Origin: Medicago truncatula
Lineage: Eukaryota > Streptophyta > Magnoliopsida > Fabales > Fabaceae
DNA: 64,000 bases
Assembly: GCF_003473485.1 (NCBI RefSeq)
Contig: NC_053046.1
Span: 10,116,001-10,180,000 of the forward strand
Reading direction: 5' to 3'
Below the pieces are notes generated by a model that ran no database searches, was not told the DNA's origin, and saw only the letters and a list, made by a program, of their open reading frames with translations. The translations under genes and the position numbers were made by a program. Shown here in pieces: positions 1 through 64,000 of this stretch. How positions within the stretch are numbered: the stretch's first letter is position 1; the number at the start of each line of letters is the position of its first letter.

Positions 1-26
1 ATTTGTTTTCTTTGGGGAAACCATAG

Positions 27-1874
27 ATTGGAGCTGTTTTTATATGGACTTACGTGTACAACATAATGCGGATTTCTTCAAGAAATGTTCACAAAGAATG
101 TAACAAAAGTAGTGATTCCATCACCTTGGAGGATTCAAGGGATGTATCACAATCAATCATAGAGGAAGGCTCTGAAAATTATACAAGTCCAACAAAAGGC
201 AATGTGGATGATGCATACACCCTATTGCTTTCTAAGAATGAGTCTGAGCAGAAAATTAAGGTTGCTATAAACTTCCTTTTCATATATCTTATATTTAGAA
301 GAAAAAAATCCAAAAAGAAAGGATCAATATATCAAATCTTCTTATGTTTGCAGGTGCCAGTCTTTGATAAAATTAAGCATAAATTTGGAATGATTTTAGG
401 CAACCCAAATTTCAGAGGCATATTTTCACCAGCAACTCTTGGGGCGGTATGATATATTTTTCATTTTCTACGTGAACTTATGTTTTGCTTTGCAACAGTC
501 CAATGCAAATATAGTAATATAATTTGCACAGTATGTTACTCATGTATATATATATGTGAAAAAGAAAGGAAAATTTATGATTAAAATTTTCCTTATGCAG
601 ATTGTTGGATTTATTGTTGGTGTAGTTCCTTGGTTACGTAGGTTAATGATTGGAAGCAATGCTCCTCTTCATGTGATTGAAGACTCTGCTTCCATGTTGG
701 GGTATATGCATCTCAAATTTTCATCTTTAAGATTTTTGAATCACATAAGGTTACATTATATCCTGTTATTACATGCAGTGATGCTGCCATTCCAACAATA
801 ACCCTTATAATGGGTGCCAACCTTCTTAGAGGTAAAGCATATATGTAAAATGTGGTGCTTAGTACTAGTCCTCTCGAACTTGTAAACACGGGTCAAAATA
901 GTTCTTGATTTTTGCAAATTGATAAATACATCGATGAAATTGTAAAAGATCATTTTAAATAGTCGCTCAATTAATCTCTATCATTAGAGGTTGTGATGTG
1001 ACGGATCAGTTGAATTTGTGGTCCCTCCACGTTGATTATACATCAATGTATGTATGCTAGAGGTTAATCTGTCTTGAATTTAGATCTCTTAACTATTGAC
1101 CAATTTGTCACTGATATGACCTAAATTTTATAGGCAAATTAGTTGATAGTGAAAGTATGATGATGTGAGATCAATGTACAATATGACATGTTCAACTAAC
1201 GTGCTACATCATCACCTCTAATAACAAAAGTTGACCAACATACTATTTTGAATGACATTTTACAATTTCGAGAATAATTAACCAATATTAAAAATTGAAG
1301 GACTATGTTGACCAATGTTTACAACTTCGAGAACTAACTTACATATTCACTCGTCTCTTATATATAGAGTTGAGCTAGCTTTTTAATGTCAACATTTAGT
1401 TTAATTAATAATTTCATTGGAGTGGATAAATGAGCAGGATTGAAGGGAGCAAGTACTCCATTTTGGACAATTATAGGAATCATAGTAGTTCGATATATCT
1501 TGCTCCCAATTTTTGGAGTTCTAATTATTAAAGGTGCAACACATTTGGGTTTGGTGCAAATAGATCCCTTATATCAGTTTGTACTTCTCCTTCAATATGC
1601 ACTTCCACCAGCCATGAATATAGGTAATACATAAACTTTTATTATTTTCTTAGTCATATATAATAATTCACATAACATTAGATAATTTACTTTAGTAATT
1701 ATCTTTTTTGGTTATAATATGGTTCAAAGTGTATTTCCTATGTCTACAGGTACCATAGCACAATTATTTGGAGCTGGTGAAAGTGAATGTTCTGTAATGA
1801 TGCTATGGACCTATGCATTGGCGTCAATTGCAGTGACTCTTTGGTCAACCTACTTCATGTGGCTTGTCTCTTGA
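27..1874 (+). CDS. PILS: PIN-LIKES (PILS) auxin efflux carrier family protein, 5'-partial
   Basis: Seen: six exons in one continuous phase at 27-260, 354-446, 601-701, 779-831, 1438-1623 and 1750-1874, ending in TGA. The window opens in an intron whose AG is at 25-26. The peptide starts IGAVFIWTYVYNIMRI, runs through a polar loop rich in Ser/Glu/Asn (about residues 15-75), then VPWLRRLMIG, PTITLIMGANLLRG, LLQYALPPAMNIG and LFGAGESECSVMMLWTYALA. Known: these are signatures of the C-terminal half of PILS/auxin efflux carrier membrane proteins, which sit in the ER membrane and control intracellular auxin. The helices after the loop are the last transmembrane bundle. About the first half of the protein lies left of the window. 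The 606-bp intron between 831 and 1438 is much longer than the others and holds an insertion. The family is certain; the PILS number is not. Confidence 0.93.
862..1342. repeat. Inverted-repeat insertion in a PILS intron
   Basis: The left side reads agtcctctcgaacttgtaaa and the right side, reverse-complemented, carries a closely related end (tagttctcgaagttgtaaac), followed in both arms by a 'tcaa.atagt' motif. Internal copies of the 'tcgaaattgtaaaa' motif also occur. This looks like a non-autonomous TIR element. No clear target-site duplication was found, so the ends are approximate. Confidence 0.4.
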
Positions 1875-2790
1875 TTATTATTTTTCATTGCTATGGTTAT
1901 TATTCATTATTTATTAATATACTTTATTTTTTACAATATTAAATTTCATCCTTTCAAGTTTCAACTCAACTTTATCTGTAACTTGAAGAAGCTTTTTCCT
2001 CATATATGTATATATGTGTGAGTATGCAACAGGTCATTTATGATTTATCAATTTATTTATCCGCATATATATATATGCGGCTTATAGGTAATGCCTTCTC
2101 ATCTATAAATTCCTATATTCATTGGATCATTGCAGATATTTTTGTATCTAATAATGTACTCAAGACAAATATTCGTCTGTAGATGACAAAAACAGTTTGT
2201 CGTATCTGTGCCGTGCATCATGCAACTTGCACCAACCGTGTATTATTTGGTCTATATTGGCAGCAGCATCAAATTCAAACTCCTATTAAAATAGTTTAAG
2301 TTTCCCTAATTTCCAAAATATATAGGCTTAAGTTAAGTTATTCTCCCTAATAAGAAAATGATAACTTATGCTCTTAAGTTATTCTCCTTAATGAGTTAAG
2401 TTATATGTTTTCTTATTTAAATCAGAGTATAGAAAATAGTCTGTGCCTACATTGAAAAAATATGTTAGATAATTTTATGACTATATTATAAAGTTGGATG
2501 TTTCTTTGTTTGATGAGATGATGAACTTCTACTTATGGTAATGCACAAATCTAAAATTCATTCAGAATTTGAAAAACCTAAAAGAGAAGACAAAAAAGAA
2601 GTTGAAGAGTACTCATTATGGAAATATGGTTAGTCATGAGAATTATCTTGTACTATTTGAAGATGAAGTTGATGACAAATTAAAAAAATGTGAGATTTTG
2701 AATTAAGGAATGATATATTGTGTCAAGTGTAAATTCTCATCTAAATCCCACATGGAGCTGTAGGAAGAAAAAAGTAGAGAGTTATTATAT
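1875..2790. other. Intergenic, 3' flank of PILS
   Basis: AT-rich. It should include the PILS 3' UTR and polyadenylation region. Short TA/CA runs lie near 2010-2080. No gene was recognised. Confidence 0.5.
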
Positions 2791-3269
2791 TGGCTTAATT
2801 GCACTTTTTCCTCCTATAGTTTGTCAATTGTGCGATTTTGCATCCTATAGTTTTAAACGAGCGATTTTGCCCCCTTTCTGATTTTATGGTCCCCATGACA
2901 TTTAGTGATGATATGTCTGTTTTTTATCAATTAATGTGTGTCACGTGTGTAATTCCATTTTTTAAAAAATAAAAAAAATGGTATTTTTCAGATTTTGAGA
3001 GAAGGGGGCACGTGATTTTTCAGATTTTAAGAAGAAATATCACGTGTCTCATTCTCTCAAAATCTGAAAAATACCATTTTTTTATTTTTTAAAAAATGGA
3101 ATTATACACGTGACACACATTAATTGATAAAAAATCAGTACTAAATGTCATGGGGACCATAAAATCAGAAAGAGGGAAAACTATAGGGGATAAAATCGCT
3201 CGTTTAAAACTATGGGGTGCAAAATCGCACAATTGACAAACTATAGGAGGAAAAGTGCAATTAAACCTA
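2791..3269. mobile_element. Fold-back (long-TIR) MITE, 479 bp
   Basis: The two halves are near-perfect inverted copies. The left end, TTAATTGCACTTTT followed by CCTCCTATAGTTTGTC, returns reverse-complemented at the right end. The centre is also palindromic around CACGTG motifs near 3011 and 3042. Arms are over 200 bp. Flanks (2782-2790 ttattatat; 3270-3278 ttatatata) are similar but not identical, so a Mutator-like 9-bp duplication is possible but unproven. No transposase is encoded. Confidence 0.8.
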
Positions 3270-3686
3270 TTATATATATGGGCAGATATTTTGAGTTTTT
3301 TTATCTTCACCAAATCAATCTTGGTGTTTTGGGGCTTGGGTGGTGGTGTGTTACGATGAGAGGACAAATATGTGGTGATATTAAGGACAAGAAAAACTCT
3401 CACCTGAGGAGAGTTTCTACTCAATATTAGAAGAACGAAAAGATGATGTTCTACAACTACAGATTTATGCGTTATCTAAGTGAAAAATTTAATTTAATTT
3501 AGAGTATAAATTAAACAATATCAAATGTTGATGAATAAATACGATTCATATCTCCCTAAAAAAAAACATGGTTCGTATGTTTGCTCGAAAAAAGAAAAAA
3601 CGAGGTTCATATCATATATACTTGCCTAACTAATGAACAATAGATAGGGTTTTTAAGTTTAATAGTTTGTTTCGAATAGTAGTTTT

Positions 3687-3732
<46 letters not shown>

Positions 3733-4288
3733 AATTGGTCCATTAATTTGTTTTTTTGGTAACAAAATGACCATTGTTTTCATCTAACTTTGTTAAAAAA
3801 ACGCTTACATGAATCATTTAACATTGAGGTGAAAGATCCAAAAAACATTTATGACACTAGACATGATCGGTTACATACATTTTTTTTACAAATAAAAATT
3901 TCATCAACAACATTATAAATCAAGTAATCGATTGAATATGTTTTGAATAAAGACCGAAAAATACAACTATGAACCTTAATTTTGAGAGCGATGAATTTGG
4001 ACCTACCAACCTAGCAATAATTGTCCACATAGACCTTACTTGATGCATATATTTTATGTCTTAAAGGACTAACTGATATAAAAGACCAACTTCTAACTAA
4101 AAGGACAAATTCGATACAAACGTTAAACTTAAAGATCCCATGATATAATTTTTTTCTGTAGTAATAAATAATAGATATATCCCTAAAAAAATTAGATAAA
4201 AATAATCAAAATAATAGATATATTATTCACCTTTTTTTTAATTTTAAATATTGACATTTTACAAATTTAAATTAGAAAAGTTGATGTT
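3270..4288. other. Intergenic, low-complexity
   Basis: AT-rich with a T-run of about 35 bases at 3690-3724. No gene or RNA signature was recognised. Confidence 0.5.
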
Positions 4289-4440
4289 ATATGTCCCCGT
4301 AAACATAATTCAATTAGTAGAGACAATTCATTGTAATATACAGAGATCAGAGTTCAAACTCAAATTTCAACTACTTGAAATTTTTTTGAATGTTTATTAC
4401 GTTCAAATAAATCAGCCAACCATTTACCATCCACAAGGGT
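4289..4440 (+). mobile_element. Degenerate tRNA-derived SINE
   Basis: The order TCCCCGTAAACATAATTCAA (decayed box A), 'gagacaa', then AGAGTTCAAACTC (decayed box B) matches the better-kept SINE at 10897-11034. The tail has decayed. Confidence 0.45.
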
Positions 4441-5194
4441 AAGATTTTACTCTATAAGACATGATACATGGGATGGTTGTGACTTGTGAGAAAAAAATTG
4501 AGTACTTAATGAACTTTAAAGGTATGAAATAAGTATCTCATACATTTGCGGGTCCCACACATCTATAATACTAAAAAACAAAATTAAATGATATAGAGTT
4601 ATTGATAAATGACCGATGAATCCTATTTTAAAAAATTATGTGATGTGTTAGGATGAAGAGATTAAGGGTTTATTAAATACTATTATTAAAATTTTATAAA
4701 TGAGTGATGTGTAAATGTGACTTTCAAGTATTAAAAAAAGAATTTCTATGTTGGAGTTGCTCTTACTACAGCATGATGACCCGAAACGTGTCACAATGTT
4801 AAAGTCCATTGTTACCCTTGAAGCATAGTTACGTGGCACCTCCACAAACTTAATTAAAGCACTTTACCAAACCCAAAAATGGAAGAAAGAAAAAAAAACA
4901 CTTTCAAGTTTCAAGTAAACCTTTGGTTTTCCAAGTGAAACAATGGCAGCTGCATGAATCTTTTTGTTATGTTTATGAAGAAGGAAACCGAGCCAGTTAG
5001 TTAACTTTGGGAAAGGGCAAAGGGAATGGACCATAGAACACAAACAACAAGAACCTTCCATGTCCTCTTTGGGCAAGGTAAACATTTTCATTCCCTTTCC
5101 AAAAATCTCTCATTTTTATGGTGCGATTTGTAGTAAAAATGTGCAATGTTAGTACTTCTATGTGATTTTTACGGGCTGTGTCACAAAAAACATG

Positions 5195-5204
5195 AAAAAA
5201 AAAA
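5195..5204 (-). terminator. Pol III T-run terminator of U3 copy 1
   Basis: Ten A on the plus strand, so ten T on the coding strand, 8 bp beyond the U3 3' end. This is the expected stop signal for plant U3, a Pol III transcript. Confidence 0.8.
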
Positions 5205-5212
5205 GTTGTTTT

Positions 5213-5428
5213 GAGTCTGTCAGACAACCGTGTGACCATCTCAGTCAGTTGAACTAGGCCGAGAACGATCATCTACAGCTGAAGATGATGCACACATCAT
5301 CCTGGCCGTTAATCACGCTCTGATCACACGGTCATGGTTCATCCACCAGACGTATGTTCCTGTCTCCTTAGAAATCAAGGACACAGTAGTACGATCCTAT
5401 AGAACAGATCCTGTTCAAGTAAGGTCGT
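5213..5428 (-). ncRNA. U3: U3 snoRNA, copy 1 (intact)
   Basis: Read on the minus strand, the 216-nt RNA starts ACGACCUUACUUGAACAGGA, the plant U3 5' end. It carries box B (GAGCGUGA), box C (GAUGAUCGUUCU) and, next to the 3' end, box D (GUCUGA). U3 base-pairs with the pre-rRNA external spacer and 18S region and guides the early cleavages of the small-subunit processome in the nucleolus. All boxes are intact here. A USE and TATA lie upstream at Pol III spacing and a T-run follows. This is the best candidate for the working copy. The exact ends are inferred from family knowledge and may be off by a few bases. Confidence 0.96.
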
Positions 5429-5451
5429 GCTTGATTGTGCTCAGTTTCAGG

Positions 5452-5494
5452 TATATAAACAGTTGAGTTTTTCTGTTATTAAGCGATGTGGGAC
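5452..5494 (-). promoter_or_regulatory. U3 copy 1 promoter (USE + TATA, Pol III spacing)
   Basis: On the minus strand GTCCCACATCG (5484-5494) is a perfect plant snRNA upstream sequence element. TTTATATA (5452-5459) is the TATA box, about 24 nt before the start. The gap between them is 24 bp, the spacing that in plants specifies RNA polymerase III. Confidence 0.93.
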
Positions 5495-5689
5495 TAACTT
5501 CGTTGTTTTTGTTGTAACTCTCGCTTTGGGTTTTAGATATAAAATGCTTTTAAGTTTTGCAATCTTTCAAGATTCTGTAGCAAAACAAAAGCAGCTTTGG
5601 TGGGGCTACCGTTTCAAGAATCTGGGGCCCATTTTCATGAATGGTAAGATTTTACAGCTGAAATTTTAAATGTGTTTGCATTGTGCTTT

Positions 5690-6430
5690 TATATTTAGTG
5701 GTTGTTAGCAGCAGATAATACTTTAGTGTGTGTTTGAATCAACGATGAATTAGGCAAAATCACGGCAAGCCATTGTGATCTTGGCAAAAGCTACACTTTG
5801 TAGCATAACAACATCACGGTGCCATCGTTATTTCGTCAAATTCACTGTATTCATGTTATTGTATGAAGGTTTTCATTAAAAGTTGCATGCTTTTTAAAGT
5901 ATTGCTTTTCCCCTTAGAATGAATTGTTCGCCTCGTTTTCAAATTCTATCAGTTGTCTCCTTCCACTTGAAACTGTTGCTTTTTATACTCTTAAGTGAAA
6001 ACTGATGATTGGATAAACTGTTTAAAATCTTGAGATGTTTGGCAGTGGCTCATTTTGTATACTCTATATGCTTAAGCATTCTGGCGGGGAGCTGTATATA
6101 TTTTTCTCTGAGAAAGTTAAATCGATCACCTTGTTCATCTTTCACTTTAAGTGGTAGTTAGCAGCAGCTAACACTTTAGTAAGATTTTATAGCTGAAATT
6201 TTAAGTGGTAGTTAGCAGCAGTTAACACTTTAGTGCATGTTTAAATTGACGATGAACTAGGCGAGTGAAATCACGGCGAGCCATTGTGATTTTGGCAAAA
6301 GCTACACTTCGTAGCATCAACAACATCACAGTTCCACCGTTATTTCGACAAATTCACCGTGATTTAAGTTATCGTATGAAGTTTTTCATTAAAAGTTACA
6401 TGCTTTTAAAAATATTATACTTATCGCCTT
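5690..6430. repeat. Imperfect tandem duplication between U3 and U5 of unit A
   Basis: The segment 5695-5900 (GTTAGCAGCAG..., CATTGTGATCTTGGCAAAAG, TTCATTAAAAGTT) is repeated at about 6205-6420 with scattered substitutions and small indels. No coding potential was recognised. It fills most of the U3-U5 gap, which has no other gene. Confidence 0.7.
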
Positions 6431-7000
6431 AGAATAAGTATTTTAAAGTGCAACATAAATAGTAAAAAGCATTCAGAGTTTCTACAATGACTTTGATAAG
6501 TAAAAAACAATTCGCTCTTGCAAGGAAGGCTTGGAGATGACTTTTAGAACTTCATTCCATGTGTCCATTCTCTTTTCCTAAAACAAAGGTTGGGTGTAAT
6601 GCCATAACAGATTTGATTGATGGTGTGAGGACTGAGGATTTGGCAACAAAATACAAATCTGTATTTATGAGTCATTTCAAAATATTTGCCAAGTGCAACA
6701 ATATGAATTATACAATGAATTGTACTATGTTCTTTAAAAAAAGTTAAACTGATCACCTTCTTGTGCAATGAAGAGTACTATCTCGTTTCATATTTCATTG
6801 GTATTTTTTAATGACGCCTAATAACTATTTATACTTTATAGTGCATGCATAACATGTTGACCAACGTCATTTGTAAACGAATGTTGCAGGTGACTGAGTT
6901 GTCAAGGGGAAAGATGAGTGAATAGGGGAAAGATGTGAGAACAGGTTCCTCATTCTCAAGGGGAGAAAGGAAGTAGTCTAGTTAATTGGTGTCGGATAAA

Positions 7001-7049
7001 CTCCCACATCGACCAATTCATAAACTAAACTATGCTGCTTACTTATAAA
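7001..7049 (+). promoter_or_regulatory. U5 copy 1 promoter (USE + TATA, Pol II spacing)
   Basis: CTCCCACATCG at 7001-7011 (consensus RTCCCACATCG, first base off) and TATAAA at 7044-7049 are separated by 32 bp. This wider gap is the plant Pol II snRNA promoter class. Confidence 0.9.
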
Positions 7050-7077
7050 ACGAAAAGACCTCAGCTTGTTAAAATTT

Positions 7078-7201
7078 ACGGAGCTGTGTGATGATCACAT
7101 AGCGAACTATTCTTTCGCCTTTTACTAAAGAATACCGTGTGAGCGTCACAATTAGCGGCATACACTAGTTTTTGGAAGAGTCCTCTTCATTGAGGGCTCT
7201 G
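7078..7201 (+). ncRNA. U5: U5 spliceosomal snRNA, copy 1
   Basis: Stem I closes as AUUCUUU / AAAGAAU around the invariant U5 loop CGCCUUUUACU, which holds the exon ends in the spliceosome. Further down are the Sm site AGUUUUUGGA and a 3' hairpin (AGAGUCCUC paired with GAGGGCUCU). The start is set about 29 nt after the TATA box at an A shared by all three copies. The RNA is about 124 nt. It differs from copy 3 at four positions, none in the loop or Sm site. The 3' end is approximate. Confidence 0.95.
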
Positions 7202-7215
7202 CAAATTTAGTTCAA
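7202..7215 (+). terminator. 3' box of U5 copy 1
   Basis: CAAATTTAGTTCAA matches the plant snRNA 3'-end formation signal CA(N)3-10AGTNNAA directly after the terminal hairpin, as expected for a Pol II snRNA gene. Confidence 0.88.
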
Positions 7216-7876
7216 TATTTTTGTATTCTTTTATTTTTATGTGGTTGCTATGTTATTGGTATGCCTACTTTAATGGAACAACTTGTATAAATTCGTTGTT
7301 GGTAATACTTCCCTAATTTGTTTCTAGAGGAGTGACTCTCGACAAAACAGCAGCATAGAGTAGCATTTATTTTTAATCATCATCCCCTCAAACGGACACT
7401 CCTATTCGTTGCCAATAGGGGCGGGAATAGGTAAGAGTAAGACCATCCGCCAGGGGTCTACGGCCTAGGCTACATCAGACCTTTGACCAAGTTTTTTCTT
7501 AAATAGATAAGCCTAAGATTCTATTAGAAGTTTATTTAATTAAAAAGGCCAAACTAAAGGTCATACAAAAAAAAAAAAAGAAGTTTTTAGGCCTACTAGG
7601 ACAACATATTTAAGTAAATATAAATAATATTTTTTATTTTTCTTATTATTATTATTATAACGAATTCTGTACTTCGGATTAAATTATAATTTTATTAAAT
7701 AATTTAAGTGTATAGAGTAGCCAAATAAGAGAAAGATCATAGTGCCTACTTTGTCTGATTTAACTGTTTTGAGAAGAAAGCTACTCGTAGTTGCCAGATG
7801 TTTAATTTTCTGGTATAGTTTGTAGACACATTTTGACTGTTGTTAGGGTGAATAACCTTCTTACTTTACCATCAAA

Positions 7877-8360
7877 TTATATTTTCAAAAGATGAAGCCG
7901 AAATGCTAAAAGTGGTGTCATATTGGATGAATGAACTGATTTGTCAAATGATGCTCCGGATTCTCTAGTATCCGATACAATAATCTTTGCCATGAGGCCC
8001 TTAAGTATGTTGATGAGGGAGTGAATATCCGATGAGTGCCCTTGTACAATAATCTTTGGCATACTTGTTCGTTCATCAACTACAAGTTGTGATGGAAGAA
8101 GACCTTCAATTGAGATATGAATATCCGATGAGGACACTAATTGCCAGCAACTGTCCACATGAGATAGTTGAAGTCAGGAGCTGCACAGTAGTTGGAGTTC
8201 AAAGGCATCGATATGAGTAGCGTGTACAACACGAATGAGGGTTTGGTTAATGTGCCAGATTCCTACGAAGAGGTTTTTATAGACAAATCTGTCGCTCGAG
8301 TGAAAAAACCAATTGATGAAGTTCTTCAACCGTGTACAGCAACACTTGGTTGATAATGAG
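7877..8360. other. Coding-like scrap of unknown origin
   Basis: On the minus strand an open frame at 7877-8158 contains a repeated SSDIH motif. On the plus strand an ATG at 8213 opens about 47 codons with balanced composition (MSSVYNTNEGLVNVPDSYEE...). The family was not recognised. It may be gene debris or chance. Confidence 0.2.
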
Positions 8361-8990
8361 GATGTACAGATTTCGTAGGATGATACAGAGATTCCATCTG
8401 TTAGTTTCTTTGATAAAACTTAGTTGCCGCCAAAGATAAAAGCGTATTTACTGTTCCCTAGTGAGAATTGGTTTGCTTTATATTCTTTGTTTGTTTCATT
8501 TCATGTTTATGCTAATGTATTAGTCTTGAGATGATTGCATAATTTCATAGACCATTGTTGACTTGATTTATAGATGAATGGATGATAATAGTTTGTTATC
8601 GAAGAGTTACTAATGTTCTAATATAGTAGTTTCTGCAATACCATGTTACTCTTAGCACTAGTCATTTGGCATGCTGTCAAAATTTGTGGCTTCTAGCTTG
8701 GTATTTTATCCCTGTAACTTTTCTGTTGTCATTTTAGAAGTGAGAAAGTAAGAGTGGGATTTTCTTATCTGTGGGTTGAAAATCATAATCAAATCACGAA
8801 GCAGATGTGATTTTACACAAATGGGAAGAGATATTATAAGTAGCTCCTTTGATATTTTCTCCCCGGTATTTGGTGAATTGATGCTTGAATAGGTTTTAAA
8901 TTCTATTTGTTCTCTCCTTCCTCCTAAGTGGAATCTACATTATCATTCCCTTCTCAAATCATATTTGTTTTTTATGGTGCGTTTTGTTGT

Positions 8991-8999
8991 AAAAAAAAA
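8991..8999 (-). terminator. Pol III T-run of U3 copy 2
   Basis: Nine A on plus (T9 on the coding strand), 15 bp past the U3 3' end. Confidence 0.65.
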
Positions 9000-9014
9000 G
9001 TACAATGTCGTTTT

Positions 9015-9230
9015 CAGTCTGAAAGACAACCGTGTGACCATCTCAGTCAGTTGAACTAAGCCAAGAACGATCATCTACAGCTGAAGATGATGCACACATC
9101 ATCCAGGCCGTTAATCACGCTCTGATCACACGGTCATGGTTCATCCACCAGACGTATGCTCCTGTCTTCTTAGAAATCAAGGACACAGTAGTATAATCCT
9201 ATAGAACAGATCCTGTTCAAGTAAGGTCGT
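9015..9230 (-). ncRNA. U3: U3 snoRNA, copy 2 (box D altered, probably failing)
   Basis: Same length (216 nt) and same 5' end as copy 1, with about ten substitutions. Box B and box C are kept. Box D reads GUCUUU in place of GUCUGA, and GGAUCGUAC in the 5' domain reads GGAUUAUAC. Box D is needed to bind the C/D core proteins and stabilise U3, so this copy is likely a drifting or dead gene even though its promoter is intact. Sequence changes are seen directly; loss of function is inferred. Confidence 0.9.
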
Positions 9231-9253
9231 GCTAGAATGTGCTTAGTTTCAGG

Positions 9254-9296
9254 TATATAAACAATTGAGTTTTTCTGTTATTAAGCGATGTGGGAC
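9254..9296 (-). promoter_or_regulatory. U3 copy 2 promoter (USE + TATA)
   Basis: GTCCCACATCG on minus (9286-9296) and TTTATATA (9254-9261) keep the 24-bp Pol III gap found at copy 1. Confidence 0.9.
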
Positions 9297-10084
9297 TAAG
9301 TTTGTGGTTTTCGTTGTAACTCGTTTTTTGGGATTTATTATATATAAATGCCTTCGAAATTCTGTAACCAGACAAACACAGCTCTGGTGGTGCTACTGTT
9401 TCAAGTAGCTGGGGCCCATTTAAATATTGCAAATTGTTGTTTTGTTGAACATGTATGCTTATGTACATCTTAAAATTTTGTGAATCAGGTTCGCCAAATG
9501 CCTGTTATTTCTCTGCTTATGGATGAGTGTACAGAAATAATTCTTACATATGTTTAGACTAATATAATATTTTTGAGAAGAGATGAGGTTGAATATCCCG
9601 CAAGTGCAAAGCAATTTCATCTTTGTCATTTTTAAATGAATGTTGCAGGTGACTGAGTTGTGTACAGGTGTCAGATCAGCTTATCTGGATCCTTCCTTCG
9701 TAATACCATCAACACAATCTTTGTCTGAAGGAGTAACCAGGAGTTTTGTAGTTATTAATATAGTAAGTATTTTATCATAGGGATCAAATTCTCCAACTCT
9801 TATCTCTCAATTTTTTTATCATCTGTGTTCCAACCACCAAGAAGAGAAAGAAGCCTCTGTATCTTAGTCTCTTTCTTTTGGAAGAAAAGCTTCAATGAAT
9901 GTTTAATGTTCTAGCTTTGAGATATTGAAGAAAACTATATGATTTAAAACATATGAAATTGAAGAGAAAAGATTAAACATTTCAAATAAATATGTGGATG
10001 AGTGAATAGGGGAAAGATGTGACAACAGGTTCTTCATTCTCAAGGGGAGAATGGAAGTAGTCAAGTTAATTAGTGTCTGACAAA

Positions 10085-10133
10085 GTCCCACATCGCCCAG
10101 TTCATAAACTAAACTATGCAGCTTTCATATAAA
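10085..10133 (+). promoter_or_regulatory. U5 copy 2 promoter (USE + TATA)
   Basis: GTCCCACATCG at 10085-10095 is a perfect USE. TATAAA at 10128-10133 follows after 32 bp (Pol II class). Confidence 0.93.
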
Positions 10134-10160
10134 ATGAAAGGATCTCTACTTTTTTTAAGC

Positions 10161-10284
10161 ACGGAGCCGTGTGATGATCACATAGCGAACTATTCTTTCG
10201 CCTTTTACTAAAGAATACCGTGTGAGCGTCATAATTAGCGGCATACGCTAGTTTTTGGAAGAGTCCTCTTTATTGAGGGCTCTG
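10161..10284 (+). ncRNA. U5: U5 spliceosomal snRNA, copy 2
   Basis: 124 nt with the invariant loop CGCCUUUUACU on an AUUCUUU/AAAGAAU stem, Sm site AGUUUUUGGA and intact 3' hairpin. It differs from copy 3 at two positions only (a C-to-U in GCGUCAU and one base of the terminal loop). It looks functional. Confidence 0.96.
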
Positions 10285-10298
10285 CAAATTTAGTTCAA
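10285..10298 (+). terminator. 3' box of U5 copy 2
   Basis: CAAATTTAGTTCAA, same as copy 1, matches CA(N)3-10AGTNNAA. Confidence 0.88.
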
Positions 10299-10489
10299 TT
10301 TTTTTGTATTCTTTTTTTAATGTAGTTGCTATGTAATATGGTATGCTATTTGTTTAAGGTAGTTATTTAAAAACTTGTAAAATTCATTGTTGGTAATACT
10401 TTCCCTAATTTGTTTCTAGAAGAGTGACTCTTGACAAAACAGCATAGAGTAGCATTTAAATTTTAATCATCATCCCCTCAAAGTGAAAT

Positions 10490-10562
10490 AGGGGCGGCCT
10501 GCCCCGGGTGGGTATAGGTAAGAGACCATCCGATAGGGGTCTGCCCCGGGTGGGTATAGGTA
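10490..10562 (+). repeat. Short GC-rich direct repeat
   Basis: CTGCCCCGGGTGGGTATAGG occurs twice about 43 bp apart, in a strikingly GC-rich patch. A related sequence lies at 7420-7500. It is probably a transposon scrap. Confidence 0.6.
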
Positions 10563-10896
10563 AGTTGTTTAATTTAAAATGATGATATATCATATTTAAA
10601 TTGAAATTTTTAGGGAGTTTTTAGGTAATTCGATGAATATTGATAATTCTACATCATCATATCGTATGATACGTCATCAAACATATCACATCATTGTTTC
10701 TTAATCCAAAAATATGAGAAAGGATCAAAACTGAGGGATTTCAAAATGAGGGACCAATTTCATGAGTGAATGAAAATATGAAGAATAAAACTATAATTAA
10801 GCAAAAATGATTTATAGTATAAATTAAATAATTTCAAATGTTGATGATAAATCTGGTTCATACAATATTTAATTGTCAATAAGTAAAATGTATAAG

Positions 10897-11034
10897 TCCC
10901 CGCGAGCATAGCTCAGTTGGCAGGGACATCCATTATTATATGTAGGGGCCAAAGTTCGAACCCCGGACACCCCACTTATTCATCTTGAAAAAGGCAAATT
11001 CTAGCCATTAGGCTACTTGACCAAAAAAAAAAAA
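10897..11034 (+). mobile_element. tRNA-derived SINE, well kept
   Basis: Box A-like TAGCTCAGTTGG at 10909-10920, box B-like AGTTCGAACCCC near 10952, a conserved tail (ATTCTAGCCATTAGGCTACT) and an A-run at 11022-11034. The body is not a foldable tRNA, so this is a SINE and not a tRNA gene. Confidence 0.85.
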
Positions 11035-11829
11035 TTAAAGTGAAAAAGATAAGAACTGTTATCGTAGCAATCTCCTAATTTTTTAGGATATACCTATAAT
11101 ATCTACTTTTAATTTTTTAATTAACGATTGATATTGGTCATAATATTTTTTGGGAAACGTTAACTAATACTCTTAGTGCATTGTTTAAGTATTTAAAAAT
11201 GGTATTTTTTACATAGAAAAATGTGTAGTTATGACTTTTACATATCTTTGGCTTGTATTTTCAAGATAAAATTTCTTTTAATAGCTTCCTTAAACAATTC
11301 TCTCATGACACTCATTAGCAAAACCCCATCTTTTTATTCTTTTAGTTGGAAATATGACATTTACAAATCTAAGTAAAGTGGATGTCCATGTGAGAAGTCG
11401 ACTCACTCACTAGTGCTTTTTGTTCAAGTAAATCAGCCATTTACTGCAACATGGTGATGACCCAAAACGTGTCACAAACTTAATTAAAGCACTTTACCAA
11501 ATCCAAAAATGGAAGGGAAAAAGAAAAACAAAATCACTTTCAAGAAAACATATGGGTTTCCCTGTGAAACAATGGCAGGTCCATGAGTCTCTTTGTTATC
11601 CAGTTAGTGTTATCTTTGGGAAAGGGAATGGACCATAGAACACAAGCAACACAAACCTCCAATGTCCACTTTGTGAACCTAGGTTAACATTATCATTCTC
11701 TTTTCCAAAAATCATATTTATTTTTATGGTGTGTTTTATTGTAACAAAAGAAGTGCAATGTAGTACTTGTACATGATTATACGGGATGAGTCTCAAAAAT
11801 CATGATAAAAAAAGGAAAAAGGGGGTTTT

Positions 11830-11920
11830 GAGTCTGTCAGACAACCATGTGACCATCCCGGCCAGTTGAACAAGGACGGGAACGATCACCTACAGCTGAA
11901 GATGATGCACACATCATCCT
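11830..11920 (-). pseudogene. U3: U3 snoRNA, copy 3, truncated
   Basis: Only the 3' 91 nt remain, from box D (GTCTGA, intact) through box C, with extra substitutions. The similarity stops abruptly at 11920 and is followed by a stretch that is repeated at 11994. The 5' half (boxes A and B), USE and TATA are absent, so no U3 can be made. Confidence 0.92.
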
Positions 11921-13480
11921 GAGATGTATTAGTCTTGAGATGATTGCACCTATATTCTTTGTTTGTTTCATTTCCGTATAATTTGTTTATGCTAATGTAT
12001 TAGTCTTGAGATGATTGCATAATTTCATAGACCATTGTTGACTTGATTTATAGATGAATGGATGATAATAATTTGTTATCGAAGAGTTACTAATGTTCTA
12101 ATATAGTAGTTTCTGCAATACCATGCTACTCTTAGCACTAGTCCTTTGGCATGCTGTCAAAATTGTGCCATCTAGCTTGGTATTTTATCCCTCTAACTTT
12201 TTCTGTTGTCATTTAGAAGTGAAAAAGTAAGAGTGGGATTTTTTTTATCTGTGGGTTGAATATCATAATCAAATCACCAAGCAGACGTGATTTTACACAA
12301 ATGGGAAGGGATAATATAAGTGGCTCTTTTGGAAACCTTTGATATTTTCTCCCCGATAAGGTGAATTGATGATTGACTAGTTTTTAAATTCTATTAGTTG
12401 TCTCCTTCCTCCTAAAGCTGTTGCTTTTTATACCCTAAGTGAAATCTGATGATTGGATACAATGTTTGAAATCTTGAGATGTTTGGCAGTGGCTCAGTCT
12501 GTATACTTCGTATACTGTATGCTTAAGCATTCTGGTGCAGCATTGTATATATTTTTCTTTGAAAAGGTAGACTGGTCACCTTGTTGTGCAACGAAGATTA
12601 CTGTTTGTTTCATCTTTCATTCGAATTTGGTATTTTTGAATGAAGAATGTTATGCCTAACTGTTCATAGTGCATGCAGTGTTTCGTCTTTCATTGGTATT
12701 TGGTATTTTTTTGTTGTGTTTTGTTAAACATAAGTGCTTATACACATCTTAAACTTTTGTGAATCAGGTTCTCAGAATGCTTGTTATTTATCTGCTTTTC
12801 CTGAACCCATTCTTCACGATTCCACCATCGCCGACACCGTCTTTGTCTCCTAAAGATATTTCCAGTGAAAGGCTGCAGATGTTGAGTCAGAGAGATATTA
12901 AAAGGAATGGTGGCTAAGGGAATATGCATCACAAGGTTCTCTGTGGTGTATCCTCTTAGATGTAAGACAGATTAAATCTCTGCATTTTCTTAAGCAGGGG
13001 CATATTAAACATGAGAAAGGCATCAACACATGTTAATTTTCTTAAGCAAAAAAAGGTCAATGTTGTTAACCTTTTGAAACATAAAGGACCAACTTAAGGG
13101 GAAAAAAGACAGAGGATTAATCCGAAGTCTCTTACTGCAAACTGACAACTGTAGCTCCTTACTGTAAATTCATGCCTTGTTAATACTGTAAGTATTTTAT
13201 TAAGGATATATAGGGATAAAATTCTCCCACTCTTATCTCAACTTTTTTATCACCTGTGTTCCAACCACCAAAGGGAGAAAGAAGCCTCTGTATCTTAGTC
13301 TCTTTCTTTTAGAAGAAAAGTTTCAATGAATATTTAATGTTCTAGTTTTGAGATGTTGCAGAAAACTAAAATGATTTTAAACACATGAAATTGAAGAGAA
13401 AAGATTAAACATTTCAAATAAATGTGTGAAGGAGTGGATAGGGGAAACATGTGAGAACGGGTGGGTGACATGTGAGAACA
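11921..13480. other. Spacer between U3 remnant and U5 copy 3
   Basis: Duplicated non-coding sequence shared with units A (12425-12560 resembles 5970-6080) and B (11990-12420). No gene was recognised. Confidence 0.6.
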
Positions 13481-13497
13481 GGTGCGTGTCTGATAAA

Positions 13498-13546
13498 GTC
13501 CCACATCGCCCAATTCATAAACTAAACTATGCAGCTTGCATATAAA
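13498..13546 (+). promoter_or_regulatory. U5 copy 3 promoter (USE + TATA)
   Basis: GTCCCACATCG at 13498-13508 and TATAAA at 13541-13546, gap 32 bp (Pol II class). Confidence 0.93.
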
Positions 13547-13573
13547 AAGATAGAACCTCTCCTTGTAAAGATC

Positions 13574-13697
13574 ACGGAGCCGTGTGATGATCACATAGCG
13601 AACTATTCTTTCGCCTTTTACTAAAGAATACCGTGTGAGCGTCACAATTAGCGGCATACGCTAGTTTTTGGAAGAGTCCTCTTTATGGAGGGCTCTG
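13574..13697 (+). ncRNA. U5: U5 spliceosomal snRNA, copy 3
   Basis: 124 nt, ACGGAGCCGUG start, loop CGCCUUUUACU, Sm site AGUUUUUGGA, and a perfect 3' hairpin (AGAGUCCUC/GAGGGCUCU). It is the closest to a consensus of the three copies and looks functional. Confidence 0.96.
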
Positions 13698-13711
13698 CAA
13701 TTTTAGTTAAA
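13698..13711 (+). terminator. 3' box of U5 copy 3
   Basis: CAATTTTAGTTAAA fits CA(N)5AGTNNAA immediately after the hairpin. Confidence 0.85.
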
Positions 13712-14139
13712 TTTTTTAATGGCATTTGTTTGTATTTGAAAGAGTCATATCTAAGGAGTGGCTTTGCAATTTTAGTTCAGTATTGATGTCTTAGAATTCA
13801 TCGCTCGATTGTGTAGAAAAGTACGTAAGGCTGATTTCTTTAGTTATATTTTAGTTTAAAATATTTCTTATTAAAAGTGAAATTAGATATGAAGGAATTA
13901 ATTATTCAAGTGGATTCAATTGCACAACACAAATTTGCATGCTAATGTGTTTCTGGAGGAGTGTGACTCACGACAAAAACAACATACTACATTAAATTTT
14001 TAACATTTTTAAATGTATTTTTGTTAAAATAAAATAAAAAATATTAATAAGTATTCATTTATCATCATTATCTACAAACACTCAGATTTTTTTGAAACAA
14101 AATCTCTATTTTTACTGTCATCCCCAAAACCGTCCCTTT

Positions 14140-14280
14140 CTTTTTTTTTTTTTTTTTTTATTTTATAGATAGATGAAATGGCAAAGCCATTATAAACTCA
14201 CACAAGTGGAGGTACCGAGGTTCGAACCTCGGTCATGACATCCGGCCTAACAATATCGACATTTTTGCCTCAAACTTAGA
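14140..14280 (-). mobile_element. tRNA-derived SINE (minus strand)
   Basis: It starts with a T-run (poly-A on minus). GAGGTTCGAACCTC is box B, and the segment GGCAAAGCCATTATAAACTC is shared with the element at 58424-58552. Confidence 0.75.
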
Positions 14281-14876
14281 CTTAGTGTCCCATTACTCCG
14301 AGTTTGTTTGATTTCAATTTCGAAAACTTATAATGTGCCAACGAACTGAAATATATAACTTTTTACGTAAAGGGCAATCTCGTACTAGAGATTGGTTTTG
14401 CAACATGAATTCTAATCTGTCATCAGATATAGCAAAAGCCAACCATTATTTCAGGACATTCTTTTCAAATATTATCGGTAAGACCTATGTTGCCTTTGAA
14501 AAAATGTTGACAATAAATCCAACACGATGTGACTTCAATGAAAATCAGTCATGTGTACATAGTTGGTACACATGGCTGATTTTCATTGGCTTAAGGATTA
14601 ATTATCCATATTTTTTCAGAAGCAATCTAGAATTTTCCAATACAGGAGATGGTCTTGTAATAGTCTTGAAAAAACAGATAAACCTAACGAAAATAAGTCA
14701 ACGCCTTTTTCACATTATTATTTCTATTTAATGACCCTGCAGGAGATGGTCTTTTGTTACATGCAATACAATAAAATACATGGCCCCAATTACATTTACC
14801 AACCTCCATCCACAAAAGAAGATAACAGAAAATACATAAATAAACTGATGCTACATGGGATGATAATAAGGCCTTA

Positions 14877-17800
14877 TCAAACAATTTTTAACTCAAGCTT
14901 TGGATAGCCAGCCCGAGCTTTGTGCCGTTCGAAGAGATCTTGAAGTGCTTCCACAAACTGACTGTGTATCTTGGCAATCTAAAAGCAGGTTCAAATAAGC
15001 CAGTATTTTTTGTCAGCTGAACCATCAACATTTGCATATATATTCATGACACAGTATCAAGAATTTCCATCTAGAAACAGTTCCATGTTGGTTGAGAAAT
15101 GATATATTGACAACCTTTTGGTTGTCCAACATCGTATATCTATACCGTATAGATACTATGTCATTTTTTAATTAGTTGTTTCTCTCTCTTATAGTCACAT
15201 CAATAGTTATAATTGATGTATTTTTATACTAGTTGTTCAAAAGTTGTTGATTTTTAGATGTTCATATAACATTACTCTTTACATTTTTGTAATAGCTCTT
15301 GATTATGAAAGTATATTGCATGTTACTTATCGAAGCTGAGAATAAGACATGTAAGTTTCTTATAGAACTACTCCAAACTATAACTACCATCGTGAAAACT
15401 AGTTAACGAGAAATAAAATTGAGAATCCTTGTTTAAACATAAAAATGCTTTAAGAATGTGCATATACCTCCTCCGTGGTTGGTTCTGGATTTTTCTCGAG
15501 CACAATTGGCCTACCCACCACCACATGCATTGGATGTCTGAACGGTACCGGGGATCTGAAAAAGGAGATGAGATGATTTGTTTAACAAATATGAAATTAA
15601 AAGTTCTAAAGATGATCAAACTTTGATGCTAACTATTGTTTAGGCTCTGGTTGCACAATAATTGACTACTCTACTCAAATCAACTATTCTGAGCGAAATA
15701 AGTTTCTAAAAGTAAGAGCTTGCCAGTTACGATTAAAAGTGATAACTGAACGGAAAAGGCAGGCATCCTGAACAACATCAATTGAATCCAATTTCTCCAA
15801 TTACATGTTTTAGCAAATAGTTTAAGCTTATTTCCACCAAAAACTGACCTATTTTAACTATTGTTTCTAATTTCTATATTAGGTGTCGATCCTTTTTTGT
15901 GATAATGTGTGTGTAGGTAGCATTTTGAATGTGGAAGGCACGGTTCAAAAAGTTAAAGATCTTTTACTAAATTAATCCATCCTCTTCAATAAATTGACGC
16001 ATAAAAGAATCACGCACCCGAAGATACCCCAAAAACATATTGGGGTGAACTTAATCGCCCTAGAGAAGTTCAGAAACAACTTTCCATCTGGTTTCCACCA
16101 CTTATAGATATCTGACTGTATCAAAGTTACACCAAAAAGGATAGTTATCTTAAACTTATGAGAATACATCACAGTAAAACAAAAACAAATAAGCAAAGAA
16201 AATATAGTTAGCAGATCCAAAAGTGACATGCAAGTAGATTTCATAATAGTTTCACTTTTGTAAATCTGACATGTGAAGTCAAAATAAAGGTGCACCAGTG
16301 TAAGGCTTCCACATGAATGTAAGATTAAGAGATGAAATAAGTACCTGACCAAAGCAGAAAACAGGAACCAAGGGATGACCCTTCTCCAATGCTATGCGGA
16401 CAAAACCTCTTCTTGCCTTAAGGTAAGCTATCTATAAAGTAAAGTGTTCAAGTTATCCTGTTAACATCTATGAAACTGAATATATAATGACATAAGGAGG
16501 TCATTCTTACTAGATGCTAGAAATAGAATAAAATGGGCTGAATGGTTTCTGGTTATTGATCTTAAAACTCCAACTAAACAAAAGAACGGAATTCATTTTC
16601 CTCCATCTTAATTTAAAATAGATATGAAATATCATAGGAAAAAAATTAATGTAATTGAAATTCAAAACACGTGCAATTCACAAATGAGCTGAAGTGATTT
16701 AATAGCAAAACAAATTCCTGCACAGATGTACTATTGAAATTTGTATCAACAACAATCCTATATCTGGAGGAAATGAACACTTTAATTTATTATCATAAGA
16801 AAATAAGTATCATAAGGCAGGTCAAAGAAAGAGAAAAATCACATGAGCATTGAGTAAGATGAGGGCAAAAAGCAATGCACCTCGGAACCACGCTGCATGA
16901 GAAATGTCTCTTGAACTCCACCAGGTATTAAAATGCAACTATAACCAGCAGCTAACAGGGAGATAAAATTTTTCCTTGTTGCTGGTGTAAGACCCAACCA
17001 TGTCCATATGTGTCTTAAAAATGGTGTGTAGAACACCTATCATTGAAATGCAAAGAGAAAAACTTGTAAAGGAAATCTCAGTAATTATTAGTAATCATTA
17101 TTCATTAGTGCCTCAAGCAAAAGTTTTACCGCACTGCTAGCAAGAACTTTAACTTTTGGAATAGGCATGAAACCTGTGTTGTCAGCTAGTGCAATAACGC
17201 CAATTGGCAAAACTGAATGTGGTTCATAACCAAAAACTGCATATTTGTTCCACTGTTGTTACTATCAATGAGCAACTAACAAGAAGATACACCAAAAAAG
17301 TATAACCAATGATTTATTAATAATATAGGCCAAATTGCAAATATAATAAAATCGAGTTTGAAACCTATTTCCAACAGAAAAATACCACAATAACTAGGAC
17401 AACTAGAGAAACTGAAGTAAAAGTTACTTTGATTTGGTAAAAAAAAACAATTATAGAAAACTATGAATTTCATGCGGCTAAAATAATGGGGAAATATAAA
17501 GCTTATTGTAAATTGTACTAATTACATGTTACATATAAGGAAAACTCCAGCAACTAAGAAGGGCCGAACAACATGCACAGTTAAAGCTCGTAAATCTAGT
17601 TTCTGATTTGGACCAAGGTTAAGCAAGAATTAATTCAGCACGGCAGCTATCAGTCATATTTGGGGTTTTCACAAAAAGTAGTTATGCGGAAATGCCAATC
17701 CTAATAATTAAAATACAGAGTAAAAATTAACGGCCAACATTAAGTTGGTATACATCAACATAAAAGGAATCCAATTGAGCGACAAAAACAAATACCAGAG

Positions 17801-18923
17801 TAAAAATCTCATGAACTTCAACTGATCCTCATTGTTGGTTATAGTGCTAATTTATTTATGTTTTTTAAAAAGGTCTCATATAGATTACATTAAACACTCA
17901 AGGAAGAAGAATGGATTGTTATATTAAACACCCAAAAAATGAGTACATAAAGAAGAAAAAGACACTTCTCTAGTCTACTGCTTCATAGAGAAGCTGAAGA
18001 GAAAAGAGGTAAGTTGTACACTAAGCTTGATGTTTTATGCTTACAGATATTATAATTACTACATCAAGCATTACCGATCAGACTAAATTAGCACTTAAGC
18101 TTCATTTTCAGTTTAACTTTTACTCAATAGTCAAACTTTCCACAGTCTTAACTCTTCACTAACCTCCCATTCTAGGAAATGATTATCCAAATCTACATTT
18201 ACCTAACCGATGTTAATTTTCTTTCTAAACCAAAGCCTATAAACATAACAACTACATCAATCAAATAAAACATACAAAACAATGTTTCCAAATTCGTTTC
18301 TTTTCCCAATTTATCTTGTCATTTCAATAAAACAACATAATTCATGTAAAACAAAATAACAGAAACAACCCAATTATCATTTTTTAGGTTTAAAGAACAA
18401 ACCATAAGCACGATTAGGATCAAATGCTTTTATATCCTCTACATGAAGCGTAATCGGAAAGTAACTACACGCATGCTTGCATATGTACCTGAAAATGAAA
18501 TATACCGAAACAAAAAAAAAACACTTTTTACACATAGGAAAAAGTAAAAAGCTCAAATTTCACGTCACGAAAAAGCAAATACACAATAAAAACGAAAATC
18601 TACCTAGATAATCTTCTACCAAATTTGCTCTTAGCGTCCACTGGAATCACCATGCAAATTAATAGAAAACCTAAAACCCTAACACACAAAAATTCAACAA
18701 AATTATGAAAATAAAAAAAAAGGATAATAATAATGAGAGAGAGAGAGAGAACGAACAAGAGATATTTGGAGAGAGGAAGGAAGAGTAAAGCGAAGAGGAT
18801 TATTGCGATGTTGAAGTGAATGGATCCAAGCCATAACGATAATGCAAGAATTGAGCGAAAGGTGTTTGAAGAATCGCTGAATTCTTCTTTTCCGTTGAAG
18901 ACTTTCTCCGTCGCCGTCGTCAT
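14877..18923 (-). CDS. DGAT2: Diacylglycerol O-acyltransferase 2 (DGAT2)
   Basis: Nine exons: 18757-18923, 18604-18678, 18403-18488, 17130-17236, 16881-17036, 16345-16431, 16018-16115, 15468-15555 and 14877-14978; 321 codons plus TGA, close to the usual plant length (about 315-330). Seen: N-terminal pair of hydrophobic segments (about 21-65), the plant active-site motif YEPHS (113-117), [15 protein letters not shown] (147-161), PGGVQE (183-188), RRGFVRIA (204-211), YKWWKPD and the C-terminal end ELKIV. Known: DGAT2 is an ER-membrane enzyme that transfers an acyl group from acyl-CoA to diacylglycerol, the last step of triacylglycerol synthesis, and is unrelated in fold to DGAT1. All key blocks are present. 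The start is the ATG of [11 protein letters not shown]. Upstream sequence is rich in ACGT-core motifs. Confidence 0.97.
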
Positions 18924-19070
18924 TCTCCGATAAACAGAGTGTGCGACGGAAAACGGTGTCGTATTGGAGAAACACGCGAATGGCGAGGGAAAATGTGAAG
19001 AGGGAGTGATTTGTAATTCGCGGGAAGAGTGAGGGGTAAAAGGGTCGTTTGATAGAAGAAGAAAAGTGAG

Positions 19071-19295
19071 TTACGGCACGTGAGTGTGATAGTATATTAG
19101 GAGTGATCGAGTGTGGTGAGCTGTTACGTGTCGACATGGATGACACGTGGCTGTTTGTGATTAATTGAAGTTGTTGTTTGGATTTGGGATCTAAATTCAA
19201 TGCTAGTAACGTGGTTTGGTTGATTGATTGATTCAGTGAACTGACAGAAACATAAGATGTTGCTGTTACGTGCATCTAAGTACGATAACGTCATG
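19071..19295 (-). promoter_or_regulatory. Cluster of ACGT-core elements upstream of DGAT2
   Basis: Six ACGT cores lie 150-370 bp before the DGAT2 ATG: CACGTG at 19077-19082, ACGT at 19126, GACACGTGGC at 19142-19151 (textbook ABRE/G-box), ACGT at 19209, 19268 and 19288 (AACGTCA). Such clusters bind bZIP factors in abscisic-acid and seed-maturation responses. The binding is inferred. Confidence 0.6.
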
Positions 19296-19559
19296 CATTC
19301 TGGCTGAAATAGCATGTATGTAATTTTTTTTGTTATAAGACTAAACAAAAACAAATGAAAAAGAAATAAGAGAAAGAAAAACTAGAGCCTAAGGAAGAAA
19401 GTTTCCTACTCATTCCCCGGTGGAGCCACAATTATTATAAAGTCTGAGTAAAAAAAATTGCAAGCAAATAATTAAAAAATCTAAAGAAATTGTCTAATTT
19501 ATTGGGGTTTATATAAGAAATCCAGAGGAATTTACATAAAAAATTGCAAAAAAATTGGG

Positions 19560-20720
19560 CCGGAGCCCGGGATCGCTGGGCGGTGAAACCGCCACTAAAC
19601 ACGTCGGTTTTGAGCGGTGAGAGGAGGTCGACTGGAGGTGATGAATGTATGACTAAATCAACCTCTGAAGAAACTCCTAATTTAATCGGGAAGTCATCAC
19701 ATTGATTTTTCTCATTTGAGAATATGATGAAGAGAGAAGTTTTGATCGGCTAACAAATTCTTAATATCTTGAATTAAGACAGCGTAGATGTGATACCACA
19801 GAGTGTCACCCAAGATGAGATTGATGAGAAAACTAAATCATCAATATCCATTTTGATAGCCTTGATAGCCGGTAACATGCCATGGTAAATTGTTGTGAGC
19901 TCTACTAGGAGGATATCATTTGAGTTTGGGATGAAGTCCGAAGAGCCTAAGAGGTAAAAACATGCACTATTGCGGAGGACACCACCATAACGTTGAGAAT
20001 GGAACCAAAGTGATTACTGTTGTTCCATTTAATTAGGAGGTCTGAATGAGCTGCACTACCGTCTCTTTCGAAGCCCAAACTGATTGCATTTCCTGTTGAA
20101 CTATGGAAGTTGTTGCAAAGACGAGTCAGAGACCATGTTTCATAATTAAGGCACACTAGGTTTCGATGCCTCCAAACCCACCAAAGACCAGCAAGAAAGA
20201 TAGTGGAACGAGAGTCTAGAGTGTCAAATTTGATCCAACCATACACATAAGTGGCAGAGGAAAAGTCGTTACGTGAGAATCCAATTTTTTTGCCAAATGT
20301 TACTAGAAAACTGACAATCACGAACACATTGAAGGAAAGTTTCATCATGATCTTAACATCGAGTATAGGTGGGCGAGAGAGCTATGTTCCTATGATGAAG
20401 CAAAGATAAGGTAGGAGAAGCATTGTGACAAGTAAACCATACGAGAAATTTATATTTTTCCAGAACCTGCAACCTCCATATCCAAGACCAAGAAAAGTGA
20501 GTATTGGAATTGGCTCCTGTCTCCGTGAGGGAGAGCAGCCAGGCGTATCCACTTTTTTACTGTAGGTGCCATTTTTATTTTGAGCCCAGATTAAAGCATC
20601 TTCAATGGGGGCGTTAAACTGGATATGAGTATTATTGATGTAATTTACAACTGTTGAAGGGAGATTCGTGTATAGCGCTTGAGTACGATTACCATTAGCG
20701 GAGAAAACATCTTGACAAAT
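19560..20720 (-). mobile_element. LINE (L1-type) remnant: zinc-knuckle RT tail and RNase H
   Basis: On minus, 20350-20500 reads KYKFLVWFTCHNA then TLSLLHHRNIA, the zf-RVT region after an L1 reverse transcriptase. 19947-20348 keeps IFLAGLWWVWRHRN, and 19790-19945 reads an RNase H piece (IPNSNDILLVELTTIYHGML). Frames change between blocks and stops are present, so it is dead. The 5' part, including most of the RT, is missing, as is typical of 5'-truncated LINEs. Confidence 0.8.
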
Positions 20721-20759
20721 AAATGTAAATATTTATCTTGATTGAAATTAAAACTTTGG

Positions 20760-22518
20760 TTTGCCGCATTATAAAAGTTTAACATCTTCGACTAAACTCA
20801 ACATCTGCTGTTGGTAGATTCATCTTATCCTATACTTATCACTGCCAGAAACTATAACCTCCGTCCCAAATTATAAGATCCATTTGAATTTTTTTGTCTC
20901 TTTTTATAAGATTCTTTTGGTATTTCCAAATACATTAATTAATTCTTTACCATCATACCATTATTTATTTTATATCTTTTTTCTTCAATCAACTTTAAAT
21001 ACTATGCTGAAAAACATGCGCCAACCCTCCCTCTTAAATGATAAAATTGTAAAAACAATAGTTATTACAAACAAATTTATTACCACTTTCAATTTTTTTA
21101 ATTCTGTTATTTATTTTTTGAGAAAAATTTCTGTTATTTTTTTAAAAGGGACCTATATGTAGAGTGAGAGAATGTAGTATTATTTTAGATGATGGGAGGG
21201 GTTCTCACTAACTTGCAAGCTCAAAATAGGTATACTCTTACTTTTATACAACAAAGTTGATTGAGTTAATGCGGCTTGTCTATTTATCTATCTTAAGAAA
21301 ATGATTTCTTCTGATATGACATAACAAAATTTCATACATTTGATTTTCGTCATTTTTTCTATATCCTTACAATAGCACTTCATTTAATGCTAAGATACCT
21401 ATATTTTTTAATAGAAGATATTTAAGGTGGAGATGATATCCAGTTTATGATAAGGAGGATTTTAGGTTCAACGATCACTTAAAAATAAATTCAGTTCATG
21501 ACAAGGAGGATTTTAGGCTCAACGATCACTTAAAAATAAATTTATATTTACATCACTTTAAAGGTACTAACATAGCTCAGATCTAAAAATTCATAGTCTA
21601 AGACATATTTTTACCATTAGATCAAACTCATAAAGTTATTATTGTTGTTTGTACTTGGAGACTACTTTCTTGAATTTGAGCGGCCACGATTGTTGACACA
21701 AAAACTCTCCCTCAATTTTTTTTTTAAAATTTTTGGTAAAACTTTTACCTCTTACAAAAAAATACCACAATAAATCCATCTTTTAATATAATTCAATAAA
21801 ATTTAAAATTAACAACAATTCTTCACGAATTTAATAATCTCACAAGTCAATTGATTAATTTGTATCTTACTATAAATTATTAAACGTTGTGCTGACATAC
21901 TCAGGACTATATGAGTGAAGTATAAGGATCTTTTATTAATCCTTTCAACCTTAATTATTGTTTAGAGAAAAAGACAGTATATGATAAGCGTGAATCTATA
22001 TGATTACGTGAGATGCAAGATAGGAACTGTGAAAAGGAAAATACAAGAGATAGAAAACTACATATAAAAACATTGGTTGAATTTCGACGTATATATTATG
22101 CCCAATTGCTTTTCGTAATGGTCAACATATTCTAACAAGATCCAAAGACATTTGTTGGTTTGGAATTGGATCGTGTTTAGAATCTTAGGTAGGGACTTGG
22201 ATCCTCTCCAGCGACAATTCACTGATGCTCCGCAGTGAAAATCTGAACCTTTAATTACCCTTTTAATAATTATAAATGCTTGCAATTAAAAAAATTGAAC
22301 GGAGAGGATCTCATTGGACTCTCTGGAGAGAATCCCCTAAGATGGTACATATTCAACCATGAAATTTCCCACATCAAATTGTGAATTTTCAATAGAAAAG
22401 GTCCTTTCTTAGTGGTTTAAATATCTTGCTTAGGGTTAGAATCTTGTCTATTTAAATAACACTTGTATTTGAAGAGATATGAACACAATAATATATTATA
22501 TTATTATGTTTAGGGAGT
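20760..22518. other. Intergenic with repeat scraps
   Basis: CTCCGTCCCAAATTATAAG at about 20861 is one end of a Stowaway-like element whose other end is not seen. A 51-bp tandem pair lies at 21441-21542. 22190-22340 has paired ggatcctctccagcg / ctctggagagaatcc ends that suggest a small MITE. No gene was recognised. Confidence 0.5.
21441..21542 (+). repeat. 51-bp tandem duplication
   Basis: Two adjacent 51-bp copies, starting CAGTTTATGATAAGGAGGAT and CAGTTCATGACAAGGAGGAT, with a few substitutions. Function unknown. Confidence 0.85.
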
Positions 22519-22918
22519 TTCTATGGTACACCTCATAAATTGAGGTGTACTGATATTCTGCTTCATAAATTTATAAATTAATGATCATTTTATGAAATAA
22601 GTTGTTATTTGTCATTATTTATATTTTAGAAAACACCATCTCATGAGGAAAAAAAACATCATTTCATTGTTTATATGAATTATATTAAATTTTTAACATT
22701 TTCTCATAAAAAATAATCAATATTCTTCATTATGAGCAATAAAAATTCAAAAAAAGTAAATTTTATTTCATCGACGCTTTTGGTAAATAAGATTTAATTA
22801 TTATAATTGTCAATGATAGAAAATAATTATTTTTCCTTCAAAAAACAATCAGTTTAATTATTATTTTAATGTTTGGTGTACCGGTACACTTAAAATATTA
22901 GGTGTACCATAAAATTTG
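22519..22918. mobile_element. MITE with ATGGTACACCT ends
   Basis: The left end ATGGTACACCTCATAAATTG and the reverse-complemented right end ATGGTACACCTAATATTTTA are inverted copies. The interior is AT-rich and non-coding. Superfamily not assigned. Confidence 0.6.
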
Positions 22919-24446
22919 TCTTATGTTTATCTCTTAAAATGAAAATGTTTATTAAATAGAGAGGATCTCAATCTCTTTGTATAAAGATACACATGGAATG
23001 GAAAAAAATGTTAACGAACTCGATTAAGTTGAGGCCTAACACAAAATAAACTACCTAGAAGGTACATATGCTTGAGCGTTGCACCACCAACCAATACTAA
23101 CATACCTTTCCAGCAATCAATCACTTCGTAATCAACATCACACGATGATCCATTAATTGTGTTGAAAATCTTTCAACGGCTTTAACAAGTTTTATCCTAA
23201 TTCATATGAAATCTCTATTATAATAAGTCTCTCACTCTACTCAATCAAATACTAACTTGAATGTTGACAAGTGCATGCATCACCCACTCATATGAAACTC
23301 TACCGTCTTTTTCTACCGTATGCTTCCTACCGTCACTTGAGATACACTTCGGATCAATTACATACACCATGTGGTGGTTATTTATTTAAAGGCAAATGTT
23401 AGAAGTTAATTGTTATGCTAGTTTCTAAGGTTCGGACATATATTGAACCCCTTTTTAAAACTTGAAGTACATAAAAATTTTGTTACTTGCCAACAATTTT
23501 CGAACAGTAAATAAAAAAAAAAATCATATACTATTTCACAGTCAATGATGAGAAAGGCAGTGGAATCTTTCTAATCGTTTGAACAATGATATATTTGTTT
23601 GCTGATCACATCACATGTATGATATCTAAAACTTTATAAACACATCATCAGGGTGGTAGAAGTCAATAATTGCAAGACAAGTACTATTTGATTAATTAAT
23701 CTTGTCCAATCCCCTTAAGATGGAGACATATACTACTATTGATTGAAGTCACAGCAACCAAACAAACTCACAAATTCAGTATAAACCACTCATTATTAAT
23801 TATTAATTACATCAATGTTTTAAAAATCGGATAAGACATCAAACAAGCAAAACTTCTGAATCATGGTTCATGGTTCATGGTTCAACTGCCTTAAATTGCT
23901 TGAACCCGAACGAAACTGGGATTGAACCGCTAAATAACCAAACCGTCAGTTTAAGGTACAACCGATTGAACCGTCCTGTTGGGTTTTTGAAACACTGAAC
24001 AAGATAACATCACTGAAAATAATGAATGAATCATGCAATGAAAATATAGGGACGGTTATAACATGGTTGAGTGTTTGATATTTTACATTGCTTTAAAGAT
24101 ATATATAACGGTTTAATAGAAATATGGCGCTTTGCGGTTCCTTTTGCTTGTACCAAAAGCAACACTCCTTCTCTCTTTGTTTTCATCTAAATCTTTTTCC
24201 CACTACTACTTTCCTTTACTCCCACTACTCCACGTTTTGCCATTCTTTTTGTTGTTATATATAAATAATCTCATTCAATTAAGACAACACAAGAAACTAA
24301 CGTTATACATGACACATAATCACATGCTAATGTTACAACTGCAACCAAGATTCTGCTTCTAACTTCTAATTAATCATCATCTTTCTTTTTTGATTCTTTT
24401 TATTTTTTTATTTATAGAACCTTGTTCTTCTTTTCTCTTTTGAACA
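22919..24446. other. Intergenic and subtilase 5' flank
   Basis: No gene was recognised up to the subtilase ATG. TATATATAA at about 24102 is a possible TATA box, which would give a pyrimidine-rich leader of about 310 nt (24132-24446). Confidence 0.45.
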
Positions 24447-27934
<3,488 letters not shown>

Positions 27935-29212
27935 CAACACTTGTAAATATGTACATATTTGCTTAGAAGCTGTGAGATCCCCATGGTCACTATAAGAACA
28001 AACAGTTATACTGAAGTTCTGATGAATCTAGATGATCACTGCCAAACTTAAGTTACAGCTACATGTTTGGAAAAGCAAGGAATACCAAACACAGAATTTG
28101 AAGAAATGATATCTCGACACCTTCAACTTACTTTGTCACTATTTGTTACAGTAGAGAAGTTTGTTATGTAGAATCTGTCAAACACAAAGTTTGTTATGTA
28201 GAATTTTAGGTTAGTCGGTAGTAATACTTTGTATACTACATGTGTCTGGGAGCTGGGTGGGATGTTTGGTCATTATTATAAGATTTTACTCAGAAATATA
28301 TAGTTGTGGAAAAAAAATTATTTAAAAATAAAAAGCATATGAACACATTTTGCTTGTCAAAATACTACTTTATAGCTAATTAGCTAACATATTCCATATT
28401 CTGATCCTACATTCCCCATCTCTTTCAATACGTTAATCACCACTCCTTACATGCTATTTATAAGGGGTTTTCATATTCCATATTCTGATCCTACATTCCC
28501 CATCTCTTTCAATTAGTCTGAATGAATGTTAAGGACTTTATTTTACACCATTGATAGCATGTTACTAAAACACTTCTAAAGGCAATCATGATGAAATCAG
28601 AAATTCAGGAACTGATTATTGGACAGCCAGCAAGTACCTGCAGATATGCCTAGTTCTACAACAACAACCAAGCCTTATCCCACTAAGTGGGTTCGGCAGA
28701 TATGCCTAGTTCCAGTAAAAATACAAGATCTTGAAACTATAGTGGGGCACACCTGAATTAAATAGCTGCAGGATGATCAAATATGGTAAAATAGTAAAAT
28801 TCTATACATATCAGAAACAACAAAAAATGCAACAACATTCATGAGTAACATTGCGACACCCTCTTACTCAAGAGCCATTTTCCAGAGTAATCTTTGCTCT
28901 CTAGCTGAGCCCCAAGTTCATTGTCCAATGACAGCATGTTGCTGATTTCTAAAACAGTACATCACAATTCATAGTAAATCATATAGGAATCCAGATGATG
29001 AACAAGAAATATGAACAATCTACATCAACTACGACAAAACTAGTAATGTATATGAAGTTTGAACTCCATTTTAGACATCAGTGAACTTTAGAATTTAACT
29101 TGTAAAATCTCTACAGATGATTTTTATCCATCAAACTTCTATATAGGCATTACATATATAACAACATGTAGGTGTCACAATCAGAAGATGAAGTTATAGA
29201 TAATTGCAAACA
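27935..29212. other. Intergenic between subtilase and coiled-coil gene
   Basis: Holds the subtilase 3' UTR, a 42-bp direct repeat at 28388-28429 and 28472-28513, and an exon-like stretch on minus at 28868-28955. ACAACAACAACCAAGCC followed by TTATCCCACTAAGTGGG near 28657-28692 is a common plant repeat motif. Confidence 0.55.
28388..28513 (+). repeat. 42-bp direct repeat, 42 bp apart
   Basis: 28388-28429 and 28472-28513 are identical (CATATTCCATATTCTGATCC...). Perfect identity points to a recent duplication. Confidence 0.9.
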
Positions 29213-29644
29213 CTATGAGTGAATCTCCAAGGGATCAACAAGGCCTTCCATTACAACAAGTTGATCCAACAATGCAATCTTCTCCTCTTCAAGGGTCTTT
29301 ACCTGATCTTCAGCCTCTTTTAGCTCTTTTCCTAATACAAAACCATCGTCCTCCAATTGCAAATACTTCCGCCTCAATTGACGGTATTCATTTCCACCCG
29401 CAGAGGAGTCGGGCAACGAATCTGAATTGGAACCTTCTGGTCTCTGAAAAGGTGGCGAGACTTCAGTCATCAAGTGTCTTTTGGAATTTTTGTGTCCTGA
29501 TTTCAATGGAAGAGGAGCCTGTCCCCCTCCCTTGACAATATTTCCTTGCAGTTGAAGTAGAGATGCCTTCTGGGTTGAGTTTTTCTTCTTCTTTGGTTTA
29601 ATACTCAATATCTCCTCTGACAAAGGAATCCTTGGATCTTGCAT
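29213..29644 (-). CDS. Small coiled-coil protein, function unknown
   Basis: One coding exon of 143 codons, starting MQDPRIPLSEEILSIKPKKK. The first two thirds are basic and Ser/Pro-rich and likely disordered. Residues about 85-135 (YRQLRRKYLQLEDDGFVLGK, then KELKEAEDQVKTLEEEKIAL) form a heptad-rich coiled coil. A 5' UTR intron fits at 29661-30481 (acceptor TGCAG, donor AAG|GTTTGT), with the leader exon near 30482-30620 followed upstream by TATA-poor, AT-rich sequence. The codon pattern and intron support a real gene. The family was not recognised; it resembles short plant proteins that pair through coiled coils. A possible extra 3' exon at 28868-28955 is discussed separately. Confidence 0.75.
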   Translation of the reverse strand: MQDPRIPLSEEILSIKPKKKKNSTQKASLLQLQGNIVKGGGQAPLPLKSGHKNSKRHLMTEVSPPFQRPEGSNSDSLPDSSAGGNEYRQLRRKYLQLEDDGFVLGKELKEAEDQVKTLEEEKIALLDQLVVMEGLVDPLEIHS

Positions 29645-29899
29645 TTCTCACTAATAGTCACTGCAGACCAAAAAAATAAAAAAATAAGAAGTTAACAGCA
29701 CACACACAAACACAAAAATGAAGTTAGTGAAAGTAAAAATAAAAATGTAAATATTGAAGTCAAAATTGATTTTTAGCATTATATATCAGTGCTCTCAATT
29801 GCGGATTGCAGCAAATAGTGGTTTGTTCAAATTCTGCTACACTACACTACAGCACTATACCGCCACAATAGCCTCTATTTGACAACACTGTTATAAACC

Positions 29900-30172
29900 A
29901 AGGGTCTCTTTAAATTGGCTTATTTAAGCTTATCTACTGACATGAGCACTTGTGACATTGTCTGAGAGAACTTATGTAAACAACTTATGACATGTTGATA
30001 AGGTGTTTTCAGCTTATTTTCATAAGCTCTCCATGGTAACTTATGAAAATAACTTAATAGTTTATAAGAAAGGAATTCAACTTTATCTTATCTTGTGATA
30101 TAGAAATAGCTTATTCATAATCAGTTATGCTATAACTTGCAATATAAGCTGTTTATCCAAACATGACCTAAA
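29900..30172. mobile_element. hAT-like MITE in the 5' UTR intron of the coiled-coil gene
   Basis: Ends GGGTCTCTTTAAATTGGCTT and (reverse-complemented right) AGGTCATGTTTGGATAAACA are similar. The interior has the TAAGCT / AGCTTA and 'cataagctctcc' words that recur at 56560-56740. Ends are approximate. Confidence 0.5.
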
Positions 30173-30995
30173 GCTAAAAATTTCAGTTCAAAAAAAAAAA
30201 AACTTTCTGATTGAATTTCATACAAGCAGCACCAGCACTAGCACCCTATGTTTGATTGAAGGCTATTCAATTAAATTAACCTACCCAACAACCCCTCTAA
30301 TCACGAAAATATATACCATCTAAAAGCTGCAAATACAGAACTACCCAATTGAAAAAGCAAAAACTTTAACCAAAACGAAATTAAAAAATCCTTCTGGATA
30401 CAAAAAAATTGAAACTCTTAAATTGGGGGTGAAATTGAGAGGAATAATTGGATGAAAGAGGAGGGGAATAGAAATACAAACCTTGAGAAAGTAATTGAGG
30501 TGTTGGCAATTTGAAAAGGTGAAGAAGATAACGGAGATGAAATCTTGTTCGAAGGTGAAAAAGAAAGAAAATTAGGGTTCATGTGAAGGAAAAGGGAATT
30601 GATTGTTCCTTTTGTTTTGCTTATATCGGTTACCGGTAATTGGTAACATGTGATTCGTTCATAGTTAAACTGTTATGGCTTTTTGTTTTTTTTTTTTTAA
30701 TCTTAAAAAGGTTAAAAGTTGGAGAGGGAGAAAAAGAGAAGTGAAGACAAAAATCAAAGGTGAAGGATTCATTTCAGAAATGCTGTTTTGTTTTACTTTT
30801 TTTCTTTTAATTTTTCCTTACTTTTCAGACAAACATCAAAGGTGAAGGATTCTATGATTCAGTCTATCTGAAAATGTATAAATACATTTACTTTAATAAG
30901 TAAATTCAATAATTTTAAAGTCAAAGACTATAAATTTTAACTTTAAATTAAAATTAATTTTAGATACAAAAGCAATTGTATACCCTACGTTTAAC

Positions 30996-31522
30996 TAGGC
31001 ATGACAATGGGGCGGGGTGGGGACGAGTTTTACCTCCCCGTTTTCATACCCGATTCTCATATACTTACCCGTTACTCTACCTATATATCCAACAGGGATG
31101 AGAAATTGAATCTCATCCCCGTCTCCGACGGGTTTGGGTATCCCCGCCTCATCCTCGTCCCCGCATTGAATATTTTTTTAATAAAAAATAGAAGTTTTTT
31201 TTGCATCCCCAAGACCAATGTTGTAATACGTTATCCAACAATAAGCTCACTTTCACATTTGTTAGACAAAATGATTTAGTTGATCTTTTAAATATCAATG
31301 GTAGTTTTTATTAACATGACAATACAAAAAATAATTTTTTACATTTGGGACGGGTTTGGGTATGGGTTCGGGGTGGGTACCTATATACCCGTCCCATACC
31401 CGTGTTTTGAGATCGGGGAAAACCCATACCCATACCCAAACCCAGTCAAAACGGGGAAAACCCGTCAAATTGGATTTGGTTCGGGCGGATAACCACGGGT
31501 ATGGATTTTGTTGTCATGCCTA
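30996..31522. mobile_element. hAT-type MITE, 527 bp, perfect 8-bp target duplication
   Basis: TAGGCATGACAA at the left end is matched by TTGTCATGCCTA at the right end. CGTTTAAC sits at 30988-30995 and again at 31523-31530, an exact 8-bp duplication diagnostic of the hAT superfamily. Subterminal zones are GC-rich with many GGGTATGGG / CCCATACCC words that can pair between arms. No transposase is encoded, so it is non-autonomous. Confidence 0.93.
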
Positions 31523-31530
31523 CGTTTAAC

Positions 31531-32269
31531 AATGAAAAAACCAATTGTTTGAAATAAATACTTGTTTTGCATTTTGGAAAATAATAAAAATTACAATAAT
31601 TGTTTTCATTATGAGTTGTGTTATTTGAAGGATTTGTAATTGCTCTTTGAGCTCGAAGGTTTTTCTAGCCTTTAACTAAGGACTAAGACATCATTCCCTC
31701 ACCCCAAATTTTTTATCAGCAAAAATATATATATTTTCAGGCCAATAACTTAGTTGTCGGCTCTTAATATTTTTTTGATTTCTACAGTTCAGAGTCTATT
31801 ATGTTAATAAATCAATTAGCAGGTATGTTGAGTAAGTTATGCTCTTGTGTGAGTGTGACTCAATCACAAAATTCAATCATCCTCATAAGATTCTTTTCTA
31901 GAGAAATAAGAAACATAGCCACATAACTGCAAGGCTGAGTAAATAAAGCCGTTCTCTTTATGATATTTATTTATCACGAGACACAATTTTGTGAATGTTT
32001 GAATCAATCTCAATGGAACTAAAAGCTGGTTTATTTTGTAAGCCACATTCTTTCGTTTCCCTCCTAATCTATACATTGATGCACACTGATTCCATTCCTT
32101 TCCAATTAAAAAAAGTAGAAGAAAAAAGAATCTACAGTTAAAAATCAAGTGAAATAAAAATATAAAAGTAAAATAAAAATGAAAAGTCTGAACAAATTTT
32201 CTTCCTGTTTCTCAACATACACACAGAAAATACAAAAAAAAAAAAAAAAAAAAAAGATTAGTCTCAGTC
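31531..32269. other. Intergenic, 3' flank of lectin kinase
   Basis: AT-rich. Contains the presumed 3' UTR of the kinase gene and an A-run of about 24 at 32230-32254. No gene seen. Confidence 0.5.
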
Positions 32270-33788
32270 TTAGACCAAAGAACTGTTATCTGAGAATCCA
32301 ACATGCATAGAAGATTGTGAGTTACTAGTATTGATTGGTGTGTACTCACTAGTATTTGTTGTTGTAAAATCAGTACTTGCAAGACTAGCTAAATCCACAG
32401 CTGGCCACATAAAAGAAGGTTTAAAAGGTGGAACATGAGGCACATTAACAGACCCAGATAAAATCTGAACAATCATTTGCAAATTTGGTCTTTCACTAGC
32501 AATAGGATGAGAACAAGCCAATCCCAATTTCAATACCCTCTCTACCTCTTCAACATCATACTCATTCCCAACACTTTGATCAACTGCTTCTAAAATCCTT
32601 CCTTCACGATGTAAATACCAAACCCAATCAACCAAAAATTGGTACCCTTCAATTTTAGTCCAAGGTCTTTGACCACAAACTGTTTCAAGAAACACAGCAC
32701 CAAGTCCATATACATCTGATTCTCTTGAAGCTTTTCCTGTGTGGAAACATTCCGGTGCTATGTATCCCATTGTACCTTGTACTCCTTCTAATTCTGCATA
32801 CGATGTTTTTTCATTCTCTAGTGCACGTGCTAAGCCGAAATCACCTAAACGTGCATTGAAATCAACGTCTAGCATTATGTTGCTTGCTTTCAGGTCTCTG
32901 TGGACTACAGTTTGATCGTACTCGTTGTGTAGGTAATTCAATGCAGAAGCGACTCCTGAGAGGATTTTATACCTTAGATTCCAACTTAGTGGGGTTGTGC
33001 TTGTTCCTTCCTCGCAAAATATGTGGTTGTCTAAGCTTCCGTTAGGCATGTAGTCGTATACTAAGAGCAATACTCCATTTTTGTGGCACCATCCTGCATA
33101 TTATTTCCAAATTAGTTTCTGATAAAAACCAAGTGTACCATTTCAATCCTGAGAAAAAGTCATAATCAATCATGAGAATGATAAAATGAAGACATGTTAG
33201 TCCTTAATTTAATGCAATAGTTTTATCATTCAAAAGAGACTAATGTCATTCTTAAAGGACTAAAATGGCACATAGTTTTGTCAAATGACTAGTTTGAATT
33301 TTCACTCAGACCAACATATTTAAACCAACAATTTTTTGGTGTAAATTGGATTTCCTTCGCGTTCCTTGTTGAACTTAAATAGATGGCAAACTCTCTCTCA
33401 GTATTTAAACGAACATTTAATTCAATGACAATAATATTATCAATTATCGACTTATATTCAAACATTGAATTTAGGTACTGAGTCAATACGAGTAAGAACA
33501 TTGAATTTTTATACACCAAAGTACGAATTTGGATATATAGGACACATCCATCGTTATCTCTTTGATGACAACTCAAAGTTGACAACATGGTTAGTCTTTA
33601 CTTCACCATACCAAGCCAAAGTCATCGTATATATTATTTATGAACTCTTTTGTTAGACTAGTTGGCAATGCTTAAAAGTTACGAAAAGCTGAATTGGTAT
33701 GCATTATTATTGTTGTTGTTATTAATTAATATATTATTATGATTATTGATGATAATAACTCGTGCCTTTCATCTTATCTTACTATATA

Positions 33789-33819
<31 letters not shown>

Positions 33820-35845
33820 CTCGTGGAAACACTGGCCGGCTGATGGGGGGTTATGTTTACCACTAGGGCCTTAATTAACTACAAGATGATACTCAATTAA
33901 GTTTTTTCTACTCTAAAATCTATTAATTTTGTTTGGATGAATTTTTTATTTTGACTAATTAATAAGTTGACAATGTTACGTTGGAAATTTAGATTGAAAA
34001 GGATATTATGCTTGTAATTTCCATTTTCTTCATCCTTTTTTTTCCATAAATTTTCAGCGTTTGAGGATTGATTGATGAAGGAAGGTTCAATGAAATGAAG
34101 CTTAAGCTAAGCATTGACCATACGGACAAAAAGCAGAAAAAGCTCTCTATATTATTTATTGGGATAGCAATTAATATTGACCATATATATACGGTCATAA
34201 GAATCAAATGTCACTTTCAATCCAAAACTAAACCATAGGTCAAAACAAATGTACAGCTAATCAAGGTATAGTACTTAGCTAGATCACAACAATGCATGTT
34301 TTATTTTAGATTAAAAAAACATCACAGAAATGCCTTTTCTCTTTTAAAAGACCAGATACACCACCAACCTTCACCAATAATAGCTGGTCAAAAGTGTCAA
34401 TAATTCAATTATCAATCAACAATAACGGTAACACAGACAGAATGGCATTGGTATGAAACATTCCTAAACAATTATATGATCTGGACATATCTACTATTAG
34501 ATCTAATTAACTTCTAAGCTAACTTAGAGAATTTAATGAAAATTAATTAAGAAAAAGAAAAATGAAACTGACCTTGTAACTTAACAAGATGTTTATGACG
34601 AAGACGATTGATAATAGTAAGTTCAGCCAAGAAATCATCAGTACTTTTCATCTTATCTCTAGAAAACATCTTAACAGCAACTTCTAATTTCTCCTTAGGT
34701 AAAGTTCCTCTATAAACAACACCATATCCACCTTGTCCAAGTTTATGCTTTTCATCAAAATTATTTGTAGCTTTCTTCAATTCTTGAAAACTAAACTCTC
34801 TTGGTGTACCTGGTAAACTCTTCAATGTACCCATTATTTGAGAAGTTGAACCATGTTCATCACTCTTCTTCTTCTTACATAAATAATAATACCAAAATCC
34901 ACCACCAGCTAAAATCAAAACCAATACTGGAATCCCAACACCTAAACCAATACTCAAATTTTTTTCATTTTTATTATTATCAAACACTTCCATTGAAATA
35001 TTCCATCTAAGTACACAGTTTAACTCAACAGTGATACCCGTTGAAGCAGAAAATCCAAAATAAGAATTTTGACTCACCACTTGTCTTAGATCAAGAACAG
35101 AACTTATAATCGGTTTAGCCGGTTTTTTCACTATAGGTAAATCTTGTGAAGGTTGTTCCGCCATGTAGATACTAAGATTTTTCCGGTCACCGTCGTATTC
35201 AACCCATAAAACATGGAATCTAGTTCCGATCGGAGAGAGTTCCAAATCAAGAGGAACACTAACGTTGGAACGGACGCTATTTATGTCAAGTCCTATGTGG
35301 TTTTTGTCATCATCAAAGTCTTGTTTAACCGTGTCAAGTTCAACAGCGACAAAACGGTTGTTGACGTTTCCGTCTGTGGTGGCGTTTGTTAACCCTAGGT
35401 AACCACCGGAGCTGTTGAGAGGAATGGAGAGAGAAGGTGCGATGATGAAAGCGATACCTTCGCCAGGAGTACCGTTGTTGTAGCGATAGATGTTGATGAG
35501 AAATGAAGTATTGAAGGAGACAAGTTTTCCGGTGGAGGAAGAGCCATCCCAGAGTTTAAAGGGTTCTTTGTAAAAGACTCTGCCGGAGTTGTTGAAAAGG
35601 GGAACGATGTTTGAACTTCCAGCGCTGTCCGGGGTGACCTGAAGGGCGTTGAAATGGATGGTTGCGGTGGATAAAGTTTGAAAATAGTGTTCATTGGTGG
35701 CGTTGAAGAATCCAAAAGAGTGAGTTTCTTTTTTGAGGTTTTGAGCTTGGGAGGTTGCTGCCGGGAAGAGGAGAAGAATGCCGATGAGGGCGGTGAGGTA
35801 AGCCATGTCGGACTTGTGCCGGCGGCGACACTGAATGGAAAGCAT
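32270..35845 (-). CDS. L-type lectin-domain receptor kinase (S.5-like)
   Basis: Two exons, 34573-35845 and 32270-33093, joined at KLQG|WCHKNG by a 1,479-bp GT-AG intron (CAAG|GTCAG, TGCAG|G). Order: signal peptide, legume-lectin domain (SFGFFNATN...ELDTVKQDFDDDKNHIGLDI...YFGFSASTG), one transmembrane helix (IGLGVGIPVLVLILAGGGFW), then a kinase domain with GQGGYGVVYRG, VAVK, VVHRDLKASN, GDFGLAR and YIAPE all intact, and a Ser/Thr-rich tail. 698 codons from the first ATG; the ATG at 35806 (MAYLTALIGILLL) gives a cleaner signal peptide and 685 aa and is the likely true start. Known: plasma-membrane receptor kinases of defence and development. The C-terminal VPHVPPFKPSF block and the intron recall the Arabidopsis S.5 type; that subtype is from memory. 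Confidence 0.95.
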
Positions 35846-36549
35846 TGTTGTTTGAAATGAATGGTGGTGTTGTTGATTATGGATACTTATTATAATGGTT
35901 AGTTGCTCTTTTGATAATTTTCTTTGTTTAAGGAAAAGCAGGTTTTGAAGGTGATTTTAATAAGGTGCAATTGGGTTTGTGTTGGTTTTGTTTTCTACGA
36001 AGTTTCCATGTTTGAAATTGTTGTTTTTGTCTAGGTAAGAATATTATTTTAAGAGGATAATACAGGTTGACATGTGCAGGGAATGGACATTTTAAAAAAC
36101 AAAATCAAATGTGGTAAATGATCTACAGCTGAGTAATAACGTCCCTTTAGGAAGTGTTTTGGGTCGTAGAAGAAAAAATAACTTATGATAATGTGCAACT
36201 CCCGTATTCACATTTAAATACTTTATCAGTGGAATAACTATATATTTAAAATCTTGACTAAAAAATAAGTTAATATGAGACAGAGGGGTATTTATCTATG
36301 AGGTTGCAAAATTTAGCACAAATAGTTAATAGGTTCCATTTAAATAGAGCGGTTAGTCCTGACCAAAAAATAAATAAAAATAGAGCGCTTAGTTCTTGAA
36401 TTTGGTATCTAGCAGGAGAACACATTAGTAGACAGAAAAGGGTAGGGGGTGTAACAATTCTGTTTTTAGCAAAAAAGATAATATTCAAATTGATTGAATT
36501 TATATCAGTTCGGTTTGCCTCCATTTTCAATTATTTAGGTGCGAAACTA
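35846..36549. other. Lectin kinase promoter region
   Basis: No gene seen. Should hold the lectin kinase promoter (minus strand). No distinctive elements were recognised. Confidence 0.45.
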
Positions 36550-36694
36550 AGGATAAAACTTAGATACAATTTTTTATATGTTTTTTGTATGGTTCTTAAT
36601 TAAAAATATATCTTTTTTGGATATAATAAATCGTGGTGAATTTAGTTAAGAACCATACAAAAAACACATAAGGAATTGTATCTAAGTTTTTTCC
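36550..36694. mobile_element. MITE with about 50-bp inverted ends
   Basis: AACTTAGATACAATTTTTTA near the left end and, reverse-complemented, AACTTAGATACAATTCCTTA near the right end; both continue TGTTTTTTGTATGGTTCTTAA. 145 bp, non-coding. A common plant MITE type. Confidence 0.8.
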
Positions 36695-37660
36695 TGAAAA
36701 TAAAGCAAAGTAAATTGAAGATATTCAATTCGGGTTGGAGTTGATTGATTTGCTTGAAAGTGCAATTAAAAATAGTATTTTTTTTAAATACTAAAAGTAA
36801 AATATGAATATCTATTTGAAGTTTGAACGCATATAAAGATATAAAAATGTTTTTATCTTGTTTGTTAGTGGTTATTTCGTAAAATTTTAAGATGAAATAA
36901 CATAATTAAAGACGAAAAATGTGAACACCTGGTTGAACAACTTAAATTATTTTTGACAATTATACATTACTTAAATATTAAAATTTTAGTCAGTAAGGAT
37001 AAACTTGTCATTTGTTATATTTAGTTATTTCTTTCTACTCATTCAAGTAAGCAAAGAGAAGCTTTAGTTTTTTCTTTCTTTTACATATATTTCTTTCGGG
37101 GATATTGTTAGTAATATGGTGACTCTGGGCTAAGTCAAAGTGGACTAATTAGTATGTTTAATAAACCTATTGGTTCGGTTCATTAGTTTGATGAATTTCA
37201 AAATTGAAAATCGATAAGCGAACCAATCCATTGGTTACGTTTAAAATTGGTAAGATTTTTTATTCAAACAAAAAGAATAGGGTAATTTTAGGTTTGGTTT
37301 GTTGGGATCATTGATTTTGTCTGAATCACTTTCATTCTTAAGAAAGGGAAGACACATCTAAAATTAAATTGGCCTATATTATATCTAAAATAGCTTAATT
37401 ACAAATTTAGTCCCCTACTTTACGCCACTCACATAACTAATCTTCCCGTTTCAAAATTATCCATTTAGTCCTCTATTTTAGACTCGAATTTGATAATTTG
37501 ACAATTTTTAATGATGGATAAAGTGGAACAATCAAGTGTATTAATGAAGGACACATCATTAATTACAAAATAATAAATAAAAAACAATTAAAAAAATGAA
37601 ACATGCATCAAGTTGAGAAAACATTGTAGCAAATCCATAATCATAAATGAGATTGTATCT
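36695..37660. other. Intergenic, no gene seen
   Basis: AT-rich. 37390-37560 has 'aattacaaatttagtccc' wording typical of small repeats, but no matching second end was found. Confidence 0.4.
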
Positions 37661-38152
37661 CTTACACTAAGATAAGATGGTAAAAGTCTTTTCCATCTTA
37701 ACCAGAGATCATCGGTTCGAATCTTAACTTGATGCGGTGATGTTAAATCTCTTGAGGAAGAGTTTTGTCGCTCATTATCAGCCTACCCATCTGTTCATGA
37801 TTCACACTGATGTCACCATCTCCAGGTTGAAGGATCAGCTGGATCAAATCAACCGCCAACTCAACCACAAAGACACGCGGAGGGTGGACGATGTTGAGTA
37901 TCGACATCCATCAACCGACTCAGCCAGGAGTGTGTGGTTCAGCCGGATGAAGCTCATGAACGATGACGACGTGAGAACTATGTTATCGATCTTTTGATAG
38001 TACAGTACTGGAGGATCGATCGAGTTGGACACTTTGTTGGTAAGATCTGTTGAACAAATCCATAAAAGTTTGATCCGGCCCAGGAACTACGAAGAGATCA
38101 TGGCACTGCTGGACACACCAGACGAAGACATTAGTTTAGCTGATTCATGATC
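37661..38152 (+). mobile_element. Transposon-derived coding scrap (MULE/PMD-like N-terminal domain)
   Basis: 37800-37997 reads TISRLKDQLDQINRQLNHKD, then RVDDVEYRHPS and FSRMKLMNDDDVRTM. About 38015-38150 reads IELDTLLVRSVEQIHKSLIR, then PRNYEEIMALLDTPDEDISL. I recall this pattern from multicopy legume proteins tied to Mutator-like or plant-mobile-domain elements. It is GC-richer than its surroundings and the reading frame is interrupted. Family assignment is uncertain. Confidence 0.45.
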
Positions 38153-40790
38153 TGTTGTATTTTATTTTATTACGTGTTTTATATTGTTTTTATTACGTAT
38201 TTTATGTTGTTGAACTATGTTGTTGAATTCAATATAGATCTATGGTCAGTTTTATGTTGTTTGATTTTTTTTTTCTCTTCTTAGCCCAAATTTATTTTTG
38301 TCGGCACCGAAGGAACACATTGAAGAAATACAAAGAGAAAAGTTTTCTAAAGATCTTTATCATGCTATCAAAAATCTCTCTTTGAACTTTACGATAAAGA
38401 TGTTAATTTTAAAAAATAAATAGATAGAAAATATAGATCTTGATCATGTCGTCAAATATATCAAGATATATATGGTGCAAGTTAGGTTCAAACTATATAA
38501 TCCGACCCAGTTCAGTACATATTTTTTGTGTGGTCCACATTGCACCGACAGTTTCTGAGGTCCGTACGCACATAAACTTCTATAAATAAGTGTGCTTGGT
38601 TCATTTGTTGTAAGAACACAATAAAAACATTGAAAAATCTTCCTTCCAAAAGATATGAACATCAAGAGGTTGTTATGAGCTCGATCTTTGCTACCTTGGT
38701 GATATAAGTATCTCAGTTGGCAAGGCAGCATGATCTAACTCAAAACGATCCTCTTGAAACACTTTGCATTTCATCATTATGTTGCAGATCTAATTCCGAA
38801 TAGGTTCTTATGAACTTGATCCAATTGACCTGCCGGTCGAAATATGTCAGTTGACAGGCTAGCAGGATCAAGTGCAAAATCACCTCTTCGAACACCTTTC
38901 AAGAAGATTCATCACTTCTATTATTTTTCTTGTTTTTATTTGCAAGAGAAGGTGAAGTTTGACATCAAATTTATGATTATTCTCAATATGGTTCTACTTG
39001 TTTTTCTCCCTTTTGCAGGACCCCTCTTATCTTTAAAAAAAAAAATACTTCTAACTTGTGTTTACAAGATGACAAACAAATATGCAGTCTCCATGCTCTA
39101 GTAACACATTTATCAATTACCCTACTTTTTTTTTTGACAAGATCAATTACCCTACTTATAATAACTTTATTCATATATTGTGTATTTGGAATATTTTGTT
39201 GAATGAAATACTTTGATTTTGCTTTGGTAAAAAACAACACTTTTATTATTTCTTTTCTCTGCTTAGGAATCGGAGAAAAGTAGTAGATACCTTTCAAACA
39301 AAAGACCCCTTCAATAATAAAATGACAACCCCTGTGCCAACGTTGATGTGTTTTATTTGCGTGTCGACTTTAAACTTTTAGCATATGGCTTATACGTATG
39401 TTCCCTAATCATGATAAGCTTTGAAATTTATTTTATTTTCTTAAACCCAACTTGACAATAGTTTATTTGGCTTTATATTTGCTTTTGCTGCGCAATTTGA
39501 TAATATATGGATTTATAATATAGCTTTTGTCATTCTCTTGCATGGTTATTTCCTCCTGCTTTTGTTTTAATTATTAGCATAAAAAGAACATTTTAGACTG
39601 GAAAAAGAGAATATTGTTGAAAGAAAATCAAAAGTGGGATACTTGCATTTAAGAGAACATTGCCTAACTGTCTTTTGGTAAAACCAGAAGAGTTTCACTC
39701 AATCCAACCTCAATTATTAATTATTACATTTTCCTTCCAATTTTTAATATATATTATTAATAAATATAAAATTGATTTGAATATTCTGTTTTTTTTTAGA
39801 GGAAGTTTTTATTTCTGATTTATTTATAATTAATTTTAATTAATGTTAAAAATAAACTATCCGATGGGTTGTATTATAATTTAAGGTGGTCTATTAAATT
39901 AAAAAAAATAAGTTTGTACCAAAAAAAAAATTAAAAAAATAAGTGAATGAATTGTGATTTATCCCTATCATCAAATGAGTGGACTCAATCCGATCTATTA
40001 ACTAACCGTTTCTTTTTAATTAAGTAAATAATCCCTATAAATATACATAATTTCATTTTTAATCCCCAAAAATGAATTATTAGTTTGAAATGAGACAAAA
40101 AGAGTTAGTAAAGGAAACCCATGACCAGTTGAATGAATTAATTTAAAAATACATTTTAAATTTCTTTATGTTTAATTAATGAATAAAACTTGGCCTCCTC
40201 GTTATCTTCGTATATACTGCTGAAACATCAAATATCAAAACATGACCTGTTTTTGGTTGAAGTTAAAATATGACTATATAATAAAGAAAACATGACCTCC
40301 TTGCTATATATCTTACTAGTAAGTCTTTAAATAAAGAGACCGAAGCACTTGTAGTAATCACTTCAGCTTATATAATATTTCAGTCCACTTCTGTACGGTC
40401 CATACATTACCTATTAGATACTTCATATATATAATATATTTCATATGATAGTTTTCTTTCTAAACCTTTCATGTTGTCTAATTAAATCTAGATAAGTTCT
40501 CTACATATTTTACCTTAAATAGTAAAAACATCTATCTATGTTCCCATTTTCCCTTCAAACAGCAGACGGGGTTCAATATTATGGATTTTACTTTAAGAGC
40601 ACTATAATGTTTTTGGTGTAAAATTTAACAAAAGTAGGAGGAAATAACCATAATGTTTATGGGTTCAATATTATGGATTTTACTTTAAGAGCACTATAAT
40701 GGATACAAAATTGTTCCCAGTATCTTCCTATTTCTAGGTTTAAAAAGTTGTGGGCAAGCTATACACATACAAATTAAAAAAATAATCATT
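38153..40790. other. Intergenic, no gene recognised
   Basis: AT-rich non-coding DNA of about 2.6 kb. A 41-bp exact repeat lies at 40569-40609 and 40661-40701. Other open frames here lack codon character. Confidence 0.5.
40569..40701 (+). repeat. 41-bp direct repeat
   Basis: GGGTTCAATATTATGGATTT... occurs identically at 40569-40609 and 40661-40701, just before the LINE remnant. Confidence 0.85.
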
Positions 40791-40799
40791 TGTACACCG

Positions 40800-41442
40800 T
40801 TCACAGAATCTGATCACAACGATGAGAGGTCTATTACGACAAATATTTGACTTAAACATGTTCCCCTCAAAGTTACTCTCTTCGCGTGGTGCCTCTTTCG
40901 TAACTGTCTCCCAACTAAGGATAATCTTCTTACATGGGGTATCATTCCAGAAGAAACAACCATTTGTGTTGGCTGTTGCGGTGTACAGGAATCAGCGGAT
41001 CATCTTTTCATCACTTGTAGTCATTTCGGTCAGCTTTGAATGCATATTCGGAGTTGGCTTGGTCTCTCTTCGGTCGATACATATTGTGCTCAGGATCACT
41101 TTCACCAATTTGCTCGCTTAGGAGGGTTTCCTCGCCAATCTCATCCAATCCTGAAACTCATTTGGCTCTCTTGTGCTTTGACGATTTGGAAGGAAAGAAA
41201 CAACCAGATTTTCAACAACAATGTCTTACCTTTACATCAATTGCTCGACCAAGTTAAGTTACTTTCTTTTAATTGGCTCAGGCGTAAAACGATTAATTTC
41301 GCCTACACTTACCATGAGTGGTGGCGACATCCTTTATTTTGTATGGGTATCTTTATGTAATTTTTCTATTATTTTGAGCGGCAGCCTCCTTTGTTTTGGC
41401 TTTGGCTTGTTCAAAACAAAAAATACTCTTGTACACCGTTAA
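40800..41442 (+). mobile_element. LINE (L1-type) remnant, zf-RVT region
   Basis: The plus strand reads RQIFDLNMFPSKVT, LFAWCLFRNRLPTKDNL, CVGCCGVQESADHLFITCSH and FGQLWMHIRSWLGL, then LIWLSCALTIWKERNNQIFN. This is the Cys/His zinc-binding tail of plant L1 reverse transcriptases. At least one frame change is present. The RT core and ORF1 are missing, so it is a dead 3' fragment. Confidence 0.85.
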
Positions 41443-42329
41443 CTTAAAAATAAATGTTTGATATTTATAGTAGAGCACATATGACTGATTTTAATTGGTT
41501 GTGAGTAACTAACTTATCTCATCTTTTCTAAAGGTAGTCCGAACCTCACCTTATTTTTCTTTATGTATAGTTCACAAAATTGTTTGGAAATGCAATAGAG
41601 GAAGACCTTTGTATAAACAAACAATGTGTCAAACAAAACGAACAAGAACAAAGACGTCGGTCAAATAATAATGACAACCAATAATAAAAAAGTCCAAGCA
41701 ACAACAAACAATAATGTATACAATAAATCAACAATTAAATAAAAATAGTAGAGAAATAAAAACCAAGAATTTTTTTAGTACGGCTCAAATTGATCTACAT
41801 TTTGGAGAGAAAAACTATCCAATCTACTATCAAAAAGTCTTTACAAAGAGATACAAAAAGTTAGAAGAAATTAGTTTCAATAGTTCTCCAAGATAAAACT
41901 TCACTTTCTATCCTTTTTCACTATTTTCTCTTAAACAAGAGTTACAAAAATGACCAGGTAATTGTTTTCAATTGCTCTCCAAAAGAAATCCTCAATTTCT
42001 CTCATTTCTTCTCTCAACCTACTCATTATAATCACTCCCTAAGATGTTTACAATGTATTTTCCAACTTTATTCATCTAGTCTAGCTAAAACCATGTCGTC
42101 ACTAACATGCACCAACCTAATTCCACATATCTCAGAATCATCATGCAATTAAGTTTTGACTAGCATAACCAATAGTATAACTATAACATGTATAACCTGC
42201 ACACTTTGGTACCTCTACCTATTGTCTTTGCATCATACCAAATTTCCATTATCAAATGCCTAATACCAATGTCATAGCCTATTATATAAATATTAGGGTG
42301 ATGCAAAAACCACTTATTATTCTGATTCC
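41443..42329. other. Intergenic, possible transposon flank
   Basis: No gene recognised. It may partly belong to the same old element as the copia scrap that follows. Confidence 0.35.
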
Positions 42330-42580
42330 GACTTGTCCGGATCACCATCATCTAGGAGATTAACTTCTGAATGTTGTGATCTTATTGGAGGAAATATGAT
42401 TTCATGGAGACCGTACTATGACAACATCCTCAAAAGAACTTGCATTGCTCAGGTATTTGCTCCTAGATCTGAGATTGAGAGACTTTCAAGCCACAAAACT
42501 TGCAATCAATATGCACTATTGATTGTATCCATTCTGGTCAAGAAGAGCTTCAAAAACCATCTCCATCTCAACCACTAGAG
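42330..42580 (+). mobile_element. Ty1/copia pol (RNase H region) fossil, broken
   Basis: A short block resembles the C-terminal RNase H part of Ty1/copia polyproteins (LIGGNMISW and neighbouring words). Only this scrap is recognisable. It is broken, old, and has no visible LTR pair. Confidence 0.5.
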
Positions 42581-43001
42581 ATAGTTAGCTGTTGTAAATT
42601 GTTTGAGATATTTTTGAAACTTGCAAAACATCTTGACAATCCCATATTCCTATAGCAATCATGAACAATTATCGAAAATGATTTAACAAATAAATACTTG
42701 AAATCTTGAGAACTAATTTTTTTTAAAGCAAATCAACAAATTGTATTGAAAGATACTTAGCGTTTAGAGTTATTAAGATCGGTAGTAAAACTCGTTTTAT
42801 TTCCACACTGACCAAAGTTGCCATATTCATCTGTCATATATGAGTTATTTAGCACTCAGACACTAGCAAGATAACCATTCCCCTTTAATGACAAAAGTCT
42901 TTTTCGATTTAGACACAAATGTTATTTTAACTGGAAAACAAAGAAAGAAAGGGACTTATATAAAAGTTTCTGAAAAGAGGGGCACTAAATTTCCCAAATC
43001 A
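42581..43001. other. 3' flank of DAO-like gene A
   Basis: 42830-43000 matches 48036-48205 downstream of copy B, so the tandem duplication includes the 3' UTR. No separate gene. Confidence 0.6.
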
Positions 43002-45765
43002 CTAGACCAAACGTAATAGCTCAAGGACTTCACCAGCATGTAGATATTTATCACCAGCCTTATTAATAGAAACTCTGAGCGCCCTATACTCTCCATAAGT
43101 AAAAGATTGATAAAGACGTGGGTGATCATGGTCCACCAACTCCTTTGGGGCCTCAATATTTCCCTTCCTGGGTCCCAACATAAATGTAGCAATTGAATAA
43201 CGTGTAGTAGCTTCCTTGCATCGTACATGGTGCTTCACATTGCAAAACCTTCCATTGCTCCATACCTGCATTCATTTCCTTTCACATATTAAGGTCTTGC
43301 ACTAAGCAAACAACAGTTTGCAAATATCATAAGCCATTTTTTGCTTTTTTTTCAAATTTTATAGCTTAACTAAGTGAAGGTGACTATCACGCATTGAATA
43401 ATTTAGTTTCAGAACATAGACACTTTTTCCCCCTTTTTTTTTAGTTTCTCATTGATTCCTTTTCTATGTGAATGTTTGTAGTCCATTTTTTGTTTGTGAA
43501 CATACCACATTGTTTGTGTTTGCGGTATGAATGGTTTTGAGCTAAAAAACTATCCGATCCTAAAATAAAATTATGTGCGGTCTAGTCTAATTCAATTAAA
43601 TGGGTTTTAATTTAGATAGTTTTTAGGATATCCAAATTACTGTTGTAAAAAACCATTTAATATTTTAAAGACAGAAAAAGGTAGTTTGTTTTATGCAAAA
43701 TATAACAAATAATATACTAAAAATTAACATTATATAATGACAATGATCAATTATGTTTGAAAAATTAATAAAGCATAAGTATTAATTCCTTAAAAAGAGC
43801 ATAAGTATTAATATATGTATTCAGTTTAGTTCGTTTTGGTTTTGAAAAATGAATGTGAAATATGATTCAATCGAGCGCTTTTCATAAGTCCAAACACATC
43901 CAACAATATTCAATTTTGTGTGGTTTTGGATTTTTTGGATTAGTTTGAATTTGAACATCCCTACTCCATGTGTTGTAATCATGTTTGAGACTTGTTAGGC
44001 ACTAGACATGGGTATCTTTTTTAGTCAAACTTCAAACTTTGGTTCGCCACTTTATAGGAGTTTGGTCCGTTCCACTAAACCCAATCATGTTGGTTGGAGT
44101 TCTCGTTTTATTTATCAAGTAAATAAAAATAGTTTGTCACTAATATTTGTATGAAACTTATTGAAAAAAAAAAAAAAAAAACTATTTTTCACTTTGAATA
44201 AAGATAAGACCTGACATCAGATGATAAAGATTGACATTTTTCATCTTGCAAATATGTTTTTGTAAGAATTAGTTAAATCTAATATAAAAATATACTATGG
44301 TATTAAAACATATCAATCAAGTCACCCACCATATATACTCACGCATGAAATTGCTTGTTTTCATAAGATTGAATCATACTTAATATAAAATCTCAATTGT
44401 CTCTATATAATTGCAGAGGTTAAATGAAGCTCTATATAAAAATCTAATTGTCTCTAACATATTTCCAGTCAATATAATAGTAGAGGATAATGAGATGGTA
44501 GAACTAAACATTAGAGACTAGTTAATATTTCCATTTAGATGCAAATTTAGTGAGAAAATTAGTGAATTACTTTGTACTTAATACTTACTCGCCCAATATC
44601 TCCAAGATTGGCAAGGAGGGTTCCACGAAATGGTGGGACTGAAACAAATGCGCCAGAGTTGTCCATCACTTCAAGACCACCAACATTTTCATCATCTTGA
44701 AGAATTGTTAAGAACCCTGAATCTGTGTGCACTGAAGCTCCAAGGGATCCTATTGATTCTGAAGTGAAGCTATATTTGTTAATTCTGTACTGACAAGGCC
44801 AATCCTTGAAATCAGCATCAAATATACCTAGTGATTCAGCAATCTTTTGTCCTATTTTTACCGCCACATCATGTATTGCTTTGCCATATGTCTCCATGAT
44901 TTGCCTTGTAATCAAAGAAAATCAACCGTTCACACTCTAAGAAAATTGCAAGGATTAAAAGCAAAGATGATATATTTTCATAAATTGAAAATATATTTTT
45001 ATATTTTATTCATGTCATGGTAAAATTTATTACATTAAAGTTGGTCTCTTTAATATGTATAATATCTTATTTTAGTTCCTCTGAATAAGTCTTGAAATAA
45101 TTTTTATATAGAGAGACTTCAATATGAACATATTTTGTAGGAACTAAAATAAAATATCATAGATCAAACCAATAAAACGATAAATATGTGTGTATAAAGA
45201 CTAAAACAAAAACAAATTAAAATTGCAAGGATTAAAAGCAAAGATGGTATATTTTCATAAACTAAAAATATATTTAAACTTATAAAAAAAAAAAACTAAA
45301 TAGATAAACATAGAGTTCAAATCCTCTCTCCTACGATTGAAAATGATGATTAGTGTATTTGAATTAAATAAAAAAAAATTCCCTTTTCTTCAATCTTTTT
45401 TATAAAAAATAAAAATAAACATAAACATACCTCTGGTAAGGTGTAGCATTCAGTTGAGAGCAGAAATCATGCATGGCTTGTGAAGAACCCATATCATAGA
45501 GGCCGAAAGATTGTAAGAGAGGGTTAAAAGCACTTGGTGCAAGGTAACCACTTCCAGGAATGGCATCTTTGTTGTTTTTCTTTATATCTATAGGAAGGTC
45601 ATGAAGAGCTTCAATGACCATTTTCATCTCAGCCATAAGGGACAAAGGAATAGAGTGGTTAATGATTCTGAAACAACCCCATCTTTCACATGCATCTCTT
45701 AACTTTTTGCACTCGAGTTGCTCTGAAATTTTCTCAAGATCAATCACTGGAATGATGTCTGCCAT
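43002..45765 (-). CDS. DAO: 2-oxoglutarate/Fe(II) dioxygenase, DAO-like (copy A)
   Basis: Three exons, 45431-45765, 44589-44904 and 43002-43265; 304 aa plus stop. Start at MADIIPVIDLEKISEQ. Seen: N-terminal DIOX_N block (WGCFRIINHSIPL), Fe ligands His171 and Asp173 (HTDSGFLTIL) and His229 (NVKHHVRC), 2-oxoglutarate-binding Arg239-x-Ser241 (RYS). Known: the best-matching family is DIOXYGENASE FOR AUXIN OXIDATION, cytosolic enzymes that oxidise indole-3-acetic acid (or its conjugates) to 2-oxindole forms, lowering active auxin. Blocks FGLYDMGSSQAMHDFCSQLN and GGLEVMDNSG align with that family. Tandem with B and C, same strand, same intron positions. Intron 1 carries a 280-bp insertion missing from B. 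Substrate is inferred, not proven. Confidence 0.93.
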
Positions 45766-46255
45766 CCTTTTTCCTATTGCTTTTTTTTTTTTTTTGTTAG
45801 GGGATATAGTTAAGGGAGAAAATATAGACGTTTGAATATATAAATACATATCTGGTCAATTATTCATAATTTTCTTCCTAAAAAACTATTCATAACTTTC
45901 TATATTAAGCTATCTTTAGTATAAAAAAATTGTTAAGATATTTAATGTATTGAATAGAATGTAATGAAAATATAACCTAAAATATATATGCTTTTGTAGG
46001 AATATGTATATCAATGGTCAACAATATATTCATAACTTTCTTTGTTAAGCTATTTAATGTGGAATATAATGAAATGGAAATATAATATTTTTTGGACTAT
46101 CCTTCAAAAAAAATATTTATATTTTGGACTAAACACATAAATTAAAGTAGAGTAAAATGGAAAAATGTTCCACATCCAACTTTAAAATTGAAAAGGAATA
46201 AAATCAAAGAAAATAATGTTTTATCAATATATATATATATATATATATATATACG
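45766..46255. other. Intergenic, promoter side of DAO-like A
   Basis: AT-rich. Ends in a (TA)n run at 46229-46252 beside a MITE. No gene seen. Confidence 0.5.
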
Positions 46256-46425
46256 AGCAATGCTAGCAACACTCTCTCTAACACTCACTCTCTTATTGAT
46301 TTAAATAATTGTTGGTCTACACTTTGAAAATGGAACCAACACAAAGTGGTGGGACATACATTGATTTTATCCAATAAAAGAGTGAGTGCTATAGAGTGTT
46401 GAAAAATGAGTGTTGCTAGCATTCG
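46256..46425. mobile_element. MITE with AATGCTAGCAACACTC ends
   Basis: AATGCTAGCAACACTCTCTC at the left and, reverse-complemented, AATGCTAGCAACACTCATTT at the right; 170 bp and non-coding. It directly abuts the fold-back element that follows. Confidence 0.8.
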
Positions 46426-46426
46426 C

Positions 46427-47236
46427 TGCTAATTTACACCCATCTAAAAATACTAAGGTGTAAATTAGCAAGCTACACCCACTTAAAATCATTAAGGTGT
46501 AAGTTAGCAACCTACACCTACTTGATTATTTACACTATTTTTTATAAGTTTTATGAAATTTTTTACACCCACCTCAATAATTTACACTCACTTTTATGTT
46601 TCAAAGCTTGCAAATGTGTGTTCCTCTTGTTATCCCCAACATGCATTGAAATTAATGGGAACTTTCACGGAAATTCTGCCGGAAAATAGTTATGTCTTTG
46701 AATGGAAGGACAATTTTGTAACTAGCTTAAAGACATTGTTTTTCTAATTTTCCGATAGAATTTCCGTGAGAGTTCCATTAGTTCCCATTAATTTCAATGC
46801 ATGTTGGGAATAAAAAGAGGAACACACATTTGCAAGCGTAAAATATCATGGCTTTTTTTTTTTATGGAAAAACTTTACAGCATTAACATAAGGTTCATAA
46901 AAAAAAAAAAAAAAAAAATTATTTAACTAATGTTTTGAATTCCTCTAATAAAAAAGTAATGTTTTGAACTAAAAGACACAAGTGAAAATTGATTTTTCAT
47001 TAAAAAAATATTGTTGTGTTTATTTAGTTTTTTTTTCAATGTTTACAATTGTTTATTTGAAACATAAAGTGGGTGTAAATTAGTGAGGTATGTGCAAACA
47101 ATTTGATAAAACTTATAAAAAATAGTGTAAATAATCAAGTGGGTGTAGGTTGTTAACTTACACCTTAATGATTTTAAGTGGTTGTAGTTTGCTAATTTAC
47201 ACCTTAGTATTTTTCGATGGGTGTAAATTAACAGCC
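46427..47236. mobile_element. Fold-back element, about 810 bp
   Basis: CTAATTTACACCCATCTAAA at the left end returns reverse-complemented at 47200-47234. The arms contain repeated GTGTAAATTAGC / GCTAATTTACAC words. The inner part (46600-46840) is itself palindromic around AACATGCATTGAAATTAATG. No coding capacity. Superfamily not set; no clear target duplication. Confidence 0.8.
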
Positions 47237-48205
47237 CTTATATATAGAACTTTTTGCAATTCTTTTATGAAAAGCTGTTGTTTTTGGTGTTGCTATGTGA
47301 ATCACAAAGATGAAATGCAACAAAGAGATGGATTGGAGAAGATGATTATGAGAATTGATATAATAAGGACAGGTATATCTGTTTTTAAAAAAGAACTTTT
47401 TAATCTCAACCATCTATTTTTAATCTAATAGTTGATAATTATTCCCATCATTCATATATAAGATAGTCATTCTCATAGTACATGTCTTTTATATATATAT
47501 ATATATATATATATTTCATTAAATGAAAACCATAAAGTTGTTTCAATATTATTGAGAGAAAAAATAGTCAATCTACTAATATAACAAAAATGAAGTCTAC
47601 CATTTTGTCTACTCTTAAGCTCACTTATTTGGTCTTTACTTGCCCAATTTACCCAATAGACTTTTCTAGCCTCCTAACCCCACCCCTCAATTAAAAACAT
47701 TTACAAAGAGATCAATGGAGGAAATTAAACATATGTGATCCCTGAAGAAGAAAAGAAACTAGAGTGATATCGATGACAAGACAATTTTTAAAGAACCGGA
47801 CGATCATCCATGAAAAGATTCTTATACTTCCACCCAAATAACATTTTTTAATACGATCAAGCAAAGGTACCAAAGCACAACCAATGAATGTTACCTCTAA
47901 TATGAAGCTTAACACCCTAATGGATTAAAAGTATCATTATAACCATTCCCTCATATATGAGTTATAATGGATTAAAAGTATCATTATAACCATTTCTTAA
48001 TATTATTTTTATTATTAAAAGTATCATTATAACCATTTCCTCGTATATGAGTTAGTTAGCACTTGGACACTAGCAATATAACCATTCTCCTTTATTGACA
48101 AAAGTTATTTTCCAAAGGATTTAGACACCAATGTTTATTTTAATTAACTGGCAAACAGAGAAAGGGACATCCATAAAAATTTCTAAAAAAAGGGACACTT
48201 TCAAA
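47237..48205. other. Intergenic between fold-back and DAO-like B
   Basis: Contains a (TA)n run at 47484-47513 and three copies of ATTAAAAGTATCATTATAAC at about 47924, 47971 and 48014. No gene seen. Confidence 0.5.
47922..48045 (+). repeat. Triplicated 24-bp motif downstream of copy B
   Basis: ATTAAAAGTATCATTATAAC followed by CATT occurs three times, 43-47 bp apart, and is absent from the matching place behind copy A. Confidence 0.85.
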
Positions 48206-50780
48206 TCACTGGATCAAACGCAATAGCTCAAAGACTTCACCGGTCTGTAGATATTTATCACCAGCCTTATTTATGGAATCTCTGAGAGTCCTATACTCTT
48301 CATAAGTAAAAGGTTGATAAAGACGTGGGTGATCAAGGTCCATCAACTCCTTTGGGGTCTCAATATTTCCCTTCCTGGGTCCCAACATAAATGTAGCAAT
48401 TGAACGTATAGTAGCTTCCTTACATTGTATGTGGTGCTTCACATTGCAAAATCTTCCATTGCTCCATACCTGCATTCATTTCATATATTAAGGTCTTGCA
48501 CAAAGCAATCAGTTTGCAAATACCATAAGTCAGTTTTTGCTTTTTAGCTTAACTAAGCTAAAGCCCAAGTGAAGGAGTGAAGGTAACTAATCACTCATTG
48601 AACTATATATAAGAATGTTTGTAGTGTTTTCTTTATGTGAACATATTGCAGTGTTTGCAGTGCAGTATGAATCAATTTTAAGCTAAAAAAAAAATAAAAA
48701 ATCCAATCCTAAAAAAAAATTATATGTGGTTCAGTTTGGTTTGGACAACTCATATACAAAAACATGGTTTAATCCAATTCAATTTAATAGGGTTTAATTT
48801 AGGCTGATTTTAGGATGTCCAAATTACAATTATAAAACTCGTATTTATGCAAAATATAACATATAATTAATATACTAAAAATTGACATTACGGAATGGCA
48901 GTGATCGATTATGTTTGAAACATATGAAATAATAAAATAAATAGATTAAATTATACCAATAAGTATCATTAAAAAATAAATAAAAACCAACCAAAAAATT
49001 ATTCCTTAAAGATATAAGTATTAATACATATGTATGTAGTATAGTTCGGTTTGGTATTGAAAAATGAATCTGAAATATGATTCGATCTGAGCAGTTTTAC
49101 AAGTTCAAACGCATCTAATAATATTCAGTTTTGTGTGGTTTTCGATTTTTTGAAATCTTATCAGGCACCACACGTGACCATTTCCAGTCGGATTTCAAAC
49201 TTTGGTTTGCCACTTTGTGGGAGTTTGGTCCCTTTCACAAAACCCAATCATGTTGGTAGGAGTTCTCTCCTGTTTTATTTATCAAGTAAATAAAAATAGT
49301 TTGTCACTATTTTCCACATTGAATAGAGATAAGACCTAACATCAATTGATAAAGATTGACATTTTCCATCTTACAAACATTTTTTTGTAAGAATTAGTTA
49401 GATTCAATATAAAAATATACTATGGTTTTTAGAGCATATCAATCGAGTCACCCACCATATATATTCATGCATCAAATTGCTTGTTTTATAAGTTTGAATC
49501 ATACTCAATATAAAACCTCAATTATCTCTTTATAGTTGTAGAGGATAAATAAGGTTGTCTATAAAAAAATCTAAGGAAAATGTTAACGAGTGCCCCCGAG
49601 GCACTCTTTAAGGGCTGGAAATAGTAAGTATTTATAAAAATGTGTGTAATTAATGCATTCAAAATCAAAATATTTTACTTTTTTAAAGAATATTTATTTA
49701 TTTTGGTGTGCTTAAAGAGTGTCACGGCGGCATTCGTTAACGAGACCCAAAATCTAATTGTCTCTAACATTTTTTTCAATCTATATAATATTATAGACTA
49801 ATGAGATGGTAGAACTAAACAGTAGAGACTAATTAGTATTTTCATTTAGAAGTTTAGTAACAAAATTAGTGAATTACTTTGTACTTAGTACTTACTTGAG
49901 CAATATCTCCAAGATTGGCAAGAAGGGTTCCATGAAATGGTGGGACCGAGACAAATGAGTCAGAATTGTCCATCACTTTAAGACCACCAACATTTTCATC
50001 ATCTTGAAGAATTGTTAAGAATCCTGAATCTGTGTGCAGTGAACCTCCAAGGGAACCTATTGATTCTGAAGTGAAGTGATATTTGTTAATTCTGTACTGA
50101 CAAGGCCAATCCTCGAAATCAGCATCCAATATGCCTATTGATTCAGCAATCTTTTGTCCTATTTTTAAAGCCACATTATGTATTGCTTTGCCATATGTCT
50201 CCATTATTTTCCTTGTAATCAAAGAAAATCAATTGTTCACACTCTAAGAAAATTGCTAGGATTAAAAGCAAAGATGATATATTTTCATAAATTGAAAATG
50301 TATTTAAACTTACAAAATAAAACTAAAAAGATAAACATAAGATTACAAATCTTCTCGCATACGATTGAAAAATGGTGATTAGTGTATTTTAATTAATACA
50401 AAATTCTCTCTTCTTCAATCTTTTTTTTTAAGTGTGGCATACCTCTGGTGAGGTGTGACATTCAGTTGAGAGCAGAAATCATGCATAGCTTATGAAGCAT
50501 CCATGTCATAGAGGCCGAAAGATTCTAATAGTGGGTTTAAAGCACTTGGTGCAAAGTAACCCCTTCCAGAAATGACATCTTTGTTGTTTTTCTTGATATC
50601 CATAGGAAGGTCATGAAGAGCTTCAACAACCATTCTCATTTCAGCCATAAGTGTCAAAGGAATGGAGTGGTTAATGATCCTAAAACAACCCCATTTTTCA
50701 CATGCATCTCTTAACTTTTTGCACTCGAATTGCTCTGAAATCTTCTCAATATCAATCACTGGAATGGTCTCATCCGTCAT
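48206..50780 (-). pseudogene. DAO: DAO-like dioxygenase pseudogene (copy B)
   Basis: Same three-exon structure as copy A: 50443-50780, 49896-50211 and 48206-48469. Codon 97 is TAA (50490-50492) where A and C have CAA (Gln in SSQA). The protein would stop before any Fe ligand. In exon 3 the 2-oxoglutarate motif R-x-S has lost its middle codon (ATIRSIATF against ATTRYSIATF). The rest stays open, including HTDSGFLTIL and all splice sites, so the decay is recent. Intron 2 carries a MITE (49582-49742). Very close to A in exons, introns and flanks, so the A/B split is the younger duplication. A transcript is possible; an active enzyme is not expected. Confidence 0.9.
49582..49742. mobile_element. 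MITE in intron 2 of DAO-like B
   Basis: GTTAACGAGTGCCCCCGAGG at the left and, reverse-complemented, GTTAACGAATGCCGCCGTGA at the right, both followed by CACTCTTTAAG. About 160 bp. Absent from the matching intron of copy A, so it inserted after the duplication or was lost from A. Confidence 0.85.
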
Positions 50781-52139
50781 TTTCTAGTTGCTTTTTCTTT
50801 TTCTGTTTCTTCTATTGGGTGGGTAATGTAGGGAGAAAATATAGAGATGCAAATATACAAATAGATATTATTGGTCAATTATCCATAACTTTTATATATT
50901 AAAGCTATCTTTAGTCAAAAAAGATGTTCAGATATTCTTTTTTTTTTTGGTTACAAAAGAAATTTTTAAAGAGTTTTTAAAGAAATTTTTGGTTACAAAT
51001 TAATGGTCAATCCTCGTAAAAAAAAAAGAAAATCAAGATGACCCGCCCCCTCCCGACTGTGCATATTTGATGACGTGGCACACTGAGTCACCTTTTTTAG
51101 ATTATGTGGCGCACTGACTGTATAATTAATTTTGTTTTTTATTTTGGGTACGCGTGGCATTTGTGCCTATTTTGTTTTTGAAAAAATAACAAAATAATAT
51201 AAATTTATTTATATTAGTTTAGAAATAAAAAATCTGAAAATTAATTTTCAAAAATAAGAACAAAATTCTTTTTTTTTCCAAAATTAAGAGGATTTTTTTA
51301 TATACGGCATTAAGACGGAAAATAATCACATGAAGATGAAAAATCAAAACAAACAACAATAAAATCACAAAAACTTATGAAAGAAGGCTGAAAATATGTT
51401 AAATCATTTATTTAATTATGTGTGTGTGAGAGAGAGAGTTTGGAGGGATACTAATCCTCTTCCATATGTCAAGAACAAGAAGGGGAAAAAATGGTGACAA
51501 CTAAAGTTTAACTATCAGATAGAGCTATAAAGTTGTTTCAATACTATTAAAAGAAAAAATAGCTAATTTTAAAATAAGTTATAAATTCACACGTTAACAT
51601 TAATAAGTTCAATTTGTCACATGTCATTTCGTGATTTAGTATTTCTTTTTGATAACTCATCTATAATTAGAATCTTGTTGTCAATGGGCGCCTTAATATA
51701 TCCCCATGATTTAGACCATTAGGCCTTTTGTCAGACTAATTTCTGAGTTAGCAGCTGAACACATTTGGCTTTTCATTTTGTGATTTATTCTACAAATAGA
51801 AAATAATCTATTTATTTATTGAAAGAGAGATAAATTACATATATATAATTACAATGAAGGCAATAAGGAACAATATTATTAGTCAAAACAAATTTGGGTG
51901 GAATCATTATTTGATATAGTTTACTCATTCTCCTGTCGGGTTTTAAATTATAAGGGTCCATTTCCCTTGAAAATCGAAGGATTAACGCACGCAAAACGTC
52001 AAAACAAATCTCAAGTAGTATCACGTTAAATGTATCTAGACAGATTTTCTCAAAGAGGTATTTAACACGTGCTATGTATATTTTAAAATAATAATAATAA
52101 TAATAATCATAATAAATATGATGCCCCAGTTAAAATTAC
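50781..52139. other. Intergenic, promoter side of DAO-like B
   Basis: AT-rich with small repeats. No gene or RNA recognised. Confidence 0.45.
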
Positions 52140-52790
52140 CCAACGATTCTGATTTAACCTTTCGTGAGGATGGTGCGATCACGGTCTTTCTATCGTGACA
52201 ATGCCTCTTTAAACCCCTTTTTAGGGGTTGTTAAAGTTGTCGTCGTTTTTCACTGGTGGTTTCTGGTTTCCTCGTTGTCGCCTATGTTGTCGTTGTTATC
52301 TGGCTTCTATGACGGATTCAAGGTGATGAGGGTTGTGAGCTACTCTTTGTTCAGTACTCCAAGTCTCGATATGTGGGTTGCAAGTTACGTGGTGACCTTC
52401 AGATTGGCTTCAGACTATGTTGCTCAAAAAGGCAGTTGATGCATTTTGTTATCTTGTTTCCATGTAGTGGGTTCTTGGTTTGTGGATTTGTTTTCGTGAT
52501 GGCGGTCGAGTTCATTCGCCGATAATCAAAATTTGGGTTCAGTGCTCACGAAAGTTCACACACCACTTTTTTTTCAATTTGGTTTCGCTCTCGTACGCGA
52601 TTTTGCTGGATTGTGCATATGGTGCATGGTTGTTTGTTCTGGACTCGGATTTACTTGTTTCGTTGTAGTTTCTTTACCCTTTGGGTTGATATGTATTACC
52701 TTTTTGGATGTTTATTTTTCACTTTCATTAGGTCGAGTTTTATATCGCTAATCTTTTGTAATCTTCCTTTTATTTTAACTTACCCCATTC
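52140..52790 (+). other. GC-richer block of unknown origin, possibly transposon-derived
   Basis: It has several overlapping open frames (52164-52439, 52480-52751) rich in Phe, Val and Leu, and richer in G/T than its surroundings. No domain was recognised. It could be a LINE 3' region. Confidence 0.25.
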
Positions 52791-53550
52791 TTCTAAAAAA
52801 ACATAATTCATGGGTTACCAAAAATATATATGCAATTTTTTGGACAAAAACAAAACGATATTTATTCATTTGAATTAATTCTCCAACAAGTCGGATCTAG
52901 TTTTTTGTCTCTACGTTCTCTCCCAATTTCTTCCTTGAAGGAGTGGTTTTCGGTCAATTTTTTTTATCTGAAATCAACCCTCTTCATATTTTTCTTCCCA
53001 TTTTAATCTAAATAAGTGATTTTCACATAGATCTAGATTTATTTTTTCATCGTCCGAGTATGTCTTCATCGTCTTGTGTCGTATTGTTTGATTAATCGTC
53101 TCGGTGCTTCGTTTGGTTCTTATTGAAAGACCAGTTTAAATCAATTGTAGATTCAAACAATGGTTTAAGCATCAACGTTGCAGATCTATATGCATACGTA
53201 TTCGATCAGTGGCAGAGCAGAGAAAAACCTCATGTGGCCGACCAATTTATTTAGAGTGTGAATATTTTTTATTACTACATATTTTATATGGGTTAATTCG
53301 ATTGACTATTGAATTGCTTTATGTTAAATATGATTCAATCTAGTGTTTTAACTTTTAAAATTCAGACTAGTTATCAACTCGGTCAAAGAACTAGGTTGTT
53401 AATTGAACAACTGGATTATTGAATAAATCACGTGATTGAACTGAATGATCCGTCTGTGTAACTCGATTTCTAAAGGAAAAAATATATATATATACACACA
53501 CACACACATTAAATCGAGTTGAACCTTATGATTGAGTCGTTACATATATA
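52791..53550. other. Intergenic, no gene recognised
   Basis: AT-rich. TA and CA dinucleotide runs at 53483-53510. Confidence 0.45.
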
Positions 53551-53685
53551 TTTTTTGGTCAAGTAGTCTAGTGGATATGGCTCACACATTTTAAAATGTG
53601 GATAAGTGAGGAGTTTGGGGCTCAACCTCGGTCCCCGCATAATATTTTACTTGCCGCTACCAATTAAGTTGTGCCTACATGACCG
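53551..53685 (-). mobile_element. tRNA-derived SINE, degenerate (minus strand)
   Basis: Reverse of the 10897-11034 pattern: short T-run, TGGTCAAGTAGTCTAGTGG (tail), GGGGCTCAACCTCGG (decayed box B), and box A near 53660. Same family, older. Confidence 0.7.
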
Positions 53686-53879
53686 AATCATTACACATTG
53701 TAATGTTAAAAAAAATCATTACATAAGAAAATATATTTATAATGACGTATGATAATGAGATATATTTTAATTTAATAAAAAAAATAGTATTTATAAAGTT
53801 AAATAAATATTCATATGCTATACTATTATATAAGGATTCCTTAAAAAAAAAAAATTATATACGGATATTTAACATTTAT

Positions 53880-54500
53880 ATTATATGTTGATGGGGATGG
53901 AAAACATATGGTAATCGATTTAACGGAGGAAAACGGAAGTGAGTGGAAAATAGATGGTATGAAGGAGGTGTTCAAGGAAGAGATGTGGAGAGTATTCTTG
54001 CCATGTCAATTATGGATGAGATAGGAGAAGATGAACGGTGTTGGAAATTTACAACCTATGAAGACTACACTGTTAAATCGGCATATCACTATACCATAAA
54101 AAGTCTTTGGTTGAGTGAAAGGTAACTGAATGAAAATTTGTAGACTTCGAATTCTGCAAAAAAGTAAAGGTAGTTTTATGGAGGGCAGCTAGAGGATGCC
54201 CACCCACGAGACATAGCTTCAAAATCGCGGTGTTCATTGTATGCAAAAATAAAGGATTTAGTAGAAGGGAAACCATTAAAGACTATAAAATCATGGGAAA
54301 CCATTATAAGCAAATGACTATCATTCATTAACCCAAAACTCAAATTAGTCATGAAAACCCGAAAAGGATTTAGTGTGCACTACATTTGTTGGTTCTGATA
54401 AGCAGCCAAGAAAAGTTGAATCAAGGTTGCACATTGGATTTTATGGCAGTGGCAATGAATATCTTTGTTGACAGAGTTCCCTTACATGCTTTGAATGGTT
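53880..54500 (+). mobile_element. LINE (L1-type) remnant
   Basis: ILAMSIMDEIGEDERCWKFT and TYEDYTVKSAYHYTIKSLW (53985-54110) match the RT-to-zf-RVT linker of plant L1 elements. KVKVVLWRAARGCPPTRHSF follows at about 54163 in another frame. Frame changes and stops make it dead. Confidence 0.8.
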
Positions 54501-55211
54501 GAAGATTGAAAAGTTTGGCTTTTTAACCGAATAGAAGGTTGTATAAATATCATATAATGAATATAGTAGGCAAAATATAAAAGCTCCTTAATAGAAAAAC
54601 AAAATAGTGAGCATTATGGATATGATCTAAAACTTAAACTAAATCCTGTTGATCTAAACCAAATCCTGCTGCAACTTACAAATTAAACTTAAACTGAACA
54701 ACATTATGCACAAGAATTGATTTCCCAGCTGCGCATTGGTTAGCAAACAACTTTACCGCAGCCTATCTCTTCCTCTCGTTTTGAAGACTTAAGAACCAAT
54801 CTTAAAGTGTTTCACCCACCTTGATCTTGAAAGGGGTATTAGAGTGATCATATAAACAGTCTTCTGTTATAGAATATGTTATAATCATCTACTGCCAGAG
54901 TTAGTTTAGTTAGGATCTGTGTGTAATGTATTCATCTCAGCACTATATATAATTGTGCTCTACTTTGTAATCCTTACATCAAATAATATCAAATGGTAAA
55001 AACAGAGTATCACCAATTTTCCCAACTATCATTCTCTAATAGCTTGCAATCAGTATCATAGAATCAACTACATGTACACACGGATGTACACTGTACTAAT
55101 ACTTATTTGTGAATTGTGACATGGCCATGGAGTGTTGGATTAAAAAAAAATGACTATCAACAAGATTCGCATGCCCAGTAGAGAGGATGAAGTCCTAATA
55201 TTCTCAAATCT
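54501..55211. other. Intergenic, 3' flank of DAO-like C
   Basis: No gene recognised. Confidence 0.45.
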
Positions 55212-57386
55212 TTACGCCAAGCGTAATAGCTCAAGGGCTTCACCAGTGTGCATCTTTTTCGAAACTCTGAGCTTTCTATAATCATCATAAACAAAAGGTT
55301 TATATAGACGTGGGTGATCATGGTCCACCGCCTCTGTTGGAACCTCAACATTTCCCTTCCTCGGTCCCAACATGAATGTAGCAATTGAAAAGCGTGTGGT
55401 AGCTTCCTTGCATTGTACACGGTGCTTTACATTGTAAAACCTTCCATTGCTCCATACCTGTATTCATTTCATTTCATATATTCAGGACTTGCAGCACACA
55501 ATTTTCAAACACCATAAGGTTAAAACATAAGCTAAGGCCCAAATGATGGTGAATAATGAATAATCATTGATTAACCAATTTAGTTTCTGAACTTAGGCAC
55601 TCTCTCTTGCTTTGGCTATCAAGTAAACAAAATGTAATAATATAACACATTTGTTATATATGTTACTATAGTATATAATATTTTATCAAAATTCTTATAT
55701 TCTGTCAATAAAAATAGCAGGTAGAAAAGAATGTGAAAGTTTAGTGACAAAGTTAGTGATTTACAGTGCAACTACTAACTAGCACTCACTTTAGCAATAT
55801 CTCCAAGATTGGCAAGGAGGGTTCCATGAAATGGTGGGACTGAAACAAATGATCCAGAACTGTCCATCACTTCAAGACCGCCAACATTTTCATCGTCTTG
55901 AAGAATTGTTAGGAACCCTGAATCTGTGTGTAATTGGACTCCAGGGGACCCTACAGATTCTTGGGTGAAGCTATATTTATTAATTCTGAACTGGCAAGGC
56001 CAGTCCTCAAAATCAGCACTACCTATGCCCAGTGATTCAGCCATCGTTTGTCCTATTTTGACTGCCAAATCATGTATTGCTTTGCCATATGCCTCCATTA
56101 TTTCCCTGGTAATAATCAACCATACATAAAAAGGTCAATAATTGGCTAGTAGAATGAGAAAACTAAACTATGCTACTATATAATATAAAATTTGCAAAAA
56201 TTAACTGTTGTATTTGAGAGGATATAATCTTATATGAATGTTTGATATCGTGTGTTGGAAAAAATCACGGTTCAAAGCTACAAAGTTTAAAAAATCACAG
56301 TGGCTCATTGCGATATTGCTAAATTCACCAGGATACGAAATAAGCACCACATCAAGTTAAAGTGATCAAACTCAAATGCACCTAACCATGAAACAATTCC
56401 AGAAACCAGTATTTGCATTTTTATAAACTAAATGGATAAACTCTTAAAAGCACCAAAACCAAAGAAAACAATAATATCTAGATGGACATTTTTATTAAGC
56501 ATATCAATGTGGAAGACACGGTAATCCAAACAATACAAACCCTTTAACATATATGTGACAGTGTATAAGTTGTTTCATTCACAAGAGATAAAATCAAATT
56601 GTTTTTTTGCACAAGCTATAAGTTATCCTAGACAATTTATTGAAATAAAGCGGAAAAAACTTATGGACATGTCATAAGTTGTTTTCATAAGCTCTCCAAA
56701 ATAGTCTCACATGTGCTTATGACAAAACATTCTGCTCATAAAAATTGCATTTTGGAACTCATATTAGTTACATGACATGTAAGGTCTTAAACAAAGGTCC
56801 CGGGCCAAAATCTCAATCTATATTGCAGGCAGTATCAGGATATTTAATGTAACCGTCATTCAACTATAATTATGGACACAACAATATCAAGGGTCATAAT
56901 TCATAACCAACAACAACCTTAATCACATGAGACTGACAGTTATGATTGATTGATTGACAGCATAAAAAACTCTTTACACCGCTTTTTACATCGAGGGTGT
57001 ATATGAATTAAATCCTAAACCTAAATCAATTAAATGATAAACTGAAGAAACCTTTGATGAGGTGTGGCATTCAATTGAGAGCAGAATTCATGCACAGCTT
57101 GTGAAGAACCTAAATCATAGAGGCCTAAAGCTTCATAGAGAGGATTGACAGCACTTGGTGCCATGTAACCACTACCAGCAATGACATCTTTGTTGTTTTT
57201 CTTGATATCCATAGGAAGATCAAGAAGAGCTTGAACAACGATCTTCATATCAGACATAAGGGTGGAAGGAATAGAGTGGTTGATGATTCTGAAACAACCC
57301 CATCTTTCACATGCTTCTCTTAGTTTTTGGCATTCGGATTGCTCTGAAATCTTCTCAAGATCAATCACTGGAATAGTCTCTTCCAT
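55212..57386 (-). CDS. DAO: 2-oxoglutarate/Fe(II) dioxygenase, DAO-like (copy C)
   Basis: Three exons, 57052-57386, 55790-56105 and 55212-55457; 298 aa plus TAA. Start at MEETIPVIDLEKISEQ; an upstream in-frame ATG adds only five residues. Fe ligands His171, Asp173 (HTDSGFLTIL) and His229 (NVKHRVQC), and Arg239-x-Ser241 (RFS), are all present. NVKHRVQCKEA is the form seen in characterised DAO proteins, so C is the more typical member. Exon lengths 335 and 316 equal those of A, and the last exon is six codons shorter through a loss near the end (KLRVSKKMHTGEALELLRLA). Introns and flanks differ from A and B, so C split first. Expected role: cytosolic auxin oxidation (inferred from family). Confidence 0.94.
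56552..56745. mobile_element. hAT-like MITE scrap in intron 1 of DAO-like C
   Basis: Words such as CATGTCATAAGTTGTTTTCA and ATAAGCTCTCC are shared with 29900-30172. The ends are unclear. Confidence 0.4.
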
Positions 57387-58165
57387 GAATCGGATCTGCA
57401 AAATGCGTGGCTAGGAAGCAGAACAAAACAATGTTTACCAAAGGCAACGCGGAATCGTGAATGAAGAAGGTGTTGAAGCAAGGTTATGACACTAGTGGTA
57501 GACTTGGTAGTGGGATTCCACTAACTTTGACTTTCATCATTTTTTTCTTTTTAAAGAATCATTTTGTTTTTATTTGTTTTTCCGAGGAAAAAATAATTAA
57601 TCATTTTGTTTTTATTGACACCAACAAAATAATAAATATAATATAAATTTTTAAGTTTTTGAAATGACATTAAGACATCAACTATAATATAGAATTCTTT
57701 CCCTAAAAACAAAATTAGCATTTTTATATGTAAATTTGTTTAAAGGTATAATTTTGAATGAAAAATCTTCCCAAAATCATTTATTATTCATTTAAACAAT
57801 TTTTCTTATATAGCAAGCGTTCGAGATGGAATTGTGTAAGAGAACAAATGAGAGACAAGCTATAGACAAAGAGGCTTATCGCTAGTATGTTTGTCTTTGA
57901 TATGTGAAAACCTTTCAAGTTCTTCTACTTTAAAATGGATGACATATCGGTATCAAATATGTATCTTGCACCGATACCTATCCAGTACGCCCCGATACGT
58001 ATCGAGAGTATCCAGAGATAAAATTTTATTTAAAAAAAAAAAACAATCGCCCAATACTTTTCAGATACATCGGGGATAGGCGGTGGAAAATCGATACACA
58101 CGGATGTTTCTATTATTTTTAGGATATATGTAATTGACTAAATAATGGTGTTCTCTTTTAGCAAT
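57387..58165. other. Intergenic, DAO-like C promoter side
   Basis: No gene. 57950-58080 contains repeated CGATAC/GTATCG words. Confidence 0.45.
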
Positions 58166-58571
58166 ATATTCCATTCGTCCCATATTATAAGCAAAAAAAA
58201 AAAAAAACACTTATTAAAAAAACTAAAACATAGTAGTTTGCAACATAGTTTCTTATAAGTTTTATAGGAAGATGTAAAAACAATTTTCATTGGTTATTGG
58301 TCATTGAGAAAATGAAAGAGATAGCAAATTGAATGCACTTTGCATTTAATTTTTCTTTGGAAGAGATAATTTTTTGAAACAACATAATTAAATATGATAA
58401 AAGTTTGTCTTTTTTGCTTATAATTTTTTTTTTGTAAATAGACGAAATGGCAAAGCCAATATAAACTCACACACAAGTGGAAGTACCGGGGTTCGAACCC
58501 CGGTCATGGCATCCGGCCTGACAATTTCGGCATTTTGTCAGTTGAGTTAGGACTTCTTGATGGAGGGAGTA
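58166..58571. mobile_element. Stowaway-like (Tc1/mariner) MITE carrying a nested SINE
   Basis: The left end CGTCCCATATTATAAGC and the right end GATGGAGGGAGTA (reverse TACTCCCTCCATC) are the two halves of the usual CTCCCTCCGTCCCATATTATAAGC terminus. The right terminus is split by the SINE at 58424-58552. Confidence 0.75.
58424..58552 (-). mobile_element. tRNA-derived SINE nested in the Stowaway end
   Basis: On minus: CCTAACTCAACTGAC (box A type), GGGGTTCGAACCCCGG (box B), GGCTTTGCCATTTCGTC, then an A-run. Same family as 14140-14280 and better preserved. Confidence 0.85.
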
Positions 58572-59517
58572 TCATATAGTACTTGACTAATTATCACTTT
58601 CTTTATCATCAATATTACTTATATTTATATTTCTTTTGATGTTGGAGTTTGTTTTATGTCTTTTTGTTTGTTTGAGAGTGATGATATTGTTGATTGTCGT
58701 GTGAAGGCAATTTAATTATTGTGTCTTACGTTGTTATATGTCTGTTTGGTCCAAATTTTGTGCTTTTTTTTTTTGCTTTTAAGTTTTAACCCATAGATTG
58801 TATTTTGAGTTTTAATCTATAGTTTAAATTTAATTTTTTATTAAAGTATACCAGCTGTATCTTCAATTTAAAATAAAAATAAAAAAAACGTATTGATGTA
58901 TTGGTGCCGTATTGTGTGTCATGTATTTGACCTTCATTGGTGAAAACTGTTATTGTAATTATAGGCATGTGTTGGTATTTGCCTTCATTGTATTAGTCTT
59001 TTTTGTTCAAATCCTGCAGAAATATGAAGATAAATTTTGTCAGCCTCTGCTTCATGTAGAAAGTGTATTTGATGAGACAAGCTTGTTTGTTTTATCGACC
59101 TATTTCTGACTAGATTAAAGTTTATTTTTAAAAGATATATTCATATTTTATCTTTTGTTACACTATATTCTTCTTCAAAAGAATAAAGGTCCCGTTTTAA
59201 CATAATGTCTTAGATAGGAATTCAACTCCAGATTATCAACATCTAACCTTATGCCATCTCACAATCATGCAGGAACTATCATATTAAAGTAGCATAATGT
59301 ATATACTTATGTATATGTGAATCAGTTAAAGATTACTAAAAATATATACATGATTAAACTATACAGCTTGTACCCCTCTGAAACAAATTACAACAACCTA
59401 TTAAGCCTATGAGATCTTGGAATGTGGAGACTGCAGCATTCCATGGACAAAAATTACAGCAGGTGGTCAATCCATTTCACTAGAAGCCATTTATGAACTC
59501 TCAGTTGCCTGAAGCTC
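58572..59517. other. Intergenic, 3' flank of KCBP
   Basis: AT-rich. Should include the KCBP 3' UTR. No other gene seen. Confidence 0.5.
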
Positions 59518-61002
59518 CTACATTGAATGGCGGCCATCGCTCCGCTCTTTAGTTGGTCGTTTATCTTGAATTTCTTCTAAATCTTCATCCTCCCCTTTCC
59601 TACCTGCTTGCTCCTTCCAATAAGCAACTAATTTCTTCAGTCGAGCGATCTCTTTCGAAGATATGTTTTTGCTTGGATCATTCACAATTGACCTCACACG
59701 CGATGCATACCTAACAGAAGTGAAAATCAGCCAAATTATACTACTTAAAATGTGAAAGTCAAACATTTTTAAGTTCAGAAAAGAGATAACATACATAAGA
59801 GAGTTATGTGTCTCATCCAAGCTTGATTCTACTGGAGATACATTCACAAACATGAGAGTTTTGGCGTTGCCTCCAAGTGAATCACTCATCAACATAGTTA
59901 ACTTGTGATTTCTGTAAGGTATGTGTTGACCCCCTGAAGATAAAGCACTAATAACATCTCCAAGAGCTGATAATGATTTGTTTATACTTTGAGCTTCTTT
60001 CAATTGACTACCCTCAGAGCCTGACTTTTTAATTCTTTCAGAGCCAGCAAGATCCACAAAACTCAGCTGCATAATAAAATGTTCATGTTTCAAATAGTTA
60101 AGAAAAAAAAATGAATGTGGTATAAGTTGCATATATAAAGATATTCATAGATATAAGACAATTAATACCTTTCCTCTTGCAGTTGATTGGCTTTGAAGAT
60201 TGACACTTTCGATTACAATTGATAGTATAAGATGAGATCTTGAGCTTTCTTCATTCATTTGTGTCCCTGCTGTATGCCGCCGTTCTGAACCCCTTTGTAT
60301 TATTCTATTCAATTCCTCCATGGTGGAAATCGACACAGTGGTTGCATTTTCTACCATTACCATTCCCTAAAATAAACAATCACAGCTTGAGAAACCAATC
60401 CATAAAATTAAAAGAATTATGAAATGGAAAATTTACAACCACAAAAATAATGAATAACCTTTGAATCCTTCTTAATATCCAATTTTAATCGCTTTGCATT
60501 CTTCGGCAACAAGAGATCTACAAGTGTATCTTGATATAATTCTAACATGTACGCCTGCATCGTAAACACAAAAAGAAGTTTACATCAAACCGTAAAGAAA
60601 GACATTTGTCAAATCAAAGTTGTGGTTAATTTACTCAACAATTGTGTGTGCATTAAGTGTATTTAATGACATAAACTTATATAGATGGATAGACAAATGT
60701 TTATCAAGCTCCATTTTGCAATTGTACCTTCAAGGAAAAAGAAAACTTGTTACCATCTCTCCTTAAAATTCTAAAAAGCTCTGTAGTAGCACGTGGCGTA
60801 AGACCGGGATTGTTTTCGGATCCATATATTGTAAACGTCTTTCCAGAGCCAGTTTGACCATAGGCAAATACGCAAACATTATAACCGTCTACAGCAGATT
60901 GCACCAAGTACTGCATTGTGAATTTTCAAAAGAAAGACTTAGTAACGAGCATAAGAAAATGTTAAATCTATTTCAATGTAAACAACTATTTTGCTTGTTC
61001 GG

Positions 61003-61039
<37 letters not shown>

Positions 61040-64000
61040 CAACTATTATTTCTTAGTAGTTATGCTAAGACTTGCCCTTGTATCTTCAAATACATCTTCT
61101 TGAGTTGCATTGCCGTTAAACACGCGATCATATATGTGTTGCTTTGCTTTATCATCTTTCCATGGATGCTCAACAGTAAACTCGTCTACATAAGTAAGAA
61201 CTTTTCTTTCTTTCACGGCAATCTCTTTTTCACCAAGGGGTCTTAGACGACAGTAAACTCGTATTTTTCCTTTCATATCTGAAAAAGATAACCATATTCC
61301 AATGTTTTTATTATGTATGTGAGTTATATATGTAAATATATACACACATTCACATAGAAATTAAACTTTATGTTCACCTTCTATGGTATTGAAATATCGC
61401 TTTCTGAGAACCTGCTCCTCCTTATAAAGTGATTCCATGTCAGCTAGTTGTGCCGCTTGCATCCTCAGTATGGAAGCTGTTTGTTCATTCTTTCTGTCAA
61501 TGTCCTACATAAAGCAAAATTGAAATTGATAAATGAAATTACCTTGTACGTGACGCAAATAAAGTGAACATGTTGAACCTATAAATAAAAAGTAGCAAAA
61601 CCTCTTTCATTTCTCTCAAATCTTCTAGTTCTTTTAAATTGTTCTTCAACACAGCCAATTCAGTGTCCTTCGCCAAAAGTGTAGATTCAGCCATAACTAA
61701 TTCTTGTTTAAGCACATCTAGTTTTCTTTCAAGGCCGTGTACTTGAGTGTTCAGAGCTTTGCGTTCTTGTTCAAGTTTTCGTTGAAGATAATTAATCTGC
61801 ATCACACCAACCAGAATTTATGTTGATTGAATATATCATCTTAAAATTAAGGCTTTTAAATTCATATATCTAGTTCCAACAAGCTATTTTACCTCTTCAG
61901 TATTCTTCTTCTCAAGCTCAGATATCTTTTGTCTCAAAACTAACTTCTCATTTGTCAAGCATTTGATGGTCTCTTCAGCTAACATAAGCTCGTCTCTACA
62001 AAGTCTCAAGTCATCTTCAAGCTTTTGCAACGCCTATTAGGTGACATCGGAAGTCAACATTTTAAAGATGAAAACAGTGGTTGATCAGGAAAAGAAAAGG
62101 AACCAATCAATATCAGCAACAGAAAGTATCTTACTCGGTCGTTAGCTCCACTAGAGTCCTTATTGGTAACTTCCTCTATCATCAAACTATTCAACTTGGC
62201 TATCTTTGCTTCCAAGCTCCTTTTTTCTATCATTTTAGCCTAGTAAATTTGCATAATCATTAAGAAAAGTTAATATTGCAAAGATAAAAATGAGACTCAT
62301 GCGATGAAGTTACCAAGAGTCAAAAGTTTTACCTGAAGTTCATTATCTTTTTCACTGCATAGTGATGTAAGCCTATCACGGTCATTTGTAACTTCTGCAA
62401 GACTATTCTTGGAAGTTTCTAAAGATTCTTTCAAGCCTTCTAATTCGTGGAGAGTCTCCTCTTCTTGTAATTGCTTCTCATGCAATTTTTCCATCAACTA
62501 TTCAACATGATTTAAATATTATAAACAGTTAGGTGTTTGTTCTACACCTTGTGTTATACTCTATGTTATATACTATACATTAGAATCTTAGACTTACTTG
62601 ATCAGCCGTCCTTTGAGAATCTTCAACAGCTTTTGTTAAATCTTGAACACGTTTCTCGTACGATTCCAAATTCGGAGACTTGAATTCAGTAGAAATTTCT
62701 TTATCCAAAGAACCTGTAGGAGAAGATCGTGTTTTGGAATATCGGCGCAGCATTACATCATTTATGTGTGTCTGAAGGGCTACACAAATTTCTTCTCCCT
62801 GCAAAAATGATAAAACAACAATGATATAAAATAACCCCAATCTAACAAAAAAATATTGATCAAGCCCAAAGGGAAAGATTGGGAACTTGAAGAGTAAAAT
62901 GGTAAATTTCAATGAAGGTGTTAATAGTACCTGCTTGGTTTCAAACTGGAATATGTGAAGAACACCGGCAACTCGCATTTTAAAAAATACAGCAGTGTTA
63001 CTGCTTCCAAATTGCATTATGTCTCTCAATTCAGCTGAGTGCAAATATTCCTTTGGAATGGGACGAAAAAAATGAACCTATAGAAAATTGATCAGAAACA
63101 AACATTTAATTAATTAAAAGTACAACTCAGTGTTCTATTACATGTAAATTATAATAAACCTTGTAATATTATCATTATGACATTAAATCAGTTTTGAATC
63201 TTACCCCTCTCTTGTTAATTGCTAGTATTATTCGTCCAGGTAGGAGTCCAATAGGATCATCAATTTTGCGAACATTAAAGAATACAGAAAAGCCATAAGG
63301 AAGTGTTCTTATTATATGCAGAAACTGTTGTCTTGCATCATCTTTCGTGACATTCTCCTGAAAAGGGAAATCCATCTTATCACAGATAGAACAAGAAAAA
63401 CAATCAGATGAAGTTAGGCTCTTATTATACCAGTGAATGATAGCAAGAAAGAATGTCCAACTCCCATTCGCGTCTAGCTCTAGTCATTGCTATTTGCCTT
63501 GGAAGAAATCGCTCGAGAAATGAATTCCAATCACTGATAAACACAGAAATCACAGTCAGTTGCAGTCATAATATAATAGATTATAGAAAGTAGAAAATAT
63601 TGTAAAGTTTGGTCATAGTAAAATCAATCAAAAGATGTTAAAATAATATTGGAAGATAGTTTATAGCAAGATGAACGTTCAAAGTCACCTACGGGCATGA
63701 TTCAGGTCTTCTAACAAATCCAATCTCAGCCAAGATTTGCAATGCAGAAAGCTTTGATGCATCTTCCCTTCCAATAGGATAATTACCCAAAATATAATCA
63801 TGCTGCAACTGTAAACAAGTATCCAAGCACCAACAAGTCAATACCTTGAAGCAGATCACAGTTTTATTCAAATCAAAACAATAGATTGTTTGGCTGGAGA
63901 AAACATTTTCTATTTTCAATCATAGTTAAAAAATGTAACACTTTTTCCACTTATTCCCTGATCTCAAATATTTGTATAGGAAATGGTAACAAAGTAGAAA
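59518..64000 (-). CDS. KCBP: Kinesin-like calmodulin-binding protein (KCBP/ZWICHEL), 5'-partial
   Basis: Sixteen exons in continuous phase: 63693-63808, 63431-63533, 63205-63357, 62931-63077, 62598-62798, 62333-62497, 62135-62239, 61893-62033, 61602-61796, 61378-61504, 61076-61278, 60728-60910, 60459-60554, 60169-60366, 59795-60066 and 59518-59710; 865 aa of about 1,260. Order: FERM part ([40 protein letters not shown]), long coiled coil, C-terminal motor ([19 protein letters not shown]-loop [24 protein letters not shown]), calmodulin-binding helix ([20 protein letters not shown]) and tail DGRHSM. Known: a minus-end kinesin inactivated by Ca-calmodulin, acting in trichome shape and cell division; the only kinesin class with MyTH4-FERM. 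MyTH4 and the FERM start lie beyond the right edge. The intron after EDTR has a GC donor. Confidence 0.97.

Follow-up and report, generated by a model that had tools for sequence, protein, structure and literature searches.

What could bring together genes for two RNAs as unlike as the U3 snoRNA and the U5 snRNA, and then copy them as one unit? The question is raised by a 64,000-nucleotide stretch of Medicago truncatula DNA (contig NC_053046.1, positions 10,116,001 to 10,180,000 of the forward strand; hereafter the window, whose own numbering is used unless stated otherwise), where an initial annotation had described a divergent unit of minus-strand U3 and plus-strand U5 repeated three times within 8.5 kb. 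We report as new that the DNA between U3 and U5 derives from a decayed Rab escort protein (REP) gene, repeated broken pieces of which carry both RNA genes and probably account for their having been copied together.

The RNA genes themselves were located with Rfam covariance models, RF01847 for the plant U3 snoRNA (cut-off 80 bits) and RF00020 for U5 (cut-off 40 bits), which placed two U3 and three U5 genes of the window above cut-off. U3-1 (5214–5428, minus strand) reached 194.4 bits, the top score among the 27 U3 matches listed genome-wide, and carries boxes A, B/C, and C together with a canonical box D, so that both patterns sought in U3 (box C GUGAUUAAC and box D GUCUGA) are found in it; judged by its sequence it is intact, and the run of 10 T on its 3′ side (5195–5204, minus strand) is likely its RNA polymerase III (Pol III) terminator. 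U3-2 (9016–9230, minus strand; 169.7 bits) is full length and keeps box C, with box D changed from GUCUGA to GUCUUU, a weakened 5′ stem, and a T-run more distant than that of U3-1. It is probably damaged; as to how strict box D is here, GUCUGA is also absent from all five strong U3 genes fetched off this chromosome. The third claimed copy, U3-3 (about 11831–11921, minus strand), is a pseudogene consisting of the 3′ 91 nt only (91.2% identity to U3 nt 125–215), which retains box D, lacks the 5′ half, and fails the gathering cut-off over the full model passed by the other two, at 19.6 bits. A motif scan of the window found no minus-strand upstream element (USE) next to it. Among the three U3 copies, one alone thus looks fully intact. 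By comparison, U5-1 (7082–7198; 91.1 bits), U5-2 (10165–10281; 93.3 bits), and U5-3 (13578–13694; 93.8 bits), all on the plus strand, each have loop 1 GCCUUUUACUAA and an Sm site and look intact. The motif scan placed their 3′ boxes at 7202–7215, 10285–10298, and 13698–13711 (plus strand), the last followed by a partial second copy of the U5 3′ end and 3′ box region (13721–13779, plus strand; 76% identity). An Rfam search of 4000–15000 at E values up to 1 returned only the U3 and U5 genes, the U3 fragment, and weak unrelated matches around 14.5 kb, and a further small RNA in the spacers was rejected on this basis.

In the window, a separate USE and TATA box precede each full-length gene. In the promoters of U3-1 (5450–5494, minus strand; USE 5484–5494, TATA 5450–5457) and U3-2 (9252–9296, minus strand; USE 9286–9296, TATA 9252–9259), the two elements are 26 bp apart, whereas the gap is 32 bp at U5-1 (7001–7051; one-mismatch USE with its core TCCCACATC at 7002–7010, TATA 7044–7051), U5-2 (10085–10135; USE 10085–10095, TATA 10128–10135), and U5-3 (13498–13548; USE 13498–13508, TATA 13541–13548), all on the plus strand. 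The exact 11-base USE occurs just four times in the 64 kb, at the promoters of U3-1, U3-2, U5-2, and U5-3. Genome-wide, a gap of 26 was found in 8 of 9 fetched strong U3 genes, and a USE matching at 10 or more of 11 bases with a gap of 30–33 in 24 of 29 fetched U5 genes (the fetched promoter set left out 13 of 42 U5 and 7 of 27 U3 matches, including the U5s at 3.48, 12.16, and 13.77 Mb of this chromosome, C5). In plants, according to the part of PMC9845283 that gives the rule, Pol III genes have the USE about one helical turn nearer the TATA box than RNA polymerase II (Pol II) genes; the difference measured here is 6 bp. By this rule U3-1 and U3-2 have Pol III-type plant U3 promoters, and U3 would be made by Pol III, end at the T-run, and act in pre-rRNA processing. 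With USE, TATA box, and 3′ box, the three U5s are of the Pol II snRNA type, and U5 would be made by Pol II, end at the 3′ box, and act in splicing. The activity of these genes is a prediction from sequence. A bidirectional promoter was rejected because of the separate USE and TATA box at each full gene and the 934 and 1653 bp that separate the full-length pairs; U3 and U5 have only the type of upstream element in common. A tRNA-driven U3, as in trypanosomatids, was also rejected, with no tRNA found in the window.

What stands of the initial annotation is therefore two head-to-head pairs of full-length genes, separated by 1653 and 934 bp and one of them involving U3-2, and a third unit made of U5-3 plus a U3 fragment; the reading of three full units was rejected, since what had been taken for the third U3 is a promoterless 3′ piece. 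The full promoters, RNA bodies, and 3′ signals it had reported hold for U3-1 and the three U5s (U5-1 with its USE mismatch), in part for U3-2, given its lost box D and distant T-run, and not for U3-3.

We then asked how widespread such neighbors are, using a map of all 42 U5 and 27 U3 matches and the stronger matches to U1 (31 of 40), U2 (29 of 46), U4 (23 of 27), and U6 (21 of 45). All RNA gene counts are lower bounds because the genome searches score the best candidates alone. Among the listed matches, U3 and U5 lie within 25 kb of each other in three clusters only, all between 9.68 and 10.24 Mb of C5: cluster A (9.68–9.70 Mb), cluster B (the window, 10.12 Mb), and cluster C (10.23 Mb). These clusters hold all four head-to-head pairs among the listed matches, one of which has a split U5; tail-to-tail neighbors occur twice, once between window units 1 and 2 and once in cluster C, next to a broken U5. 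If 9 U3 groups and 31 U5 groups were placed at random, the probability of any U3-U5 pair within 5 kb would be ~0.007. None of the 37 fetched U3/U5 loci outside C5 has both genes, and the spacer remains there amount to the U5-upstream stretch, shared with six U5 stretches on chr1 and chr8. The same map shows U1-U4 neighbors in this genome.

The spacers bear on the origin of the linkage. REP pieces lie on the plus strand in the spacers of unit 1 (5941–6861; pieces 5941–5995, 5992–6132, and 6730–6861), unit 2 (9434–9726; intron/exon pieces 9434–9682 and 9685–9726), and unit 3 (four stretches within 11977–13019), and a decayed REP exon with stops (8167–8501) and its adjoining intron (8503–8925) lie upstream of unit 2 (8167–8925). 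The assignment comes from the piece adjoining cluster A, which matches Pfam GDI (2.7e-10) and the PDB Rab escort protein 1 (1.3e-12). A genome-wide GDI search found a REP gene at C5:9705597–9706202 on the minus strand, separate from two gene-like GDI sets on C4 and C8, and the apparent source is the REP gene at 9.701–9.706 Mb. Two further frames gave no credible match in Pfam or PDB (one of them searched against Pfam alone); we take them to be REP by their position within the gene. A functional gene in the spacer was rejected because stops interrupt two of the window's REP exon pieces. The spacers are homologous across the three clusters, and the spacer DNA of units 2 and 3, once the RNA genes are removed, has matches on this chromosome alone. 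In clusters A, B, and C the REP pieces are collinear and run in the sense of U5, with U3 antisense beside or among them. In four copies, REP homology stops at one and the same base (cluster A coordinate 9702970; 13019, the end toward U5, in unit 3). The spacers thus show the marks of a segmental duplicate of REP: a match to the gene, collinearity, and a common breakpoint. Past this junction the sequence is of two kinds, B3 and C2 being 88% alike and Cdist and A′ 80% alike, with 40–41% between kinds, which requires the assumption of a later insertion or deletion. The placement of U3 relative to REP varies between units: the U3 fragment of unit 3 sits upstream of the REP intron piece, the far side of U3-1 yielded no REP piece, and the unit 1 piece 5992–6132 and the continuous unit 3 match both cross the point where REP resumes in the other U3-bearing copies. 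A single U3 insertion is therefore less certain than a single REP/U5 junction.

Trees of the RNA genes (9 U3 above 100 bits of 20 fetched; 25 U5 above 65 bits of 29 fetched) agree with common descent of the U3s and are less firm for the U5s. The cluster U3s (4 of 9 rows) form one clade with 99/99 support. The cluster U5s (6 of 25 rows) fall on one side of a branch with 85/85 support, present in 84% of 200 bootstrap trees; they are possibly one clade, with support that is moderate and below the starred level, and a clade test returned “not shown, not rejected,” the grouping being already in the best tree. A control grouping that joined one chr1 U5 to the three U5s of the window was rejected (p 4e-6). 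Together with the homologous spacers, the cluster groupings support the co-duplication that had been proposed. The RNA bodies are better conserved than their flanks: U3 bodies are 91–97% identical, against 59–79% far upstream, and U5 with its 3′ box averages 92.5%, compared with 76% for the far upstream sequence and 50% for the 3′ flank.

We consider it likely that a small U3/U5 cluster was amplified as a passenger on duplications of REP gene fragments. As we reconstruct it, a copy of part of the REP gene would first have been fused, at a single point, to a U5 gene that brought along its upstream region, giving the U5s of the clusters a single origin; a U3 gene with its flanks would then have come to lie antisense, beside or within a REP intron piece; and duplication, inversion, and rearrangement of the composite over about 0.56 Mb of one chromosome would have produced clusters A, B, and C, with remnants carrying U5 at 12.16 and 13.77 Mb. 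From the identity between spacer pieces of different copies, only about 65–92%, we take the pair not to be very recent, and we do not favor an assembly artifact. The same divergence would suit an older plant arrangement, in which a U3-U5 pair already present in the ancestor of legumes, or earlier still, stood by chance beside REP and was amplified later. We hold this to be quite unlikely, given that six of the nine strong U3 groups have no U5 match within 25 kb among the listed matches, that the REP/U5 junction the copies have in common is suggestive of a local origin, and that a survey of Arabidopsis splicing RNAs, in its account of clusters, where U3 is not treated, gives U1-U4 and U2-U5 clusters.

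Decay runs in both directions: in the window U3 is failing next to intact-looking U5s, and in clusters A and C the U3s are canonical and some U5s are broken. A rival proposal is that the linkage was selected, with neighboring USE-type promoters assisting each other (through a common SNAPc-like factor, open chromatin, or nuclear-body association) across a REP sequence that is an irrelevant spacer. The pair is found in all three clusters; the only three U3 genes with exact box C and box D patterns among the listed genome-wide matches are each linked to U5; and precedents exist in the U3-U5 linkage of the distant Euglena and in the mixed U1-U4 and U2-U5 clusters of Arabidopsis, as far as the excerpted accounts describe them, the U1-U4 neighbors recurring here. 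Yet the spacers range from 934 to about 3900 bp of decaying pseudogene, units 2 and 3 keep U5 with a broken or truncated U3, cluster A keeps a canonical U3 beside a split U5, and the U3 groups lacking a nearby U5 count here as well, which makes selected linkage improbable in our view. We are only slightly less doubtful of a broader form, in which canonical U3 in the plant comes mainly from the U5-linked genes and the mixed Pol III/Pol II cluster persists owing to a benefit of linkage for expression. No special U3/U5 partnership was seen behind the co-duplication: both genes lie on duplicated REP pieces.

Segmental duplication of a gene fragment can carry passenger RNA genes, and the clusters resemble such duplications in their collinear partial copies of a source gene and their common breakpoint; they differ in that the passengers are U3 and U5 with their own promoters, and not intron-processed RNAs. 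If the arrangement is kept in relatives, hitchhiking on protein-gene fragment duplications, as opposed to shared function, would be a route to linking unlike small-RNA genes. In the clusters, Pol III-type and Pol II-type promoters with the same upstream element also occur as natural pairs on a single DNA segment, a setting in which polymerase choice and the mutual influence of neighboring snRNA-type promoters could be tested. In Arabidopsis, according to the sections of the survey on clustered genes, U1-U4 genes lie 180–300 nt apart and U2-U5 genes less than 200 nt apart in tandem, all of them for splicing RNAs. The Medicago clusters are similar in linking unlike small-RNA genes, mostly with USE/TATA promoters, and in the multiplication seen for U1-U4; they differ in joining a snoRNA to an snRNA gene, head-to-head and 0.9–3.9 kb apart, and therefore presumably a Pol III with a Pol II gene. 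The closest parallel is Euglena gracilis, where, in the part of PMC2784804 that describes them, multi-copy U3 and U5 genes are linked, duplicated, and separated by related spacers, with both taken as Pol III-transcribed and no linked U3-U5 genes known from other organisms as of 2009. This precedent tempers the claim that co-duplication of the two is unusual. The Euglena genes, in the same account (PMC2784804), are convergent with U5 downstream; the four Medicago pairs taken as units are all divergent, have a Pol II-type U5 promoter and a protein-gene fragment as spacer, and belong to a plant. If kept in relatives, they would add an independent second example of U3-U5 linkage, in the opposite orientation, and, should linkage after all aid expression, a plant counterpart of the Euglena pair built on a decayed REP gene.

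We searched the window with Rfam covariance models and found two full minus-strand U3 genes and three plus-strand U5 genes. The initial annotation had described three divergent U3/U5 units (units 1 to 3), and this description held for two of the three claimed U3 genes and all three U5 genes; the third U3 consists of merely the final 91 nt of the gene, ruling out a third complete copy in the window. The U3 of unit 2 (U3-2) is full length, with an altered box A region and GUCUUU at the position of the box D motif GUCUGA. A stretch at ~10902-10985, comprising a tRNA-like part and a tail, resembles a tRNA-derived SINE on reading; ARAGORN reported no tRNA in the window. Elsewhere in the window lie subtilase pieces (25690-26262 and 27380-27934, plus strand), a kinase piece (32270-33070, minus strand), a legume-lectin receptor kinase piece (34547-35845, minus strand), and a match to the MIR5269 microRNA precursor family (46296-46374, plus strand; 69.3 bits, cut-off 60).

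Across the 430-Mb genome (42 contigs), the matches listed comprised at least 42 U5, 27 U3, 40 U1, 46 U2, 27 U4, and 45 U6. Among these, U3 and U5 were neighbors within 25 kb at three places only, all on the chromosome contig C5: cluster A (9.680-9.699 Mb), cluster B, which is the window itself (C5:10116001-10180000), and cluster C (10.230-10.236 Mb); the orientation of A and C is opposite to that of B. When 9 U3 and 31 U5 groups were placed at random, 0.7% of draws yielded at least one pair no more than 5 kb apart. Four pairs are head-to-head (one in A, where the U5 partner is interrupted by an insertion, two in B, and one in C), and two neighbor relations are tail-to-tail, one where unit 1 adjoins unit 2 and the other next to a broken U5 of C. 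A tandem U2 array with at least nine matches, full and weaker, was seen outside the window on another contig (C2:9006561-9065474).

The promoters of the two RNAs differ in spacing. U3-1 and U3-2 carry an exact upstream promoter element (USE; GTCCCACATCG) 26 bp from TATATA and a 3′ T-run, more distant in U3-2, whereas the U5 genes of the window have the USE (with one mismatch in U5-1), a TATA 32 bp off, and a 3′ box. The 64-kb window contains four exact copies of the 11-base USE, each at one of these U3 or U5 promoters. Genome-wide, all nine fetched strong U3 genes (>100 bits; 11 exist) had at least 10 of 11 USE bases at −65 or −66, eight with a gap of 26, and 24 of the 29 fetched U5 matches combined at least 10 of 11 bases with a gap of 30 to 33. 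These gaps are consistent with the plant rule, as given in PMC9845283, that the USE of U3 and U6 lies one helical turn nearer the TATA and that Pol III is used.

Homology between clusters spans the spacer between U3 and U5 as well as the RNA genes. The RNA-free spacer DNA of units 2 and 3 matched C5 only, and the U3 side of the unit 1 spacer includes a short sequence that recurs on each of the eight chromosomes. A minus-strand gene adjoins cluster A, and one of its reading frames matched Rab escort protein (REP; PDB 1ltx, 1.3e-12) and the Pfam family GDI (2.7e-10), with GDI matches at C5:9705597-9706202 in the genome-wide search. Two further frames gave no credible match (both against Pfam, one against PDB); from their place in the gene, we presume them to be REP exons. 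Upon alignment with this gene, REP exon and intron pieces appeared collinear and in the U5 sense in units 1 to 3, C, and A. U3 is antisense to these pieces: in unit 1 it lies alongside them, and in unit 2, A, and C it has them on either side. Four copies, of which one is in A, two are in C, and the fourth is unit 3, share the base at which the REP homology ends (cluster A coordinate 9702970); past it, the copies split into two kinds, so that one later insertion or deletion is needed. At four places with a U3 (one in unit 1, one in C, and two in A), a REP match restarts at 9704408 or no more than 3 bases away, a coordinate that another unit 1 REP piece and the unit 3 match cross. Two REP exon pieces of the window contain stops. 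The most plausible interpretation of the U3-U5 unit is therefore that it is part of a duplicated REP pseudogene and bears two RNA genes. Spacer remains also lie beside two more C5 U5 genes, at 13.77 and 12.16 Mb, with no U3 beside either among the at least 27 U3 matches listed.

In a tree of nine U3 genes, the four full-length cluster copies fell on one side of a branch (99/99). Six cluster U5 genes, out of 25, did likewise (85/85; 84% of bootstrap trees), a clade that the tool rated as neither shown nor rejected. Identity among U3 copies was 91 to 97% in bodies, 83 to 93% in promoters, and 59 to 79% far upstream; for U5, it averaged 92.5% in body plus 3′ box, 79% in promoter, 76% far upstream, and 50% in the 3′ flank, the far flanks being partly nonhomologous. 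Since the bodies are more alike than their flanks, the RNA bodies are constrained, or were until recently. Exact box C and box D patterns were found in three U3 genes genome-wide, all U5-linked (A, unit 1, and C); GUCUGA was absent from four other full-length fetched U3 genes and one shorter one, and the two remaining strong U3 genes did not match the exact patterns in a genome pattern search.

Decay is also evident. In cluster A, an intact U3 is followed by two tandem U3 3′ fragments with a 221-bp period (C5:9699017-9699327), whose BLAST ends break within one base of the breakpoint of the window fragment; a GATGATG...CATCATC hairpin lies near this breakpoint. One cluster A U5 (about C5:9694111-9694733) is split by ~620 bp that include a Stress-antifung (DUF26) domain piece (Pfam, 4.1e-11), and the broken U5 of cluster C scored 53.8 bits. 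Loss thus affects both partners. We consider it likely that the U3-U5 pairs arose as passengers on duplications of REP fragments, with slightly reduced confidence because of the decay in both partners and the moderate U5 clade support; a functional linkage of U3 and U5 is possible.

The U3-U5 clusters are a real, modest curiosity. On C5, outside the window, U1 and U4 showed five same-strand neighbor relations at three places (within 9.23-9.39 Mb and at 12.60 Mb), resembling the U1-U4 clusters of Arabidopsis, five of seven on a single chromosome according to PMC545797. Titles and abstract beginnings in the open-licence literature yielded no plant paper on U3-U5 linkage or on REP together with snRNA genes. 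In Euglena gracilis, the only organism known to have linked U3-U5 genes as of 2009 according to PMC2784804, U5 lies downstream and the genes are convergent, whereas the window pairs are divergent. Linked small-RNA genes as a kind are already known; what is new, as far as could be seen, is that divergent orientation, presumably mixed polymerases, and a REP-derived spacer occur together.
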